Shown here: piece after piece, positions 1 to 64,000 of the stretch
Numbering within the stretch: the first letter of the stretch is position 1
How the letters are laid out: each line of letters starts with the position of its first letter
From: Acidimicrobiales bacterium
Lineage (GTDB): Bacteria; Actinomycetota; Acidimicrobiia; Acidimicrobiales; Acidimicrobilacustridaceae
DNA: 64,000 bases
NCBI GenBank assembly: GCA_025455885.1
Contig: JALOLR010000001.1
Location: 133,441 to 197,440, forward strand
Direction of reading: 5' to 3'
The notes under the pieces: generated by a model
What the model saw: only the letters and a program-made list of their open reading frames with translations
Databases searched by the model: none
What the model was told of the DNA's origin: nothing
Made by a program: the position numbers and the translations under genes

Positions 1-1017
1 CTGGCGGTCGAACCGGCCGGGCCGCAGGAGCGCCGGGTCGAGGATGTCGGGCCGGTTGGTGGCGGCGATCATCACGATGCCCGTGGTGACCTCGAAGCCG
101 TCCATCTCGGCGAGCATCTGGTTCAGGGTCTGCTCGCGCTCGTCGTGGCCGCCGCCGAGCCCGGCGCCGCGCTTGCGCCCGATGGAGTCGATCTCGTCGA
201 CGAAGATGATGGCCCGGCCCATCTTGCGGGCGTTCTGGAACAGGTCGCGCACGCGGCTGGCGCCGACCCCCACGAACATCTCCATGAAGTCGGAGCCGGT
301 CACCGAGAGGAACGGCACGCCCGCCTCGCCGGCGACGGCCCGGGCGATGAGGGTCTTGCCGGTGCCCGGGGGGCCGACGAGGAGGATGCCCTTCGGGATC
401 CGGGCGCCGATCTCACCGAACTTCTCGGGGTGCTTCAGGAAGTCGACGACCTCGGTGATGTCCTTCTTGACCTGCTCGTAGCCGGCGACGTCGGCGAAGG
501 TGGTGGCGGGCCGCTCGGCGTCGTAGGTCTTGGCCTTGCTGCGGCCGATGGACATGACGCCGCCCATCTGGCCCTGGGCACGCCGTTGCATCCAGACGAA
601 GAAGCCGATGAGCAGGCCGACGGGCAACAGCAGCGGCAGCAGGCTCGACCAGATGCTGGCCGTGGGCGTCTGGAACTCCACGCCCTTCTCGGTCATGAGC
701 GCCTGGTCCTCGTCGGAGGGCTGGAGCGGGCCGGTGGTGGTGAACTTCGTGCCGTCCTGGAGCGTGCCGGAGATGTCGCCGTTGGTGTTGTCGAAGGTGG
801 CCTCCTGCACCTGGTCGGTGCGGAGGTCCTCGAGGAAGTCGCCGTAGCTGATGGGATCACCCGTCGAACCGCCGAGGAGGCTCGGGAGGAAGAGGGCTGC
901 GGCGATCACGGCGAAGAGCACCCAGATCGTCCACCGGGGCCAACCCTGATCGCCACCGAAGCGCCCGCTCGGGCGCCCGCCTTCGCCGGAGGGGGGAGGC
1001 GTGCTGTCGGGACTCAT
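1..1017 (-). CDS. ftsH: ATP-dependent zinc metalloprotease FtsH, N-terminal part (cut by window edge)
   Basis: Membrane-anchored AAA+ protease that degrades misfolded and regulatory membrane proteins. The first 339 residues are present; the rest of the AAA module and the HExxH protease domain lie beyond base 1. Visible: a short cytoplasmic Pro/Gly-rich leader, a first membrane segment near residues 30-48, an extracytoplasmic domain, a second membrane segment near 125-143, then the AAA domain with Walker A (GPPGTGK, about residue 213), Walker B (IIFVDEID, about 268) and the start of the second region of homology (LRPGRFDRQ). The ATG at 1017 lies 7 nt after a TAGGAT -10 box with no ribosome binding site, so the transcript is probably leaderless. 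It diverges from nothing; DUF3499 lies upstream on the same strand. Family assignment is certain. Confidence 0.97.
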
Positions 1018-1024
1018 GCGGAAG

Positions 1025-1030
1025 ATCCTA
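1025..1030 (-). promoter_or_regulatory. -10 box of ftsH (leaderless)
   Basis: TAGGAT on the minus strand ends 7 nt before the ftsH ATG, placing transcription start at about the start codon. No convincing -35 was picked out. Confidence 0.55.
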
Positions 1031-1069
1031 GATGGGGCGACCGAAAATCCCCGTCTGGGGCGACGGGTT

Positions 1070-1282
1070 TCAGGATGCGATCGCCTCGCCGCTGCGGCGG
1101 TCGACGAGCTGCCACCCGTTGGGCACGGAGAGGGCGTCGGCGTGGCGGGTGCAGACGTCGTAGACGGCGGGGTGCGGTTCGTGGGCGAGGTCGTCGAGCC
1201 ACACCGTGCTGCCGCCGTAGTCGTAGCCGAAGGTGGCCGAGGCCGGCTCGCCGCAACCGGGGCGGGCGCAGGAACGGGTCAT
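1070..1282 (-). CDS. DUF3499 family small protein
   Basis: A 70-residue protein of the actinobacterial DUF3499 family, whose function is unknown. It opens with the typical [14 protein letters not shown] Cys pair (C5, C10). A third Cys occurs in a YDVCTRHA segment (C44) with His residues nearby, suggesting a small zinc-binding fold. The ATG at 1282 is chosen because a TACGGT -10 box sits 6 nt upstream and the family starts exactly here; the frame stays open upstream but the extra sequence is Arg/Pro-rich shadow. It lies upstream of ftsH on the same strand, 52 bases away, and diverges from the CPBP protease gene. Family call is from memory of the motif, not a search. Confidence 0.8.
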
Positions 1283-1288
1283 GCCCGG

Positions 1289-1294
1289 ACCGTA
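1289..1294 (-). promoter_or_regulatory. -10 box of DUF3499 gene (leaderless)
   Basis: TACGGT on the minus strand ends 6 nt before the ATG; no ribosome binding site intervenes. Confidence 0.5.
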
Positions 1295-1324
1295 CCCGCA
1301 CCCGGGGGCCCCTCGGCGGACCGG

Positions 1325-1330
1325 TAGCCT
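1325..1330 (+). promoter_or_regulatory. -10 box of CPBP protease gene (leaderless)
   Basis: TAGCCT lies 8 nt before the GTG start at 1339, so this divergent promoter sits within about 30 bp of the DUF3499 promoter. Confidence 0.45.
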
Positions 1331-1338
1331 CGGCCGCC

Positions 1339-2472
1339 GTGAGCCCTGCCGACCGTCGCCCGTCCCGGGTGACGCCCTCCAAGAAGCAGCTGGCCGCCGA
1401 AGCGGCGGAGCGCTCACGGGGCGGTCGGAAGCGCTCGGCGGGGACGGGCGGGAAGGGTCGGGCGGCGTCACCCGGAAAGGCCGACGCGACCTCCGCCGCT
1501 GCGGAGCCCGCCCCCGCGCCGACGAGGAAGGGGCGCCTCCCCGAGGCCGAGGTCGCACCTGCCCGCACCGGCTTCCTCTCCCGGCTCCTCCCGCCGCGCC
1601 CGGTGGCCGCCTCCGCGCCCGGCGGCAGCGGGGCGCCCGACGGTGACGGGGCGGCCGACGGCGAGGCGGGGGCCGAGCGCGAGGGCCGGCCCGTCCCGGC
1701 CGACGGCCGGCGCTACGGCGCCGGGGCCCTGCTGATCGTCTTCCTCGTCGCCCAGGTGCTCGCCTCGGTCGCCTACGGGCTGGTGATCCCCAACACCGAC
1801 TACGACCCTGCGGCGGTCACCGGCACGGGCGGCGCGGTCGGCCGGGCCGCCGACCAGTTCGCCAACGGCCAGGCGATCGTCATCGCCGAGCCGGTCCCGC
1901 TGTGGCTGAGCACGCTGCTCCAGCTCCCGCTGTGGACCGTCTTCATCGTCGGGCCGATCTGGTTCGCCGCGAAGCGCGGCCGGGGCATCGTCGCCGACCT
2001 CGGGCTGCGCATGAAGGCCACCGACGTGCCCCTCGGCCTGGCGATCGGCGTGGCCGCCCAGCTCCTCCTGGTGCCGGCGCTCTACTGGGTCGTCTTCCGG
2101 GCCATCGGCGTGCAGGACGTGTCCGCCGAGGCCCGGGAGCTCACCGACCGGGCCACCGGGCCGCTGTCGGTCCTCCTGCTCTTCGTGATCGTCGGGATCG
2201 GCGCCCCGGTCGCCGAGGAGATCTACTTCCGGGGCATGGCGCTGCCCATCTTCCGGCGGCGCATCGCCCCGCGGTGGGCGGTGCTGGCCTCGGCGGCCTT
2301 CTTCGCCGCCACGCACCTCCAGCCGCTCCAGTTCCCCGCCCTCCTGGTGTTCGGCGTGATCCTCGGCGCGCTCACGGTGCGGTTCGGCCGGTTGGGGCCC
2401 GCGCTGTGGGCCCACGTCGGCTTCAACGTGATCGCCGCCGCCACCCTCGTCTGGGACCTGGGGCTCGCCTGA
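1339..2472 (+). CDS. CPBP family intramembrane glutamic endopeptidase
   Basis: A 377-residue membrane protease of the CAAX/CPBP (Rce1-like, ABI) family. The first 130 residues are a low-complexity Lys/Arg/Ala/Pro-rich cytoplasmic stretch unusual for the family in its length. About six hydrophobic segments follow. Catalytic motifs are present: EEIYFRG (the EExxxR box, about residue 294), a histidine in AATHLQP (about 329), and the C-terminal HVGFNV box. Bacterial members process or modify membrane proteins or act in bacteriocin immunity; the substrate here cannot be inferred. The GTG at 1339 is preferred because of the -10 box 8 nt upstream and because sequence further upstream is antisense to ftsH and DUF3499. 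Confidence 0.88.
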   Translation: MSPADRRPSRVTPSKKQLAAEAAERSRGGRKRSAGTGGKGRAASPGKADATSAAAEPAPAPTRKGRLPEAEVAPARTGFLSRLLPPRPVAASAPGGSGAPDGDGAADGEAGAEREGRPVPADGRRYGAGALLIVFLVAQVLASVAYGLVIPNTDYDPAAVTGTGGAVGRAADQFANGQAIVIAEPVPLWLSTLLQLPLWTVFIVGPIWFAAKRGRGIVADLGLRMKATDVPLGLAIGVAAQLLLVPALYWVVFRAIGVQDVSAEARELTDRATGPLSVLLLFVIVGIGAPVAEEIYFRGMALPIFRRRIAPRWAVLASAAFFAATHLQPLQFPALLVFGVILGALTVRFGRLGPALWAHVGFNVIAAATLVWDLGLA

Positions 2473-2542
2473 GCCGTCGTCCGGTGGGATCGGGTCGACG
2501 CGCTCGGGCGCCGACCCGCGCGGGTGCCACGATGGAGCGGTC

Positions 2543-5101
2543 ATGACCACGAGCGACCAGGCCCCCCCGATCGACGTCGTCGCTCCTCGCGCCCTCGACG
2601 ACGCCGTCGGCGACGCCCGGGACCCGGTCGTCGACCACCTGGCGCGTGCCATCGATCCGCCCGGGCCGTTCCGGCGGCTGGCCGACCTGCCCGGCCGTGC
2701 CGTGCGGTCGATGGGGCAGTGGCGTCTCGAGGCCTGGGTCACGGCGGTCGTCGTCGGCGCGTGCGTGGCCTTCGTGTTCGTCCAGCTCGGACCGGCCGAC
2801 ATCTTCTCGGACACCACGCCGGCGGGGGGCGACATGGGCGCCCACGTGTGGGGCCCGGCGTTCATGCGCGACCACCTGCTGCCGTCGTTCCGGCTCACCG
2901 GGTGGAGCCCCGACTGGTACGCGGGGATGCCCGCCTACCACTTCTACATGGTGCTCCCGTCGTTGGCGATCGCCCTGCTCAGCTTCGTCATCCCCTACGG
3001 CATCGCCTTCAAGCTGGTCGCCATCAGCGGGCTCGTCAGCCTTCCGGTGTGCGCCTGGGCGTTCGGGCGGCTCACCCGGCTGCCGTTCCCCGGCCCGGCG
3101 TTGTTCGCGGTGGGTGCCACGGCCTTCCTGTTCGACCGGTCGTTCTCGATCCTCGGCGGCAACATCGCCTCGACGATGGCCGGCGAGTTCGCCTTCTCGA
3201 TCTCGCTGAGCTTCTGCCTGCTCTTCCTCGGGGTGGTCGGTCGGGGGATGGAGACCGGGCGCCACCGGGCGCTGGCGGCGGTGCTCCTCGCGCTCACGGG
3301 CCTCACCCACCTCATCCCGTTCCTCTTCGCCATCGGCGCCGCGGTGGTGTGGTTCCTGGTCTCGCTGGCCCGTCGCAGCGGCGTCGGCACCCGGTTCTGG
3401 TGGCTTCTCTGCGCCGGTCCGGTCGGGGTGGCGCTCACCGCCTGGTGGCTGGTGCCGTTCTACCTGCGCTCCCCGTACATGAACGACATGGGTTGGGAGA
3501 AGCGCACCACCTTCCTCGACCTGTTGTTCCGACGCGAGAACCTCGACTCCGGCCTCGTCGACGCCCCCCGCATCGAGTGGGTGCTGGTGCTCGCCCTCCT
3601 CGGCGTCGTCATGTCGATCGCCTGGAAGCGTCGGGTCGGCGGCTTCCTGATCCTCACCGCCGTGGCCGTGGCGCTGGCCTTCTGGCTCGTCCCCCAGGGC
3701 CGGTTGTGGAACGCCCGGCTGCTCCCGTTCTGGTACCTCAGCCTGTACCTGCTGGCGGCGCTCGGGGTGGCCGAGCTCGGCCGCACCATCGCCACGCTGG
3801 TGGCCCGCGACCCCGACCGCCCCGTGCGGGGGGTCAACGTGGCCACCGCGGTCGGGGCCCTGGCCGTCGTGATCGTGTCGCTGGCGATGCCCCTGCGGGT
3901 CATGCCCGGCGGGAGCCTCGGGGGGGACGGGATCTACCGGTGGGGCCCGCTCTCGACGACCGACAACAGCTTCGTCGGCTCGTGGGCCCGGTGGAACTTC
4001 AAGGGCTACGAGGAGAAGCCGGCCTACCCCGAGTACCAGGCGATCGTGTCGACGATGGCCGAGCTCGGCGAGACCCGGGGGTGTGGCCGTGCCATGTGGG
4101 AGCACGAGGAGCAGCACGACCGCTACGGCACGCCCATGGCCCTGATGCTGCTGCCGTTCTGGACCGACGGCTGCATCGGGTCGATGGAGGGCCTCTTCTT
4201 CGAGTCCTCCTCGACCACGCCGTACCACTTCCTCGTGCAGGACGAGCTCTCGACGGCGCCGTCCAACGCCCAGCGCGACCTGCCGTACTCGCCGGGGGCA
4301 CCCACCGACGCCGAGTTCGAGATCGGGGTCCAGCACATGCAGCTGCTCGGCGTCTCGTACTACATGGCCATCTCGGAGCGCATGATCGACCTGGCCCGGG
4401 CCGACCCGAGGCTGGAGGAGGTCGCCTCCTCCGGGCCGTGGGTCGTGTTCTCGGTGCTCGACAGCGACCCCGTGGTCCCCCTCGACAACGAGCCCGTCGT
4501 CCTCACCGGTGTCGACCCCGGCGGAGAGTGGCTCGAGGCCGTGCTGCCCTGGTACGAGGACCCGAACCAGTGGTCGGTGTTCCTCGCCGCCGACGGGCCG
4601 TCGGAGTGGGCCCGCATCGAACCCGGCCAGTCGCCGGCCGCGGTGCCGACCGAGCCCGTCGCCGTCACCGACGTCGACCTGGGCACCGACACCATCTCGT
4701 TCCAGGTGAGCCAGACCGGGACCCCCGTGCTGGTCAAGACCTCGTACTTCCCGAACTGGAAGGTGGAAGGAGCCGAGGGCCCCTGGCGGATCAGCCCCAA
4801 CCTGATGGTGGTGGTCCCGACCGCCGACGAGGTCACCCTCAGTTACGGCACCACGCCGGTCGACTGGCTCGGGTGGGCCATCACCGCCCTCGGCGTGGTG
4901 GGCCTCGTGCTCCTGGTGCGCGCCGGGCCCCTGGCGATGCCCGCCCCGCTCCCGTGGGGACGCCGCGGCGGGGAGGAACCGCCCCCGGACACCGGCGTCG
5001 CGGCGTCGGACTTCGACCCGGCGACGATCGTCCTCGGCCCTCTCCCGTCGGCGCCCCCCCCGGCGCCGTCGGGCGACGGAACGGTGGACCCTCCTCCGTG
5101 A
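2543..5101 (+). CDS. GT-C-like polytopic membrane protein (6-pyruvoyl-tetrahydropterin synthase-related family)
   Basis: An 852-residue integral membrane protein. After a cytoplasmic leader and a first membrane helix (about 63-81) comes GGDMGAHVWG with Asp97, the position where GT-C glycosyltransferases carry their catalytic acidic residue. Ten or more helices follow up to about residue 460, then a large extracytoplasmic domain (about 480-770) and a final helix (about 775-795) with a Pro-rich tail. This resembles the PTPS_related/YfhO-type membrane families, which despite the name are thought to move lipid-linked sugars. The next gene, a dolichyl-phosphate-sugar-type GT2, overlaps its stop codon, so it probably supplies the polyprenyl-phosphate sugar donor. 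Function in envelope glycan or protein glycosylation is inference. Confidence 0.7.
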   Translation: MTTSDQAPPIDVVAPRALDDAVGDARDPVVDHLARAIDPPGPFRRLADLPGRAVRSMGQWRLEAWVTAVVVGACVAFVFVQLGPADIFSDTTPAGGDMGAHVWGPAFMRDHLLPSFRLTGWSPDWYAGMPAYHFYMVLPSLAIALLSFVIPYGIAFKLVAISGLVSLPVCAWAFGRLTRLPFPGPALFAVGATAFLFDRSFSILGGNIASTMAGEFAFSISLSFCLLFLGVVGRGMETGRHRALAAVLLALTGLTHLIPFLFAIGAAVVWFLVSLARRSGVGTRFWWLLCAGPVGVALTAWWLVPFYLRSPYMNDMGWEKRTTFLDLLFRRENLDSGLVDAPRIEWVLVLALLGVVMSIAWKRRVGGFLILTAVAVALAFWLVPQGRLWNARLLPFWYLSLYLLAALGVAELGRTIATLVARDPDRPVRGVNVATAVGALAVVIVSLAMPLRVMPGGSLGGDGIYRWGPLSTTDNSFVGSWARWNFKGYEEKPAYPEYQAIVSTMAELGETRGCGRAMWEHEEQHDRYGTPMALMLLPFWTDGCIGSMEGLFFESSSTTPYHFLVQDELSTAPSNAQRDLPYSPGAPTDAEFEIGVQHMQLLGVSYYMAISERMIDLARADPRLEEVASSGPWVVFSVLDSDPVVPLDNEPVVLTGVDPGGEWLEAVLPWYEDPNQWSVFLAADGPSEWARIEPGQSPAAVPTEPVAVTDVDLGTDTISFQVSQTGTPVLVKTSYFPNWKVEGAEGPWRISPNLMVVVPTADEVTLSYGTTPVDWLGWAITALGVVGLVLLVRAGPLAMPAPLPWGRRGGEEPPPDTGVAASDFDPATIVLGPLPSAPPPAPSGDGTVDPPP

Positions 5102-6018
5102 CCCGCCCCCTCCTGCGCTCACTCGTGCTGGTCGCGGCCACGAGCGTCGTCACCGTCATCGCACTGAACCGCTGGCAGCGTGGCCTGTCGCCACTGCGCG
5201 CCGACCTCGACCGGCGCCACGACCGGCTCCCCTCGCCCGGTTCGGCGAGGCTCAGCGTCGTGGTCCCCGCCTTCCGGGAGGCCTCCCGCATCGGGCCCAC
5301 GGTCGCCGAGTTGCGGCGGGCCCTCGACGTCGTCGACGCCTACGGCGGCGTCGAGATCGTCGTCGTCGACGACGGCTCCGACGACGGCACCGCCGAGGCC
5401 GCCGAGGCGGCCGGCGCCGACGTGGTGGTCCGTCACGACCGCAACCGCGGCAAGGGCGCCGCGGTGCGCACCGGGGTGCTGGCCGCCCGCGGGCGAACCG
5501 TCGTGTTCACCGACGCCGACCTCGCCTACTCCCCCGACCAGATCCCCGGACTGGTCACCCTCGTGGAGGACGGGTGGGACGTCGTGGTGGGCAGCCGTCG
5601 CCACACCGACACCACCACCCTGGTCCGGGCCCGCCGGCTGCGCGAGGTCGGCGGTCGGGCCATCAACGTCCTCACCCGCGCGGTGCTGCTCGGGCGCTAC
5701 CGCGACACCCAGTGCGGGCTGAAGGCGTTCCGGTCCGACACCGCCGCGCTGATCTTCGCCAAGACCCGTGTCGACGGCTTCGCGTTCGACGTCGAGGTGT
5801 TCCACCTCGTCGAGCGCTACCACCTCTCGCTGACCGAGGTCCCCGTCACGATCACCAATTCGGGCCGGTCCTCGGTCAACGTGGCCCGCGACGCGCTGGG
5901 CCTCGTCCGGGACCTCTTCCGGGTGCGGCAGTGGGCGGCCGAGGGCCGCTACGACCTCACCGGCGACGACCTCCTGGGCCGTCCCACGCCGACGGAGGGT
6001 CTCGGGGCGGCGCACTAG
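5098..6018 (+). CDS. Glycosyltransferase family 2, dolichyl-phosphate beta-glucosyltransferase type
   Basis: A 306-residue GT2 enzyme expected to transfer a sugar from NDP-sugar to polyprenyl phosphate on the inner membrane face. One N-terminal hydrophobic helix (about 5-23) anchors it. The GT-A fold shows VVVPAFREASRI (about 54), DDGSDDGTA (about 91), the metal-binding FTDADLAY (about 137), then VVGSRR and a QCGLKAFR segment typical of ALG5-like enzymes. The GTG start at 5098 overlaps the TGA of the preceding gene (GTGA), indicating translational coupling. Its TAG stop doubles as the first bases of the phosphomannomutase -10 box. Confidence 0.88.
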   Translation: MTRPLLRSLVLVAATSVVTVIALNRWQRGLSPLRADLDRRHDRLPSPGSARLSVVVPAFREASRIGPTVAELRRALDVVDAYGGVEIVVVDDGSDDGTAEAAEAAGADVVVRHDRNRGKGAAVRTGVLAARGRTVVFTDADLAYSPDQIPGLVTLVEDGWDVVVGSRRHTDTTTLVRARRLREVGGRAINVLTRAVLLGRYRDTQCGLKAFRSDTAALIFAKTRVDGFAFDVEVFHLVERYHLSLTEVPVTITNSGRSSVNVARDALGLVRDLFRVRQWAAEGRYDLTGDDLLGRPTPTEGLGAAH

Positions 6019-6021
6019 GGT
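6016..6021 (+). promoter_or_regulatory. -10 box of phosphomannomutase gene, overlapping upstream stop codon
   Basis: TAGGGT begins with the TAG stop of the GT2 gene and ends 7 nt before the ATG at 6029. No ribosome binding site is visible, so the transcript is probably leaderless. Confidence 0.5.
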
Positions 6022-6028
6022 CGGCGCG

Positions 6029-7432
6029 ATGGCCCCCGCCGATCCCGCCTCCCTCGACGCCATCTTCAAGGCCTACGACATCCGGGGTGTGGTCCCCGAC
6101 CAGCTCGACGCCGACCTGCTCGAGCGGATCGGCGCGGCGTTCGCCCGCTTCGCGGCCGACGAGAGCGGCGCCGACCACGTCCTGTTGGCCCACGACATGC
6201 GCCCCTCGGGGCCGGAGTTCACCGCGGCGTTCGCTCGCGGCGTCACCGGTCAGGGCCTCGACGTGGTGCACCTCGGGCTCGCGTCGACCGACCTGCTCTT
6301 CTGGGCGGCGGGGGAGTACGACGCCCCCGGGGCCATGCTGACCGCCTCCCACAACCCCGCGCGGTACAACGGCATCAAGCTCTGCCTCGCCGGCGCCCGT
6401 CCGGTGGGCGAGGACACGGGCCTCGCCCGCATCAAGGCCGACACCGCGACCGGCCTCCCGCCGGTGGAGCCCGCGGGCGTGGAGTCCCGCCGGGACGACG
6501 CGCTCGAGGCGTTCGCCGCCCACGTGCGCTCGTTCGTCGACGTCGACACCCTGGCCTCGTTCCGGGTCGTCGCCGACACCGCCAACGGCATGGGCGGCCT
6601 CACCGCCCCGGCGATCTTCGCGGGGCTGCCCGTCACGCTCGACGTCCTCTACGGCGAGCTGGACGGCACCTTCCCCAACCACCCCGCCGACCCCATCCAG
6701 CCCGAGAACCTCGTCGACCTGCAGGCCCGGGTCCTCGAGACGGGCGCCGACATCGGGCTGGCCTTCGACGGCGACGCCGACCGCGTCTTCCTGGTCGACG
6801 ACCGCGGCGAGCTGGTGTCGGGCTCGCTCACGACCGCCATCGTGGCCGCCGCGATGCTCGACCAGCACCCCGGGGCGACCATCCTCCACAACCTCATCTG
6901 CTCGAAGGCCGTGCCCGAGGTCATCGTCGAGCACGGCGGCACCCCGGTGCGCACCCGGGTGGGCCACTCGTTCATCAAGCAGGTCATGGCCGAGACGGGG
7001 GCCGCCTTCGGCGGCGAGCACTCGGGCCACTACTACTTCCGCGACAACTACCGGGCCGACTCGGGCATCATCGCCGCGGTCGTCGTCCTCGGTGTCCTGT
7101 CCCGGGCCGGGGTGCCCCTCTCGGAGTTGCGCCGCCCCTACGAGCGCTACGCGGCGTCGGGGGAGATCAACACGGTGGTGCCCGATCCGCGCGCCGTCAT
7201 CGACGCGGTGGCCGGGCACTACGCCGACGCCACGCAGGATCGTCTCGACGGACTCACCGTCGATCTCACCACCGGCCCCGCCGCCGACCCGGCCGACCCG
7301 TGGTGGTTCAACCTGCGCCCCTCCAACACCGAACCCCTCCTCCGCCTCAACCTCGAGGCGCCCGACCGGGCGTCGTGCGACCGCCACGTCGCCGAGGTCC
7401 GGGCCCTCATCAGCTCCGTCGCCGGCTCCTGA
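6029..7432 (+). CDS. manB: Phosphomannomutase/phosphoglucomutase
   Basis: A 467-residue alpha-D-phosphohexomutase interconverting hexose-6-phosphate and hexose-1-phosphate, supplying NDP-sugar synthesis. All four family motifs are visible: the phosphoserine loop TASHNPARYNG (Ser107), the magnesium loop DGDADR (about 246-251), the sugar-binding loop GGEHSGHYYF (about 330) and the phosphate-binding loop RPSNTEP near the C terminus (about 433). Length is normal for the bacterial PMM/PGM group. It starts a run with the Trm112-like and PGI/PMI-like genes, an order seen repeatedly in actinobacteria, which supports a mannose/glucose-phosphate role. The symbol is by family; glucose versus mannose preference cannot be told. 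Confidence 0.93.
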   Translation: MAPADPASLDAIFKAYDIRGVVPDQLDADLLERIGAAFARFAADESGADHVLLAHDMRPSGPEFTAAFARGVTGQGLDVVHLGLASTDLLFWAAGEYDAPGAMLTASHNPARYNGIKLCLAGARPVGEDTGLARIKADTATGLPPVEPAGVESRRDDALEAFAAHVRSFVDVDTLASFRVVADTANGMGGLTAPAIFAGLPVTLDVLYGELDGTFPNHPADPIQPENLVDLQARVLETGADIGLAFDGDADRVFLVDDRGELVSGSLTTAIVAAAMLDQHPGATILHNLICSKAVPEVIVEHGGTPVRTRVGHSFIKQVMAETGAAFGGEHSGHYYFRDNYRADSGIIAAVVVLGVLSRAGVPLSELRRPYERYAASGEINTVVPDPRAVIDAVAGHYADATQDRLDGLTVDLTTGPAADPADPWWFNLRPSNTEPLLRLNLEAPDRASCDRHVAEVRALISSVAGS

Positions 7433-7461
7433 CCGACGACCCGACGCCCGCAAGGAACCCC

Positions 7462-7698
7462 ATGGCCCTCGACCCGCAACTGCTCGAGATCCTCGCCTGC
7501 CCCGAGGACAAGGGCCCGCTGCTCTATTTCGCCGACGAGAACGTGCTGTACAACCCCCGCCTGCACCGCCGGTACGACGTGCGTGACGACATCCCGATCA
7601 TGCTGGTCGACGAGGCCACCACGGTCGACGACGACGAGCACGCCCGACTGGTGGCCAAGGCCGACGCCGAGGGGATCCGCCCCACCTTCGAGGCCTGA
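7462..7698 (+). CDS. Trm112/UPF0434 family small protein
   Basis: A 78-residue protein beginning MALDPQLLEILACPEDKGPL, the hallmark of Trm112-like proteins. Eukaryotic and archaeal relatives activate methyltransferases; bacterial ones are mostly uncharacterised. The usual zinc-knuckle cysteines are reduced here to a single Cys (C13), so metal binding is doubtful. The C-terminal DIPIMLVDEATTV segment is typical. It lies 29 nt after the phosphohexomutase stop, preceded by CAAGGAACCCC (possible binding site AAGGAA), and 2 nt before the isomerase, so the three are likely one operon. Confidence 0.85.
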   Translation: MALDPQLLEILACPEDKGPLLYFADENVLYNPRLHRRYDVRDDIPIMLVDEATTVDDDEHARLVAKADAEGIRPTFEA

Positions 7699-7700
7699 GC

Positions 7701-8741
7701 GTGGTCCTCGACAGCCTGGGCATGTTCGACGCCGCCGCGGCGGCGCCCGAGCAGCTCGCCGTCGCCGTCGAGAGCTCCCGGTCCCGCCTCGCCGACCACC
7801 CGCTGCCTCCCCACGACGAGATCGAGAACGTCGTGGTGCTCGGTGCCGGTGCGGCCGGGCTCGCCGGCGAGGTGGTGCGGGAGGTGGCGGGCCCGCTCAT
7901 GCCCGTCCCCCTCCTGGTCCACAAGGGCTACGGGCTGCCCAACTTCGTCGGCCCGTCCACCCTGGTCCTGGCGGTGTCGTTCACCGGCGACACCGAGGAG
8001 ACGGTCGAGGCGGCCACCGAGGCGGTCCTCGCCGGGGCGGCGCTCGTCTCGACCTCGACGGGCGGGCGGCTGGCCGCGCTGGCCCACACCGAGGGCACCC
8101 TCCACCTGCCGGTCGCTGCGGGTGCCCCCACCGACCGCTCCGCCCTCGGTGCGCTCGTCGCGCCCCCGCTCCTGGCGCTCGAGCGCGTGGGGCTCTTCCC
8201 GGGCGGTGGGAGCTGGATCGGCGCGGCGATCGACCAGCTGGGGCGCCGTCGTGACGAGCTCGTCGTCGTCGGCAACGCGGCCCACCAGCTCGCCCACCGC
8301 CTGGCCCGGGCCTTCCCGCTGGTCTACGGCGGGGGAGGACCGGGCGGGACCGCTGCGTCGTGGTGGAAGGCGCAGTTCAACGCCAACGCCAAGGTGCCGG
8401 CCTTCGCCGGCCGCCTCCCCGAGGCCGGCCACGACGACCTCGCCGGGTGGGGCCAGGACGGCGACGTCACCCGCCAGATCATGCAGCTGGTGCTGCTGCG
8501 CCACGACTTCGAGCACCCGCAGGTGGCCCGGGCGTTCGGGGTCCTCGACGACCTGCTCGGCGAGGTGACCGGCCGGGTCCACGTCGTCGAGGCCGCCGGC
8601 GAGGGGATGCTGGCCCAGCTCCTCGATCTCGCCCTGTTCGGCACGGTGGCCTCGCTGTACGCCGCCACCGAGCAGGGCGTCGACCCCGGGCCCACGCCCG
8701 CCCTCGACGAGATCGCGTTCCGCCTCTCCGCCGAGGGCTGA
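7701..8741 (+). CDS. SIS-domain protein, bifunctional phosphoglucose/phosphomannose isomerase-like
   Basis: A 346-residue sugar isomerase-fold protein. Two SIS subdomains are visible: [16 protein letters not shown] with the [13 protein letters not shown] loop (residues about 48-110), and a C-terminal bacterial PGI/PMI domain (about 180-340). The FTGDTEET segment corresponds to the S(F)SGxTxET phosphate-binding loop. Members interconvert glucose-6-P, mannose-6-P and fructose-6-P, or act as pseudo-enzymes beside ManB in actinobacteria. The GTG start lies 2 nt after the Trm112-like stop. Context with a hexose-phosphate mutase and a GT2 points to production of mannose-containing glycans. Whether it is catalytically active cannot be judged from sequence alone. 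Confidence 0.85.
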
Positions 8742-8791
8742 CCGGCGAGGAGGTCGAGCTCCTCGGATCGCGACCGCGGTCGGGGCGTGGG

Positions 8792-8902
8792 TACGATCGT
8801 CCGCTCCGGGCTGTGCAGCGAGGGTCAGACGGCCCCAGCCCGCCTCCGTCAGGGGCCCTGGCGCCGCCCAGGCGCGCCCACCCCGCAACCAGAGAGCGAC
8901 GA
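8792..8902 (+). promoter_or_regulatory. ahcY promoter and structured leader
   Basis: TACGAT at 8792-8797 is a good -10 box and would give a leader of about 100 nt before the ahcY ATG at 8903. The leader contains two competing GC-rich stems: GGCCCC (8831-8836) with GGGGCC (8852-8857), and CCTGG (8857-8861) with CCAGG (8868-8872). I looked for the SAH riboswitch consensus and did not find it. Any regulatory role is unproven. Confidence 0.35.
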
Positions 8903-10366
<1,464 letters not shown>

Positions 10367-10397
10367 CGCGACCGGTCCGCCGGTCCGAGGGGGAACG

Positions 10398-11228
10398 ATG
10401 GAGCAACTCGAGGGCAAGGTCGTCGTGGTCACCGGCGGGGCGAGCGGGATCGGGCTGGCCGTGGCCCGCCACTTCGCCGCCGAGGGCGCCCGGCTGGTGC
10501 TGGCCGACATCGAGGGGCCGGCGCTGGCCGAGGCCGCGGCCTCGTTCCCGGCCGGTACGGAGGTCGTCACCTCGGTGACCGACGTCGCCTCGGGCGCCGA
10601 GGTGGAGGCGCTGCGCGACCGGGCCCTCGACGCCTTCGGGGCGGTCCACGTGGTCTGCAACAACGCGGGGGTCGGCGGGGGCGGACCGATGCAGGACGTG
10701 TCGGTGGCCGACTGGGAGTGGGTGCTCGGCGTCAACCTGTGGGGCGTCATCCACGGTGTGCGCACCTTCCTGCCGCTGCTGCTGGAGCAGGGGGAGGGGC
10801 ACATCGTGAACACCGCGTCGGTGGCCGGGCTGTTCGCCGCGCCGTACATGGGGCCCTACAACGTGTCGAAGTACGGCGTGGTGGCCCTGTCGGAGACCCT
10901 CGCCGTCGAGCTGGCCATGGCCTCGTCGCCCGTGGGGGTGTCGGTGCTGTGCCCGTCGTGGGTGAAGACCAACATCGCCACCTCTCGTCGCAACCGCCCC
11001 GCCGACGGCGGTCCTCCCACCTCGCCGGAGGAGGAGGCCGGCATCGCGGCGATCGTCGAGCACTTCCTCACCACCGGGATGGAGGCCGAGGAGGTGGCCG
11101 GGGCCGTGGTCGATGCCGTGCGCACCTCCACCTTCTGGATCCTCACCCACGACGACACGCCCGACGCCGTCCGGCGCCGCACGCAGGCGATCCTCGACCG
11201 CGAGCCCCCCCCGCTGCTGATGCACTGA
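10398..11228 (+). CDS. SDR family NAD(P)-dependent oxidoreductase
   Basis: A 276-residue classical short-chain dehydrogenase. The nucleotide loop is VVVTGGASGIGLA (about residues 9-21), with the acidic ADIEG segment suggesting NAD rather than NADP preference. The structural NNAGVGGGG motif, catalytic Ser in NTASVAGLF and the YNVSKYG (YxxxK) active site (about residue 155) are all present. The C-terminal 60 residues, with EEEAGIAAIVEHFLTTGM, match the SDR group often linked to alcohol or lipid oxidation in actinobacteria. A GGGGGAACG sequence precedes the ATG. The substrate is unknown. Confidence 0.9.
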   Translation: MEQLEGKVVVVTGGASGIGLAVARHFAAEGARLVLADIEGPALAEAAASFPAGTEVVTSVTDVASGAEVEALRDRALDAFGAVHVVCNNAGVGGGGPMQDVSVADWEWVLGVNLWGVIHGVRTFLPLLLEQGEGHIVNTASVAGLFAAPYMGPYNVSKYGVVALSETLAVELAMASSPVGVSVLCPSWVKTNIATSRRNRPADGGPPTSPEEEAGIAAIVEHFLTTGMEAEEVAGAVVDAVRTSTFWILTHDDTPDAVRRRTQAILDREPPPLLMH

Positions 11229-11309
11229 CGCGTCCACGCGATGCCCTGCGCCGGGCGCCCACGCCCATGCGCGAGAGGGTGGGCGCCGATGGCTGTCGCC
11301 CCGCCTCGC

Positions 11310-11315
11310 TAGCGT
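11310..11315 (+). promoter_or_regulatory. -10 box of comF (leaderless)
   Basis: TAGCGT ends 7 nt before the ATG at 11323. It overlaps the alternative in-frame GTG at 11314, which argues against that GTG being the start. Confidence 0.55.
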
Positions 11316-11322
11316 GACGACC

Positions 11323-11925
11323 ATGTGGTTCCCGCAGCGCTGCGCCCGGTGTCAGCTCCCCGGTCGCTCGCCGTGCGCCGTCTGCGCCCGTGAGCTGCGC
11401 CCGGCGCCCCGACTCGACCTCCCGGAAGGCCTCGACTCCCTGGCCGCCCTCGTCGCCTACGACGACCGGTCGCGTCCGCTGGTCGTCGCCGTCAAGTACC
11501 GCAACGCCCGGTCGTCGCTCGCCACGCTGGCCCCGGCGCTGGCCGCGATGCTGCCGGTCCTCGGCCCCGACGCCGCGGTCACCTGGGCCCCCACCACTGC
11601 GGCCCGGCGCCGTCAGCGCGGCTTCGACCAGGCCGAGCTCCTCGCCCGGGCCGTCGGGCGCTCCGGCGGTCGCTCCGGCGGGACCCGCGCCCTGCTGCGC
11701 CGCCTCGACGGCCCCTCCCAGACCGGCCGGTCGGCTCCCGACCGACGGGTCGGCCCCGCGTTCACCGCCGTGGACGAGGTGCCCGACGAGGTCGTCGTCG
11801 TCGACGACGTCTGCACCACCGGGGCCACCCTGGCGGCCGCCGCGGTCGCGCTGCGCGACGCCGGCGCCCGGGTCGTGCACGGGGCCGTCCTCGCCCGCAC
11901 GCCACCCCGGGCGGTGGCGGCGTGA
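11323..11925 (+). CDS. comF: ComF family phosphoribosyltransferase-like protein
   Basis: A 200-residue protein with an N-terminal zinc ribbon (CARCQLPGRSPCAVC, two CxxC pairs at about residues 6-20) and a C-terminal type I PRTase fold carrying the PRPP loop VVVVDDVCTTGATL (about 160-173). ComF proteins support DNA uptake in naturally competent bacteria; in actinobacteria they occur upstream of secA and their role is unclear. WAPTTAARRRQRGFDQAELLA is the other family-specific block. The ATG at 11323 is chosen over the GTG at 11314 because a TAGCGT -10 box covers the latter. The stop overlaps the GTG of the next gene. Confidence 0.88.
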   Translation: MWFPQRCARCQLPGRSPCAVCARELRPAPRLDLPEGLDSLAALVAYDDRSRPLVVAVKYRNARSSLATLAPALAAMLPVLGPDAAVTWAPTTAARRRQRGFDQAELLARAVGRSGGRSGGTRALLRRLDGPSQTGRSAPDRRVGPAFTAVDEVPDEVVVVDDVCTTGATLAAAAVALRDAGARVVHGAVLARTPPRAVAA

Positions 11926-12350
11926 CCGACGCGCCGGGCTTCGCCGGTGTCGAGCGCCGTTGGGGCGACGACGCGATCCAGGTGGTCGTCGCCGAGGACG
12001 AGTCCCTCCTGCGTCGCCAGCTCGTCCTCGCCCTCGAGCGCCACCCCCGCATCGAGGTGACGGCCGAGGCCGTCGACCTCGTCACCGTCACCGCCGTCAT
12101 CGACCACCTCCCTCCCCACGTGGTGGTGCTCGACGCCCGCCTGCCGCCCGACGGGGCCGCCGCGGCCGTCGCCGCGCTCCGGGCCCGCCACCCCGCACTG
12201 GGCGTCGTGGTGATCATCGACCGGGCCGGCGTCGTGCCCGACGTCCCCAGGGCGACGCTGCTGAGCCGCCAGGACGTCCCCGACCGCCTCGGCGACGCCG
12301 TCGCGGCGGTCGCCGGGGGCGACACGCCCGACGGGGCGGCCCCCGGCTGA
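11922..12350 (+). CDS. Stand-alone degenerate response-regulator receiver protein
   Basis: A 142-residue single receiver-like domain without an output domain. The acidic pair (AEDESLL, about residues 25-31) and the phospho-acceptor Asp in [12 protein letters not shown] (about 69) are present. The switch Thr/Ser expected after strand 4 is replaced (VVVIIDRAG), and the invariant Lys after strand 5 is missing ([11 protein letters not shown]). It may therefore be constitutively in one state or act as a scaffold. GTG start overlaps the comF stop (GTGA). It occupies the position where ribosome hibernation factor hpf is usually found between comF and secA in actinobacteria; no hpf is visible here. 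Confidence 0.65.
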
Positions 12351-12431
12351 CGCCCGGCGGTCCGGCGGACCCGCCCCACCGGCGCGGTCAGGGGCCGGCC
12401 GGGGCCGGTTCCCCCGGCCAGGGGCCGTCGG

Positions 12432-12437
12432 TACACT
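12432..12437 (+). promoter_or_regulatory. Probable -10 box of secA
   Basis: TACACT lies 10 nt before the secA ATG, giving a transcript with little or no leader. Confidence 0.4.
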
Positions 12438-12447
12438 CGTCCTTCCC

Positions 12448-15177
<2,730 letters not shown>

Positions 15178-15193
15178 GGCTGGCCACTCCACC

Positions 15194-16309
15194 ATGAGGG
15201 ACTTCTCCGACGATCTCACCGCGCTCCGCCGTCGCCTCGACGAGGCCGCGGTCTACCTCCGGGTGGACGAGCTGTCGGCCTCGCGACCCCAGCTCGAGGT
15301 GGAGGCCACCCGGCCCGACCTCTGGGACGACCCCGACCGGGCCCGCACGGTCACCGGCGAGCTCTCGGCGGTGGTGGAGGACCTCGAGCTCTTCGAGGGG
15401 CTGGCCGGTCGGATCGACGACGCCGAGACGCTCTTCGAGCTCGGCCGCGAGGAGGGCGACGACTCCGTCGAGGCCGAGGTCGAGGCGGGGATCGCCGGGT
15501 TGATCGCCGACTTCGACGAGCTCGAGCTGCGGGCGCTGTTCACCGGCGAGCACGACGACGCCGACGCCATCTGCGAGCTGCAGTCCGGGGAGGGGGGCGC
15601 CGACGCCCAGGACTGGGCCGAGATGCTGTTGCGCATGTACCTGCGCTGGTCCGAGCGGAGGGGGTTCGACGTCGAGCTGACCGAGGCCTCCGACGGCTCC
15701 GAGGCCGGGATCTCCTCGGCCACGTTCCTGGTCAAGGGCCGCCATGCCTACGGGCGGCTGCGCTCGGAGCACGGTGTGCACCGTCTGGTGCGCATCTCGC
15801 CCTTCAACGCCCAGGGCAAGCGCCAGACCGCGTTCGCGGCGCTGAAGGTGACGCCGTTCCTCGACGACGTCCCCGATGTCGAGATCGACGAGAAGGACCT
15901 CCGCATCGACACGTACCGGTCGTCGGGCGCAGGCGGCCAGCACGTCAACGTCACCGACTCGGCGGTGCGGATCACCCACCTCCCGACCGGGGTGGTCACC
16001 TCGTGCCAGAACGAGCGCAGCCAGCACCAGAACAAGGACCGGGCCATGCAGATGCTGCGGGCCAAGCTCGCCGAGCTGCAACGCGAGCAGCGTGAGTCCG
16101 AGCTGGCCGACATCCGGGGCGAGCAGCGGTCGGTGGGGTTCGGCAGCCAGATCCGGTCGTACGTCCTGCAGCCGTACCAGATGGTGAAGGACCTGCGCTC
16201 GGGCCACGAGTCCGGCAACGTCGAGGCGGTGCTCGACGGAGGGCTCGACGAGTTCATGGAGGCCTTCCTGCGCTGGGAGCGCAGCTCGGCCGCCGCCCCC
16301 GCCGAGTGA
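15194..16309 (+). CDS. prfB: Peptide chain release factor 2
   Basis: A 371-residue class I release factor reading UAA and UGA. The codon-recognition tripeptide is SPF (in [17 protein letters not shown], about residue 201), which distinguishes RF2 from RF1, and the GGQ loop that triggers peptidyl-tRNA hydrolysis is in [16 protein letters not shown] (about 247-249). The reading frame is continuous from the ATG; the programmed +1 frameshift and in-frame UGA found in many prfB genes are absent. It sits between secA and ftsEX, a conserved arrangement. Confidence 0.97.
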
Positions 16310-16427
16310 GCGCGGTCGACCGCGGCCCGCTCGCGGGTACCCCCGGGGGATGCCGCGGATCGGGCCCGTGGGCCGTCTACCCTCGAACCCGGCGCGCGAT
16401 CCCCCTGCCCGGCGTGCCCTGCACCTC

Positions 16428-17105
16428 ATGATCAAGCTCGAGAACGTCACCAAGACCTACAAGACCTCCACCGTGGCCCTGCGCGAGGCCAACGTGGAGA
16501 TCAACAAGGGCGAGTTCGTCTTCCTCGTGGGGGCCTCCGGGTCCGGCAAGTCGACCTTCATCCGCCTCCTCAACAAGGAGGAGACCCCGGAGACCGGCCA
16601 CATCTTCGTGGCCGGCAAGGACATCGGCGAGCTGTCGAGCTGGAAGGTGCCGTTCCTGCGCCGCAACATCGGCTGCGTCTTCCAGGACTTCAAGCTGCTC
16701 ACCAACAAGACGGTGTACGAGAACGTGGCCTTCGCCCTGGAGGTGATCGGCCGGCCCCGCAGCGTCATCCAGACCCAGGTCCCGGCGATCCTCGACCTCG
16801 TCGGGCTCGGCCACAAGGCGGCGAGCTTCCCCGACGAGCTGTCCGGCGGCGAGCAGCAGCGGGTCTCCATCGCCCGGGCGTTCGTCAACCGGCCGCTGAT
16901 CCTGCTGGCCGACGAGCCCACCGGCAACCTCGACCCGGCCACGTCGGTGGGCATCATGCGCCTCCTCGACCGGATCAACAAGACCGGCACGACGGTCGTC
17001 ATGGCCACCCACGACCGGGGCATCGTCGACACCATGCGTCGTCGGGTGATCGAGATCGACCGCGGGTCGATCGTCCGCGACCAGGCCCGCGGCGTCTACG
17101 AGTAG
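16428..17105 (+). CDS. ftsE: Cell division ATP-binding protein FtsE
   Basis: A 225-residue ABC ATPase that, with FtsX, controls peptidoglycan hydrolases at the septum. Motifs: Walker [10 protein letters not shown] (about residues 36-44), Q-loop VFQDFKLL (about 86), signature ELSGGEQQR (about 138), Walker [12 protein letters not shown] (about 157) and the switch His in MATHDRGIV. Start is the ATG at 16428 ([11 protein letters not shown]), matching other FtsE proteins; the upstream in-frame codons are not family-like. A TACCCT (16378-16383) may be the -10 box, giving a leader of roughly 40 nt. ftsX follows at 17 nt. Confidence 0.97.
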
Positions 17106-17122
17106 GGAACGGACCCACAGCG

Positions 17123-18013
17123 ATGAAGCTCGACTACGTCCTCCGGGAGACCAGCTCCAACCTCGGCCGCAACTTCACCATCACCCTCGCGTCGGTGATG
17201 ACCGTCGCGGTGTCCCTGGCACTGGTGGGTGCGTCGCTGATGCTGCGCACCGGGGTCGAGAACGCCACCCAGCGCTGGCAGGGGGGCATCGAGTTCGTGG
17301 TGTTCCTGCGCCCGGACGCCTCCGCCGATCAGATCGCGGCGATCGCCCGCGATCTCGAGGACAGCCCGGACGTTGCCGACATCGAGTTCGTCGACAAGGA
17401 GGCGGCCTTCGAGGAGTTCAAGGTCCTCTTCTCCGATTCCCCGGAGATGGTGACCAGCGTCCAGCCCGAGGACCTCCCGCCGTCGTTCCGGGTGGAGCCG
17501 GTCGACAAGGACGTCCTGGCCGTGGAGGCGCTCGGCTCGCAGTTCGCCGACAAGTCCGGGGTCGACAGCGTGGTCTTCGCCTCCGAGACGATCCGGCTCA
17601 TCCAGCAGCTCTCCAGCCGTCTCACCGTCGGCATCTTCGTCATCGCCGCGTTCCTCCTCGGCGCTGCCGGGCTCCTGATCCTCAACACCATCCGCATGGC
17701 CATGTTCGCCCGGCGCCGCGAGATCGAGGTCATGAAGCTGGTGGGGGCCACCAACTGGTTCATCCGCGTGCCGTTCATGCTGGAGGGGCTCGTCCAGGGG
17801 GTGCTCGGGGCGTTGGCCGCCATCCTGGCGCTGGCGGTGTTCAAGCCGTTCTTCCAGGAGTGGTTGCCCAACCCCGAGGACTTCCCGCTCGTGAGCGGGT
17901 TCCTCGTGAGCGGCGGTGAGCTCGCCGCCATCTTCGTGCTCCTGGGCGTGGTCGGCATCCTCATCGGCGCCGTCGGCGCGGGCATCGCCGTCACCCGCTT
18001 CCTCGACGTCTAG
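17123..18013 (+). CDS. ftsX: Cell division protein FtsX
   Basis: A 296-residue permease-like partner of FtsE with the usual four membrane helices (about residues 22-44, 172-193, 222-243 and 268-290). The large extracytoplasmic domain between helices 1 and 2 contacts hydrolase activators such as RipC. The MKLDYVLRETSSNLGRN start is typical. It ends the secA-prfB-ftsE-ftsX run; the smpB gene that often follows ftsX is instead about 40 kb away at 58.3 kb. Confidence 0.95.
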   Translation: MKLDYVLRETSSNLGRNFTITLASVMTVAVSLALVGASLMLRTGVENATQRWQGGIEFVVFLRPDASADQIAAIARDLEDSPDVADIEFVDKEAAFEEFKVLFSDSPEMVTSVQPEDLPPSFRVEPVDKDVLAVEALGSQFADKSGVDSVVFASETIRLIQQLSSRLTVGIFVIAAFLLGAAGLLILNTIRMAMFARRREIEVMKLVGATNWFIRVPFMLEGLVQGVLGALAAILALAVFKPFFQEWLPNPEDFPLVSGFLVSGGELAAIFVLLGVVGILIGAVGAGIAVTRFLDV

Positions 18014-18028
18014 CGCCGGGCCCGGCGC
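18013..18028. terminator. Palindrome between convergent ftsX and carbonic anhydrase genes
   Basis: A perfect 16-bp GC palindrome (GCGCCGGG then CCCGGCGC) begins at the last base of the ftsX stop codon. Its place between convergent genes suggests a bidirectional terminator. No U-tract follows. Confidence 0.4.
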
Positions 18029-18050
18029 CCGGACCTCGCGACGGATCCCG

Positions 18051-18572
18051 TCAGGGCACGGCGACGCCCACCTCGCGGACCAGGCGGGGGTCGACCGTGC
18101 CCGTGCGCACGTCGTACACGAAGCCGCCGATCACGGTGCCGGGGGGCAGGAACGGGCAGTGGGCCAGCGCCTCGACGTCGTCGAGGATGGCCTGGTCGGG
18201 GTCGGCGATGAGGTGGAAGTCGAGCTCGACCGGGTCGTTCCCGGTCCGCTCGATGACGTGTCGGCGCAGGGACCCCAGCTCGATCTTCGCCGCCCCGCAG
18301 TCGGTGTGGTGGACGACGGCGATGCGGGTGACCCCGAGCTGGATCGTGGACTTCACCAGCGAGCGGATGACGTCGTCGGTGACCCGGGCGCCGGCGTTGC
18401 GCAGGACGTGGGCCTCGCCGGGGTGCAGGCCGAAGGCCCGGTAGTCGTCGATCCGGGCGTCCATGCACGTCACCACGGCCAACTGGTGGGCCGGCGGGGC
18501 CTCGAGGGCGCCGTCCTCGAAGTGGGACGCGTGGGTGGCGTTGGCCCCGACGAGGTCGGCGAAGCGGTGCAT
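18051..18572 (-). CDS. Beta-class carbonic anhydrase
   Basis: A 173-residue zinc enzyme interconverting CO2 and bicarbonate. The ligand and catalytic set is complete: Cys36 with the Asp38/Arg40 dyad in VTCMDARID, and His89/Cys92 in VVHHTDCGAA. Length matches the short clade of actinobacterial beta-CAs. The ATG at 18572 has a TAGCAT -10 box 6 nt upstream. Convergent with ftsX and divergent from the AI-2E family transporter gene. Confidence 0.93.
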   Translation of the reverse strand: MHRFADLVGANATHASHFEDGALEAPPAHQLAVVTCMDARIDDYRAFGLHPGEAHVLRNAGARVTDDVIRSLVKSTIQLGVTRIAVVHHTDCGAAKIELGSLRRHVIERTGNDPVELDFHLIADPDQAILDDVEALAHCPFLPPGTVIGGFVYDVRTGTVDPRLVREVGVAVP

Positions 18573-18578
18573 GCCCCG

Positions 18579-18584
18579 ATGCTA
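18579..18584 (-). promoter_or_regulatory. -10 box of carbonic anhydrase gene (leaderless)
   Basis: TAGCAT on the minus strand ends 6 nt before the ATG. Confidence 0.5.
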
Positions 18585-18708
18585 GGTGCCGCTCGGCGGG
18601 ACCGGGCCAGGAGGCCCCGCCGGGAAGGGAACCGGTGGGGACCGGCGCCGCCGGGCGATCCGGGGAGGGATCCGCGCCCCGTGGGCCCCGGCATGGCACC
18701 GTCGGACC

Positions 18709-19953
18709 ATGTCCGCCGAGGGGAGGTCCCCCGATGACGACGCCGGCGCGTCGGGCGCTGGTGTGCCGGGCCCGTCGGTGGCCGACCGCCTGAGCGCCGA
18801 CGCCGTCGAGCCCCGTGACGTGATGCCCCGCTGGGTGCCCAGGGCGATCGCCCTGTTCTTCGCGGGCGTCGTGGGGTTGGCGGTGGCGTCGTGGCTGTTG
18901 GGCCAGCTCCGCGAGCTGATCGTCACGCTCCTGATCGCGGTGTTCATCTCCTTCGCCCTCGAACCGGCCGTCAACCGCCTGGCCGCCCGAGGGTGGCGCC
19001 GCGGGGTGGCCACCGCCTTCGTGTTCGGGGTCTTCCTCGTCGTCGTCCTGGTCTTCGTCGGGGCCCTGGCCAGGCTCCTCGCCGACGAGGTGTCGAACCT
19101 CGTCGACGCCTCGCCGGGCTACCTGCAGGACCTCGAGAACTGGGTGAACTCGACCTTCGACCTGCAGGTCTCCGGCGCGGACCTCCGGGCTCAGCTCACC
19201 GACGCCGACGGGCCCATCCGCTCGTTCGCCACCCAGGCGGCGGGCAACGCCCTCGGCATCAGCGCCAGCGTGCTCGGAATCGTCTTCCGGCTGCTCACCG
19301 TCGCGCTCTTCGTCTTCTACATGGTCGCCGACGGGCCCCGTCTGCGGCGCCTCATCTGCTCGTTCCTGCGTCCCGACCGGCAGCGCCGGGTGGTCGAGAC
19401 GTGGGAGATCGCCATGGACAAGACGGGGGGCTACATCTACAGCCGCGGCCTCCTCGCCCTCATCTCGGGTGTCTCGCACTGGGTCGCGTTCGAGATCATC
19501 GGTGTGCCCTACGCCGTCGCGCTGGCCGTCTTCGTCGGCGTGGTCTCGCAGTTCGTGCCGGTGATCGGGACCTACCTGGCCGGCGCGTTCCCCGCGCTCA
19601 TCGCGCTCGCCAACGACCCGGTCGACGCCCTCTGGGTGCTCGGCGTCGTGGTCGTCTACCAACAGGTCGAGAACTACCTGCTCGCCCCGCGGGTCACGGC
19701 GAGGACGATGGACCTCCACCCGGCCGTCGCCTTCGGGTCGGTGCTCGTGGGGATCAGCCTGCTCGGCGGCGTGGGTGCCCTTCTGGCCCTGCCGTTCAGC
19801 GCCGTGGTCCAGGCTCTCGGGTCGACCTACGTCGAGCGCCACCCGGTGATCGAGTCGGCGATGACCGCGGCACCGGAGGCCGGCGACCGTCCCCCCCGGC
19901 GGTTCCGGATCCGGGCGGCCTGGCGCGACCGCCGGAGCGGTTCTTCTCCGTAG
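18709..19953 (+). CDS. AI-2E family transporter
   Basis: A 414-residue polytopic membrane protein of the AI-2E/YdiK/PerM family. It has a cytoplasmic Asp/Gly-rich leader (about 1-42), two close N-terminal helices, a soluble central portion (about 125-205) and a C-terminal helix bundle ending around residue 380. Characterised relatives export autoinducer-2 or act as Na+/H+ antiporters; which applies here is unknown. The LFVFYMVADGPRLRRLI and GVVSQFVPVIGTYL segments are family-typical. ATG at 18709 is chosen over upstream in-frame codons, which are low-complexity and antisense to carbonic anhydrase. Its TAG stop is the start of the next gene's -10 box. Confidence 0.85.
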   Translation: MSAEGRSPDDDAGASGAGVPGPSVADRLSADAVEPRDVMPRWVPRAIALFFAGVVGLAVASWLLGQLRELIVTLLIAVFISFALEPAVNRLAARGWRRGVATAFVFGVFLVVVLVFVGALARLLADEVSNLVDASPGYLQDLENWVNSTFDLQVSGADLRAQLTDADGPIRSFATQAAGNALGISASVLGIVFRLLTVALFVFYMVADGPRLRRLICSFLRPDRQRRVVETWEIAMDKTGGYIYSRGLLALISGVSHWVAFEIIGVPYAVALAVFVGVVSQFVPVIGTYLAGAFPALIALANDPVDALWVLGVVVVYQQVENYLLAPRVTARTMDLHPAVAFGSVLVGISLLGGVGALLALPFSAVVQALGSTYVERHPVIESAMTAAPEAGDRPPRRFRIRAAWRDRRSGSSP

Positions 19954-19979
19954 AATGGTGGAAGGACGATTCGTCCTTC
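19951..19979 (+). promoter_or_regulatory. Promoter of Bax-inhibitor-1 gene with 19-bp palindrome
   Basis: TAGAAT (19951-19956) is a near-consensus -10 box that begins with the TAG stop of the AI-2E gene. Five bases later comes a perfect odd palindrome, GAAGGACGA-T-TCGTCCTTC (19961-19979), at or just after the expected transcription start. It could be an operator or a 5' hairpin. Confidence 0.5.
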
Positions 19980-19997
19980 ATCTCGTCAAGGAGCGAC

Positions 19998-20864
19998 ATG
20001 GCCAACCCCGTCCTCAACCCGCAGCGCTTCGAGCAGGAGGGCGCCAGCCGGTCCACCTGGCTCGGCGACCCGCAGACCCAGGCCGGCGGGGCCGGCGACG
20101 ACCTCGGCGGCCGCTTCGGTGCGCCGGGGGCGGTGTCGCCCCCGACCGGCAAGACGATGACCATCGGCGGCACCATGACCGCCACCGGCGTGCTCTTCGC
20201 CCTCATCCTCATCACCGGTGCGTTCGGGTGGATGAGCGTGGACCAGACCACCGAGCAGGTCGTGGACCCGGCCACCGGCCAGACCCAGATCGTCAACACC
20301 ACCTCGTTCCCCGGCTGGCTCCTCCTGGCGTTGTTCGCCGGCCTCGGCCTCGGGCTCGTCACGGCGTTCGTGCCGAAGATCGCCCGCTTCACCGCACCTC
20401 TCTATGCCCTCGCCTACGGCGCGGTGATCGGCGCCGTCTCGGCGGTGTACAACGCCCAGTGGGACGGCATCGTGGTGCAGGCGGTCGCCGCGACCCTGGC
20501 GGTGTTCGGGGTGATGTTCTTCCTCTACGTCACCCGCATCATCAAGGTCACCAAGAAGTACGTGATGGTGGTGGTCGCCGCCACCCTCGGGATCCTCGTC
20601 ATGTACCTGGGGGCGTGGATCGCCTCCCTCTTCGGGGCCGACATCGCCTTCTGGAACGAGCCGTCGGTCCTCGGCATCGGCATCAGCGTCGTCATCGTCG
20701 TGGTGGCCGCCGCCAACCTGGGCATCGACTTCGCGTTCATCGAGGAGGCCTCGAAGTCCGGTGCTCCCAAGTACATGGAGTGGTACGGCGCCTTCGGGAT
20801 CACCGTCACCATGGTCTGGCTCTATCTGGAGATCCTGCGCCTCCTGTCCCTGCTGCGGCAGTGA
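19998..20864 (+). CDS. Bax inhibitor-1/YccA (TMBIM) family membrane protein
   Basis: A 288-residue protein with seven hydrophobic helices between about residues 57 and 285 and a cytoplasmic N-terminal tail of about 50 residues. TMBIM proteins form pH-sensitive calcium leak channels; the bacterial physiological role is unclear. Family features seen are the LYALAYGAVIGAVSAVYN block and the last-helix EWYGAFGITVTMVWLYLEILRL region, including the acidic residues of the closed-state latch. The ATG at 19998 has a good AAGGAG site (19988-19993), unlike most neighbours, in keeping with a real leader after the TAGAAT promoter. Confidence 0.88.
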   Translation: MANPVLNPQRFEQEGASRSTWLGDPQTQAGGAGDDLGGRFGAPGAVSPPTGKTMTIGGTMTATGVLFALILITGAFGWMSVDQTTEQVVDPATGQTQIVNTTSFPGWLLLALFAGLGLGLVTAFVPKIARFTAPLYALAYGAVIGAVSAVYNAQWDGIVVQAVAATLAVFGVMFFLYVTRIIKVTKKYVMVVVAATLGILVMYLGAWIASLFGADIAFWNEPSVLGIGISVVIVVVAAANLGIDFAFIEEASKSGAPKYMEWYGAFGITVTMVWLYLEILRLLSLLRQ

Positions 20865-20905
20865 CGTCGACGGTGGGGGAATGGTTCCGGCCTCCGCCGG
20901 GTTGT

Positions 20906-20921
20906 GTACCCCAGGGGGTAT
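20906..20921 (+). promoter_or_regulatory. CsoR/CstR-type operator over the thioredoxin promoter
   Basis: GTACC-CCAGGG-GGTAT, an inverted repeat with 5-bp arms and 6-bp centre. Its right arm runs into TATCTG (20919-20924), a plausible -10 box for the thioredoxin gene 35 nt downstream. The same 16-bp pattern precedes the rhodanese gene (54928) and the CsoR-family gene (63329). Confidence 0.65.
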
Positions 20922-20958
20922 CTGAGCCCCCGAACGGCTCCCGACCAGGAAGGTAGCG

Positions 20959-21315
20959 ATGGCCACCATCACCCTCACCAAGGACAACTTCGAGCAGACG
21001 CTCGAGGACAACGAGATCGTCATGGTCGACTTCTGGGCATCGTGGTGCGGACCGTGCCGGATGTTCGCGCCCGTGTACGAGAAGGTCTCCGAGGCGCACC
21101 CCGGCGTGGTGTTCGCCAAGGTCGACACCGAGGCCGAGCAGGAGCTGGCGGCCACCTTCCGGATCCAGTCCATCCCGACCCTGATGGCCATCCGTGATCG
21201 TGTCGTGCTCTACAGCCAGCCCGGCGCCCTCCCCGAGGCGGCGCTGGAGGACATCGTCGGCCAGGTCGAGCAGCTCGACATGGACGAGGTCCGCCGGGAG
21301 ATCGCCCAGGCCTGA
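20959..21315 (+). CDS. Thioredoxin
   Basis: A 118-residue cytoplasmic thioredoxin with the canonical active site WCGPC (Cys30, Cys33), the cis-Pro in SIPTLMAI and the buried Asp of the fold. It lacks a signal peptide, so it acts in the cytosol, reducing disulfides or persulfides. The ATG has a GGAAGG site upstream. The promoter carries a CsoR/CstR-type operator identical in spacing to those of the rhodanese lipoprotein and the repressor in this window, suggesting sulfur- or metal-stress control rather than housekeeping expression. Confidence 0.93.
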   Translation: MATITLTKDNFEQTLEDNEIVMVDFWASWCGPCRMFAPVYEKVSEAHPGVVFAKVDTEAEQELAATFRIQSIPTLMAIRDRVVLYSQPGALPEAALEDIVGQVEQLDMDEVRREIAQA

Positions 21316-21383
21316 CCGCGACCGGCCGCCGGTCCCGCCGCGACCGGCGGGACGGGCGGCCGGGCCGTGCCATCATCGGCGTC

Positions 21384-21971
21384 GTGACCACTCCCTCCCT
21401 GGGTGGACGGTTGCTGGTGGCGACCCCGGTGATCGGTGACCCGAACTTCGACCGCACCGTGGTGTTCCTGCTCGACCACGGCGAGGACGGTGCCCTGGGC
21501 GTGGTCGTGAACCGCCCGACCGACGTGCACCTCTCGGGCTCGCTCCCACAGTGGGAGGCGTTCGTCGCCGCACCCCCCGTGGTGTTCGTCGGCGGCCCGG
21601 TCGAGCAGGCGGCGGCGATCGGGCTGGCCCGTCCCGGTCCCGGCTCCCGGCCGACCGAGGGGGACGACCCGCCCTGGAGCCCGGTGGCCACCGCCGCCGA
21701 CAGCGTGGGCCCGCTGGCGACGGTGGACCTCACGACCGGCCCGGACGCGGTCGGCGGCCTCGACGCGCTCCGGGTCTACGTCGGCTACGCCGGGTGGGGT
21801 CCGGGCCAGCTCGAGGGCGAGCTCGCCCAGGAGGCGTGGGTGGTCGCCGACGCCCGGCCGTCCGACCTGTGGAGCGAGGTGCCGGAGGGGCTGTGGGGCG
21901 AGGTGCTGCGGCGACAGCGCGGCGCGGTGGCGTGGCTGGCGCTGCACCCCCGGGACCCGTCGGGGAACTGA
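21384..21971 (+). CDS. YqgE/AlgH family protein
   Basis: A 195-residue cytoplasmic protein of the UPF0301 (YqgE/AlgH) family. The conserved GRLLVATPVIGDPNFDRTVV start, the HGEDGALGVVVNRP block and the C-terminal YAGWGPGQLEGEL motif are intact. AlgH affects alginate regulation in Pseudomonas, but the molecular function of the family is not established. The GTG start has no clear ribosome binding site; CATCAT 7 nt upstream is a weak -10 candidate. It is convergent with the small membrane protein gene that follows. Confidence 0.92.
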   Translation: MTTPSLGGRLLVATPVIGDPNFDRTVVFLLDHGEDGALGVVVNRPTDVHLSGSLPQWEAFVAAPPVVFVGGPVEQAAAIGLARPGPGSRPTEGDDPPWSPVATAADSVGPLATVDLTTGPDAVGGLDALRVYVGYAGWGPGQLEGELAQEAWVVADARPSDLWSEVPEGLWGEVLRRQRGAVAWLALHPRDPSGN

Positions 21972-21974
21972 CTG

Positions 21975-22250
21975 TCAGTCCCGGGGCGGTCGGGCCCGCC
22001 GGGCCCGCAGCAGCAGCGCGACGAGCAGGACGGCGAGGAAGACCACGGCGAAGCCCAACGGCCAGCTGAACGTCGTGACGTTGGTCGAGTCGTCGATGGC
22101 CGGCTCGGCGGGCTGGACGAAGCTGAGGCCCGGCGCCGTCCCGGTCGGCCCGATGGCCGGGATCGTCGAGGTCGTCGAGGTCGTCGAGGTCGTCGAGGTC
22201 GTCGACGGGGTGACCTGGCCCAGGGCAGGCCCGGTGGCGAACGTGTGCAT
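21975..22250 (-). CDS. Small single-pass membrane protein with Thr/Ser tandem repeat
   Basis: A 91-residue hypothetical protein. It has an extracytoplasmic N-terminal half with a TTS repeat (residues about 17-29), one hydrophobic helix (about 66-82) and an Arg-rich cytoplasmic end (RARRARPPRD). There is no cleavable signal by eye, so an N-out orientation is inferred from the positive-inside rule. The repeat is encoded by a 9-nt tandem repeat (22162-22206). The ATG follows a TAGCCT -10 box by 6 nt. No family is recognised; the gene diverges from the L,D-transpeptidase gene. Confidence 0.55.
   Translation of the reverse strand: MHTFATGPALGQVTPSTTSTTSTTSTTSTIPAIGPTGTAPGLSFVQPAEPAIDDSTNVTTFSWPLGFAVVFLAVLLVALLLRARRARPPRD
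22162..22206. repeat. 9-nt tandem repeat, about five copies
   Basis: The unit GTCGTCGAG recurs about five times (first and last copies slightly imperfect). It lies inside the small membrane protein gene and encodes repeated Thr-Thr-Ser. Copy changes would keep the frame. Confidence 0.8.
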
Positions 22251-22256
22251 CCCCCG

Positions 22257-22262
22257 AGGCTA
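22257..22262 (-). promoter_or_regulatory. -10 box of small membrane protein gene (leaderless)
   Basis: TAGCCT on the minus strand ends 6 nt before the ATG at 22250. Confidence 0.45.
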
Positions 22263-22342
22263 TGCACCGTGGCCGGTGGTCCGAACGGCTCGATCTGCGC
22301 CGCGGCCTACCGCGGTGCTGCCCGCTCTGGGAAGGTGGTGGG

Positions 22343-23116
22343 GTGCCCGTCCCGCGCCGCGTCGTCCTCCTCGTGCTCCTCGCGGCCGCCGTGGCGGTCG
22401 TGGGCGGGTGCGCGGGCGGCGCCGAGGACGCCCGTGTGACCCCTCCGGCGGCGACCGGGGCCCGGCCCACGGTGACCACCACGTCGCCGCCATCGACCTC
22501 CGCGCCACCGACCACCGCGCCACCGGCCACCCCGCCGCCCCCACCCGCCCCTCCACCTCCGCCACCCCCGCCGACGCCGGAGGAGGTCGGTGCGCTCCAG
22601 GACCGTCTCGGCGAGCTGGGCTACTTCCTGTCCGACCCACGCGGCGTCGACGGTCCCGGCACCCGCAACGCCGTGATGGCCTTCCAGAAGCTCCATGGTC
22701 TGGCCCGCGACGGTGTGGCCGGACCCATCACCCGTGCGGCGTTGGCCACCGCCGGACCCGTCACGCCTCGGGCCGGGTCGGGCCCCCACATCGAGGTCGA
22801 CCTCGCCACCCAGGTCGCGGTGGTGGTGGGTCCCGACGGCCGGGCCGTCGCCGTCAACGCGACGACCGGGGCGGCTGCGACCGCCACCCCCCGGGGCACC
22901 TACGCGGTGTTCCGCCAGGTCGACGGCTGGGATCCGGGGCCGTACGGATCCCTGTACCGACCGAAGTACTTCGTGGGAGGGATCGCCCTCCACGGCGGCG
23001 TCCCGGTCCTGGCCCAGCCGGCCAGCCACGGCTGCGTCCGTCTCCCCGACCCGGCGGTCGACTGGCTCTGGGCGTCCGGGGCGGCTCCGATCGGCACGCC
23101 CGTGGTCGTGCTCTGA
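22343..23116 (+). CDS. L,D-transpeptidase lipoprotein with peptidoglycan-binding domain
   Basis: A 257-residue lipoprotein. A signal peptide ends in the lipobox VVGGC (Cys about residue 24). A Thr/Pro-rich linker (about 28-77, with a long Pro run) spans the wall. A PG_binding_1 domain follows (LQDRLGELGYFLSDPRGVDG, about 85-135) and a YkuD catalytic domain with IALHGG and SHGCVRLPDP carrying the nucleophile Cys (about 236). Such enzymes form 3-3 cross-links or attach proteins to peptidoglycan. The GTG at 22343 is chosen because GGAAGGTGG lies just upstream and the signal peptide begins here; an upstream in-frame ATG at 22262 would add a non-hydrophobic extension. Confidence 0.88.
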   Translation: MPVPRRVVLLVLLAAAVAVVGGCAGGAEDARVTPPAATGARPTVTTTSPPSTSAPPTTAPPATPPPPPAPPPPPPPPTPEEVGALQDRLGELGYFLSDPRGVDGPGTRNAVMAFQKLHGLARDGVAGPITRAALATAGPVTPRAGSGPHIEVDLATQVAVVVGPDGRAVAVNATTGAAATATPRGTYAVFRQVDGWDPGPYGSLYRPKYFVGGIALHGGVPVLAQPASHGCVRLPDPAVDWLWASGAAPIGTPVVVL

Positions 23117-23125
23117 GCCGAGCGG

Positions 23126-23875
23126 TCAGGTGGTGAGGCTGCCGCCGTTCACGTGGATGGTCTGGCCGGTCACCCAGCTCGCCTCCGGGGAGGCGAGGTA
23201 GACGCAGGCGTAGCCGATGTCCTCGGGCACCCCCGTCCGCTTCACCGGGATCTGCCTGGCCAGCGCCTCGGTGACCGTCGTGTCCTCCATCGTCATCAGG
23301 CCGATGGCGAGGCTGTTGGCGGTGACCCCGTGGCGGGCGTTCTCCACGGCCAGGTGGCGCATGAAGCCGATGGCGCCGCCCTTGCCGGCCCCGTACGCCG
23401 CCACGCCGATGTTGAGGCCCGTCACACCCGCGCCGGAGGCGATGGTGATGATCCGCCCCCAGCCCCGTTCGCACATGGGGTTGATCACGGCCCGGCTGCA
23501 GTTCATGACGCCGAAGAGGTTCACGTCGACGGGCCCGTCCCACGACGCCGGGTCGCTCTCTCGGAACGGGGTGGGGCGCATCCCGCCCACCCCGCCGTTC
23601 CCGGCGTTGTTGACGAGGATGTCGACCGGCCCGAGCTGCGCCTCCGCCCGGGCCAGCTCGGCGACGACCTCGTCGTAGTCGGTCACGTCGAAGCCGGCCA
23701 CGAGGGCCCGACCCCCGGCGTCTTCGATGGCGGCCACCGTCTCGGCGGCCCGTTCGGGGCGCACGTCGTTGACGATCAGCGCCGCGCCCTGCGCGGCGAG
23801 GAGCCGGGCGATGCCCGCGCCGACGTTCTGTCCGGCGCCGGTGACCAGCGCGACCCTGCCCTCGATCTCGAACAC
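23126..23875 (-). CDS. SDR family oxidoreductase
   Basis: A 249-residue classical short-chain dehydrogenase: VALVTGAGQNVGAGIA coenzyme loop, NDVR after strand 2, the NNAGNGG motif, catalytic Ser in ITIASGAGV and YGAGKGG as the YxxxK site. The C-terminal WVTGQTIHVNGGSLTT is typical of 3-oxoacyl-ACP reductase-like members. The GTG at 23875 is chosen because AAGGGGG sits 5 nt upstream and the coenzyme domain begins at once; the upstream in-frame sequence is not SDR-like. Substrate unknown. It is convergent with the L,D-transpeptidase gene and divergent from the next hypothetical gene. Confidence 0.88.
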   Translation of the reverse strand: MFEIEGRVALVTGAGQNVGAGIARLLAAQGAALIVNDVRPERAAETVAAIEDAGGRALVAGFDVTDYDEVVAELARAEAQLGPVDILVNNAGNGGVGGMRPTPFRESDPASWDGPVDVNLFGVMNCSRAVINPMCERGWGRIITIASGAGVTGLNIGVAAYGAGKGGAIGFMRHLAVENARHGVTANSLAIGLMTMEDTTVTEALARQIPVKRTGVPEDIGYACVYLASPEASWVTGQTIHVNGGSLTT

Positions 23876-23957
23876 CGTGGCCCCCTTGGCGTGAACGTTG
23901 CGAGTCAAGCACACGACGGCGGGGCCGTAGCGCGGCGGGTGCGAGCAGAATGAGGCC

Positions 23958-24818
23958 GTGTCGTCCCCCATCCTCGAACCGGCCGTGCCGTCGGCCCCGA
24001 CCGTTCCCGACGCCGCCTTTCGGGCGAGGGTCTCCCAGGTCCTCGAACGGACCTTCGTGGCCGCTTCGCTCGGCATGCCCACCGAGGACGCCCGCACGGC
24101 CATGGACGTGTTGTGGTCGAGCTACGAGGCGCTCGTCGGTCGGCACTTCCCCGCCCCGGGGAGCCCGCCGGGGACCGAGGTGCCCGACGCCACCCACTGG
24201 TCGCGGATCCTGGTCACGGCCGTGACGAACAGCATCGTGCTGGGCGGTGGGTTCGTGCGCCCGGCGAAGGCGGAGGCGGACGTCCTGGTGTGGGCCGACC
24301 GGCTCCGCTCCGGTGGGGCGTGGCACACGCGACGCCCCCCTGGCCCGGGGGCGGTGGTGCTGGCCGCCCACGTCCGCCTGCTGGCCCTCGACGAGGTGGC
24401 CCGTACCGGCCGCCCGCCCGGGCCGTCCGACCAGGGGCACGTCGACGGGCTCGTCGCCCTCGCCGGTCTCGGTGCGGTGCTCGGGACCGACGACCGCGTC
24501 CCGCGGCCGGTCACCACGCCACCCGAGACGGTCGCGGCGCGACGCCGACGGGCCGGCGAGGCGGCCGCCGCCTACGGGGTGCCGGACGTGGAGCTGGTCG
24601 CCGCCGAGCGCACCGGGTGGGCGTGCGCGTCCTGCGGTTGCCTCTTCACCGGGGGGACCGACGGGGCGGTCGTGTACCCGGACCGGATGGCGCCGGTGGG
24701 GCGCGGTGGGCCGTGCGATGCGGTCACCGAGTGCGCGTGCCACGCCGCCCCGCTGCGGAGGGCGTCGCAGGAGCGTGGGGGTCAGCCGTCGTCGGGGTCG
24801 GCCTCGCCGTCGGCGTAG
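23958..24818 (+). CDS. Hypothetical protein with C-terminal Cys cluster
   Basis: A 286-residue protein I do not recognise. The N-terminal 230 residues are mostly helical, soluble and Ala/Arg-rich. Near the C terminus are ACASCGCLFTGG and CDAVTECACHAAP segments, giving about six Cys and one His within 45 residues, which looks like a zinc ribbon or treble-clef site. The GTG start is preceded by CAGAAT 6 nt upstream. The last 37 bases overlap the convergent NTF2-like gene; the frame may really end there, but an error in the tail cannot be excluded. Confidence 0.5.
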   Translation: MSSPILEPAVPSAPTVPDAAFRARVSQVLERTFVAASLGMPTEDARTAMDVLWSSYEALVGRHFPAPGSPPGTEVPDATHWSRILVTAVTNSIVLGGGFVRPAKAEADVLVWADRLRSGGAWHTRRPPGPGAVVLAAHVRLLALDEVARTGRPPGPSDQGHVDGLVALAGLGAVLGTDDRVPRPVTTPPETVAARRRRAGEAAAAYGVPDVELVAAERTGWACASCGCLFTGGTDGAVVYPDRMAPVGRGGPCDAVTECACHAAPLRRASQERGGQPSSGSASPSA

Positions 24819-25165
24819 GCCCGCATCGACACGATCAGGCCGTCGGCGTCGAAGATCATGGTGTCGAGGGTGGTCATCGACATCGTGGTCTCGCCGAGGT
24901 CGATGTCGATGCGGAACATGAAGCCGGCCTCGTCGCCGACGACGCACACCGGTCCGACCCGGGCCATCGACAGCTTCACCCCCATGTCGACCACGCCCTG
25001 GTAGAAGGCCCGCACGGCGTCGCGGCCCCGCTTCGGTTCCGAGCCGATGGGGTCCTCCACGACCGGATCGGCCCCGTAGAGGGCCATCACGGCGTCGACG
25101 TCGCCGGCGGCGACGCCGGCGATGTAGCGGTCGCAGATGTCGACGATGGTCGCCCGGTCGGTCAT
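24782..25165 (-). CDS. SnoaL/NTF2-like (steroid delta-isomerase type) protein
   Basis: A 127-residue protein of the SnoaL-like cone fold: ATIVDICDRYIAGVAAGDVDAVMALYGADPVVEDPIGSE is the typical first helix pair and strand. Relatives include ketosteroid isomerases and small polyketide cyclases; a catalytic acid can be proposed at Asp35 or Asp38 by analogy but not shown. Its ATG overlaps the stop of the NDMA-alcohol dehydrogenase gene (ATGA), so the two are co-translated, which suggests a shared substrate pathway such as steroid or alcohol oxidation. Confidence 0.82.
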   Translation of the reverse strand: MTDRATIVDICDRYIAGVAAGDVDAVMALYGADPVVEDPIGSEPKRGRDAVRAFYQGVVDMGVKLSMARVGPVCVVGDEAGFMFRIDIDLGETTMSMTTLDTMIFDADGLIVSMRAYADGEADPDDG

Positions 25166-26316
25166 GACGCCGTCTCGTAGACGATGACGCCCCGGATGTT
25201 CTTGCCGTCGCGCATGTCCTGGTAGCCCTGGTTGATCTCGTCGAGCGTGTAGGTCTTCGTGATCAGCTCGTCGAGCTTGAGCTGCCCGCTGCGGTAGAGA
25301 CCGAGCAGCCGGGGGATGTCGTAGCGGGGGTTGGCGCTGCCGAAGATGGTGCCGACGATCGACTTCTCCATCATGGAGAGCTCGAAGAGGTTGAGGGTGA
25401 CGTCGTTGGCGTTCATGTCGGTCACCGACGTGAAGACGAGCTTGCCGCCCTTGCTCACCATCGAGAGATAGCTCCCGACGTCGGCGCCCTTGCCCTCGCC
25501 GACGGTGACGATCACCTTCTCGGCGTTGCGACCCCACGTCAGCTCGCCGAGCAGGGCCTGGGCCTCCTCGACGGTGGCCACGGCGTGGGTGGCCCCGAAC
25601 TGCTGGGCCTGCTCCCGCTTGAACTCCACGGGGTCGATGGCCACGACGTAGCGGGCCCCGGCCAGGTGGGCGCCCTGCACGGCGTTCATGCCGACACCGC
25701 CGGTGCCGATGACGACCACCGTCTCGCCGGGGGCGACGTCGGCCGCGTAGGTGGCCGATCCCCACCCGGTGGTGACGCCACAGCCCACGAGGCAGGCCTT
25801 GTCGAGGGGCAGGTCCGGCTCGATCTTGACGAGCGAGTTGACGTGGACGACCGAGTGCTCGGCGAAGGTGCCGAGGCAGCACATCGTGGCGATGTCCCGG
25901 CCATCGAGGGTGTGGTGCCGGCTGGTGCCGTCGGCCTGGTGGCCCGAGAGGAGGTGGGCGCCGTTGTCGCACAGGTTCTGGTGGCCGCTCGCACAGGAGG
26001 GGCATCGGCCGCAGGAGGGGATGAACGACGTGACGACCTGGTCGCCGACGGCCAGCTCGGTCACGCCCGGGCCGACCTCGACGACCACGCCGCCGCCCTC
26101 GTGGCCGAGGATGATCGGGTACTGCTGCCAGCCGAGCATCTCCACGACGGCCGGATCCATGGCCATGTCGCCGGTCACCATGTGCTCGTCGGAGTGGCAC
26201 ATCCCGCTGGCGGCGAACTTGACGAGGACCTCGCCCTCCTTCGGCGGATCGAGCTCGATCTCCTCGATCACGTACTCGGTGTGCGGTGCGTGCAGCACGG
26301 CGGCACGGGTCCTCAT
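25162..26316 (-). CDS. NDMA-dependent alcohol dehydrogenase (Rxyl_3153 family)
   Basis: A 384-residue zinc-dependent medium-chain dehydrogenase. Catalytic zinc ligands are seen in GMCHSDEH (Cys, about residue 39) and GHEGGG (His/Glu, about 71); the structural zinc site is CGRCPSCASGHQNLC (about 102-116). The Rossmann loop is VIGTGGVGMNAV (about 201). Members hold NAD(H) tightly and need an external acceptor, N,N-dimethyl-p-nitrosoaniline in vitro and mycofactocin in vivo. No mycofactocin genes occur in the window. GGGGGAGC precedes the ATG. First gene of an operon with the NTF2-like gene. Confidence 0.9.
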   Translation of the reverse strand: MRTRAAVLHAPHTEYVIEEIELDPPKEGEVLVKFAASGMCHSDEHMVTGDMAMDPAVVEMLGWQQYPIILGHEGGGVVVEVGPGVTELAVGDQVVTSFIPSCGRCPSCASGHQNLCDNGAHLLSGHQADGTSRHHTLDGRDIATMCCLGTFAEHSVVHVNSLVKIEPDLPLDKACLVGCGVTTGWGSATYAADVAPGETVVVIGTGGVGMNAVQGAHLAGARYVVAIDPVEFKREQAQQFGATHAVATVEEAQALLGELTWGRNAEKVIVTVGEGKGADVGSYLSMVSKGGKLVFTSVTDMNANDVTLNLFELSMMEKSIVGTIFGSANPRYDIPRLLGLYRSGQLKLDELITKTYTLDEINQGYQDMRDGKNIRGVIVYETAS

Positions 26317-26492
26317 GGGCTCCCCCTGGGAGTGGCGTCGGTCACGGACGAGGGCAATCTACGGCATGGTCCGGCCGCCCCCGAATCGGAACGTGTGACA
26401 CTTCCGGTGAGTCCGTCCACGTTGCGTAGTACGTTGGCGGCGCCGGGAGGGGCCCGGTTCCACGGCCGCCGTCGGCGGGGGAGGGGCACACC
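26317..26492. promoter_or_regulatory. Divergent promoter region between NDMA-ADH and flavin oxidoreductase genes
   Basis: 176 bp without a gene. It holds an imperfect inverted repeat, GGAACGTGTGACACTTCC (26388-26405), whose core GTGTGACAC is a perfect odd palindrome. TACGTT at about 26430 may be the -10 box of the rightward gene, leaving a leader of over 50 nt with a GGGGGAGG site before the ATG. A TetR-like operator is possible but no regulator is adjacent. Confidence 0.35.
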
Positions 26493-27617
26493 ATGCGCAC
26501 ACCCATCTGCGAGCGGCTCGGCATCGAGTTCCCGATCTTCGCGTTCTCGCACTGCCGCGACGTCGTCGCCGCCGTCACCAACGCCGGGGGCTTCGGTGTG
26601 CTGGGCGCCCTCGCGTTCGGCCCGGAGCGCCTCGAGATCGAGTTGAACTGGATCGACGAGCACGTCGGCGGCCGGCCCTACGGCGTCGACTTCGCGATGC
26701 CGGTCAACTACGTCGGCAAGGGCGGTGGTGAGGGGGCCAGCTTCGAGAGCCTCGACGCCATGATCCCCCAGGAGCACCGTGACTTCGTCGACGACCTCCT
26801 CGAGCGTCACGGGGTCCCCGAGCTGCCCGCCGACCTCGAGGACGGGCCGGTGGCGGCGGCCGGGCTCGGTGTCGACGAGATGGGCCCGAGCCAGATCGAG
26901 GTGTGCCTCGCCCATCCCGGCGTGAAGATGATCGTCAACGCCCTCGGGCCCCCGCCGCAGTACGTCGTCGACCAGGCCCACGCCGCGGGGCTCCTCGTCG
27001 GCGGCCTCGCCGGGTCGAAGGTGCACGCCGAGCGCCAGGTCGCCATCGGGGTCGACGTGATCGTGGCCCAGGGCACCGAGGCCGGCGGGCACTGCGGCGA
27101 GATCTCGACGATGGTCCTCGTGCCCGAGGTCGTCGACGCCGTCGGGCCCGACGTGCCGGTCCTGGCCGCGGGTGGCATCGCCACCGGTCGCCAGATGACG
27201 GCGGCCCTCGCCCTCGGCGCCCAGGGCGTGTGGACCGGGTCGATGTGGCTCACCGTCGCCGAGGCCGACACCAGCCCCGCCGCCCTCGAGAACATGCTGG
27301 CCGCGACCTCCCGGGACACGGTGCGCTCCAAGGCCATGACCGGCAAGCCCGCCCGCCAGCTGCGCACCGCCTGGACCGACGCGTGGGAGGCCGACGACGC
27401 CCCCGACACCCTCCCGATGCCGCTGCAGGGCATCCTGCACCAGGAGGCGGGCCGGCGCACCCAGCGGGTGCAGAACCGCGACCTGATCGGCTTCCCGGTG
27501 GGCCAGATCGTCGGGCGGATGAACAAGGTCCGCCCGTCGAAGGACCTCGTGCTCGAGATGGTCGAGGAGTGGATCGACACGACCGAGCGGCTCTCGGGCC
27601 TCCTCGTCGAGGACTGA
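26493..27617 (+). CDS. NAD(P)H-dependent flavin oxidoreductase (nitronate monooxygenase family)
   Basis: A 374-residue FMN-binding TIM-barrel enzyme. The N-terminal PICERLGIEFPIFAFSHCRDVVAAVTNAGG, the phosphate-binding VLAAGGIATGRQMTAALALGA and the EAGGHCGE segment (active-site His about residue 193) are diagnostic. Members oxidise nitronates or act as enoyl/NADH reductases; the actinobacterial branch near fatty acid and steroid genes is often misannotated as 2-nitropropane dioxygenase. Followed at 42 nt by a P450, with which it probably shares a transcript. Confidence 0.88.
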   Translation: MRTPICERLGIEFPIFAFSHCRDVVAAVTNAGGFGVLGALAFGPERLEIELNWIDEHVGGRPYGVDFAMPVNYVGKGGGEGASFESLDAMIPQEHRDFVDDLLERHGVPELPADLEDGPVAAAGLGVDEMGPSQIEVCLAHPGVKMIVNALGPPPQYVVDQAHAAGLLVGGLAGSKVHAERQVAIGVDVIVAQGTEAGGHCGEISTMVLVPEVVDAVGPDVPVLAAGGIATGRQMTAALALGAQGVWTGSMWLTVAEADTSPAALENMLAATSRDTVRSKAMTGKPARQLRTAWTDAWEADDAPDTLPMPLQGILHQEAGRRTQRVQNRDLIGFPVGQIVGRMNKVRPSKDLVLEMVEEWIDTTERLSGLLVED

Positions 27618-27659
27618 CACGCCGCGGACCGTCCCCGGACCAGCCACAGGAGACCAGCC

Positions 27660-28901
27660 ATGACCGCCACCGCGCCGACCGACGCCCCGGTGCTGCACGA
27701 TCCCCGCACCTACGACGGGGGAGTGCCCTACGAGTACTACCGGTGGCTCCGCGACAGCGACCCCGTGTCGCACCACGACCACCCGGCCTATCCGGGCGGC
27801 TACTGGGCGGTGACCCGCCACGAGGACGTCCAGCGCGTCTCTCGCGACTCCGCGACCTTCCGCAACGCCCCCAACCCGTTCCTCGACGACGGCACGGCCT
27901 CGCCCGACGCCGATGCCGGCACGAGCGAGCTGCTCATCAGCCTCGACGCCCCCGAGCACATCAAGCTGCGCAAGCTGATCAACAAGGGCTTCACGCCCCG
28001 CCGGGTCGCCGACCTCTCTGACCGTCTCCTCGAGCGCACCAACGCCATCATCGACGACCTCATGGATCGCCAGAGCGCCGATCTGGTCCACGACCTGGCG
28101 CTGTGGCTCCCGTTGCACGTGATCGCCGACATGGTCGGTGTCCCCGAGGAGGACCGCACGAAGGTCTTCGAGTGGACCGAGCTCACCTTCGGCTTCGACC
28201 CCGAGGTCACCGCCGACCAGCGCTCTCAGGCGATGGTCGACATGTTCGTGTACGCCGACGCGCTGGCCAGTGAGCGCGAGCAGAACCCGCAGGACGACCT
28301 CATGAGCGTCCTGCTCGCCGCCGAGGTCGACGGCGAGCAGCTCACGAAGCTGCAGATCGAGCTGTTCTTCCTGCTGCTGCAGAACGCCGGGAGCGAGACG
28401 ACGCGCAACCTCATCACGACCGGCACGCTCACGTTGCTGCAGCACCCGGACCAGCTGGCCATGTTGCGCGGCGACCTCTCGATCCTGCCCACCGCGATCG
28501 AGGAGCTGCTCCGCCACGCCACGCCGGTCGTGCAGTTCACCCGGACGCCGGTCACCGACGTCGAGCTGGGCGGTCGACACATCTCGGCGGGGGAGCGGGT
28601 GCTGATGGTCTACGCGGCCGCGAACCGCGACGAGCGCGCCTTCGTCGACCCCGACGGGATCGACCTGCGCCGCGACCCGAACGACCACGTGGCCTTCGGG
28701 GCCGGCGGGCCCCACTTCTGCCTGGGAGCGAACCTCGCCCGGTTGGAGGCCAGGATCATGTTCGAGGCCATTCTCACGCGCTTCGAGGGGCTCGAGGTGG
28801 CCGGGGACCCGGCCGACTTCCCCCGGGTCAACTCGAACCTGATCGACGGGTTCGTGGAGTTGCCGATCACGTGGTCGGGCATCCGGCCCGCGACGACGTA
28901 G
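27660..28901 (+). CDS. Cytochrome P450
   Basis: A 413-residue soluble bacterial P450 monooxygenase. The heme-ligand loop is FGAGGPHFCLGANLARLE (Cys about residue 354), the K-helix ExxR is EELLR (about 281-285), and the I-helix oxygen-activation motif is NAGSETTRN (about 242, with Ser-Glu-Thr-Thr rather than the common Gly-x-Asp-Thr). The N-terminal region (GVPYEYYRWLRDSDPVSHH) resembles CYP125/CYP142/CYP124-type lipid or steroid hydroxylases, but subfamily is not certain. An ACAGGAGACC ribosome site precedes the ATG. Neighbouring flavin oxidoreductase and SDRs support a lipid-oxidation role. Confidence 0.94.
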   Translation: MTATAPTDAPVLHDPRTYDGGVPYEYYRWLRDSDPVSHHDHPAYPGGYWAVTRHEDVQRVSRDSATFRNAPNPFLDDGTASPDADAGTSELLISLDAPEHIKLRKLINKGFTPRRVADLSDRLLERTNAIIDDLMDRQSADLVHDLALWLPLHVIADMVGVPEEDRTKVFEWTELTFGFDPEVTADQRSQAMVDMFVYADALASEREQNPQDDLMSVLLAAEVDGEQLTKLQIELFFLLLQNAGSETTRNLITTGTLTLLQHPDQLAMLRGDLSILPTAIEELLRHATPVVQFTRTPVTDVELGGRHISAGERVLMVYAAANRDERAFVDPDGIDLRRDPNDHVAFGAGGPHFCLGANLARLEARIMFEAILTRFEGLEVAGDPADFPRVNSNLIDGFVELPITWSGIRPATT

Positions 28902-28914
28902 GGCGGGACGCGAA

Positions 28915-28941
28915 CGGGCCGGCCCCGGGGGGGCCGACCCG
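28915..28941. terminator. Hairpin between convergent P450 and yceI genes
   Basis: CGGGCCGGCCCC and GGGGCCGACCCG form a 12-bp stem with one mismatch and a 3-nt loop, between convergent stop codons. Probably a bidirectional terminator. Confidence 0.55.
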
Positions 28942-28964
28942 TGGTCGTCGTCGGTCGACCTGCG

Positions 28965-29528
28965 TCAGACCGCGGCGTCGGCGGGCACCTGGGCCACCAG
29001 CTCCACGTCGAGGTCGATCTTCACCTTCTCGCCGACGAGCACGCCGCCGGTGTCGAGCTTCACGTTGAACTCCATGCCCCAGTCGCGACGGTTGATCTCG
29101 CCGCGGGCGCTGAACCCCGCCCGGGTGCCGCCCCACGGGTCCGGGCTCACGCCGTCGAACTCGAGGTCGAGGTCGACCGAGCGGGTGACACCCTTGATGG
29201 TGAGGTCGCCGGTCAGGACGTAGTCGTCGCCCTTCTGCGTGATCGCCGTGCTGACGAAGGTCATCGTCGGGTACTCGTCGACGGCGAAGAAGTCCGCGCT
29301 GCGCAGGTGCTCGTCGCGCTTCTCGTCGCCGGTCTCGACGCTGCCCATGTCGATCGAGGCGCTGACCGTCGACTGCAGCCGGTCCTCGGCGACGGTGACG
29401 GTGCCGTCGACGGCGCCGAATCGGCCGCGGACCTTGGCCACGACGACGTGGCGACCGACGAAGCCGACGGTGGTGTGGGACGGGTCGATCGTCCAGGTGC
29501 CGGGGGTGAGGTCGTGGATGGTGCTCAT
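28965..29528 (-). CDS. YceI family protein
   Basis: A 187-residue lipocalin-like protein of the YceI family. Family blocks WTIDPSHTTVGFVGRHVVVAKVRGRF, FFAVDEYPTMTF and the central GDLTIKGVTRSVDLDLEF are intact. YceI proteins bind long isoprenoid chains in a beta-barrel; no signal peptide is visible, so it is probably cytosolic. A GAGGAGCCC site lies upstream of the ATG. Its promoter (TATGCT about 29572-29577 on the minus strand, with TTGTGA 16 nt further upstream) overlaps a candidate operator shared with the divergent marR gene, implying MarR control. Confidence 0.9.
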   Translation of the reverse strand: MSTIHDLTPGTWTIDPSHTTVGFVGRHVVVAKVRGRFGAVDGTVTVAEDRLQSTVSASIDMGSVETGDEKRDEHLRSADFFAVDEYPTMTFVSTAITQKGDDYVLTGDLTIKGVTRSVDLDLEFDGVSPDPWGGTRAGFSARGEINRRDWGMEFNVKLDTGGVLVGEKVKIDLDVELVAQVPADAAV

Positions 29529-29586
29529 CAGGAGAGGGCTCCTCGGGTCGGTGGAATGTTTGCGGGCTCAAGCATAAGGAAGAACT

Positions 29587-29598
29587 TTGCGTTCACAA
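29587..29598. promoter_or_regulatory. Candidate MarR operator between yceI and marR
   Basis: TTGCGTTCACAA is a near-palindrome of the TTGYGWWCRCAA form, the TTG-N6-CAA pattern usual for MarR regulators. On the minus strand it contains the probable -35 (TTGTGA) of yceI, so binding would block yceI transcription. A wider inverted repeat, AACTTT and AAAGTT, flanks it. The region is AT-rich compared with everything around it. Confidence 0.55.
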
Positions 29599-29625
29599 CC
29601 TTTGGCGCAGAAAGTTTCGACCGGG

Positions 29626-29631
29626 TACGAT
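29626..29631 (+). promoter_or_regulatory. -10 box of marR (leaderless)
   Basis: TACGAT ends 6 nt before the marR ATG; TTGGCG at 29602-29607 is a -35 candidate with an 18-nt spacer. Confidence 0.6.
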
Positions 29632-29637
29632 GTGCGT

Positions 29638-30114
29638 ATGACGCGGTGGCTGGACGACGACGAGATGGCAGCGTGGCTGGGCTTCATCGGCCTGCACGCC
29701 GAGTTGATGGCCGAGCTCGAGGACGACCTCGTGCACGGCCACGGGATCACCGCCGGTGACTACGGGGTGCTCGTCAACCTGGCCGAGGCCGACGGGGGTG
29801 GGCTGCGGATGTGCGATCTCGCCGCTCGCCTCCACCTCTCACCGAGCGGCCTGACCCGTCGACTCGACGGCCTGGTGCGCCAGGGCCTCGTGGTCCGCGA
29901 GCCCGCCCGTGACGATCGTCGGGTCATCCTGGCCGTGCTCACGCCCGACGGCCGGGCCCGCCTGGAGCAGGCGGCCCCGGACCACGTCGCCGGCGTGCGC
30001 CGCGGCCTGTTCGATCACCTGACACCGGCCCAGGTCCGCCAGCTCGCCGGGTTGTTCGACACGATCCAGCGCGGACGGGCGCAGGCCCGAGCGGTCGCCG
30101 CCGAGGCCTCCTGA
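29638..30114 (+). CDS. MarR family transcriptional regulator
   Basis: A 158-residue winged-helix regulator, dimeric by family. The recognition segment is MCDLAARLHLSPSGLTRRLDGLVRQGLVVREP (about residues 61-92) and the wing is DDRRVILAVLTPDGR. Start ATG at 29638 is set by the TACGAT -10 box 6 nt upstream; an in-frame GTG six bases earlier is less likely. It diverges from yceI with a candidate operator between them, an arrangement common in actinobacteria, so it probably controls yceI and perhaps itself. The ligand is unknown. Confidence 0.9.
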   Translation: MTRWLDDDEMAAWLGFIGLHAELMAELEDDLVHGHGITAGDYGVLVNLAEADGGGLRMCDLAARLHLSPSGLTRRLDGLVRQGLVVREPARDDRRVILAVLTPDGRARLEQAAPDHVAGVRRGLFDHLTPAQVRQLAGLFDTIQRGRAQARAVAAEAS

Positions 30115-30140
30115 TCCCCGGAGCCGACGCGCTCCTGGCC

Positions 30141-32443
30141 TCAGTCGAACCGGGCGCCCATCTGGCGCAGCATGGCCACCACGTCGTCGGGCATGTCGGG
30201 AGGGCCGTCGAGCGGCGTGTAGGTGACCGACTCGATCCTCCCCGTGAACGGGAACGAGCGGTGGGCCTCGTAGAGGTCCCACGACACCGGCGAGCGGGGG
30301 TCGCTCCCCACCGTGATGCCCTCGAAGGGCGCCATCCCGAAGAGCATCGGCACCTCGGGCCCCGAGGCGACGTCCACCTCGTCGACGACCACGTGCAGGC
30401 GCCACCGGTTCCCGGCGAGGGCGTCGAATCGGGCGCCCACCTCGTGGGTGCCGGGGGCGAGCGGGTCGCCGGCCAGCTCGGTGACACCGCCGCGCCCGTC
30501 GTTGTGGCGCAGCACGGGCCGCCGGCCGTCGAGGAGGTACAGGGCGTAGCCGCCGCTCTGGTCACCGTGGGCGACGAGGGTCCCCACGTCGCCGTCGGCG
30601 ACGTCGAGGCGGACACGGATGTCGACGCCGCACATCCAGACGAGCTGGAGCGACCGCCACCGCTCGAGGGTGGGGGTCCCCGGTCGGATGGTGAGCGGGG
30701 CGCGCAGCACGTCGGTGTGGGGCGGCCGGATCACGTACTTGAGCCCTGTGCCCTCGTCGAGCGGGAAGACCTGGGTGGCCCAGGCCGCCTGCTCCCACGC
30801 CGCGGCCAACTCGGCGGTCCGCTCGGGCTCGGTCGCGGCCAGGTTCGTCAGCTCGGTGGGGTCCCGGCGCAGGTCGTAGAGCTCCCATTCGCCGTCGTCG
30901 AATGGCGTCCACGGTTGGTGGAGGGTGACCACCTCCCACCCGTCGCGGTAGAAGCCCCGGTGTCCGATCATCTCGTAGACGGCCTCGGTGCGGGTGTCGG
31001 CGGCCTCGGCCGAGAACAACGTGGTCGCCATGCTCGTCCCCGTGATCGGCTTGGCCGGCGCGCCGCGACGCTCGGGGCGGGCCTCGACGCCGGCCAGCTC
31101 GAGGAACGTCGGCATCAGGTCGGCGACGTGCGCGTACTGGCGACGGAGAGCCCCGCCCTCCGCGGCGAGGCGGTCCGGCCAGCTCACGATGAACGGCACG
31201 GTGTGGCCGCCGGCGTGGGTGTTGATCTTGTAGAGCCGGAACGGCGTGTTGCCCGCCATCGCCCAGCCACGCGGGTAGTGCGGCGACGTCTGCGGGCCGC
31301 CCAGCAGGTCGAGGCGGGCCCGGTCGGCGTCGACGTCGTCACCGGTCATCAGGTGGACCATGTACGAGCTCGTGCCACCTCCTCGCCCTCGCGTGAGGCG
31401 CCGTTGTCGGAGGTGAAGACCACGATGGTGTTGTCGAGCTCGCCCATCTCCTCGAGCGCATCGAGGATCCGGCCGGTCGACGCGTCGACGGTCTCCACCA
31501 TCGCCGCGAAGACCTCCATGTGGCGGGAGAAGAGCTCCTGTTGCGGGGCGGTGAGGGAGTCCCACGGCGCCACGTCGTTGCCGGGCTCGGTGTTGCGGGG
31601 GGCCAGCTCGACACCCGGCGCCACGACGCCCAGCTCGAGCTGGCGTCGGTAGCGCGCCTCGCGCAGCGCGTCCCACCCGGCGTCGTACCGGCCCTTCTGG
31701 CGGGCGATGGCGTCGGCGGGGGCGTGCAGCGGGGCGTGCACCGCTCCGTGGGCGACGTAGGTGAAGAAGGGCTTGGTCGGGTCGGCGGCCTTGCCGGCCT
31801 TCATCCAGGCGATGGCCCGATCGGTGATGTCGTCGGTGAAGTAGTAGTCGTCGGGGTAGCTGTCGATCTCGACGGCCTGGTTGTCCGAGACCAGGCGGTG
31901 GGGCTGGTGCAGGTTGGTGAAGGCGTCGAGGAAGCCGTAGTAGCGGTCGAAGCCGCGCTGGCAGGGCCAGGAGTCGCGAGGGCCGGCGTCGGACTGGTCG
32001 GAGTCCTTGCTGAGGTGCCACTTGCCGACCATGTAGGTCGCGTAGCCCGCACTGCGCAGCGTCTCGGGGAGCGTCACCACGTCGGGGGCCAGCTCCATGG
32101 CGTAGCCCGGGAAGCCGGGGTCGGAGTGGGCCACCGTCCCGACGCCGGCGAGGTGGGGCTCCATGCCGGTGAGGAGCGCCGCCCGGGTCGGCGAGCACAT
32201 CGGCGCGGAGTGGAAGTTCGTGTAGCGCAGGCCCCCGGCGGCGAGCCGGTCGATGTTCGGGGTGGCGATCTCGCTGCCGTAGCACCCGAGGTCGGCGTAG
32301 CCGAGGTCGTCGACCAGGATCACGACGATGTTGGGCGCCCCCTCGGGGGCCTGGGGCCGCGGCGGCCACCACGGCTCCGAGGTGGCGAACACCCGCCCGA
32401 CGCGTCCCTCGAACCCCGCGTATGCGTCGTGTCCCTCAGCCAT
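30141..32443 (-). pseudogene. Arylsulfatase with a one-base frameshift
   Basis: A large arylsulfatase (about 767 residues if repaired), like mycobacterial AtsA. The N-terminal frame from ATG 32443 shows VVILVDDLGYADLGCYG and the formylglycine motif CSPTR (in SAPMCSPTRAALLTG). It runs to SDNGASREGEE near 31385, then goes out of frame and stops. The C-terminal half resumes in another frame with GGTSSYMVHLMTG through a LamG-like beta domain to the stop at 30141. Restoring one base in the short G run (CCACCTCC on the plus strand near 31380) rejoins the halves exactly. This is either a sequencing error or a recent inactivating deletion; both halves are otherwise conserved, so it is young. GGGGGACGAG precedes the ATG. 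Confidence 0.85.
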
Positions 32444-32553
32444 GCTCGTCCCCCGTGTCGGCCCCGGCCGCTTCCGGCGACCGTCCGGCGATCGTAGTGG
32501 CCGACCGGGCCCGGGCCCGTCGGTGCCGGGTCGGGTCGCGGCCACCCGCGACG

Positions 32554-33393
32554 TCACATGTCGATCTCGGCGACGACCGCGAAGTGGTCCGACGCCCAGA
32601 CCCCGTCGACGGGCTCGGTGCCGGCGAGCGAGCACGAGGCCACGTGCCCGGCGTTGCGGCGTCTCGGCCAGCTGACCATCACGTAGTCGAGGCGCCGGTC
32701 GGGGTGCACGGCCCGCTTCGGCACCAGCGGGTTGGCGGCCGACCAGGTGGCGCCCCGATCGGTGTGCCCCGCGGCGTCCCACGCATCGACGAACACGAGC
32801 CCCTCGACGAGGGGTTCGGCGGCGCCGGTCAGCGCCCGGACCTCGTCGGACCACGGGACGGCGTTCAGATCGCCGGCCAGGACGGCGGGAAGCCGGGTCG
32901 AGCGCCGGGCCCGGTCGCCGAGGACCTCGGCCACCGTCGTGGCGAGATGGCGGGCCTGGGCGACGCGGGTCGCCGATCGGTCGAGGCCGTGCTCGAGGTG
33001 GGTCCCCACCACCGGGAACGGCCCGCCCTCGCCCGCAGGGCGGTCCACACGGACGACCAGCGCGTGGCGCCACGTCGGTCGACCGTGCTCGTCGTCGAGG
33101 GGATGGACGGCCTCGACGGCCAGCGGCCACCGCGACAGCACGGCGTTGACCACCCAGTAGGGCGCGTCCGGGTAGCGGGCGAACCCGGCCAGCTCCGCGG
33201 CGGTCACGGCGTGCCAGCCCAGTTCCCCGGCGATGACGTCAGCCTGTGTCGCGCCGCCGGCCTCGACCCAGGACTCCTGCACGGTCACGACGTCGGGGCG
33301 CACGCCGTCGATGGTGGCGACGATGGCCCGTTCACGTTCCCGCCAGTCGCCGACCCGTCCCTGGAGGTTCCACGTCACCACCCGCACCCGCAC
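32554..33393 (-). CDS. Endonuclease/exonuclease/phosphatase family protein
   Basis: A 279-residue protein of the EEP (DNase I-like) fold. Motifs in order: VVTWNLQGR at the N terminus (Asn metal site), VVTVQESWV (Glu, about 46), VGTHLEHG (His), LAGDLNAVPWSDE (Asp/Asn pair, about 174-176) and the C-terminal VWASDHFAVVAEI (Asp-His dyad). Substrates in this fold range from DNA to inositol phosphates and sphingomyelin; none can be assigned. The GTG at 33393 is the farthest upstream start that keeps the fold compact; a GTG six bases later is equally possible. It lies upstream of the arylsulfatase and diverges from the acyl-CoA synthetase. Confidence 0.78.
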   Translation of the reverse strand: MRVRVVTWNLQGRVGDWRERERAIVATIDGVRPDVVTVQESWVEAGGATQADVIAGELGWHAVTAAELAGFARYPDAPYWVVNAVLSRWPLAVEAVHPLDDEHGRPTWRHALVVRVDRPAGEGGPFPVVGTHLEHGLDRSATRVAQARHLATTVAEVLGDRARRSTRLPAVLAGDLNAVPWSDEVRALTGAAEPLVEGLVFVDAWDAAGHTDRGATWSAANPLVPKRAVHPDRRLDYVMVSWPRRRNAGHVASCSLAGTEPVDGVWASDHFAVVAEIDM

Positions 33394-33537
33394 AGGCTGC
33401 CCGATCGGGCCGCGGGGCGTCGGGTCCGACGTCGGGCCGCGGTCCGGTGGAGCCGTTCGGGGCGGGTCCGTGGACGCGTCACAATGGCGGGCGCCCGCGC
33501 CGACCAGGGATCGCGGCCGCACCGCACAGGGGGAGAC

Positions 33538-35148
33538 ATGGACGCCGACCAGGTGGCGCAGTTCCAGTTCGCAGGCCAGGACATCCCCTGGCTGCTCGAC
33601 GAGTGGGTGGCCCGCCAGCCCGACAAGCCCCTCCTGGTGTGGGAGCCCCGAAGTGGCGAGCACCGGACGTGGAGCTACGCCGCGTTCGTCCGCGACGCCC
33701 GGCGCCTGGCGGTGGGACTGTCCGCCCGCGGGGTCGGCAAGGGCGACATGGTGGTCATCCACGCCGACAACTGCCCCGAGATGGTGCTCGCCTGGTACGC
33801 CTGCGCCCACGTCGGTGCGGTGGGCGTCACCACCAACACCCGCAGCGTGGGCGCGGAGATGCGCTACTTCATCGAGCACACCGGTGCCGTCGCGGCGATC
33901 ACCCAACCCCAGTACGCGGCGGTGGTGGCCGACAGCGGGCCGGCGCTGAAGTGGATCGCCGTCACCGCCGACGACGGTGGCGAGCCGGCCGCGCCCGAGG
34001 CTGCCGCCGCGGTCGCCGACGGCGACTTCGTGCCCTTCGAGGACCTCTTCGGCGACGACGAGGCCTACGCACCCCGCCCTGCGGAGCCGATGCTGCCCGC
34101 CGGGATCATGTTCACGTCGGGGACGACGTCGCGGCCCAAGGCGGTGGTGCACACCCACGCCAACGCCCTGTGGGCGGCGAAGGTCGGGCCGACCAACATC
34201 TCCATCGGCAACGACGACACCTATCTGATCTTCCTCCCCTTCTTCCACGTCAACGCCCAGAGCTGGTCGATGTGGACGACCGTGCTCGGCGCCGGCGGGA
34301 CGATCGTGCTGCAACCGAAGTTCTCGTCGAGCCGTTTCTGGGAGGTCGTGGTCCGCCACGGGGTGACCCACATCTCGATCATCCCGTTCGTGCTCAAGGC
34401 GGTGGCCGGCCAACCGGTCCCCGAGAGCCGGCTGCGGGTCGGGGTGTTCGGGCTGGTGATGCCCCAGATGGGCGCCCTCCTCGGCGGGGTGGACATCGTG
34501 CCCGCCTACGGCATGACCGAGACCGTCATCCACGCCACCGGCTGGGTCCCGAACCGGCTGATCCCCCAGGGCTCGATGGGCAAGCCCACGCCCGGCTACG
34601 AGGTGCTGGTCGTCGATCAGGACACCGGCGAGATCTGCGCACCCGGCGAGGTCGGCGAGCTGTGGGTGCGGGGCACCCGTGGCATCCAGCTGTTCCTCGA
34701 GTACTACGGCGCCCCCGAGGCCAACGAGAAGAGCTTCACGGAGGACGGCTGGTTCAAGACCGGTGACCGCGTCCGCCAGGGGCCCAACGGTGAGCTCGTC
34801 TACTCCGAGCGCGACAAGGACGTCCTGAAGGTGGGCGGCGAGAACGTGTCGGCCAAGGAGATCGAGGACCTCATCCGCACGGTTCCCGGCGTGGGCGACG
34901 TGGCGGTCGTGGGCCGCTCTCACGAGATGCTCGACGTGGTGCCGGTGGCCTTCGTGATCGCCGGCCCCGATGCGCCCGACGAGGCCGAGCACGAGCGCCT
35001 GATCATCGAGCGGTGCGCGGCCGACCTGAGTGATTTCAAGGTGCCGAGGGCGGTGCACCGTGTGGAGGACTTTCCTCGGGCGACGCTCGACAAGGTCGCC
35101 AAGAACAAGCTGCGTGACCGCGCCGAGGAGCTCGCCCCGAGCTCCTGA
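33538..35148 (+). CDS. Class I adenylate-forming enzyme (acyl-CoA synthetase/ligase)
   Basis: A 536-residue AMP-binding enzyme expected to activate a carboxylic acid with ATP and join it to CoA. The P-loop is FTSGTTSRPKAVVHTHAN (about residues 195-212), A5 motif is PAYGMTETV (about 323), the hinge region TGDRVRQGPNGELVYSERDKD and the A10 catalytic Lys lies in LDKVAKNKLRDR. The core P-loop has Ser where Gly is common (TTSRPK). ATG at 33538 with AGGGGGAGA upstream. Neighbours are hydrolases, sulfatase and MBL proteins, pointing to breakdown of an organic acid or lipid, but the substrate is unknown. Confidence 0.92.
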   Translation: MDADQVAQFQFAGQDIPWLLDEWVARQPDKPLLVWEPRSGEHRTWSYAAFVRDARRLAVGLSARGVGKGDMVVIHADNCPEMVLAWYACAHVGAVGVTTNTRSVGAEMRYFIEHTGAVAAITQPQYAAVVADSGPALKWIAVTADDGGEPAAPEAAAAVADGDFVPFEDLFGDDEAYAPRPAEPMLPAGIMFTSGTTSRPKAVVHTHANALWAAKVGPTNISIGNDDTYLIFLPFFHVNAQSWSMWTTVLGAGGTIVLQPKFSSSRFWEVVVRHGVTHISIIPFVLKAVAGQPVPESRLRVGVFGLVMPQMGALLGGVDIVPAYGMTETVIHATGWVPNRLIPQGSMGKPTPGYEVLVVDQDTGEICAPGEVGELWVRGTRGIQLFLEYYGAPEANEKSFTEDGWFKTGDRVRQGPNGELVYSERDKDVLKVGGENVSAKEIEDLIRTVPGVGDVAVVGRSHEMLDVVPVAFVIAGPDAPDEAEHERLIIERCAADLSDFKVPRAVHRVEDFPRATLDKVAKNKLRDRAEELAPSS

Positions 35149-35175
35149 TCACCGGTCGCCTCGCCGCTCGGTCGG

Positions 35176-36015
35176 TCAGGCCGAGACGGTGGTGAGGTCC
35201 TCGCCGAACACGATGGTGCCGTCGAAGTGGGCGGCCGCCAGCGCGATCCACTCGTCCGCCGCGCCCGGTCCGGGGGTGGGTACCTGGTGGGTGAGCACGA
35301 GGGTGGCGACCCCGGCGCGGGCGGCGGTCGCCGCGGCCTGCTCGACGGTCGAGTGGTAGTCGATCGTGTCCTGGAACCGGGGCGCGGGGATGAGCCGGAC
35401 GAGGTCGTCGCGCAGCACCGTCTGCACGTAGACGTCGGCCCCGCGGCACAGCTCGTCGAGGCCCGCGCAGGGCACGGTGTCGCCGGCGAGCACCACCGCC
35501 GCACCGTCGTGCTCCACCCGGTACCCGACCGTCGGCTCGACCGGTCGGTGGTCGGTGGCGGCGGCCACGACGCGCACGTCGCCGGTCTCGAGCACAGTTC
35601 CCGCCCCGGTGATCTCGGTGACCTCGACCTCCGGCTCCCAGGTCAGGTCGTCGTGGTGGGCCAGGCGGTACCCGATGTCGGGGGCGAGCATGGCCAGGCA
35701 GGCATCGACCACCTCACGGGTGCGGGGAGGTCCGTACACCCGTAGCGGGGTGGGTTGCCCGGTCATCACCCAGTGGGTGGTGATGACGTCGTTGAGGTCG
35801 CAGATGTGGTCGGAGTGCAGGTGGGTGAGCAGCACGGCGTCCAACATCAGCGGCAGCGCGCCCGCCGCGGCCATGCGCATCACCGCTCCGCGTCCCGCGT
35901 CGACGAGCAGGTGGCGGCCCCCGGCGCGGACCAGTGTGGCGGCGCCGGCCCGGTCGGCCGAGGGGACGGGGTTCCCGGTGCCGAGCAGAACGGTCTCGAT
36001 CGCCATGGCGGCCAT
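35176..36015 (-). CDS. MBL-fold metallo-hydrolase (RNase Z/arylsulfatase-like)
   Basis: A 279-residue metallo-beta-lactamase-fold hydrolase. Zinc motifs: LLTHLHSDHICDL (HxHxDH, about residues 81-86), a middle His in AATDHRPVEP, Asp in VVLAGDTVPC and C-terminal VLTHQVP. The ETVLLGTGNPVPSADRAGAATLV start is typical of the RNase Z-related subgroup that includes phosphodiesterases and alkylsulfatase-like enzymes. An in-frame ATG at 36006 is an alternative start closer to the conserved sequence. It converges with the acyl-CoA synthetase and is followed upstream by a second MBL gene. Confidence 0.85.
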   Translation of the reverse strand: MAAMAIETVLLGTGNPVPSADRAGAATLVRAGGRHLLVDAGRGAVMRMAAAGALPLMLDAVLLTHLHSDHICDLNDVITTHWVMTGQPTPLRVYGPPRTREVVDACLAMLAPDIGYRLAHHDDLTWEPEVEVTEITGAGTVLETGDVRVVAAATDHRPVEPTVGYRVEHDGAAVVLAGDTVPCAGLDELCRGADVYVQTVLRDDLVRLIPAPRFQDTIDYHSTVEQAAATAARAGVATLVLTHQVPTPGPGAADEWIALAAAHFDGTIVFGEDLTTVSA

Positions 36016-36046
36016 CGTGGCAGACCGCGCGCCGGGATCGCCGGGA

Positions 36047-36901
36047 TCAGGCCCGGCGGGTGCCCCGAGGGCGGGTCTCGGAGGCCGGGCCGGGCACGCC
36101 CATGCGGGTCGTGAACGCCGGCCAGGCGTCGGGGTCGTGGCCGGGGAGCAACGGGTAGTCCCGGGCCGCGGCGATGGACTTCAGGCGGCGGATCGACTCG
36201 ACGGCCTCGGCCCGGACGTCGGGCGAGTCGCCGTACAGCCCGCCGGGGGACAGCTCCTCGTCGATGTTGCGCTGGAGGTCGGCGGCATCGAACGCGAACA
36301 CGAAGCCCGCGCCGTCGGGCAGGTCGACGACGAAGCTCTGGTGGCCGGCGGTGTGCCCTGCGGTGAGCACGGCGGTGATCCCCGGGGCGATCTCGGTGTC
36401 GCCGTCGGCGAGCTGCCAGGCCACCCCCAGCCCCTCGTAGTCGACCGCTCGGGTGCCCGGGACCTCCTCGCCCCGGGCGAGGCCGGCCCGGGCGTGGTCG
36501 AGCTCCCGGCGCTGGCAGTGCACCGGGCCGCGGCCCGCGAAGCGGTGCAGCCCTCCGGCGTGGTCGTAGTGCAGGTGGCTGAGGCCGACCGCCACCACGT
36601 CGCCCGGGTCGACGCCCACCCGGGAGAAGGCCTCGTCGACGGTGTCACCCTCGGTCCCCGCCAGCTCGTCGACGTAGTCGGCGAACTCGTAGCCGGGTGC
36701 GGTGTCGGGATCGGTGAGCATCGGTGCGTTGAACCCGACGTCGAGCAGCACCCACCCGCCGTCGACCTGGCACAGCACGCCGGGCACCGGTTCGCGCAGC
36801 ATCACCGACGGGTCGCCGCCGAGGATGGAGACCGTCTCTCGGAGGTGCTCCCACCCGTAGGTGAGCGGGATGACCCGACGGACGCACGGTCGACTCGGCA
36901 C
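36047..36901 (-). CDS. N-acyl homoserine lactonase-like MBL-fold hydrolase
   Basis: A 284-residue MBL-fold protein closest in motif layout to AiiA/AttM lactonases: VGLSHLHYDHAGGL (HxHxDH, about residues 116-121), LTAGHTAGHQSFVV (His), FAFDAADLQ (Asp) and LLPGHDPDAW (His near the C terminus). Lactonases of this type open homoserine lactones and other lactones; quorum quenching is not implied. It starts with GTG and lies 31 nt from the next MBL gene on the same strand, so the two are probably one transcript. Confidence 0.82.
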   Translation of the reverse strand: MPSRPCVRRVIPLTYGWEHLRETVSILGGDPSVMLREPVPGVLCQVDGGWVLLDVGFNAPMLTDPDTAPGYEFADYVDELAGTEGDTVDEAFSRVGVDPGDVVAVGLSHLHYDHAGGLHRFAGRGPVHCQRRELDHARAGLARGEEVPGTRAVDYEGLGVAWQLADGDTEIAPGITAVLTAGHTAGHQSFVVDLPDGAGFVFAFDAADLQRNIDEELSPGGLYGDSPDVRAEAVESIRRLKSIAAARDYPLLPGHDPDAWPAFTTRMGVPGPASETRPRGTRRA

Positions 36902-36972
36902 GGGGCGAGCGTGGCACCGGGCGTCACCGGTGTCACGGGCGCGAGGTCATCGTTCTCGCGCCGTTCACGCGG

Positions 36973-37584
36973 TCAGCCGGTCCTCGGTCGGTCGTTCGCC
37001 GGTCCGCCGTCCCCGGGGTCGGCGTCGGCGTCCGGGTCGTCGGCGGCGTCGGCTGGGAGGCGGGCCAGGAGCTGGTCGCGGATCGACGTGCCCGGCTCGC
37101 GGGCCTTGTCGCCCGTGACCCGCCACCCGTGCCGGCTCGAGTAGAGCAGCGGGGGCTCCTTCAGCCGGCCGAGCCCGGTGGCCGAGACCCGGGCGAAGAG
37201 CAGCTCGTGGTCGACCATCGTGGTCCACTCGAACACCTCGGCGGTGAACCAGGCGATGCAGCCCGGGACGACGGGATGGCCGTCGACCTCACCGAGGAAC
37301 TCCGGGGCCACGTAGCCGAAGCGCCGCCCGGGATAGGAGAAGTACTGGCCCTCGGCGATCTGGTCACCGGCCAGGATCGAGACGGTGAAGCGCCCGGAGG
37401 CCTCGATCAGGGGCCAGGTGTCGTGCTTCGGCGAGATCGACGCCATCACGACGGGCTCCTCGAACGCCACCTGGGTCACCCAGTGCGAGGTGTAGGCGCG
37501 GGTCACGCCGTCGTGCGTGGCGGCCACCACCTGCACGCCCTTGATCATCTGGCCCAGGGAGCGCTTGACGACGGGATCGATCAC
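36973..37584 (-). CDS. Flavin reductase family protein
   Basis: A 203-residue split-barrel FMN-binding protein. GVQVVAATHDGVTRAYTSHWVTQVAFEEPVVMASI and SGRFTVSILAGDQIAEGQYFS are the conserved blocks that form the flavin site. Members supply reduced flavin to two-component monooxygenases or act as independent reductases. The last 35 residues are an Asp/Gly/Pro-rich tail. GTG start at 37584. No adjacent oxygenase component is apparent; the flavin-type enzymes at 26.5 kb are not in the same operon. Confidence 0.88.
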   Translation of the reverse strand: MIDPVVKRSLGQMIKGVQVVAATHDGVTRAYTSHWVTQVAFEEPVVMASISPKHDTWPLIEASGRFTVSILAGDQIAEGQYFSYPGRRFGYVAPEFLGEVDGHPVVPGCIAWFTAEVFEWTTMVDHELLFARVSATGLGRLKEPPLLYSSRHGWRVTGDKAREPGTSIRDQLLARLPADAADDPDADADPGDGGPANDRPRTG

Positions 37585-37626
37585 CTGCTCAGTCTGGCCG
37601 GACGCGGTGACGGGGAGCGGGGCGCG

Positions 37627-37854
37627 TCAGTCGCGGACGAGCTTGCGCACCGCACGGTCCCAGGGGTCGCCGTCTCGGGGGACGCCCCCCAGCGCCCGCT
37701 CGGCCGCCCGGAGCCCCCGGGTGGCCTCGAAGTCGTCGCTGCGCCGTGCGATGCGGGCCTGGAACGTGGCTCGCAGCTCCTCGAGGGCGACTCGGTCGTC
37801 GCCGGCCTCGGCGACGGCGGCCTCGGCGCTGCGGTCTGGCGATGGTTCGGTCAC
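37627..37854 (-). CDS. Small hypothetical protein
   Basis: A 75-residue soluble, charged, helical protein of no recognised family (VALEELRATFQARIARRSDDFEATR in the centre). GTG at 37854 is preferred because GAGAGACC lies upstream; an in-frame ATG at 37890 would add 12 residues rich in Pro/Arg. It lies 42 nt from the flavin reductase and 73 nt downstream of the DUF368 gene, all on one strand, with codon use like real genes, so it is probably expressed. Confidence 0.5.
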   Translation of the reverse strand: MTEPSPDRSAEAAVAEAGDDRVALEELRATFQARIARRSDDFEATRGLRAAERALGGVPRDGDPWDRAVRKLVRD

Positions 37855-37927
37855 GGGGTCTCTCGGCGGTCGGGGGAGGAGTCCCGGCACGCTACCGGCC
37901 GGGTGGGCCGGGCGCCGTACCCGGCGA

Positions 37928-38896
37928 TCAGGCGTCGGCGGGAGCGGTCTCGGCGTCCTTCGCGGCGAGGCGGATGCTGATCACCTCGATGCCGATCACC
38001 GCCGCGAAGCCGACGACGAAGAGCGCGATCGGGGCGACCACCGGGGCGTCGCCGGGCGCCTCGAGGCGGGTGCTGCTCACGCCGTCGGGCCACGGCCACA
38101 GCACGCGCAGCGACCCGAGCATCAGCCCGATCATGGCCGCCATCACCTTGTCGTGGTGGGTGCGCAGCGACCAGCTCAACAGCGACGAGAACGACGCCAG
38201 GCCGACCACGCACCCGGCGACGAACACCAACAGCACGAGGATCTGGCGGTCGTTGACCGCCCCGAGCACCTCGGCGTACATCCCCATGATCACGAGCAGG
38301 AACGATCCGCTGATGCCCGGCAGGATCATGGCGCAGATGGCGATGGCCCCGGCCAGGAAGAACACCCACAGCGGCCGGGTGACGACCTCCTCGGCGGTCG
38401 ACTCGGTGTCGGCGCGGAGGCCGAGCAGGAGGAAGAAGGCCGCCGCGGTGGCGAACATGATGCCCAGCTCCGGGAGGGTGACCTTCTTGACGAGTCGCCA
38501 CGAGATCACCACCGAGGCCAGGATCAGCCCCGAGAACAGCCCCGCCATGGCCTCGGCGTGGTCGGTGAGGAGCGTGTCGAGCAACGACGACAGGGCGAGG
38601 ATGGCGGCCAGGATCCCGACACCGAGGGCGATGAGCCAGGTCCACTCGACCTGCGCGAGTCGGCGCCTGATCTCGGCCCCGTCGCGGCGCACGACGCTGG
38701 CCGCCACCGACGACGCGACCCGGATGTTCTCGATGAGCCGCTCGTAGATGCCGAGCACCAGGGCGACCGTCCCGCCGGAGACGCCCGGGACGATGTCGGC
38801 GCTGCCCATGGCGAAGCCTCGGACGACCTGGGTGACCTTCTCGGGAACCGGCACGGCGAGCCACTGTAGGCGGCTCGACCCCGCCGACCGTGTCAT
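37928..38896 (-). CDS. DUF368 family undecaprenyl-phosphate translocase (PopT type)
   Basis: A 322-residue polytopic membrane protein with about eight helices. The DUF368 signature GFAMGSADIVPGVSGGTVALVLGIYERLI opens it, and the repeat LPGISGSFLLVIMGMYAEVLGA appears in the second half, reflecting an internal duplication. Members such as PopT carry undecaprenyl phosphate back across the membrane for cell wall synthesis. ATG at 38896 overlaps the TGA of the quinone oxidoreductase gene (ATGA). Family call firm; transport role by homology. Confidence 0.9.
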   Translation of the reverse strand: MTRSAGSSRLQWLAVPVPEKVTQVVRGFAMGSADIVPGVSGGTVALVLGIYERLIENIRVASSVAASVVRRDGAEIRRRLAQVEWTWLIALGVGILAAILALSSLLDTLLTDHAEAMAGLFSGLILASVVISWRLVKKVTLPELGIMFATAAAFFLLLGLRADTESTAEEVVTRPLWVFFLAGAIAICAMILPGISGSFLLVIMGMYAEVLGAVNDRQILVLLVFVAGCVVGLASFSSLLSWSLRTHHDKVMAAMIGLMLGSLRVLWPWPDGVSSTRLEAPGDAPVVAPIALFVVGFAAVIGIEVISIRLAAKDAETAPADA

Positions 38897-39861
38897 GGGA
38901 CGAGCGCCACCTTGCCCGCCACCCGCCGGTTCGCGAGGTCGTCGAGGGCCCGGGCGGCCTCCTCGAGCGGGTAGGCGTGCGGCTCCACGGGATGCAGGCG
39001 GCCCGCCTCGATCATGGCCAGCACCTCGCCGATCAGCTCCTGGTTGCGTTGCGGGTTCCGGCTGGCCCATCCCCCCCAGTCGACGCCGGTGACCCGTCGG
39101 TTGCGCAGCAGGATCTGGTTGGCGGGCAGGAGGGGGATCCCGGCGACGAAGCCGATCACGATGAGGTTGCCGTCGTCGCCGAGGGCCCGCAGGCAGGCCT
39201 CGCCCAGCTCGCCGCCCACGGGGTCGTAGACGACGTCCACCCCGCCGCCGGACAGCTCGCGGGCCCGGGCCTTGACGTCCTCGGTGGAGGAGTCGACGAC
39301 CCAGGTGGCGCCCCGGTGGCGGGCCAGCTGGCGCTTCTCCTCGGTCGAGGCGGCGGCGATGACGCGCAGCCCGAGGGCGTCGCCGATGTCGACGGCGGCC
39401 AGGCCCACGCCGCCCCCGGCCCCGAGCACGAGCATCGTCTGGCCGTGACGCACCGCGGCCCGCTCGTGGAGCGCGAACCACCCGGTCAGGTAGCTCTGCA
39501 TGAAGGTGGCCGCCTGGCCGTCGGTCAGGACGTCGGGGAGCGGGACCGCACTCACGGCCGGCACCACGGCCTCGCTGGCGTAGCCCCCCAGGCCCACGTT
39601 GGCGAAGACGCGCTCGCCGACCGTTCGGTCGGTGACGGCCTCGCCGACCTCCACCACCCGGCCCACGATCTCCATGCCGGGCACGAACGGTGCCGGGATC
39701 CTGATCTGGTAGCGGCCCTGGACCATCAGGCCCTCGACGTAGTTCACGCCGCAGGCGGTGACGGCGATCCGGACGCCGTCGGGCCCGAGGGCCGGGGCGG
39801 GCCGCTCCTCGACCACGAGGTTCTCGACGGGACCGAGCTCGGTGCAGACGACGGCGCGCAT
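38893..39861 (-). CDS. Zinc-binding-family alcohol dehydrogenase / NADPH:quinone oxidoreductase
   Basis: A 322-residue medium-chain reductase without zinc ligands, as in QOR-type enzymes. The N-terminal GroES-like domain (CGVNYVEGLMVQGRY) is followed by the NADPH-binding Rossmann loop LVLGAGGGVGLAAVDIG (about residues 142-158) and a YDPVGG segment. Members reduce quinones or enoyl thioesters. ATG at 39861 with a TACGGT -10 box 6 nt upstream and no ribosome site. The stop overlaps the start of the DUF368 gene, an odd pairing of a redox enzyme with a lipid-carrier transporter. Confidence 0.9.
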   Translation of the reverse strand: MRAVVCTELGPVENLVVEERPAPALGPDGVRIAVTACGVNYVEGLMVQGRYQIRIPAPFVPGMEIVGRVVEVGEAVTDRTVGERVFANVGLGGYASEAVVPAVSAVPLPDVLTDGQAATFMQSYLTGWFALHERAAVRHGQTMLVLGAGGGVGLAAVDIGDALGLRVIAAASTEEKRQLARHRGATWVVDSSTEDVKARARELSGGGVDVVYDPVGGELGEACLRALGDDGNLIVIGFVAGIPLLPANQILLRNRRVTGVDWGGWASRNPQRNQELIGEVLAMIEAGRLHPVEPHAYPLEEAARALDDLANRRVAGKVALVP

Positions 39862-39867
39862 GGCCCG

Positions 39868-39873
39868 ACCGTA
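39868..39873 (-). promoter_or_regulatory. -10 box of quinone oxidoreductase gene (leaderless)
   Basis: TACGGT on the minus strand ends 6 nt before the ATG. Confidence 0.5.
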
Positions 39874-39942
39874 GGGCAGGCGCCGCGGGCGGAGGGCATG
39901 ATCGGGGCCCACCGTGCGTCCACCCGCGAGAGGTCGAGTCCC

Positions 39943-40800
39943 ATGACGTCCCAGATCCCCGCCAACGTCCCGCCGATCGACGACTGGGGCCGTCTCCTCG
40001 AGGGCCGGGTGGCGGTCGTGACCGGCGGCGGTGACGGCATCGGAGGGGCGATCTCGCGGCTCTTCGCCCGCCACGGTGCCCTCGTCGAGATCGCCGAGAT
40101 CGATCCCGGACGCGCCGCCCGTGCCGTGGCCGACATCGAGGCCGACGGCGGCACGGCGCGCGCCCATGTCGTGGACGTGACCGAGGAGGCCGGCGTGGCG
40201 GCGCTCGCCGAGGCGGTGCTCGACGTGCACCCGCACGTCTCGGTGCTCGTCAACAACGTCGGTGACTACCGGCCGCTGGTGCGCTTCGGGGTGTCGTCGC
40301 CCGAGTCGTGGAAGGCCATGTACGACCTGAACCTGTTCCACCTGTTCGCGGTGACGCGGGCGTTCCTCGACTCGATGGTGGACCACCGCGCCGGCTCGAT
40401 CGTGAACGTCCACTCGGTGGAGGGTCTCCGGGGGTATCCGGGGGACCCGGTCTACGGGGCGTTCAAGGCCGCCGCGGCGGCCTTCACCACCGACCTCGCC
40501 GTCGGTGTCGGCCGCAAGGGGGTGCGGGTGAACGGCATCGGTCCGGACCTCACCCAGACCCCGCAGGTCGACTACCTGACCGGCTGGGAGGACGCCGAGC
40601 ACCTCTGGGAGAGCTGGGCGCCGGTGGGGCGCCTCGGCTGGCCCGAGGACCAGGCCCGGGTCGCGCTGTTCCTGGCCTCGGACCTCTCGGCGTTCGTCAC
40701 CGGTCACAACATCCCCGTCGACGGCGGCAGCCGCGCCGGGGGCGGGTGGTTCTGGTCGCCGACCGAGCACCGCTTCGTCAACCGCCCCCGGACCCTCTGA
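39943..40800 (+). CDS. SDR family oxidoreductase
   Basis: A 285-residue short-chain dehydrogenase. Coenzyme loop VAVVTGGGDGIGGAIS (about residues 22-37), acidic EIDPG after strand 2, LVNNVGDYRP (NNVG in place of the usual NNAG), catalytic Ser in VNVHSVEGL, and YGAFKAAAA as the active-site YxxxK. The C-terminal tail GWFWSPTEHRFVNRPRTL is characteristic of a mycobacterial-type SDR subgroup. GAGAGGTCGAG lies upstream of the ATG. Ends in front of a strong double inverted repeat. Confidence 0.88.
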   Translation: MTSQIPANVPPIDDWGRLLEGRVAVVTGGGDGIGGAISRLFARHGALVEIAEIDPGRAARAVADIEADGGTARAHVVDVTEEAGVAALAEAVLDVHPHVSVLVNNVGDYRPLVRFGVSSPESWKAMYDLNLFHLFAVTRAFLDSMVDHRAGSIVNVHSVEGLRGYPGDPVYGAFKAAAAAFTTDLAVGVGRKGVRVNGIGPDLTQTPQVDYLTGWEDAEHLWESWAPVGRLGWPEDQARVALFLASDLSAFVTGHNIPVDGGSRAGGGWFWSPTEHRFVNRPRTL

Positions 40801-40861
40801 GCCGACCTGTGCCCTGGCGGTGGGCCGACCGACATGGTGGGGAGGGGTTCGGTCGTTCACG

Positions 40862-40911
40862 GGTCGACACCGGCCGGGTGCCCCCGGCCGGTGTCGACCG
40901 GGGGCACCCGG
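40862..40911. terminator. Overlapping, mutually exclusive inverted repeats (bidirectional terminator)
   Basis: Stem A: 40862-40878 pairs perfectly with 40883-40899 (17 bp, 4-nt loop TGCC). Stem B: 40874-40887 pairs perfectly with 40898-40911 (14 bp, 10-nt loop). They share bases and cannot form together. The site lies between the convergent SDR and secreted-protein genes, so termination in both directions is likely; no U-tract is present. Confidence 0.75.
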
Positions 40912-40919
40912 AGTCGGGC

Positions 40920-41492
40920 TCAGCGGGCGGTCGGTGCGCCGACGCCGGGCCCCGGGCGGTGGCCGCCCCGCTCGCCCCGGCCGACGGGGTGCTCGCCGTT
41001 CCGGAAGGACTCGAGGCGGGCGTCGGCCTCCTCCTGGGTGAGGGTGCCGTCGGCGACCTTCTCGGCGAGGTGCTCCTGGAGCCCGGCCTCGCGGGCGGCC
41101 TGCACCTGCTCGACGCTCACCCCGAGCTCGGCGGCGAAGGTCTGGTCGAAGAGGGCGCGGGCGGCCTCCCGGGTGGCCTCGCGGGCCGCCCGCTCCTCGG
41201 CGGTGGGGGGCGTGGTCGGGCGCTCGGGTCGGGGGCCGAACTGGGCCTCGACGGCGGCACGGGCCGCTTCGCGCGCCGCGGTGACCTGTTCGGCGGTCAC
41301 GCCGAGGCGCTCGGCGAGGTCTGCTGTGCGCTCGGCCCGTCGGGCCTCGCGCTCGGTCGAACGGCTGCCCGCGGCGGTGGCCGCGGGCTGGTCGGCGGTG
41401 GTGGCCGACTGCGCCACCGCCACCCCGCCCGAGGCGAGCAGGGCGGCGGCGACGGTGCCGGCGACGACGGTGTTGCGCAGGGTGTTCTTCAT
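40920..41492 (-). CDS. Secreted repeat protein of unknown function
   Basis: A 190-residue exported protein. Signal peptide about residues 1-28 (LRNTVVAGTVAAALLASGGVAVAQSA, cleavage after AVA/AQA). The mature part is helical and charged, with two copies of an LGV(S/T)xEQVxAAREA unit at about residues 64-77 and 123-136 separated by an Arg/Glu/Thr/Pro-rich stretch, then LTQEEADARLE and a Gly/His/Arg-rich tail. The same repeat style occurs in many uncharacterised actinobacterial exported proteins. GGAGG lies 8 nt before the ATG. Codon use is normal. Function unknown. Confidence 0.7.
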   Translation of the reverse strand: MKNTLRNTVVAGTVAAALLASGGVAVAQSATTADQPAATAAGSRSTEREARRAERTADLAERLGVTAEQVTAAREAARAAVEAQFGPRPERPTTPPTAEERAAREATREAARALFDQTFAAELGVSVEQVQAAREAGLQEHLAEKVADGTLTQEEADARLESFRNGEHPVGRGERGGHRPGPGVGAPTAR

Positions 41493-41618
41493 GGTGGTGG
41501 CCTCCTCGGACCGGGGGGCGTGTCCTTCACGCACGAAGGTCACGATGGCGACCGAGGGTGAGGCCGGTGCTCGGGGAGGGTGTGAATCGGGCAAGGATCG
41601 ACGGACGCGGTGGGGCGG

Positions 41619-41624
41619 TACTGT
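41619..41624 (+). promoter_or_regulatory. -10 box of DDN-like gene (leaderless)
   Basis: TACTGT ends 6 nt before the ATG at 41631; the intervening CGGGGG is too close to act as a ribosome site. Confidence 0.5.
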
Positions 41625-41630
41625 CGGGGG

Positions 41631-42056
41631 ATGCCCGAGTACGAACCGAGCCCATGGGACCCGATCGCCGACCACGTCGAGCGCTACCTCGCCACCGACG
41701 GGGCCGACGGCTTCGAGTGGGAGGGGGGTGAGGTGATCATCCTCACCACCACGGGGGCGAAGAGCGGCAAGCTGCGCCGGACCCCGCTGATCCGCGTGAC
41801 CGACGGCGAGCGGTACTTCGTCGTCGCGTCGATGGGGGGTGCGCCGCAGAACCCCCAGTGGTTCCACAACGTCGTCGCCCATCCCGACGTGACCGTCCAG
41901 GACCGCGCCGAGGTGCACGAGCTGCGCGCTCGTGTGGCCGATCCCGACGAGAAGGCCCGCTACTGGCCCTTGGCCACGGCCGCCTGGCCGGCGTACGACG
42001 ACTACCAGGCCGGCACCGAGCGGGACATCCCGCTGGTGATCTGCGAGCCTCGCTGA
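41631..42056 (+). CDS. Deazaflavin (F420)-dependent nitroreductase family protein
   Basis: A 141-residue split-barrel protein of the DDN/FDOR-A family. The diagnostic block is VIILTTTGAKSGKLRRTPLIRVTDGERYFVVAS, with the Lys/Arg pair that binds the F420 phosphate, followed by PQWFHNVVAHPDVTVQ. Members use reduced F420 to reduce quinones or nitroimidazoles. This implies F420 biosynthesis elsewhere in the genome. ATG at 41631 is fixed by the -10 box. It is followed at 56 nt by an acyl-CoA synthetase. Confidence 0.9.
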   Translation: MPEYEPSPWDPIADHVERYLATDGADGFEWEGGEVIILTTTGAKSGKLRRTPLIRVTDGERYFVVASMGGAPQNPQWFHNVVAHPDVTVQDRAEVHELRARVADPDEKARYWPLATAAWPAYDDYQAGTERDIPLVICEPR

Positions 42057-42112
42057 ACGAGCACGAGGGCCGAGGCGCCGGGCGCCGGCAGGCCGACGAC
42101 AGGGGGAGCGTC

Positions 42113-43798
42113 GTGACCGAGGACATCCACGTCTGGGAGCCGCCCGATCTCGCCGCGGCCCTCCTCGGGCCGGGCGGTCCGTTCGAGCTCGTGGAGGAGG
42201 ACGTCCTCGGTGTGGGGGTGACCGTCTTCCGGCACCGCCCGCCGCACCTGCGCGCCGTCCTCGCCGGGGCGGCCGCACGCCAGCCCGACGCCGACCACCT
42301 GGTCTTCCCCGAACGGACGCTGACCTTCGCCGACACCGTGGCCAGCGTCGCGAGGACGGCTGCGCACCTCGCCCGGCTCGGCGTGGCGCCGGGCGACCGG
42401 GTGGCCTTCGCAGCGGCCAACGTCGACCCGTACCCGGTGGCCTGGTGGGCGACCGTGGTCAGCGGCGCGGTGGTGTCGAGCCTCAACGGGTGGTGGAGCC
42501 CCGCCGAGCTGGCCCACGGCATCGCCCTGTCCGAACCGACGATCGTGGTCGCCGACGAGCGGCGTCTGGAGCGGCTCCGCGAGGTGGGGATCCCCGATCA
42601 CGTGACCGTGGTGGACATCGCCGAGCTCGATGCCCTGCTCGGACCGCCCAGGACCGACGACCCGCCGCTGCCCGACGTCGCCATCGACGAGGACGACCCC
42701 GCCGTCCTGCTCTTCACGAGCGGCACCACCGGTCGACCCAAGGCGGCGACGCTCTCGCACCGCAACCTCGTCCACTGCCCGATGGTCATCGCCCTGCAGG
42801 GGGCCATGGCGCTCCTCGCGATGCCGCCGCCCGAGGGGATCGTCCGGCCGCAGCCCTCGACGCTCATGGTGACGCCGCTCTTCCACGTCTCGGGGGCGTT
42901 GCCGCTGGCCGCCGCGCCGGTCACGGGCACGAAGGTGGTCTTCCCGCCGGTCGGCTCGTGGGACGAGGTGACCCACCTCCGCCTCACCGAGGAGCACCGG
43001 GTGGCGGCCTGGAGCGGCGTGCCCACCCAGTTCTGGCGCCTGCTCGAGCACCCCCGGTTCGACGAGTTCGACACGTCGTGCGTCATGTCGATCGGCGGGG
43101 GCGGGGCGACGTTCGCCCCCGAGCTCTTCCGGCTCATGGCCCGCAAGCTGCCCCAGGCCCGGGTCGGGTGCGGCTACGGGATGAGCGAGACCGTCGGGTC
43201 GGGCTCCCGGCTCGGCGGCGTCACCCTCGAGACCCACCCTGCGTCGGTCGGGTCGGTCGAGCCGCTGTGCGAGATCCAGATCCGCGGGCCGCTCGACGAG
43301 CCCCTGCCCGACGGCGAGGTCGGCCAGATCTGCATCCGGGGCGCGGCGGTGTTCCTCGGGTACTGGAACGATCCCGAGGCCACCGCGGCGAGCCTCGACG
43401 AGCGGCGGTGGTACCGCACCGGTGACTACGGCCGGTTCGTCGACGGGCTGTTGCACCTCGACAGCCGCATGCGGGACCTCATCATCCGCGGGGGGGAGAA
43501 CATCTACCCGATCGAGATCGAGAACCGTCTCGTCGAGCACCCCGCCGTCGCCGACGTCTGCGTCGTGGGCGTCGACCACCACGTGCTCGGCCAGGAGGTC
43601 GCCGCGGTGGTCGTCACCCACCCGGGCACCGAGCTCGGACCCGACGAGGTGCGTGAGTGGGTGGCCGCCGGCCTCGCCTCCTACAAGGTGCCGACCCACG
43701 TGGTGTTCGCCCCCGAGCTGCCCTACACGAAGACCGGCAAGGTGTTGAAGCACCAGGTCGAGGACGACGTCACCGAGACGCTCGCCGCCGGCACCTGA
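42113..43798 (+). CDS. Class I adenylate-forming enzyme (acyl-CoA synthetase)
   Basis: A 561-residue AMP-dependent synthetase. P-loop LLFTSGTTGRPKAATLSHRN (about residues 201-220), YGMSETVGSGS (about 357), the hinge YRTGDYGRFVDGLLHLDSR (about 435) with RGGENIYPIEIEN, and the adenylation Lys in YTKTGKVLKHQ near the C terminus are complete. The first 35 residues (VWEPPDLAAALLGPGGPFEL) extend the normal start and resemble a subgroup of FadD-like enzymes. GTG at 42113 with AGGGGGAG upstream. Substrate unknown; neighbours suggest a fatty or aromatic acid. Confidence 0.92.
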   Translation: MTEDIHVWEPPDLAAALLGPGGPFELVEEDVLGVGVTVFRHRPPHLRAVLAGAAARQPDADHLVFPERTLTFADTVASVARTAAHLARLGVAPGDRVAFAAANVDPYPVAWWATVVSGAVVSSLNGWWSPAELAHGIALSEPTIVVADERRLERLREVGIPDHVTVVDIAELDALLGPPRTDDPPLPDVAIDEDDPAVLLFTSGTTGRPKAATLSHRNLVHCPMVIALQGAMALLAMPPPEGIVRPQPSTLMVTPLFHVSGALPLAAAPVTGTKVVFPPVGSWDEVTHLRLTEEHRVAAWSGVPTQFWRLLEHPRFDEFDTSCVMSIGGGGATFAPELFRLMARKLPQARVGCGYGMSETVGSGSRLGGVTLETHPASVGSVEPLCEIQIRGPLDEPLPDGEVGQICIRGAAVFLGYWNDPEATAASLDERRWYRTGDYGRFVDGLLHLDSRMRDLIIRGGENIYPIEIENRLVEHPAVADVCVVGVDHHVLGQEVAAVVVTHPGTELGPDEVREWVAAGLASYKVPTHVVFAPELPYTKTGKVLKHQVEDDVTETLAAGT

Positions 43799-43799
43799 G

Positions 43800-44066
43800 T
43801 CACCGCACCAACCCGATCACCACCACCACGAGGACCGTGGCGCCGAGGATGCGCCGGAACGGGTTGACGCCCCGCAGGACCTCGTCGCCGCCCCACCACA
43901 CCAACGCCGCCGCGGCCGCGACGTCGATCACCGTCGCGAGGGCCCCGGTGGGGGACAGCACCCAGCGCAGCGCCACCGCGGCGAGGAAGATCCCCAGGCT
44001 GAGGTTGGGGAGCTGCGCGACCGTGATGCGGCCGGTGGCGCGGTCGCGGAGGAGCCAGTCGACCAT
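43800..44066 (-). CDS. Small two-helix membrane protein
   Basis: An 88-residue hypothetical protein with hydrophobic segments at about residues 24-38, 43-60 and 70-87, so two or three membrane passes. It follows the VWA gene on the same strand at 17 nt and is probably the last gene of that operon. Its stop codon lies directly against the convergent acyl-CoA synthetase stop. No family recognised. Confidence 0.6.
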   Translation of the reverse strand: MVDWLLRDRATGRITVAQLPNLSLGIFLAAVALRWVLSPTGALATVIDVAAAAALVWWGGDEVLRGVNPFRRILGATVLVVVVIGLVR

Positions 44067-44083
44067 CGTCGTCCCGCGACCCG

Positions 44084-46387
44084 TCACTGGCCGGTGGCGA
44101 GCAGCGTGTTCACGCGGTCCGAGGTCCGGTTGGTCGTCGCCAGCGCCTCGTCGAGGGCCCGAACCGTGTCGATCGACTCGGCGTCGGCGGGGATGACGAC
44201 GACGGCGACGCCGTGGTCGGCGCCGGGGTCGTTGCGCAGCAGCACCAGGTGGCCGAAGCTCGCCGGCACGTCGATGGCCCGCCCCCGTCCGATGCGCATC
44301 CAGGGGACGGCGGTCACGGATCCGTGGGCGCTGGTCACCTCGACGGACGTCTCCGCGAACGGGTTGAGGGTGGCGCGGCGGGTCACCTCGAGTCCGTGCG
44401 GGAGGTCGTAGTGGTTGCGGTTCCCGACGAGCGGTGAGGCGTCGTCGGGGTCGAGCGGTTCGGCGAGGGACAGCGCGCCGTCGCGGGCGGTGAGCGCCAC
44501 CGTGGCGACGCGACGGCCCCGCGGGTCGGGGAGGCGGCGGTTGAGGTTGACCAGCACCAGGAGCAGCACCACCGGCAGGAGCGCCGAGAGCACCACGAGC
44601 ACGACGGTGATGAGCGCCGTGGTCGAGGCGTCGGCGGCCTTGGTGGCCGTGAGGGCGGGGAAGGCGACCTCGCCGGTCCCCGGGAGGGCCTGCCCGTCGG
44701 TCGCCCCGGCCGGCCGGTAGCTCGCCGTGAACTCGAGCGCGACCTCCACCGGTGCGTTGCGCTGGCCGTCGACGGTCAGCACCGCATCGACGGCGAAGGT
44801 GTCGTCGTCGGGGCCGCAGGCCTGGTCGGTCGACAACGTCAGGGCCACGCCGGGGGTCGGGATCGTCGGGGTGGCGAACGTGACGCACACGGTCCCTCCG
44901 GTGGCCGCGGTCGGGACGACGACGAGGCGACCGGGGAACGACCCGGCCCCCTCGAGGGTGTCGGGGCCCTCCCAGACCACCTCGGGCAGGGGTGGTGTGT
45001 CGCCGAGGGCGACGGAGATCGACGCGGTGGCCAGGTCGCCCCATCCGGGCGTGGAGGCCGTCACGACGACGTCCGGGGGCGCCACGATCGGGCCGGCCAG
45101 CCGGACCTGCCAGGTTCCCGTGGCGGCCTGCCACTCCACCGCGGCGGGCGCGCCGTCGACGAGTGCTGCGACCGCGACAGCGTCGGGGCCCAGGCCGCCG
45201 GCGGCGTCGGCCGCGGCCCCGCCCCGCACGGTGACCCCGACGAGACCCGACGGTGCCCCCTCGACGACGGTCGCCTCGCCCGACGGGGTGATCACTGCCG
45301 AGAGATCGGCGTAGCAGCCCGTCAGCCGGCCGTCGCCGGCGGCCGCGGTCACCAGTCCCGGCGTCGGGGCGTCAGCGGGAGCGGTGTAGGACGCGAAGCC
45401 GGTACCCGAGGCCACCTCGGTCCCGTCGCGCAGAATCGTGACGGTGGTGCCGGGCGCCCCGCGGGCGCTCGCCGCCTCGACCAGGGGGCTCGGGTAGCCG
45501 GCGGACAGCGCTGCGCAGTCGACGGGGAGGCGGCCGAGGGCGATCTGGCCCTGGGTGAAGAACTCGTCGGCGAGCACGGCCGCCCGCCCCGCCTCCACCC
45601 GCTCCCCGGGGACCCGGCAGGGGTCGGTCCCGTCGCCGCCGAGCAGTCGGGCCACGACCCGATCCGTGTTGGCCCGTTCGGCCTGTTCGGCGGGCGACTC
45701 GCCGGCGGCGTCGCGGAAGTCGACGAGTTGGACGACGAACCCGACCGAGAGGATCCGGGCGCTCAGCGGCTCGGCCAGGCGGCTGGGGGGCGGGAGGGCT
45801 CCGCACACCTGGCCCTCGAACTCGGCCTCGATCTCGTCGGACCGGGTGGAGGACGTGTAGGAGGCGATGCCCGGCGCCGCGGGGTCGTCGATGCTGTAGG
45901 CCCCGTCGGTGAACCACACGAGCCGCTTGCACGTGGTCGGCACGCCGGCTCTCGCCGCGAAGTGGTCGGCGGCGGCCTGCAGCGCGAGGACGTAGTCGGT
46001 GTTGCGGGCCTCGGTGCGGGTGGTGAACGACTGCACGAGGTCGACCGCGGAGGTGGTCTCGGCCGGGAGCGTCGCGGAACCGACGTCGCTCACCCCGGAC
46101 CCGAAGGCTGCGATCGTGAGGTCCACCGTCCCCCCGGCGGCCTCGGCGGAGGCGGCGAGGCTGCGGACGAGCACGTCGGCGGCCTCCACCCTCCGGTTCT
46201 GCGGGTCGGTGGTGCGCAGGCTGGCCGACTCGTCCATGAGCAGGAGGACGTCGAGGGTTCCGCACTCGGCGTCGGTGCCGCCGGGGGAGGGCTGGGCGCC
46301 GGTCGTCGCCGCAGGTCCGAGGGCGATCCCGGCGAGGAGCATCGCGGCCAGGATCGCGGCGGCTCTCCCCCGTCGGCCGGTCCTCAT
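44084..46387 (-). CDS. Exported von Willebrand factor A domain protein with C-terminal membrane anchor
   Basis: A 767-residue protein. Signal peptide about 1-31, then a VWA domain (about 45-235) whose metal-ion-dependent adhesion site begins DESAS (Asp52, Ser54, Ser56). Ig-like extracytoplasmic beta domains follow (about 290-560) with two Cys pairs. One membrane helix (about 590-615) leads to a cytoplasmic domain of about 150 residues. VWA domains bind protein partners through a divalent cation. ATG at 46387 overlaps the stop of the preceding small membrane protein gene. Three co-directional genes (46749 to 43800) form an operon. A role in cell-surface assembly or sensing is inference. Confidence 0.75.
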   Translation of the reverse strand: MRTGRRGRAAAILAAMLLAGIALGPAATTGAQPSPGGTDAECGTLDVLLLMDESASLRTTDPQNRRVEAADVLVRSLAASAEAAGGTVDLTIAAFGSGVSDVGSATLPAETTSAVDLVQSFTTRTEARNTDYVLALQAAADHFAARAGVPTTCKRLVWFTDGAYSIDDPAAPGIASYTSSTRSDEIEAEFEGQVCGALPPPSRLAEPLSARILSVGFVVQLVDFRDAAGESPAEQAERANTDRVVARLLGGDGTDPCRVPGERVEAGRAAVLADEFFTQGQIALGRLPVDCAALSAGYPSPLVEAASARGAPGTTVTILRDGTEVASGTGFASYTAPADAPTPGLVTAAAGDGRLTGCYADLSAVITPSGEATVVEGAPSGLVGVTVRGGAAADAAGGLGPDAVAVAALVDGAPAAVEWQAATGTWQVRLAGPIVAPPDVVVTASTPGWGDLATASISVALGDTPPLPEVVWEGPDTLEGAGSFPGRLVVVPTAATGGTVCVTFATPTIPTPGVALTLSTDQACGPDDDTFAVDAVLTVDGQRNAPVEVALEFTASYRPAGATDGQALPGTGEVAFPALTATKAADASTTALITVVLVVLSALLPVVLLLVLVNLNRRLPDPRGRRVATVALTARDGALSLAEPLDPDDASPLVGNRNHYDLPHGLEVTRRATLNPFAETSVEVTSAHGSVTAVPWMRIGRGRAIDVPASFGHLVLLRNDPGADHGVAVVVIPADAESIDTVRALDEALATTNRTSDRVNTLLATGQ

Positions 46388-46749
46388 CGGCGGGCCAGGG
46401 CCAGGGCGACCAGGAACGCGCCGACGGAGCCGATGAGCCACCCGGTGACGGCCAGGACCACGGCCACCGTTCGGGGCCGCCACGTCGCGTCGACGTAGTG
46501 GCCCGTCGCCCGTCGGATGGCGTCGAGCGAGCCGAACCAGGCGAACACGACGAGCCCCACGACGGCGCCCACGACCCAGGCGAGCACGGCGACAGGGGCG
46601 ATCTCGTCGGTGTCGCCGGCACCCTCGACGAACGCGCCGGCCACCATCGCCGCGGCCGCCACGGTGGTGATGCCCAGCATCACCACGGGGATCACGGGGG
46701 GGCCGACGGCGTCGGGGGCCGTGTCGTCGGTCGGGTCCACGTCCGGCAT
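46384..46749 (-). CDS. Small membrane protein upstream of the VWA gene
   Basis: A 121-residue protein with three hydrophobic helices (about residues 18-42, 50-70 and 93-117) and an acidic N-terminal tail. Not recognised. The stop overlaps the VWA start (ATGA), so it is translationally coupled and likely a partner of the VWA protein, perhaps helping it anchor. The gene diverges from the YkgJ-like gene. Confidence 0.6.
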   Translation of the reverse strand: MPDVDPTDDTAPDAVGPPVIPVVMLGITTVAAAAMVAGAFVEGAGDTDEIAPVAVLAWVVGAVVGLVVFAWFGSLDAIRRATGHYVDATWRPRTVAVVLAVTGWLIGSVGAFLVALALARR

Positions 46750-46796
46750 CTTCGCCCGGAAGTACCCCCGCCGTCGATGGGGCGAACCGCCCGTTC

Positions 46797-47270
46797 GTGC
46801 CCCGAGCGGCCGGTCCGCGCGAACCTGGGGCCGTGGAGGAGCGGACGGGCGCCCCGGGATCCAGCGACGGCGTCGGGCCGACCGGGTCGACCTCGGTCTG
46901 CATCGGGTGCGGCCTGTGCTGCGACGGCACCGTCGTCGGCCATCTGGCGGTGCGTGATCCGAGCGACCTCGGTGCCCCGTTGGCGGCGTTGGGCGTGGAG
47001 ATGATCGTCGAGGCCGACCCGCCGGTCTTCGCGCTGCCCTGCCCGGCGCTGGCCGACGGGACGTGCACCGTGCACGACCTGCACCGGCCCCACGCCTGCA
47101 GCCAGTTCGAGTGCTCGTTGTCGGCCGCGGTCCGCGACGGTGAGGTCCCGGCGGGCGACGCCCGGGCCGTGATCGCCGAGACCCGGGCCCGCCTGGCCGG
47201 CACCGGCGGGGATCGACCCGTCCCCGCCGAGGTGCAGGCCCTCGTGGAACGCCACTTCCTGCCCCGCTGA
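46797..47270 (+). CDS. YkgJ-family cysteine cluster protein
   Basis: A 157-residue protein with the zinc/iron-chelating signature CIGCGLCCDG (about residues 35-44) and later Cys residues in LPCPALADGTCTVHDLHRPHACSQFEC, eight or so in all, as in YkgJ/Fe-S-oxidoreductase-like proteins. The metal and function are not established. The start is uncertain: GTG at 46797 gives a Pro/Arg-rich leader of 12 residues, while the GTG at 46833 gives a shorter and more typical protein. Not in an operon with the MBL-LOG fusion gene, which has its own -10 box. Confidence 0.72.
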   Translation: MPRAAGPREPGAVEERTGAPGSSDGVGPTGSTSVCIGCGLCCDGTVVGHLAVRDPSDLGAPLAALGVEMIVEADPPVFALPCPALADGTCTVHDLHRPHACSQFECSLSAAVRDGEVPAGDARAVIAETRARLAGTGGDRPVPAEVQALVERHFLPR

Positions 47271-47293
47271 CCCGCCGGGGGCGGCGACGTCCC

Positions 47294-47299
47294 TACGAT
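47294..47299 (+). promoter_or_regulatory. -10 box of the MBL-LOG fusion gene (leaderless)
   Basis: TACGAT ends 6 nt before the ATG at 47306. Confidence 0.55.
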
Positions 47300-47305
47300 G
47301 CAGCC

Positions 47306-49510
47306 ATGGCCGGCACTGCGGGGGCGGGGGAGCACGTGCCGGTGCTCACGTTCCTCGGGGCGACGGGCACCGTCACGGGGAGCCGGTTCCTCGTCGACAC
47401 CGCCGACGCCCGGGTCCTGGTCGACTGCGGTCTGTACCAGGGCCTGAAGGACCTCCGGTTGCGGAACTGGGCGCCGTTCCCCGTCGACCCGGCCTCGCTC
47501 GACGCCGTGGTGCTGACCCACGCGCACGTCGACCACTCCGGTGCCATCCCCCGCCTCGTGCGGGAGGGCTTCACGGGTCCGATCGTCGCCAGCCCGCACA
47601 CGGTCGCCCTGGCTTCGATCGTGCTGCCCGACAGCGGGCACCTCCAGGAGGAGGAGGCCGCCTACGCCAACCGCCGCGGCTTCTCCAAGCACCATCCGGC
47701 CCTCCCGCTGTACACCGAGGAGGACGCCCGGCGCAGCCTCGGGCAGTTCGTCGCCGCCGGCTGGGGCGAGGCCGTCGAGGTGGCGCCCGGCGTCCGGGTG
47801 ACCCTCTCCCCGGCCGGGCACATCCTCGGGTCGTCGGTGGTGGCGATGGACGTGGCCGGCGACGGGGGACGGCGGCTGGTGTTCAGCGGTGACCTGGGGC
47901 GGGGCCACCACCCGGTGCTGGCCCCGCCGGCGCCGGTCGGCCCGGCCGACGTCGTGGTGATGGAGTCGACCTACGGCGATCGCCGCCACGACGACGCCGG
48001 TGCCCTCGAGGTGTTCGCCGACGTGATCACGCGGACCGCCGCCCGTGGGGGCGTGGTGGTGATCCCGGCGTTCGCGGTCGACCGCACCGAGGTGGTGCTG
48101 GTGCACCTCGAGGCGATGCGGCGGGCCGGCGTCATCCCCGAGCTGCCGGTGTTCGTGGACAGCCCGATGGCGCTCGCCGCGCTCGACGTGTACCGCACGG
48201 CCATCGAGGCGGGGAGCCCCGAGATCCGCCCGGAGGTGCGCTCGGCCACCGACCCGTTCGGGCTCGACCACGTGCGGGCGATGCGCGAGGTCGAGGAGTC
48301 GATGGAGCTCGACCGGCTCACCACCCCGGCGATCGTGGTGTCGGCGTCGGGCATGGCCACCGGGGGCCGGGTCCTGCACCACCTGCGCCGCTACCTGCCG
48401 GACCGGCGCGCGTCGGTGGTGCTCGTCGGGTTCCAGGCCGAGCAGACGCGGGGTCGTCGCCTCGCCGAGGGGGCCCGCCAGGTGAAGCTCCTCGGCGACT
48501 ACGTGCCGGTGGCGGCCGAGGTGGTGGAGCTGCCGGCGTTCTCGGTGCACGCCGACCGTGACGAGCTCGTCGACTGGCTGGGCACGGTCGACGGCGAGCC
48601 GGACGCGGTGTACCTGGTGCACGGGGAGCCGTCGTCGTCGGCGGCGCTGCGAGCCCGCATCGAGGCCCGGTTGGGCTGGCGGGCCGTCGTGCCGGCCTTC
48701 GAGGAGCGGGTGCGGGTGGACCGCCGGCCCGATGCCCGTCCCGGGGTGGGACCGGCCGGCGACGGTGTGGCCGCCCCCCGGTCCCCGGCGCACGCCACCG
48801 GCCCGGTGCTCGCCGGCGAGATGACCCTCGACCAGGCGCTCCTCGCAGGGCCTGCGCCGGGACCGTCGGGGTTGGTGGGCGACGACCCGGCCCGACTGGC
48901 GCGGATGGACACCGAGATGGCCAACGGCTTCCGCGCGCTGGCCGGCATCGGCCGGGCCGTCTCGGTCTTCGGTTCGGCCCGCACGTCGCCCGACAGCCCC
49001 GAGTACGACCTCGCCCGCCGCACCGCCTCGCTCCTCGGCGGCCACGGCTACACGATCATCAGCGGCGGCGGCCCGGGCACCATGGAGGCGGCCAACCGGG
49101 GGGCACGCGACGTCGGGGCGCTGTCGGTCGGCCTGGGGATCGAGTTGCCCGTCGAGCAGGCCATCAACCCGTTCGTCGACCTGGCCGTGGAGTTCCAGCA
49201 CTTCTTCGTGCGCAAGGTCATGTTCGTGCGCTACGCGTCGGCGTTCGTGGTGTTCCCCGGTGGTTTCGGCACCCTCGACGAGCTGTTCGAGGCGCTCTCG
49301 CTGATCCAGACCGGGAAGATCGAGGACTTCCCGGTGGTCCTCGTGGGGTCCGGGCACTGGGGCGGGCTGCTCGACTGGATGCGCGACGCCCTCGTCGACC
49401 GGGGGAGGTTGGCGCCCCACGAGCTCGACCTCGTGCACGTCGTCGACGAGCCCGAGGAGGTGCTCGCCGTCGTCGAGATGGCCGGCGGTGGGCGGTTCAG
49501 CGCGACGTGA
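47306..49510 (+). CDS. Fusion of beta-CASP MBL nuclease and LOG-family phosphoribohydrolase-like domain
   Basis: A 734-residue single reading frame joining two unrelated domains. Residues 1-470: MBL/beta-CASP RNA nuclease (CPSF/Ysh1 type) with THAHVDHSG (His72, His74, Asp76, His77), FSGDLGRG, the ESTYGDR motif, VSASGMATGGR and the C-terminal FSVHADRDE and LVHGE. After a Pro/Gly-rich linker (about 485-530), residues 535-734 form a TIGR00730/LOG Rossmann domain with SVFGSART, SGGGPGTMEAANRGA and the catalytic PGGFGTLDE (about 651-659). LOG enzymes release nucleobases from nucleoside monophosphates; beta-CASP enzymes cut RNA. An internal ATG at 48907 could restart the LOG part. No stop or disturbed codon use marks the junction. 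Confidence 0.88.
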   Translation: MAGTAGAGEHVPVLTFLGATGTVTGSRFLVDTADARVLVDCGLYQGLKDLRLRNWAPFPVDPASLDAVVLTHAHVDHSGAIPRLVREGFTGPIVASPHTVALASIVLPDSGHLQEEEAAYANRRGFSKHHPALPLYTEEDARRSLGQFVAAGWGEAVEVAPGVRVTLSPAGHILGSSVVAMDVAGDGGRRLVFSGDLGRGHHPVLAPPAPVGPADVVVMESTYGDRRHDDAGALEVFADVITRTAARGGVVVIPAFAVDRTEVVLVHLEAMRRAGVIPELPVFVDSPMALAALDVYRTAIEAGSPEIRPEVRSATDPFGLDHVRAMREVEESMELDRLTTPAIVVSASGMATGGRVLHHLRRYLPDRRASVVLVGFQAEQTRGRRLAEGARQVKLLGDYVPVAAEVVELPAFSVHADRDELVDWLGTVDGEPDAVYLVHGEPSSSAALRARIEARLGWRAVVPAFEERVRVDRRPDARPGVGPAGDGVAAPRSPAHATGPVLAGEMTLDQALLAGPAPGPSGLVGDDPARLARMDTEMANGFRALAGIGRAVSVFGSARTSPDSPEYDLARRTASLLGGHGYTIISGGGPGTMEAANRGARDVGALSVGLGIELPVEQAINPFVDLAVEFQHFFVRKVMFVRYASAFVVFPGGFGTLDELFEALSLIQTGKIEDFPVVLVGSGHWGGLLDWMRDALVDRGRLAPHELDLVHVVDEPEEVLAVVEMAGGGRFSAT

Positions 49511-50441
49511 GTGGGGCCCGGCCGGCGGCGATCCAGTCCGATCGCGCCCAGATGTCGTGGTTCTCGCCCCACGCCGTCGTCCCCCCGGGGAGCTCCCACC
49601 GGATCAGGTTCAGCACCGCGTAGAGCTCGTCGCCGGCGTCGACGGCCCGGAGGTTGCGGCAGTCGCCCCGGGTGACGAGCCGACGGCCGAGGGCGTCGTG
49701 GGCGTCGATCTCGACGGTCGCCGGGAAGTCGCCGTCGAGCTCGGTCCGGCGTACGCCGTCGACGAGCCGGGCCGCCCGGCCGTCGTGGCGCCAGTACCCG
49801 CTGGTGATCCGGTCGTGGCCGGCGTGACCGGGGTCGACGTAGACGAAGAACGCCGAGCCGTCGACGGAGGTCCCGTGGGCGTTGCCGAGCCGGAGGCCGG
49901 GGCGCATCGTGCGTGGTCCCCACGAGCGGTCGCGGACGCTGGCGCAGTCGACGTCGAACCAGCGATCGGCGAGCCGGACGCGGCCCTGCACCCGGCCGGG
50001 CTGCTCGAGGTGGCCGTCGAACATCCCGGGCGACTCGTCGGGGGCGACGGGGTTCGGCGCCATGAGGCCCGTGAAGGTGATGTCGACCTCGATGTGCTCG
50101 CCGGCGTGGCGCACCCGGTAGGTGTGCAACGGTTCGACGACCTCGAGGTGGAATCGGTCGGCCATGCGGAGATCGCACAGGTCGGGGGGCGAGACCAGCT
50201 CCCCGGTCCAGCTGTCGTGGGCGAGATAGCGGTTCTCTCCGCGCCACGACGTGACCGCACCACCCTGGAGTCCCTGGTTCGGGCGGAGCCACACCCGGGT
50301 GTGGACCGATGCGTCCAGCTCGGGGACCCAGAACGGGAACCACACCGTCTCGATCCAGGTGGGGTCGTCGGAGGTCGGCGGGTGGAAGCCGTCGTCCTCG
50401 ACGGACACCGACGGCTCGGGCGGGTTGCCGGCGATGGTCAC
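49497..50441 (-). CDS. Conserved protein, DUF7064/DUF7065-like beta-sandwich
   Basis: A 314-residue soluble protein, rich in Trp and His, apparently all-beta. Conserved-looking blocks are FPFWVPELDASVHTRVWL, DLCDLRMADRFHLEVVEPL, CASVRDRSWGPRTMR and AWGENHDIWARSDW. I recall this type as DUF7064/DUF7065, found beside aminoglycoside-phosphotransferase-like genes in lipid-degrading actinobacteria; the assignment is tentative and function unknown. GTG at 50441 overlaps the stop of the upstream phosphotransferase gene (GTGA). Its last 14 bases overlap the convergent MBL-LOG gene. Confidence 0.6.
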   Translation of the reverse strand: MTIAGNPPEPSVSVEDDGFHPPTSDDPTWIETVWFPFWVPELDASVHTRVWLRPNQGLQGGAVTSWRGENRYLAHDSWTGELVSPPDLCDLRMADRFHLEVVEPLHTYRVRHAGEHIEVDITFTGLMAPNPVAPDESPGMFDGHLEQPGRVQGRVRLADRWFDVDCASVRDRSWGPRTMRPGLRLGNAHGTSVDGSAFFVYVDPGHAGHDRITSGYWRHDGRAARLVDGVRRTELDGDFPATVEIDAHDALGRRLVTRGDCRNLRAVDAGDELYAVLNLIRWELPGGTTAWGENHDIWARSDWIAAGRAPLTSR

Positions 50442-51778
50442 CGTTCCCCCAACGGTTGCGGGAGGCGGTCGGAGAGCTCGCCGAGCAACGGGGCGGCGAG
50501 CATGGCCTCGCGGGTGAGGTTGCGGGCCAGGTACGCGACCACCTCGGCCTCCCGCTCGGGACGAGCGGCGAGATCGGCCACGTCGGCGAGCCCGTCGGCC
50601 ACGGTCGAGGGGCGGTGACCGAGCAGCGCGGCGAGGTCGTCGAGCTCCCGCGCGTCGCGGTCGCCGCCGAAGCGGAGGTGGTGGTCGACGGTGCCGAGGA
50701 GCCCGGCCAACCCGTGAGCACGCCCTCGTGCGACCTGGTCGGTGATCGCCGGGGCGATGGTCTCGTCGAGCTGGTCGCGGGCATCGCTCACCAGGGCCAG
50801 CGCGTCCGACGGGGGCGCCTCGGTGAACGGGGGTTCCGTGGGTCGGGGCGCACCGACGGCGTCGGCGAGCGCCAGGGCCAGGCCGCGCATGAGCAGGGTT
50901 CGGTACATCGTCAGCTGCGGGCGATCGGTGGCCGGGTCGGGGGACGACAGTCCGAGGCCGATGAGCATGGCGTTGCGGGTCAGGATCAGGATCCGGTACC
51001 AGGCCACGGTCGGGCGGTCGACGGGTGGTCCGCCGTGGCGTTCGTAGGCGGCGAAGCGTACGGAGAGATCGCCGACCGGGGTGGCCATGTCGCGCACGGC
51101 GAGGGCGGCGAGGTCCTCCATGGGGTCGCCCCAGTGGGCGACCTCCCAGTCGAGGAGGGCCTCGATGCGCCCGTCGCGGTGGACGAGGTTCCCGGGGCCG
51201 AGGTCGCTGTGCACGAGCGCGGTGCGGCCGGCGCCGTCGGGCACGGCGCGTCGGAGCCACGCCAGCGCGACCGAGAAGAGCGGGTGCAGCGCGTCGCCCA
51301 CCAGGTCGGCCACGGCCTCGGCCGCCCCGAGTTGGGTGGCGGCGTGGTCGGTCGACCGGTCCGGGGGGCCGAGGTGGTCGATGTCGAGCGCCGAGGGGTC
51401 GGTGCCGTGCAGGGTCGCCACCACCTCCATGAGGTGGTCGAGGGCGGCGTCGTGCGACGGGTCGTCGTCGAACTCGTCGTGCCCCTCGATGCGCTGCAGC
51501 AGCACCGCCCGCAACGCGGTCTCCGAACCGTGCAGTGCTGGCGTGGGGACGTCGGTGCCGCCGAGCGCGGCGAGCACGGCGGCGTCGCGGGCCGAGCCGC
51601 CGCCCCGCCCGGTGTCGCGGAGCAGGAAGAGATCCATCCGGCTCTCGTCGCGGACCACGTCGACGGCCCACGCCTGCCGGCTCGCTCCCGAGAGGTGCGG
51701 TTCGCTCCGCTCGACGGTCCCTCCCGTCGCGGTCTCCACCCATTCCCGCAGGTCGTCGGGGAGCTCGCCGGGCGCCAT
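50438..51778 (-). CDS. Phosphotransferase family protein (APH/ACAD10-like)
   Basis: A 446-residue kinase-fold protein. The Brenner catalytic loop is LVHSDLGPGNLVH (about residues 182-194) and the DFG-equivalent is ALLDWEVAHWGDPMEDL (about 202-218). The N-terminal lobe (LSGASRQAWAVDV) binds the nucleotide. In actinobacteria such proteins often neighbour acyl-CoA dehydrogenases and act on hydroxyacyl groups rather than antibiotics. The last 130 residues form an extra helical region beyond the kinase fold. Overlaps both neighbours by 1-4 bases; operon with the EthD and DUF7064-like genes. Confidence 0.82.
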   Translation of the reverse strand: MAPGELPDDLREWVETATGGTVERSEPHLSGASRQAWAVDVVRDESRMDLFLLRDTGRGGGSARDAAVLAALGGTDVPTPALHGSETALRAVLLQRIEGHDEFDDDPSHDAALDHLMEVVATLHGTDPSALDIDHLGPPDRSTDHAATQLGAAEAVADLVGDALHPLFSVALAWLRRAVPDGAGRTALVHSDLGPGNLVHRDGRIEALLDWEVAHWGDPMEDLAALAVRDMATPVGDLSVRFAAYERHGGPPVDRPTVAWYRILILTRNAMLIGLGLSSPDPATDRPQLTMYRTLLMRGLALALADAVGAPRPTEPPFTEAPPSDALALVSDARDQLDETIAPAITDQVARGRAHGLAGLLGTVDHHLRFGGDRDARELDDLAALLGHRPSTVADGLADVADLAARPEREAEVVAYLARNLTREAMLAAPLLGELSDRLPQPLGER

Positions 51779-52131
51779 CAGAGGAAGGAGGTGATCGTGG
51801 TCCGGGCGGCCGCCACGTCGGCCTCCCTGGTCACGACGACGGTGGGGCTGTTGTCGATGTCCATGAACGTCTGGAGGTCGGCCCAGTGGGCGCGCCCGGC
51901 CTCGGTGTCCGCGTAGAACGCCTGGGTGGCCATCATGGCGTCCATGTCCGGCCAGTGGTTCTCGGCGATCCCGGCGTAGTCGGGGGACCCGACGATCATC
52001 ATGAGCCGGTTCTTCGAGATGTAGGGGTGGTCGCGCAGGTCGAACTCCTGGGTGTGCTGCGTCCAGCGTTCGAAGAACTGGTCGTCGCTGAGCTCGGGGC
52101 GCTTTCGCACCAGCGTGAACGACACGATCAC
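51778..52131 (-). CDS. EthD domain protein
   Basis: A 117-residue dimeric alpha-beta barrel (ferredoxin-like) protein. IVSFTLVRKRPELSDDQFFERWTQHTQEF is the typical EthD start, and the C-terminal DNSPTVVVTREAD fits the family. EthD-type proteins accompany ether or lipid degradation genes with unknown function. It starts with GTG, preceded by GGGGGGCAGAAG, and is the first gene of the EthD-phosphotransferase-DUF7064 operon. TACCGT on the minus strand at about 52173 may be the -10 box; this would leave a leader of roughly 35 nt. Confidence 0.85.
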   Translation of the reverse strand: MIVSFTLVRKRPELSDDQFFERWTQHTQEFDLRDHPYISKNRLMMIVGSPDYAGIAENHWPDMDAMMATQAFYADTEAGRAHWADLQTFMDIDNSPTVVVTREADVAAARTTITSFL

Positions 52132-52217
52132 CTTCTGCCCCCCAACGTCGGCTCGGGGGTGGAACGGTAGTCTGCGGTCGCTCGCCCGGGTCCGGCGGGC
52201 CCGACGCCGGGGGGACC

Positions 52218-52646
52218 GTGAACGACCGTCGCTACGACCTCGCGGAGCTGCAGGACCGTGCCGCCATCGCCGACCTCTACGACCGCCAGCTCGCTGCCGC
52301 GGAGGCGTGGGACCTCGAGCTCTACGACACGACGTTCACCCCGGACGCGGAGATCGACCTGCGCGACGTCGGCCAGGCGGTGCTCCGGTACCCGGACTAC
52401 CGATCGTGGCTGGCGTCGCTGCAGCCGGTCATGGTCGCCGCGCAGAGGATCACCGGGGGGCTGCGCCTCTCGCTGGAGGGCGACCGGGCCACGACCCGGG
52501 TGCCGGTGGCCTGCTTCGTGACGATGGCCCTCGACGAGGAGCGCACGCTCGTGTCGACCGGGATCTTCTACAACGACACGCTGGAGCGCACCGCCGACGG
52601 GTGGCGCGTCACCCGTCGGTACGAGGAGCTCGCCTGGTCGCGGTGA
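52218..52646 (+). CDS. SnoaL-like (NTF2 fold) protein
   Basis: A 142-residue cone-fold protein: LAELQDRAAIADLYDRQLAAAEAWDLELYDTTFTPDAEIDL is the classic N-terminal helix pair and strand. Relatives include ring-hydroxylating dioxygenase small subunits and ketosteroid isomerases. GTG at 52218 with GGGGGGACC upstream. It diverges from the EthD operon, with the short space between holding both promoters. The substrate is unknown. Confidence 0.82.
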   Translation: MNDRRYDLAELQDRAAIADLYDRQLAAAEAWDLELYDTTFTPDAEIDLRDVGQAVLRYPDYRSWLASLQPVMVAAQRITGGLRLSLEGDRATTRVPVACFVTMALDEERTLVSTGIFYNDTLERTADGWRVTRRYEELAWSR

Positions 52647-52667
52647 ATCCCTCTCGTCAGCCCTTCG

Positions 52668-53966
52668 TCAGCCCTCGAAGAAGGCGATCGTCCGGGCGGT
52701 GGCGTCGGCGTACATCCCGTGCTCGGCCCTCACGGCCTTCAGCTGGGCGAGCAACGGGCGGGCCCGGGTGGCCGAGGTGACGGTGGGGAACGAGGCGGGG
52801 TCGGCGAACACCGCGGCCACGATCTCGTCGGCGTCGGTGCCGACGAACCCCCGGGCGTCGAGGTACCCGGCGGCGCGCAGCTCGGCGACCATCGCCGCCG
52901 AGGTCGCCGGGGCGACGCCGGGGATCCGGGTGAAGCGCCCGTCGGGGAGCGGGGTCGGTGTGTTCTCGAGGTACCGGGTGCGCACGCCGCGGGCCCGCAG
53001 GGCGGCCTCGTTGGCGGCGGCCTGCTCGTTGGACACCTCGGGGTTGTCCTCGCGACCGCACATGAACCACGCCGACGGGGTGGTCGACGTGGACGCCGAT
53101 CGGCTCCCCGTGGCGTCGGCGCAGTAGCCGACGACGGCCTCGAAGCGCAGCTGGGGGAACCGGTCCGCCGAGTCGGTGGCGGCCACCGTCCCGAGGAGGT
53201 GGCTGAACGCGCCTCCCGCCGACATGCCGAGGGCGTACTTGGGCGTGCCCGGGGGGACGAGGCCGCGGGCCTCGAGGTCGTCGAAGAGGATCTGGAGGTT
53301 GGCGAGGTCGACGTTGCCGGGTCCGGTGCCCGGCGCCCAGCGCTCCTTGCCGTCGTCGTCGGCGTCGCCCCCAGCGGCCTCCTCCGCCTCGGTGGCGACG
53401 ACCCCGTAGCCCTCGCGGGTCAGGGCGAGCGCCAGCGGTCGGGTCTCGTCGCCCTCGATGAAGCTGCTGGAGCCGCCGGTGCCGTGGTTGAAGAGGACCA
53501 CGCCACGCATGTCCGGGGGCAGGGCGTGGCGGACGGTCTTGGGGGTGTCGGTGGCGCCGACGAAGGTCTCGGTGACGAGGGTGAGCTCCTGGGGGGCGGT
53601 GGGGGCGACGAGGCGCACGTCGCGGTCGGGCATCACGAGGGTGGTGCGCCACTCGTCGGGTTCGGCGAGCAGGTCGGCGTCGCCCTCCCAGGGCAGGGCC
53701 ACCTCGTCGACGGTGGACACCGACGACCAGACGTGCACGGTCTCGCCGGGCGTGTAGCGGCCAGACCCCTCCCCGCCGGCGACCTCGACGGAGAAGGTCG
53801 CGTCCGTCGGGGCCGGCGACGTGCTCGGGGCGACCGTCGTCTCGGTGGCCGATCCGGTACAGGCGCTGACCAGGGTCGTCACGGTGACGGCGAGCGCCAC
53901 CACCGCCGGCATCGTCGTCGACGCCGCTCGGCGGCGCCCGGACGGACTCCGGGTCGTCGTGGTCAC
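52668..53966 (-). CDS. Secreted alpha/beta-hydrolase-like lipoprotein
   Basis: A 432-residue exported protein. A signal peptide ends at the lipobox LVSAC (Cys about residue 36), followed by a Thr/Ser-rich linker and a small beta domain, then an alpha/beta hydrolase fold: VVLFNHGTGGSSS (oxyanion region), nucleophile in YALGMSAGGAFSHLL (GxSxG, about residue 253) and YCAD, with a possible acid and His nearer the C terminus. It resembles polyhydroxyalkanoate depolymerase and feruloyl-esterase-like families, but I cannot name the substrate. GTG at 53966 lies 7 nt after a TAGCGT -10 box that overlaps the stop codon of the nucleotidyltransferase gene. Confidence 0.72.
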   Translation of the reverse strand: MTTTTRSPSGRRRAASTTMPAVVALAVTVTTLVSACTGSATETTVAPSTSPAPTDATFSVEVAGGEGSGRYTPGETVHVWSSVSTVDEVALPWEGDADLLAEPDEWRTTLVMPDRDVRLVAPTAPQELTLVTETFVGATDTPKTVRHALPPDMRGVVLFNHGTGGSSSFIEGDETRPLALALTREGYGVVATEAEEAAGGDADDDGKERWAPGTGPGNVDLANLQILFDDLEARGLVPPGTPKYALGMSAGGAFSHLLGTVAATDSADRFPQLRFEAVVGYCADATGSRSASTSTTPSAWFMCGREDNPEVSNEQAAANEAALRARGVRTRYLENTPTPLPDGRFTRIPGVAPATSAAMVAELRAAGYLDARGFVGTDADEIVAAVFADPASFPTVTSATRARPLLAQLKAVRAEHGMYADATARTIAFFEG

Positions 53967-53973
53967 CGGGGTG

Positions 53974-53979
53974 ACGCTA
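53974..53979 (-). promoter_or_regulatory. -10 box of secreted hydrolase gene, overlapping upstream stop codon
   Basis: TAGCGT on the minus strand starts with the TAG stop (53979-53977) of the nucleotidyltransferase gene and ends 7 nt before the GTG. Confidence 0.5.
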
Positions 53980-54543
53980 TTGGGGGTCGCTGACGTCGTG
54001 CTGACGGGGTCCGTCCCCCAGACCGAGGAGTCTGGCGACCCGGGGGTCGCCGGCGCCGAGGTGGCGTACGAGGACCCCGGCGACGCGATCGAGGTCCAGG
54101 GTCCCGGCGTCGATCATCGCCTCGAGGTCGGCCCAGTCCCTGGTGCGGTCGAAGAAGGCCTTGAACACCGCGAGGTCGGCGCAGGAGAGGAACGGCAACG
54201 CGACGCCGCCGAAGTCCTCGGTCCGGACGCGGGTGGCGGCGGCGCGGTGGAAGTCGGTGGTGTCGAGGAAGACGTCGACGGGGGTGGTGTCCCACCACAG
54301 TCGGGCCTGTCCGTCCCGGCGCAGCAGGGCGAGGTCGTCCTGGGTGGCGGCCACCTCCGGGGCGAGGGCCGCGAGGACGTCGTCGACGCGGTCGACGTCG
54401 ACGAACACGTTGATGTCGATGTCGATCGTGCCGCGGGCCTGTCGGGTGCACCACGCCAGCGCCAGCGCGCCGCCGAAGGCGTGGGGGAGCCCGACGTCGG
54501 CCAAGGAGCGGTGCACGGCGACGATCTTGTCGGGGAGGCTCAT
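53977..54543 (-). CDS. Nucleotidyltransferase (AbiEii/MenT-like toxin candidate)
   Basis: A 188-residue protein of the polymerase-beta-like nucleotidyltransferase fold. The catalytic GG and DxD motifs lie in FGGALALAWCTRQARGTIDIDI (Gly24-Gly25, Asp41, Asp43), and a possible third acid lies in VDVFLD (about residues 91-96). It overlaps by 4 nt (ATGA) the upstream XRE regulator, matching a regulator-then-toxin order seen in AbiE and MenAT systems, in which the toxin modifies tRNA or proteins. No toxicity can be shown from sequence; a housekeeping role is possible. It is downstream of, and co-transcribed with, the XRE gene. Confidence 0.72.
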   Translation of the reverse strand: MSLPDKIVAVHRSLADVGLPHAFGGALALAWCTRQARGTIDIDINVFVDVDRVDDVLAALAPEVAATQDDLALLRRDGQARLWWDTTPVDVFLDTTDFHRAAATRVRTEDFGGVALPFLSCADLAVFKAFFDRTRDWADLEAMIDAGTLDLDRVAGVLVRHLGAGDPRVARLLGLGDGPRQHDVSDPQ

Positions 54544-54854
54544 GGGCGTGGGAACGGCGCGGTGGTGAGGGTCGGTGCGTGGCGGGCGGGGAACATCGCG
54601 GCCAGCTCGAGCACGTCGATCAGCTCCCGGCCGCGGTCGGTCGGATCGGGCCCGCCGACGGCGGGGACGAGCTCGGTGGTCGCGTCGAAGCCCGCGGCGC
54701 GCAGGATCCGTTCGAGGGTGTCGACGGTCGGCACCTTCCGGCCCGTCTCGTAGGCGGAGAGGGTGGAGTGCGACGTGCCGGCACGGGCGGCCAGGGCCCG
54801 CAGGCTGAGCCGACGACGGTGGCGAGCCTGGCGGAGGAGGAGAGCGGCGTCCAT
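54540..54854 (-). CDS. XRE family regulator (antitoxin candidate)
   Basis: A 104-residue protein with a five-helix Cro/C1-type HTH (RQARHRRRLSLRALAARAGTSHSTLSAYETGRKVPTVDTLERIL, about residues 8-51) followed by a short C-terminal region that may contact the nucleotidyltransferase. A near-perfect 18-bp palindrome overlies its promoter, suggesting autoregulation. ATG at 54854 is set by the TACCAT -10 box 6 nt upstream. The stop overlaps the toxin-candidate start. Confidence 0.78.
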   Translation of the reverse strand: MDAALLLRQARHRRRLSLRALAARAGTSHSTLSAYETGRKVPTVDTLERILRAAGFDATTELVPAVGGPDPTDRGRELIDVLELAAMFPARHAPTLTTAPFPRP

Positions 54855-54860
54855 GGGGCA

Positions 54861-54866
54861 ATGGTA
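54861..54866 (-). promoter_or_regulatory. -10 box of XRE gene (leaderless)
   Basis: TACCAT on the minus strand ends 6 nt before the ATG. Confidence 0.5.
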
Positions 54867-54880
54867 CCCGATCGGATACC
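54863..54880. promoter_or_regulatory. Palindromic operator of the XRE/nucleotidyltransferase pair
   Basis: GGTACCCGATCGGATACC is palindromic in 16 of 18 positions (GGTAyCCGATCGGrTACC). It overlaps the -10 box of the XRE gene, the expected place for an autoregulatory operator. Confidence 0.6.
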
Positions 54881-54927
54881 GGATTCGGATCGGGGGACGG
54901 AGAGCGGCGGCGCGACCGTGTCCCCGG

Positions 54928-54943
54928 GTACCCAGGGGGGTAT
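54928..54943 (+). promoter_or_regulatory. CsoR/CstR-type operator over the rhodanese promoter
   Basis: GTACC-CAGGGG-GGTAT. The right arm continues into TATCCT (54941-54946), a good -10 box for the rhodanese gene. Same 16-bp geometry as the sites at 20906 and 63329. Confidence 0.7.
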
Positions 54944-54995
54944 CCTCGGGCGAGTTCGACGAGGGGCTCGAGGAGAGCTCGAAAAGGAGATCGAC

Positions 54996-55451
54996 ATGGG
55001 TCCGCAACGTTCGACGTCACCCCGCACCGTCCGACGCGTGGTCGGCGCCATGGCCGTCGTGGCGGCGGGTCTGCTCGTGGCGGCGGGCTGCTCGTCGTCC
55101 TCGTCCGGCGCGGACGCCGCCTCCGTTGCCGAGTCCGAGGCCGCCACCCCTGCGGCCGGTGAGGCGTCGGCGCGGGCGGCGCTCGACCAGGGCGCGACGG
55201 TGGTCGACGTGCGCACGCCCGAGGAGTTCGCCGCCGGCCACATCGAGGGCGCGGCGCTGATCGACGTCCAGGACCCGTCGTTCGCCGACGAGATCGCCGG
55301 CCTGGACGACTCGGTCACCTACGTCGTGTACTGCCGGAGCGGGAACCGCTCGGCGGCCGCCGCCGCCCAGATGGAGGCCGTGGGCCTCACGGTGCTCGAC
55401 GGCGGCGCCCTCGAGGACATGACCGCCGCCGGCTGGCCAACCGCCGCCTGA
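54996..55451 (+). CDS. Rhodanese-domain lipoprotein
   Basis: A 151-residue exported single-domain sulfurtransferase. Signal peptide about 1-32 with lipobox LVAAGC, then a Ser/Ala-rich linker. The rhodanese domain carries VVDVRTPEEFAAGHIEGA and the active-site loop YCRSGNRSA, in which the Cys would hold a persulfide. It acts outside the membrane, transferring or detoxifying sulfane sulfur. AAAAGGAGA lies 5 nt before the ATG, an unusually strong ribosome site. The promoter carries a CsoR/CstR-type operator, tying it to the repressor at the right end of the window and to thioredoxin. Confidence 0.9.
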   Translation: MGPQRSTSPRTVRRVVGAMAVVAAGLLVAAGCSSSSSGADAASVAESEAATPAAGEASARAALDQGATVVDVRTPEEFAAGHIEGAALIDVQDPSFADEIAGLDDSVTYVVYCRSGNRSAAAAAQMEAVGLTVLDGGALEDMTAAGWPTAA

Positions 55452-55580
55452 CGGCGCCCGACGCGGGACCCCGGCCCTCGGTGGCGCCGTGCCGACACAT
55501 CAGGGCGATCGCCCCTCAGCGGGTGACGTGCGACGGCACCGGGTGACCCCCCGGCGCGCGCGAAGGCCCCCGAGAACCAC

Positions 55581-55614
55581 GACGGTCCGGACCCTGATGC
55601 AGGTCCGGACCGTC
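55581..55614. terminator. Hairpin between convergent rhodanese gene and tmRNA
   Basis: GACGGTCCGGACC (55581-55593) pairs perfectly over 13 bp with 55602-55614, loop 8 nt. It lies just downstream of both the rhodanese gene and the tmRNA 3' end, so it is probably a two-way terminator. Confidence 0.7.
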
Positions 55615-55637
55615 CTCGACGTCTCGCGACATCACCG

Positions 55638-56025
55638 TGGTGGAGCTGGGGGGAATCGAACCCCCGTCCGTCTGGTGGCAACTGTTCGCGCTACGACCGT
55701 TCCCGAGTTACAGGCTCATGGCCGCCAGCCCGCCGGGTCGGGTGGGCCACGAGGGCCCGGCCACCGGGTCTTTCCCCGGTGTCAGCGGTCTTTCCCGCCG
55801 TCAGCCGTCTTTCCGGCTGTCACCCACCGCTTCTGTTGCCGGGCTGCGGCGAGCTGGCCCCGTGCGCCATCGCTGGTCACTGTTGCTCTCTAGGCCCGAT
55901 CTGGATCAGGCGGCGAGAGTGAACTGCTCATCGGCGGTTCTTTGGTTGCCCCCGTTTAGCGAGTCTGAGGCAACTCGGGTCGCACGATCCAGCTCCCGGT
56001 CCCGACGTCGAAACCGATCAGCCCC
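55638..56025 (-). ncRNA. ssrA: Transfer-messenger RNA
   Basis: One-piece tmRNA of about 388 nt that with SmpB rescues stalled ribosomes. The 5' end GGGGCTGATCGGTTTCGAC is the classic start, and the 3' tRNA-like half ends in a T-arm GGTTCGATTCC and CTCCACCA; GGGGCTG pairs with CAGCTCC in the acceptor stem. The tag frame ends ADEQFTLAA-TGA: likely peptide GGNQRTADEQFTLAA (stop at 55906). Between tag and 3' end are three near-repeats containing GTCTTTCC on the plus strand, matching the pseudoknot region. The resume codon (GGG or GGC) is inferred from the TAAAC just before it. TACCCT upstream (56063-56068) is a likely promoter, leaving a short 5' leader for RNase P. Confidence 0.95.
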
Positions 56026-56062
56026 GTGATCGCAAGTCCGCCTTGTCGCCGGCGGCACTCCA

Positions 56063-56068
56063 AGGGTA
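56063..56068 (-). promoter_or_regulatory. Probable -10 box of ssrA
   Basis: TACCCT on the minus strand lies about 38 nt upstream of the mature tmRNA 5' end. Confidence 0.4.
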
Positions 56069-56163
56069 GCGCCGGTGCGGGGCCCCGCCACGGGGGTTCG
56101 GGTGGCCTAGCGTGATCGGCGACGCGGCGCCCCTCGCCGGGGCCGACGACGAAGGAGCCGAAC

Positions 56164-57000
56164 GTGCACGTCGCGGAGCTGTGGCGCTACCCGGTGAAGT
56201 CGATGATCGGGGAGCGGGTCGCCACCGTCGAGCTCGACGACACCGGCGTCGTCGACGACCGCACGTGGGCGGCGCGCGACGGGGTGCGCGGCGGGATCCG
56301 CGGCGCGAAGAAGATCGCCGGGCTCATGCGCCTCGCCGCCCGCCGGGAGGACGACGGGACCGTGGTGGTGACGCTCCCCGACGGCGCCGAGGTGCGCACC
56401 GACGACCCCGACCGCGACGCCCGCATCAGCGCCGCCCTCGACCATCCCGTCACCCTCGAGGCCCTGCGCCCCGCCGCCGACCTCGACCACTACCGCCGGG
56501 GCGGCCCCGACAGCGACGACGTGATGGAGGAGCTGCGGGGCATCTTCGGTCGGGAGGGCGACGAGCCCCTGCCCGACCTGTCGGTCTTCCCGCCCGAGAT
56601 CGTCGAGTTCGAGTCCCCGCCCGGCACCTACCACGACGCCTTCCCGCTGCTGATCCTCACGACGTCGGCGCTGCGGTCCGTCGCCGACGCTCTCCCGGAC
56701 TCCGCGGTCGACGTGCGTCGGTTCCGCCCCAGCGTGGTGCTCGACACCGGTGACGCCCCCGGCCACCCCGAGTTCGACTGGGTGGGCCGACGCCTCCACC
56801 TCGGCGACGCCGAGGTGTCGATCACCACCCGTTGCCCGCGCTGCGTCATGGTCACCCGCGAGATCGATGACGCCGTCCCCGCCGACCGGGCCGTGCTGCG
56901 CCACATCGTGCGCGACCTCGGCCAGGACCTCGGCGTCTACGCCACCGTGACCCGCCCGGGCCGGGTGGCGGTGGGCGACACCGCGACCCTCGACGCCTGA
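56164..57000 (+). CDS. MOSC domain protein
   Basis: A 278-residue protein with an N-terminal MOSC-N beta-barrel (VAELWRYPVKSMIGE, about 3-17) and a C-terminal MOSC domain (about 140-275) ending TTRCPRCVMVTREI, whose Cys would be the molybdenum or sulfur-carrying residue. Relatives include YiiM/YcbX and mARC, which reduce N-hydroxylated compounds. GTG at 56164 with ACGAAGGAGCC upstream. TAGCGT at about 56109 may be its -10 box. It diverges from ssrA. Confidence 0.88.
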   Translation: MHVAELWRYPVKSMIGERVATVELDDTGVVDDRTWAARDGVRGGIRGAKKIAGLMRLAARREDDGTVVVTLPDGAEVRTDDPDRDARISAALDHPVTLEALRPAADLDHYRRGGPDSDDVMEELRGIFGREGDEPLPDLSVFPPEIVEFESPPGTYHDAFPLLILTTSALRSVADALPDSAVDVRRFRPSVVLDTGDAPGHPEFDWVGRRLHLGDAEVSITTRCPRCVMVTREIDDAVPADRAVLRHIVRDLGQDLGVYATVTRPGRVAVGDTATLDA

Positions 57001-57075
57001 GGAGGCGCCGGCGCCGGCCGGCGCGCGCGACACTCGACAGGTCCGGGCGACGGGCGCCCACGGGAGAGGACGAGC

Positions 57076-57540
57076 GTGCCCCAGATCCGTTTCAACCACA
57101 TGGAGCTCACGGTGCCGCCCGGCACCCTCGACGAGGCCATGCGCGCCGACCTGACCGCCTTCTACGGCGGCGTGCTCGGCTGGCAGACGTCGAGCGTCGA
57201 GATCGTGGGGGGCCTCCAGTTCCTCATGCGCCCCGACGAGGGCCAGTTCATCCTCGTCGCCGAGCACGACCGGCCGATGAGCGCCCCCGGGTACGACCAC
57301 CTGGGCCTGCTGTGCGACACGCGCGAGGAGGTCGACGAGGTGCTCGCCGAATGCGAGCGGTGGGCCGACAAGGACGACCGGCTCCGGATCAAGCGCTACG
57401 ACGACCTCGTGGTGGGGCCCGTCACGGTGCACGCCTTCTACGTGAAGTACCTGTTGCCGATCTGGTTCGACGTGCAGTCGATCGACCACGAGCCCGGCAC
57501 CGGACCCGAGCGTCGCTGGCAGTACCTGCCGACGGGCTAG
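57076..57540 (+). CDS. VOC family protein
   Basis: A 154-residue vicinal-oxygen-chelate fold protein: FNHMELTVPPGTLDEAMRADLTAFYGGVLGWQTS is the typical first beta-alpha-beta unit, and GYDHLGLLCDTREEVDEVL begins the second. Metal ligands can be suggested at His8 and His74 but are not proven. Such proteins include glyoxalases, dioxygenases and antibiotic-binding proteins. GTG at 57076 with GGGAGAGGACG upstream. The next gene begins 9 nt after its stop. Confidence 0.82.
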   Translation: MPQIRFNHMELTVPPGTLDEAMRADLTAFYGGVLGWQTSSVEIVGGLQFLMRPDEGQFILVAEHDRPMSAPGYDHLGLLCDTREEVDEVLAECERWADKDDRLRIKRYDDLVVGPVTVHAFYVKYLLPIWFDVQSIDHEPGTGPERRWQYLPTG

Positions 57541-57549
57541 GCCGGCGCG

Positions 57550-58287
57550 TTGGCCGACTGGTGGCAACGAGACGTCGTCGACGCCGGACGCCTGCCGCTG
57601 CTGTTGCTCACGGTGGCCTTCGTCGTCACCTTCGTCGTGACCCGCGTGGTGGTGCGCTCGATCCGGGCCGGGAAGGGCCCGTTCAGCGACAACACCGTGG
57701 GCGGGGTCCACGTCCACCACGTCGTGCCCGGGCTGGTGCTCATGGTGCTGGGGGGCCTGGTTGCGCTGGGGACCGACGCGTTCGGCTGGACCGCGGCCGC
57801 GGCGATCGTCTTCGGCATCGGCCTGGCCCTCGTCCTCGACGAGTTCGCCCTCCTCCTGCACCTCCAGGACGTCTACTGGGAGCAGGAGGGCCGGCTCTCC
57901 GTCGACGTCGTGTTCCTCCTCCTCGGCGTCCTCGTGATGGTCCTGCTCGTCGGCTCCCCGCTCGGACTCGAGGACCAGTCCGGCGGGGAGACCGCCGGGC
58001 GAACCGCCCTGGTGGTCAACGCGGTGTTCGTCGTCGCCTGCTCGGTGATCGCCGCGCTGAAGGGCAAGTTCGCGTCGAGCGTCATCGGCCTGGTGGTGCC
58101 CCTGGTGGCGCTCGTCGCCGCGGTGCGCATCGCCCGCCCGCAGTCGGTGTGGGCCACCCGGCGCTATCGCGACGACACCGGCAAGCAGCACCTGGCCGCG
58201 TCGCGCGAGGAGCGCTTCGACCGGCGGTGGCGGGCCCCGCTCACCCGGCTCCAGGACGCCGTGGCGGGTACGCCCGGATCCGACTGA
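57550..58287 (+). CDS. Conserved integral membrane protein with HHxxPG motif
   Basis: A 245-residue protein with about six helices. GVHVHHVVPGLVLMVLGG and ALVLDEFALLLHLQDVYW are striking conserved-looking segments: His, Asp, Glu and Tyr residues facing the membrane, as in a lipid-modifying or ion-binding active site. I recall uncharacterised actinobacterial homologues but no function. The start is a TTG (57550), 9 nt after the VOC stop; this is the only sensible start because the first helix follows directly. Co-transcribed with VOC. Confidence 0.65.
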   Translation: MADWWQRDVVDAGRLPLLLLTVAFVVTFVVTRVVVRSIRAGKGPFSDNTVGGVHVHHVVPGLVLMVLGGLVALGTDAFGWTAAAAIVFGIGLALVLDEFALLLHLQDVYWEQEGRLSVDVVFLLLGVLVMVLLVGSPLGLEDQSGGETAGRTALVVNAVFVVACSVIAALKGKFASSVIGLVVPLVALVAAVRIARPQSVWATRRYRDDTGKQHLAASREERFDRRWRAPLTRLQDAVAGTPGSD

Positions 58288-58329
58288 TCCCGGCTGGTCC
58301 GGGGCGGTCGTCCCCGGATCGGGAGGCGT

Positions 58330-58821
58330 TCAGTCCCGTCCGGTCGCCTTGCGGCTCCGACCCATCTCCTTCTGGGCCTCGCGGAGCGCGTCGCGCTCGG
58401 CGATGGCGTGGCGCTTGTCCACCTTGCTGCGCCCCCGGCCGAGGCCCAGCTCGAGCTTGGCCCTCCCGTCGCGGAAGTACAGGCGCAGCGGCACGAGCGC
58501 GAGGTGCTCGAGGTCCATCCGCATGCCCAGCCGGTCGATCTCGCGCCGGTTGAGCAACAGCTTGCGGCGCCGGTCCGGTTCGAGCAGGTCGTGGGCCGCC
58601 GACGTGGCGTAGGGGGCGATGTGCATCCCGACGACCCACGCCTGGCCGTCGTCGATGCGACCGTAGGCCTCCTTGATCTGCACCTGGGCCTCGCGCAGCG
58701 ACTTGACCTCGCTGCCGCGCAGCACCAGACCGGCCTCGACGGTGTCGAGGATGTCGTAGTCGTGACGGGCCGACCGGTTGGTGGCCACGACCGTCACGCC
58801 GGGCTCGCTGCGGGTCGCCAT
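58330..58821 (-). CDS. smpB: SsrA-binding protein SmpB
   Basis: A 163-residue protein that delivers tmRNA to stalled ribosomes. The beta-barrel with VTVVATNRSARHDYDILDTVEAGLVLRGSEVKSLREAQVQIKEAY, the LLLNRREIDRL segment and the basic C-terminal tail (GRGRSKVDKRHAIAERDALR) that enters the mRNA channel are all present. ATG at 58821, with TAGCCT 10 nt upstream as a possible -10 box. It lies 2.3 kb from ssrA, on the same strand and upstream of it, but apart from prfB-ftsEX. Confidence 0.97.
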   Translation of the reverse strand: MATRSEPGVTVVATNRSARHDYDILDTVEAGLVLRGSEVKSLREAQVQIKEAYGRIDDGQAWVVGMHIAPYATSAAHDLLEPDRRRKLLLNRREIDRLGMRMDLEHLALVPLRLYFRDGRAKLELGLGRGRSKVDKRHAIAERDALREAQKEMGRSRKATGRD

Positions 58822-58869
58822 GGGACCGCCGAGGCTACTGCGCCGCCCTGAGGGCCGGGTCGGCCCTTG

Positions 58870-58875
58870 TAGGGT
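58870..58875 (+). promoter_or_regulatory. -10 box of the Mec-like gene (leaderless)
   Basis: TAGGGT ends 7 nt before the GTG at 58883. Confidence 0.5.
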
Positions 58876-58882
58876 CCCGGCC

Positions 58883-59311
58883 GTGCTGCTGCTCGCCCGG
58901 TCCGCCCACCTGGCCATCATCGCCCACCTGCTCGCCGGCCTGCCCGACGAGGCCTGCGGGCTGCTCGCCGGGCCCGCCGCGGACCGCGATGCCGGAGGCG
59001 GTGGGGAGGCGGCCACCCGCTTCTACCCCACGGGCAACGCCGCGGCCTCGAGCCGCGTGTACACGGTGGAACCCCGCGACCACCTCCGCGCCGACCGCGA
59101 CGCCGAGGACCACGGGCTCGAGATCAACGGCGTGGTGCACTCCCACACCCACACCGAGGCCTACCCGTCGCCGACCGACGTCGCCCAGGCCCCCGACCCG
59201 TCGTGGCACTACGTGATCGTGTCGTTCCGAACCGGCGTCGCCTCGTTGCGGTCCTACCGGATCGTGGACGGCGTGGTCGAAGAGGAGCCGGTCAGCGTCG
59301 TCGACGGGTAG
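58883..59311 (+). CDS. mec: JAMM/Mov34 metalloprotease, Mec-like
   Basis: A 142-residue M67 zinc isopeptidase. Residues: Glu23 in LPDEACGLL, His86 and His88 in VHSHTHTEAYPSPTD, with Asp99 completing the HxHx10D zinc site. In Mycobacterium the homologue Mec (Rv1334) clips cysteine from the sulfur carrier CysO, and the gene order Mec-CysO-CysM-murI-Rv1339-rphA-rdgB is as here except that CysO is missing. The GTG start follows a -10 box by 7 nt. Its TAG stop is the first part of the cysM -10 box. Confidence 0.88.
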   Translation: MLLLARSAHLAIIAHLLAGLPDEACGLLAGPAADRDAGGGGEAATRFYPTGNAAASSRVYTVEPRDHLRADRDAEDHGLEINGVVHSHTHTEAYPSPTDVAQAPDPSWHYVIVSFRTGVASLRSYRIVDGVVEEEPVSVVDG

Positions 59312-59314
59312 AAT
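59309..59314 (+). promoter_or_regulatory. -10 box of cysM, overlapping upstream stop codon
   Basis: TAGAAT starts with the TAG stop of the Mec-like gene. It lies 53 nt before the cysM ATG, which has its own GGGAAGGTG ribosome site. Confidence 0.5.
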
Positions 59315-59367
59315 CCCGATCCGCAGGGTCACATTTCGATCCGGTCCCCTGTGTCGGGAAGGTGCTC

Positions 59368-60318
59368 ATGGCTGTGTACTCCTCGGTGCTCGACATGATC
59401 GGCGACACGCCGATGATCGACGTCAGTCGGATCAGCCCCAACCCCGACGTGCGCATCCTCGGCAAGATGGAGGGCCAGAACCCGGCAGGGTCGGTCAAGG
59501 ACCGCATCGCGCTGTCGATGATCGAGGAGGCCGAGGCCGACGGCACCCTCACCCCCGGAAAGACGATCATCGAGCCGTCGTCGGGCAACACCGGCATCGC
59601 CATGGCGATGATCGCCCGCATCAAGGGCTACCCGATCAAGATCGTGCTCCCCGAGAACGTGTCGGTCGAGCGCCGCCAGCTCCTCGAGGTCTTCGGCGCC
59701 GAGATCATCCTGTCGCCGGGCAACGAGGGCTCCAACGGGGCGGTGCGCCGGGCCATCGCCATGGCCGACGAGCACCCCGAGTGGGCGTTCCTCTACCAGT
59801 ACGCCAACGAGGCCAACCCCCGTGCCCACTACGAGACCACCGGCCCGGAGATCTGGCGCGACTGCCCCGAGATCACCCACTTCGTGGCCGGGCTCGGCAC
59901 CAGCGGCACGCTCATGGGCGTGGGCACGTACCTCAAGGAGCGCAACCCCGACGTCAAGGTCCTGGCCGTCGAGCCGCCCATCGGTGAGCTGGTCGAGGGC
60001 CTGCGCAACCTCGACGAGGGCTACATCCCGCCGGTCTACGAGAAGTGGGGCGGGCCCGAGCTGCTCGACGGGAAGCGCATCGTCCGCCCCCGCGAGTCCA
60101 TCGAGTACACCCGCCGGCTGGCCGACGAGTGCGGCATCTTCTCGGGGATCTCCGCCGGAGCGGCGCTGGCCGGCGCGTGCCGGGTGGCCGGCCAGATCGA
60201 CGCCGGCACCATCGTCTTCATCGTCTGCGACGGCGGCTGGAAGTACCTCTCCACCGGGTTGTGGAACGACGACATCGACACCGTCGTCGAACGGGCCCAG
60301 AAGATCATCTACTTCTAG
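59368..60318 (+). CDS. cysM: Cysteine synthase, CysM (O-phosphoserine/thiocarboxylate) type
   Basis: A 316-residue PLP enzyme. PLP Lys44 is in NPAGSVKDR, the phosphate/cofactor loop is PSSGNTGIAMAM, and C-terminal SGISAGAALAGA is the substrate loop. EITHFVAGLGTSGTLMG and CDGGWKYLSTG match mycobacterial CysM closely, as does the arginine in GLRNLDEG corresponding to the residue selecting O-phosphoserine. CysM normally takes sulfur from thiocarboxylated CysO. The gene sits between the Mec-like and murI genes. Substrate preference is inferred from these residues. Confidence 0.92.
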   Translation: MAVYSSVLDMIGDTPMIDVSRISPNPDVRILGKMEGQNPAGSVKDRIALSMIEEAEADGTLTPGKTIIEPSSGNTGIAMAMIARIKGYPIKIVLPENVSVERRQLLEVFGAEIILSPGNEGSNGAVRRAIAMADEHPEWAFLYQYANEANPRAHYETTGPEIWRDCPEITHFVAGLGTSGTLMGVGTYLKERNPDVKVLAVEPPIGELVEGLRNLDEGYIPPVYEKWGGPELLDGKRIVRPRESIEYTRRLADECGIFSGISAGAALAGACRVAGQIDAGTIVFIVCDGGWKYLSTGLWNDDIDTVVERAQKIIYF

Positions 60319-60390
60319 GCGTCGGGTCGGACAACGACGACGGGCGCCGGGCCACGGGCCGGCGGTCTGGGTTCGGCGATGCCGGCCCAG

Positions 60391-60396
60391 TACCCT
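60391..60396 (+). promoter_or_regulatory. -10 box of murI (leaderless)
   Basis: TACCCT ends 8 nt before the GTG at 60405. Confidence 0.5.
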
Positions 60397-60404
60397 CGCT
60401 GGTC

Positions 60405-61223
60405 GTGGGGACCCGTCCGATCGGCATGTTCGACAGCGGTTTCGGCGGCCTGACCGTCGCCCGGGCCCTCATCGACCTCCTGCCGGCCGAGGACCTCGTG
60501 TACATCGGCGACACCGGGCGCTACCCCTACGGGTCGCGTCCGCTCGACGAGGTGCGTCGCTTCGCCCGCGAGATCACGGCCCGTCTCGTGGAGGTGCACG
60601 ACGTGAAGCTCGTGGTGGTGGCCTGCAACACCGCGTCGGCCGCCGCTCTCGACGAGCTGCGCGAGGAGAGCCCCGTGCCGGTCGTCGGCGTGATCGAGCC
60701 GGGGGTCACGTCGCTGGTGGCGGCCACCCGCAACGGCAACGTCGGCGTGATCGGCACCGTCGGCACCATCGGGTCGGGTGCCTACCAGCACGCCGTGGCG
60801 GCCGCCGAGGCCGACGTGAAGCTGAGCTGCGCCGCCTGCCCCGGGTTCGTCGAGTTCGTCGAGCGGGGTGACACCTCCTCGGACCAGGTCCACGTGCTCG
60901 CCGAACGGCTCCTCGCACCGCTGCGCGACGCCCAGGTCGACACGCTGCTCCTCGGTTGCACGCACTACCCGTTCCTGGCCCGCACGATCGCCGACGTGAT
61001 GGGCCGCGACGTGGTGCTCGTCGACTCCGCCGACGAGACGGCGTTCCGGGTGCGGGCCCTGCTCGCCGAGCTCGGCCTGGCCCGGGACGACGCTCGCCCG
61101 GGCGAGGCCCCGCCGGGGCGCCACCGGTTCGAGTCGTCGGGTGACGTCGAGGTGTTCCGCTCCCTCGGGAGCCGCCTGCTCGGCCCCGAGCTGGCCGTCG
61201 TGGAGTCGGTGTCGTGGGGCTGA
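60405..61223 (+). CDS. murI: Glutamate racemase
   Basis: A 272-residue enzyme making D-glutamate for peptidoglycan. The two catalytic cysteines are Cys74 in VVACNTASAAA and Cys185 in LLLGCTHYPFL; Asp10-Ser11 in GMFDSGFGG and the IEPGV and GTVGTIGSGAY segments complete the active site. GTG at 60405 is chosen because of the -10 box 8 nt upstream and the normal distance to GMFDSG. The stop overlaps the next gene's start by 10 nt. Confidence 0.96.
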   Translation: MGTRPIGMFDSGFGGLTVARALIDLLPAEDLVYIGDTGRYPYGSRPLDEVRRFAREITARLVEVHDVKLVVVACNTASAAALDELREESPVPVVGVIEPGVTSLVAATRNGNVGVIGTVGTIGSGAYQHAVAAAEADVKLSCAACPGFVEFVERGDTSSDQVHVLAERLLAPLRDAQVDTLLLGCTHYPFLARTIADVMGRDVVLVDSADETAFRVRALLAELGLARDDARPGEAPPGRHRFESSGDVEVFRSLGSRLLGPELAVVESVSWG

Positions 61224-61951
61224 GCCTCACCGTCCTCGGGTGCGCCGGGTCCTACCCGGGCGACGGCCTGCCCTGCAGCGGCTACCTCGTGCGCAGCGCC
61301 ACCACCGCCGTCGTGCTCGACCTCGGCCACGGCACCCTGCCCGCCCTGCGCCGCCACGTCGACCTCGCCGACCTCGACGCCGTCGTGGTGAGCCACGCCC
61401 ACCCCGACCACTGGGTCGACCTCACGGCCATGCGGATCCTGACCCACTACCACCTGCACATCGACGGCATCCCGGTGTGGGCCACCGAGGGCACGGTCGC
61501 GATGCTCGAGGCGGTGTGTACCGACGTCAACCCCGCCTTCGACACCCGGGTGCTCGGCCCCGAGCCCGTCTTCACGATCGGCGACCTCACCTTCGCCATC
61601 GACCGCACCGACCACTACGTCGAGACCTACGCCGTCCGGGTGTCCGACCCGGAGGGCCGCTCGCTCGTCTACTCCGCCGACACCGGCCCGGGCTGGTCGA
61701 TGGACGCCATCGGCCGCGACGTCGACCTCGCCCTGCTCGAGTCGTCCTTCGCGACCGAGGAGGAGCGCGGCGACGTGCTGCACCTCTCCGCGGGGGTGGC
61801 CGGGGCGATGGCCCGCGCCGCCGGCGCCCGCCGTCTGGTGCTCACCCACCTCGTGCCCGGGTCCGATCCCGAGGAGCACGCCCGCCTCGGGGCGGACGCC
61901 TACGGTGGCCCGGTCGACCTCGCCGCCCCGGGTGCGGTCTACGAGCTCTGA
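61214..61951 (+). CDS. MBL-fold phosphodiesterase, Rv1339-like
   Basis: A 245-residue metallo-beta-lactamase-fold protein. Zinc motif [11 protein letters not shown] (about residues 60-65), YSADTGPGW with metal Asp (about 156-160) and a late His in VLTHLVPG. The mycobacterial homologue Rv1339 is an atypical class II cyclic-AMP phosphodiesterase, and the murI-Rv1339-rphA-rdgB order is the same. GTG start overlaps the end of murI, suggesting coupling. Activity on cAMP here is by homology. Confidence 0.88.
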
Positions 61952-61967
61952 GACCGAGGAGAGGCCC

Positions 61968-62705
61968 ATGCGTGCCGACGGACGTGCCCACGACGAGCTG
62001 CGCGACGTCAGCTTCGAACGCGACTTCACCGACGCCGCCTCCGGTTCGGTGCTCGTGCAGGCCGGCCGGACGATGGTGCTGTGCACGGCGTACGTCGACG
62101 ACGACGTGCCCCGCTGGATGCGGGGCAGCGGCAAGGGTTGGGTGACCGCCGAGTACTCGATGCTGCCGGGCGCGTCGCCCGAGCGGATCCGTCGCGAGGT
62201 GGCGTCGGGCAAGCCGTCGGGTCGCACCCAGGAGATCCAGCGCCTCATCGGCCGGTCGTTGCGCGGCGTGTGCGACATGGAGCTGCTCGGCGAGCGCCAG
62301 GTGATCGTCGACTGCGACGTGCTCCAGGCCGACGGTGGCACCCGCACCGCGTCGATCAACGGTGGCTACCTGGCGTTGCACGACGCCCTCACCCGTCTCG
62401 TGGCCGACGGCGTCATCGGCGCCCATCCCCTCACCGAGCCGTGCGCAGCCGTCTCGGTCGGCATCGTGGGAGGCGTGCCGATGCTCGACCTGCCCTACGT
62501 CGAGGACGCCGCCGCCGAGGTCGACATGAACGTGGTGATGGCCGGCGGTGGTCGCTTCCTCGAGGTGCAGGGCACCGCCGAGGGCATGAGCTTCTCGCGT
62601 GACGAGCTCGACGAGCTGCTGGGACTGGCCGAGCTGGGCATCGGCGAGATCATGGCGCTGCAGCGCCTGTTGATCGCCGACGCCCCGGCGCCCCGCCCCG
62701 GCTGA
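61968..62705 (+). CDS. rph: Ribonuclease PH
   Basis: A 245-residue phosphorolytic 3'-5' exoribonuclease that trims tRNA 3' ends. Seen: [17 protein letters not shown] (Arg-rich RNA-binding start), [49 protein letters not shown] (metal and phosphate site) and [31 protein letters not shown] precedes the ATG at 61968. rdgB follows at 10 nt. Confidence 0.97.
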
Positions 62706-62715
62706 GGGGCCTGCG

Positions 62716-63324
62716 GTGCGCCTGGTGGTGGCCTCGGCCAACCCGGACAAGGTCGCCGAGATCGCCGCGGTGCTCGACGCCCTCGGCGTCGAGGTCGTGC
62801 CCCGCCCCGTCGGCCTCCCCGACGTGGTCGAGGACGCCGACACCCTCGAGGGCAACGCCCGTCTGAAGGCCGTCGCCGTCGCCGCAGGGGCGGGCGAGCC
62901 GGCCGTGGCCGACGACACGGGCCTCGAGGTCGACGCCCTCGACGGCGCACCGGGGGTGTGGTCGGCGCGCTTCGCCGGTCCCTCCGCGACCTACGCCGAC
63001 AACGTCGCGAAGCTCCTCGCCGACCTGCGGGCGGCGGGGGCCACGACCCGGAGCGCCCGGACGGCGCGCTTTCGCACCGTGGCCATGGCGCGCTGGCCCG
63101 ACGGGGGCGAGCTCGTCGCGGTCGGAACGGTCGAGGGCCGCATCGCCGACGAGCCGCGCGGGTCGGGCGGCTTCGGCTACGACAGCGTGTTCGTGCCCGC
63201 CGAGGGCGACGGGCGCACCTTCGCCGAGATGACCGCCGACGAGAAGCACGCCGTCAGCCACCGGGGCCGGGCGTTGCGGGCCCTGGCCGCCCTGCTCGTC
63301 GAGGGCCCGGGGCCGTCGCCCTGA
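62716..63324 (+). CDS. rdgB: XTP/dITP diphosphatase (RdgB/HAM1)
   Basis: A 202-residue house-cleaning nucleotidase that removes non-canonical purine triphosphates (XTP, dITP). Motifs: VVASANPDKVAEIAAVL (nucleotide binding), ADDTGLEVDALDGAPGVWSARFAG, GGFGYDSVFVP and MTADEKHAVSHRGRALRAL. GTG start 10 nt after rph. Last gene of the block running from the Mec-like gene. Not far downstream, a CsoR-family repressor begins its own transcript. Confidence 0.95.
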   Translation: MRLVVASANPDKVAEIAAVLDALGVEVVPRPVGLPDVVEDADTLEGNARLKAVAVAAGAGEPAVADDTGLEVDALDGAPGVWSARFAGPSATYADNVAKLLADLRAAGATTRSARTARFRTVAMARWPDGGELVAVGTVEGRIADEPRGSGGFGYDSVFVPAEGDGRTFAEMTADEKHAVSHRGRALRALAALLVEGPGPSP

Positions 63325-63328
63325 GTCG

Positions 63329-63344
63329 ATACCTCCCGGGGTAT
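63329..63344 (+). promoter_or_regulatory. CsoR/CstR-type operator over the repressor's own promoter
   Basis: ATACC-TCCCGG-GGTAT. The right arm begins TATGAT (63342-63347), a near-consensus -10 box, so binding would shut off the repressor gene. Same spacing as the two remote sites. Confidence 0.75.
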
Positions 63345-63400
63345 GATGGGGCCGTCCCCCGGCGCTGCGACCGGGGGTGTCACGAGAGAGGACCAGTCCG

Positions 63401-63670
63401 ATGGAGCTTCCCGAGGACGTCGTCGCCGACGTGCGCACCCGGCTGCGTCGCGTCGCCGGTCAGGTGCAGGGCATCGAGCGGATGCTCGAAGAAGGTCGTG
63501 ACTGCCGTGACGTGGTCACGCAGCTCTCGGCGGCCAACCGGGCCCTCGAACAGGCCGGCTTCCGCCTCGTCGCTGCGGGGCTCTCGTACTGCGTGAGCGA
63601 GCCCGAGAAGGCCGAGGCCGACGGCTACCCGATGGCCGAGGTCGAGAAGATGTTCCTCAAGCTGGCCTGA
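63401..63670 (+). CDS. CsoR/RcnR-family repressor lacking the Cu-binding His (CstR-like)
   Basis: An 89-residue all-helical DUF156 repressor. Alignment with CsoR by eye gives Cys35 (RDCRDV), Cys64 (LSYCV) and Gly60 where CsoR has the Cu(I)-ligand His. Two Cys without the His is the CstR pattern, in which persulfides link the thiols and release DNA; metal sensing is less likely but not excluded. ATG at 63401 is preferred over GTG 63377 because AGAGAGGA lies 8 nt upstream and the family begins here. The operator 57 nt upstream suggests autoregulation. Confidence 0.85.
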   Translation: MELPEDVVADVRTRLRRVAGQVQGIERMLEEGRDCRDVVTQLSAANRALEQAGFRLVAAGLSYCVSEPEKAEADGYPMAEVEKMFLKLA

Positions 63671-63704
63671 CCTCGCGTCCCACCCGGCCGCGCCCGCCCC
63701 GGTG

Positions 63705-64000
63705 TCACCGCGGGGCGCCTTCGGCCAGCCAGGCGCGCCAACCCCCGAAGCGGGTCAGGTCGACGGCCCCCTCCGCGGCGATGCCCTCGCACACGAAGCC
63801 GAGCACCGTCGAGCCGTCGGCCAGGCGGGTCGTGCCGATGGCCAACGGTGCCGGCACCCCGGTCGTGAACGCGCCGAGTCCGGCCACGGGGAGCCGCCAG
63901 AGCTCGACGGCGATGCGTCCTCCGTGCCCCTCGGGCACCCGGATGAGCCCGGGGCGGGGTGGGCCGGAGCAGGGCGGCAGCGAGTCGGCCAGGGCGATCA
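63705..64000 (-). CDS. Allophanate hydrolase, C-terminal end (cut by window edge)
   Basis: The last 97 residues of a gene whose start lies beyond base 64000. SLPPCSGPPRPGLIRV, IAVELWRLPVAGLGAFTTGVPAPLAIGT and the ending VDLTRFGGWRAWLAE match the C-terminal domain of allophanate hydrolase (AtzF/DUR1 type), which follows the amidase domain in the urea-degrading enzyme. The domain has its own hydrolase-like fold. This part alone cannot show the amidase catalytic triad. Convergent with the CsoR-family gene. Confidence 0.8.
   Translation of the reverse strand, partial: IALADSLPPCSGPPRPGLIRVPEGHGGRIAVELWRLPVAGLGAFTTGVPAPLAIGTTRLADGSTVLGFVCEGIAAEGAVDLTRFGGWRAWLAEGAPR

Follow-up and report, generated by a model that had tools for sequence, protein, structure and literature searches.

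The window, a 64,000-nucleotide stretch of an Acidimicrobiales genome, carries a single open frame, with an ATG start, a TGA stop and a product of 734 residues, exactly as the first-pass annotation had described it. Within this frame, a ribonuclease of the beta-CASP kind is followed by a type-II LOG. The features of the locus are as follows.

47294 to 47299, plus strand: TACGAT, resembling a -10 box of the TANNNT form, 6 nt upstream of the start codon (read from the sequence)
47306 to 49510, plus strand: fused beta-CASP RNase and type-II LOG gene, 734 residues plus stop (open reading frame, profiles and model)
47339 to 48718, plus strand: MBL, beta-CASP and RMMBL ribonuclease part, residues 12-471 (Pfam, alignment and structure match)
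48734 to 48907, plus strand: predicted disordered stretch, residues 477-534, a Pro/Ala/Gly-rich linker and the type-II LOG N-terminal tail (AlphaFold2)
48821 to 48823, plus strand: in-frame ATG (M506), the likeliest internal start if a separate LOG is made (read by eye)
48881 to 49495, plus strand: type-II LOG (TIGR00730) fold, residues ~526-730, with R636 and PGGFGTLDE at 651-659 (profiles, alignment and structure match)

Domains and junction of the fused protein

Both domains are confirmed as complete and of known enzyme kinds, a TTHA0252-type beta-CASP RNase and a type-II LOG. On the 734-residue protein, Pfam places Lactamase_B_2 at residues 36-227, Beta-Casp at 264-386 and RMMBL at 400-463, followed by Lysine_decarbox, the old name of the LOG family, at 593-721, with every match above its curated cut-off. 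The NCBIfam model TIGR00730 covers residues 551-724 with 138.7 bits against a cut-off of 96.35. Under the motif scheme of PMC3095777, MBL motifs 1-4 and beta-CASP motifs A, B and C (with His) are all present, HAHVDH forming residues 72-77. The residues D40, H72, H74, D76, H77, H172, D196, E220, H415 and H439 are nearly invariant (>=90%) in alignment A1, whose 54 rows are the window beta-CASP and 53 relatives. A His at motif C presumably marks an RNA-type beta-CASP. Turning to the LOG half, R636 and E659 are invariant in 12 aligned LOGs, and putative catalytic roles were assigned to this Arg and Glu by motif. The first-pass claims of a full beta-CASP MBL nuclease and of a complete TIGR00730/LOG domain with PGGFGTLDE are both borne out.

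AlphaFold2 modelled the chain as two confident domains (mean pLDDT 86.0, pTM 0.69), with low confidence in the disordered stretch and a short dip at residues 613-617 within the LOG part. Since both halves match curated families above cut-off and fold confidently, a mechanical open-reading-frame artefact was rejected. A long antisense frame over the gene (44084-49438, minus strand) was taken as a high-GC by-product, the homology lying on the plus-strand frame. When the model was compared with solved structures by VIA-align, the first half matched TTHA0252 of Thermus thermophilus (PDB 2dkf) with Z up to 50.0 at 2.0 Å over 426 residues, and six TTHA0252 entries gave Z of 49.1-50.0 at 2.0-2.1 Å over the same length. 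The likeness extends over the whole MBL/beta-CASP/RMMBL fold, at 38% identity over 426 residues, and includes all metal and motif residues. Unlike the window protein, TTHA0252 ends after the RNase part, at 431 residues, and carries no LOG domain.

The best solved relatives of the second half are type-II LOGs. With 5zi9 of S. coelicolor it gave Z 28.5 at 3.1 Å over 205 residues, with 55% identity over 205 residues. This enzyme, C. glutamicum Cg1261 (5wq3) and T. thermophilus Tt1465 (1wek) have in common with the window LOG the same fold, the PGGxGTxxE motif, the Arg and Glu, and an N-terminal extension. All three stand alone, whereas the window LOG forms the C-terminal part of a chain that begins with an RNase. 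Sequence alignment of the solved type-II LOGs reaches back to about residue 498, so that the LOG part begins earlier than its core motifs; judged by this alignment, the whole LOG gene, N-terminal tail included, seems to have been joined to the RNase.

More narrowly defined families do not include the protein. Archaeal aCPSF1/FttA and Cas14 of type VII CRISPR share the beta-CASP nuclease core with the window RNase, but the window protein falls below the NCBIfam cut-offs for both (TIGR03675, 287.9 against 580.2 bits; NF045584, 368.1 against 800 bits), and the aCPSF1 match begins at profile position 177, after the N-terminal part of that family. Scores are also below cut-off for RNase J (TIGR00649, 17.2 against 400 bits), for the cytokinin LOG equivalog (NF058542, 71.8 against 300 bits) and for PpnN (NF038390, 35.6 against 450 bits).

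The junction was considered at the level of codons and start sites. In linker residues 471-505, G+C at codon positions 1, 2 and 3 is 0.94, 0.71 and 0.89, and a codon test of the segment gave a log-likelihood ratio of +3.5 against a shuffle mean of -13.7, with 1 of 2000 letter shuffles as high. The reverse strand in the same phase scored +4.8, so the test shows phase and not strand. The linker had earlier been described as clean and in frame, and the frame is indeed continuous with its codon phase kept. In-frame ATGs near the junction lie at 48821 (M506), 48905 (M534) and 48917 (M538); the ATG once proposed at 48907 as an internal start is not found in frame. No clear Shine-Dalgarno sequence was seen by eye before M506. 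At the start of the gene itself, the TACGAT box may mark a leaderless transcript, of a kind familiar from actinobacteria. A base error could have erased a stop that once parted two tandem genes and so produced the fused frame; this is possible but not required, since the same architecture occurs in open frames elsewhere.

Recurrence of the fusion and of neighbouring genes

Among the 37 genomes of the window's family, nine others hold a beta-CASP relative at 43-67% identity. In none of the nine does the beta-CASP match run on into a LOG without a stop; the LOG relatives in the family turned up as separate matches, and in the nearest relatives the RNase has no LOG beside it in the DNA examined. 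Across the 397 genomes of the order, with the two best candidates scored per genome, 41 have a match at E <=1e-70 and only that of the window genome spans residues 1 to 734. Conservation of the fusion across the order thus shows no sign (0 of 396 other genomes, two candidates scored in each), and with the window genome its only holder among the 397, the fusion is young and local. One apparent case, G375, was rejected, as its match continues to residue 512 without a stop and then meets a different C-terminal region. Apart from the window's own, the six closest LOG places in the order (58-64% identity) come from five genomes, and two of them, in G124 and G409, adjoin a beta-CASP gene. Three arrangements of separate genes were read in the order: LOG then beta-CASP in tandem (G124), the two genes convergent (G409), and a LOG of a different type in tandem behind the RNase (G017). 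A further 19 LOGs of the order, at 44-57% identity, have no beta-CASP gene beside them in the DNA examined, several of the contigs being short.

A wider scan of contigs retained the best 80 of 572 confirmed loci, ranked in a way that gives preference to records holding both parts, so that the 13 of 80 loci with a LOG in the examined DNA do not constitute a rate. The remaining 67 of these best 80 have no LOG in the DNA examined, and some of those contigs are short. Six of the 13 are fused in single open frames (L034, L036, L038, L039, L040 and L091), four hold tandem separate genes (L035, L037, L051 and L111), and in three the LOG lies on the opposite strand (L054, L109 and L113). By record title, L034, L038, L039, L040 and L091 are planctomycetes; L036 is titled Gammaproteobacteria, yet it lies within the planctomycete fused clade in both trees described below. 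The class of G421, the genome of L040, was sampled at 248 genomes with four candidates scored per genome. Of the 11 genomes there that match the fused protein of G421 at E <=1e-120, three are full-length and free of stops (G421, G544 and G619) and eight match over the RNase alone, one of the latter (G507) with a LOG ~1.1 kb downstream. Together with G544 and G619, the six contig loci bring the planctomycete-type fused genomes found to eight, and the architecture search for MBL with LOG that had been proposed at the outset has thereby recovered the same fusion.

Separate neighbouring genes are more widely spread. Within the order to which G423 belongs (it is the genome of L035, titled Dehalococcoidales), both genes were detected at E <=1e-40 in 14 of 61 genomes. 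The two are neighbours in 9 of those 14, in three arrangements (8 of 13 when the centre genome G423 is set aside), a figure that counts related genomes and comes from a single order sample in Chloroflexota. Six of these loci were read: four have both genes as separate frames (L188, L189, L192 and L193), and the other two have a LOG alone under the motif filter. Frames of 711-717 residues that had passed for fusions here were rejected, since the frame listing reads through stops and the DNA shows separate tandem genes (L035, L188 and L189). Annotated plasmids with a LOG/beta-CASP pair were found in Aureibacter, in Hoeflea (with a 4-bp overlap) and in Sulfitobacter (LOG first), and one place covering >=80% of the query occurs in only 2 of 307 plasmid records, or 3 of 298 with the planctomycete fusion as query. 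In the Sphingobacteriaceae (the family of G428, 61 genomes), adjacency was seen only in the centre genome among the matches listed. Overall, separate neighbours occur in Actinomycetota, Chloroflexota, Bacteroidota, Pseudomonadota and one planctomycete.

To date, no paper on the beta-CASP/LOG pairing was found in the open-access literature, a corpus from which subscription journals are mostly absent. The first-pass statement that no enzyme with this pairing has been described therefore holds for that literature, although relatives with the architecture are present in public genomes. The same note had named two separate genes in close relatives, together with a base error behind the fused frame, as what would speak against a fusion; the relatives found are indeed separate, and the same architecture stands in open frames elsewhere.

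Two trees bear on how often the fusion arose. Rows were left out when the beta-CASP part was <380 aa or the LOG part <150 aa, when they held internal stops or when they were duplicates, which took the G409 and G017 genes out of the beta-CASP tree. That tree, made with FastTree from 116 rows, requires 3 changes for the fused label, of which 3 are forced by starred branches, and 9 for the paired label, of which 8 are forced; rows labelled alone include loci with short flanks, and those labelled paired include opposite-strand neighbours and L054, where the genes are ~1 kb apart. The LOG tree, built from 55 rows with a quick search, accounts for the fused label with 2 changes, 1 of them forced. 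Here the window LOG groups with others of its order at a support of 88, on a branch that is not starred, and a starred clade unites the fused planctomycete LOGs, that of G619 among them. On the beta-CASP tree, G619 accounts for one of the three changes and groups with the unfused L104 (titled Verrucomicrobiales), apart from the other planctomycete fusions. The RNase is paired with at least two distant LOG groups, one being the window type and its kin and the other a longer type seen in Hoeflea, Advenella, Sulfitobacter, L054, G017 and G507. Exact origin counts are unsafe because many forks are open and rows were left out; in planctomycete-type genomes the architecture arose independently.

Gene neighbourhoods

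The clearest metabolic setting is that of G124, where LOG, beta-CASP, a type-II GAPDH, a phosphoketolase and a HAD/GH65 protein are encoded in a row on one strand. A phosphoketolase-like gene is also found at 7 of the best 80 of 572 loci, checked with NCBIfam at one locus, where it falls below the phosphoketolase cut-offs, and recognised with tblastn at the rest, the copy at L079 being a fragment at a contig end. Near the Sulfitobacter pair, genes for acetate kinase, acetate-CoA ligase and pyruvate dehydrogenase lie within 10 kb. In G409, a few bases at most separate the predicted LOG start from a gene for a DEAD-box helicase that carries a DbpA RNA-binding domain.

A second neighbourhood combines the beta-CASP gene with genes for an AMP phosphorylase-family protein and a PRPP synthetase, at 10 of the best 80 of 572 loci; in the examined DNA, all ten lack a LOG. 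The family was assigned with NCBIfam at two of the ten loci, which pass PRK04350 and TIGR02645 and fall just below TIGR03327 (AMP_phos), and with tblastn at the rest. These proteobacterial clusters resemble the window gene in placing an RNase near a base-removing enzyme family, but do so with separate genes rather than a fusion. Their route is presumably phosphorolysis to ribose bisphosphate, as opposed to hydrolysis to ribose 5-phosphate. The archaeal pentose bisphosphate pathway has a similar aim, carrying the ribose of nucleosides and nucleotides into central carbon metabolism, but is archaeal and uses other enzymes, and the portion of PMC9700705 that describes it names no RNase.

The fused genes themselves have other surroundings. 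The planctomycete fusion is not in a nucleotide operon at the two annotated loci, L091 (near a cation ATPase, an ion channel and a CNNM protein) and L039 (near a universal stress protein gene). In the window, the annotated neighbours are a VWA protein, an APH-family kinase, a DUF7065 protein and, further off, an AMP-binding enzyme; they are unrelated and do not speak to function. Searches of the window genome found neither a phosphoketolase nor an AMP phosphorylase-family match above cut-off, and a phosphoketolase route within that genome is not supported.

A proposed role in RNA salvage and its alternatives

The reading favoured here, which we would give an even chance, is that the fusion is a bifunctional RNA-salvage enzyme that takes RNA through 5'-NMP to base and ribose 5-phosphate. 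The N-terminal beta-CASP domain would convert single-stranded RNA to 5'-mononucleotides, and the C-terminal type-II LOG domain, held on a flexible linker, would cleave the N-glycosidic bond of these NMPs to give free base and ribose 5-phosphate, the latter re-entering pentose phosphate or PRPP metabolism. For this to operate, the fusion would be translated as one chain with both domains active; NMPs from the RNase domain would probably feed the LOG domain, and the purpose would be recovery of ribose and base. A two-step salvage is in line with the product of the RNase domain being the substrate of the LOG domain. The first-pass suggestion that RNA decay is coupled to nucleotide salvage stands as the best reading on comparative evidence, namely the independent fusion in planctomycetes and the repeated adjacency in several phyla. 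TTHA0252 is described as a 5'-3' exo-RNase that probably also makes internal cuts (PMC4229858). TTHA0252 left short RNAs undegraded (PMC3095777), which counts against digestion to NMPs by the beta-CASP domain alone, and AMP cleavage by type-II LOGs took long incubation (PMC5379747). Where PMC5379747 lists genes found next to type-II LOGs, the portion concerned names DapE, dihydropteroate synthase and others, and no RNase. In the overall weighing, the many RNase loci that lack a LOG, the rarity of plasmid records with one place covering most of the query, the absence of phosphoketolase and AMP phosphorylase matches from the window genome, the unrelated neighbours of the fused gene and a possible base error at the junction were counted against salvage.

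Among the alternatives, one that is unlikely yet deserves attention would have the RNase free modified 5'-NMPs, such as N6-prenylated AMP from tRNA or O6-methyl-GMP. The LOG would then release the modified base, so that nucleotide pools stay free of it or a cytokinin-like compound is made. PMC5379747 describes type-II LOGs as activators of cytokinins that may take modified AMP as substrate; BP1253, a type-II-like LOG, is reported to yield 6-O-methylguanine and to bind AMP, GMP and CMP (PMC6864091); and most bacteria are said to form only tRNA-bound cytokinins (PMC8234997). Against these points, the window LOG lies far under the cytokinin-LOG cut-off, MTH1203, a beta-CASP relative, left tRNA undegraded (PMC3095777), and the neighbourhoods found indicate bulk pentose phosphate: GAPDH and phosphoketolase in G124, and genes for an AMP phosphorylase-family protein and a PRPP synthetase next to relatives that lack a LOG. 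A different and rather improbable account holds that there is no fusion in the cell, tandem genes having been joined by a base or assembly error, or separate products arising from an internal start at M506. The order relatives found do carry separate genes, tandem in G124 and G017, residues 477-534 are where a stop would be expected, and the codon test is blind to strand; the linker nevertheless keeps codon phase, M506 has no clear Shine-Dalgarno sequence, and eight other genomes show the same architecture in open frames.

More doubtful still is a regulatory coupling in which the LOG would mainly bind an NMP or alarmone and thereby govern how active the RNase is or how it assembles, while catalysing little itself. 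Regulation by alarmones is discussed for the related nucleosidase PpnN (PMC6717881), and since type-II LOGs form hexamers (PMC5379747), they could gather a fused RNase into clusters; the invariance of R636 and E659 and the low PpnN score argue the other way. That the protein serves in defence, as an RNase effector with a LOG-type nucleotide sensor, is hardly credible. SLOG-type domains do occur in defence systems (PMC7272460, on Thoeris) and the beta-CASP domain is distantly like Cas14, but the PADLOC search gave the idea no support: the window protein has no match at E <=0.01 and the planctomycete fusion has two weak partial ones only (E 0.0008 and 0.0017). No recognised defence system is among the annotated neighbours, although a SNF2-type helicase gene lies ~3 kb from the pair in G017.

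Taken with the alternative nucleotide-splitting partners, the sugar-phosphate enzymes near these genes appear to fit salvage better than a purely regulatory or a cytokinin reading. Beyond salvage by the window protein, a broader and more tentative proposal is that TTHA0252-type RNases are the centre of a hitherto undescribed and widely scattered bacterial module that turns RNA into ribose phosphate, with a LOG or an AMP phosphorylase-type enzyme as interchangeable second step. Such a module may have been fused at least twice, in an actinobacterial lineage and in planctomycetes, so that bases would be stripped on the same molecule and the product passed to PRPP synthesis or phosphoketolase.

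Both enzymes are known; the architecture and its recurrence are new, and the recurrence lifts the architecture above a curiosity. Little has been established about what TTHA0252-type RNases and type-II LOGs do for the bacteria that make them, and PMC5379747 calls for work on the roles of cytokinins and their analogues in bacterial cells. The fused protein, the independent fusion and the repeated adjacency tie the two families together. If one protein turns RNA into base and ribose 5-phosphate, RNA turnover would be linked directly to carbon and purine salvage, and LOG and AMP phosphorylase would be predicted to be alternative second steps of one route. If the module reading is true, type-II LOGs would gain a housekeeping role other than cytokinin production.

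Metabolic genes beside proteobacterial beta-CASP RNases

Among the best 80 of 572 confirmed loci, ranked in favour of records with both parts, ten proteobacterial beta-CASP RNase genes have AMP phosphorylase-family and PRPP synthetase genes close by. A phosphoketolase-like gene accompanies this pair at L048, L052, L077 and L079 (at L079 as a contig-end fragment) and stands in its place at L044, L047 and L089; at L044, an acetate kinase gene also lies near the RNase gene.

Loci with metabolic genes near a beta-CASP gene (calls mostly by tblastn)
AMP phosphorylase-family and PRPP synthetase genes: L046, L048, L052, L060, L064, L066, L067, L068, L077, L079
Phosphoketolase-like gene (7 loci): L044, L047, L048, L052, L077, L079, L089

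Surroundings in the window genome

Immediately upstream of the fused gene lies a gene for a small Cys-rich protein (46797-47270), which matched no Pfam family at 1e-4 and which presumably resembles a YkgJ-type zinc/iron cluster protein. At L003 (G000:C5:98873-102238), the genome encodes a second LOG, with 39% identity to the fused LOG, directly downstream of a radical-SAM protein gene whose product presumably resembles menaquinone (futalosine) or F420 enzymes.

Other arrangements

On a Hoeflea plasmid (L115:9372-12204), the beta-CASP gene and the LOG gene share a 4-bp overlap, and a TetR-family regulator gene immediately precedes and overlaps the pair. In genome G409 of the window's order (L132:5813-8259), the LOG gene immediately follows a DEAD-box helicase gene with a DbpA RNA-binding domain, and the beta-CASP gene is convergent to the LOG gene. 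The fused protein of L036, a contig titled Gammaproteobacteria, falls within the planctomycete fused clade in both the beta-CASP and LOG trees, which suggests misbinning of the contig or transfer. In genome G375, of the window's order, a beta-CASP frame (L138, G375:C236, containing 1229-2581) continues beyond the RNase into a different C-terminal region, presumably akin to a SnoaL/NTF2-type domain, and is possibly a different beta-CASP fusion.
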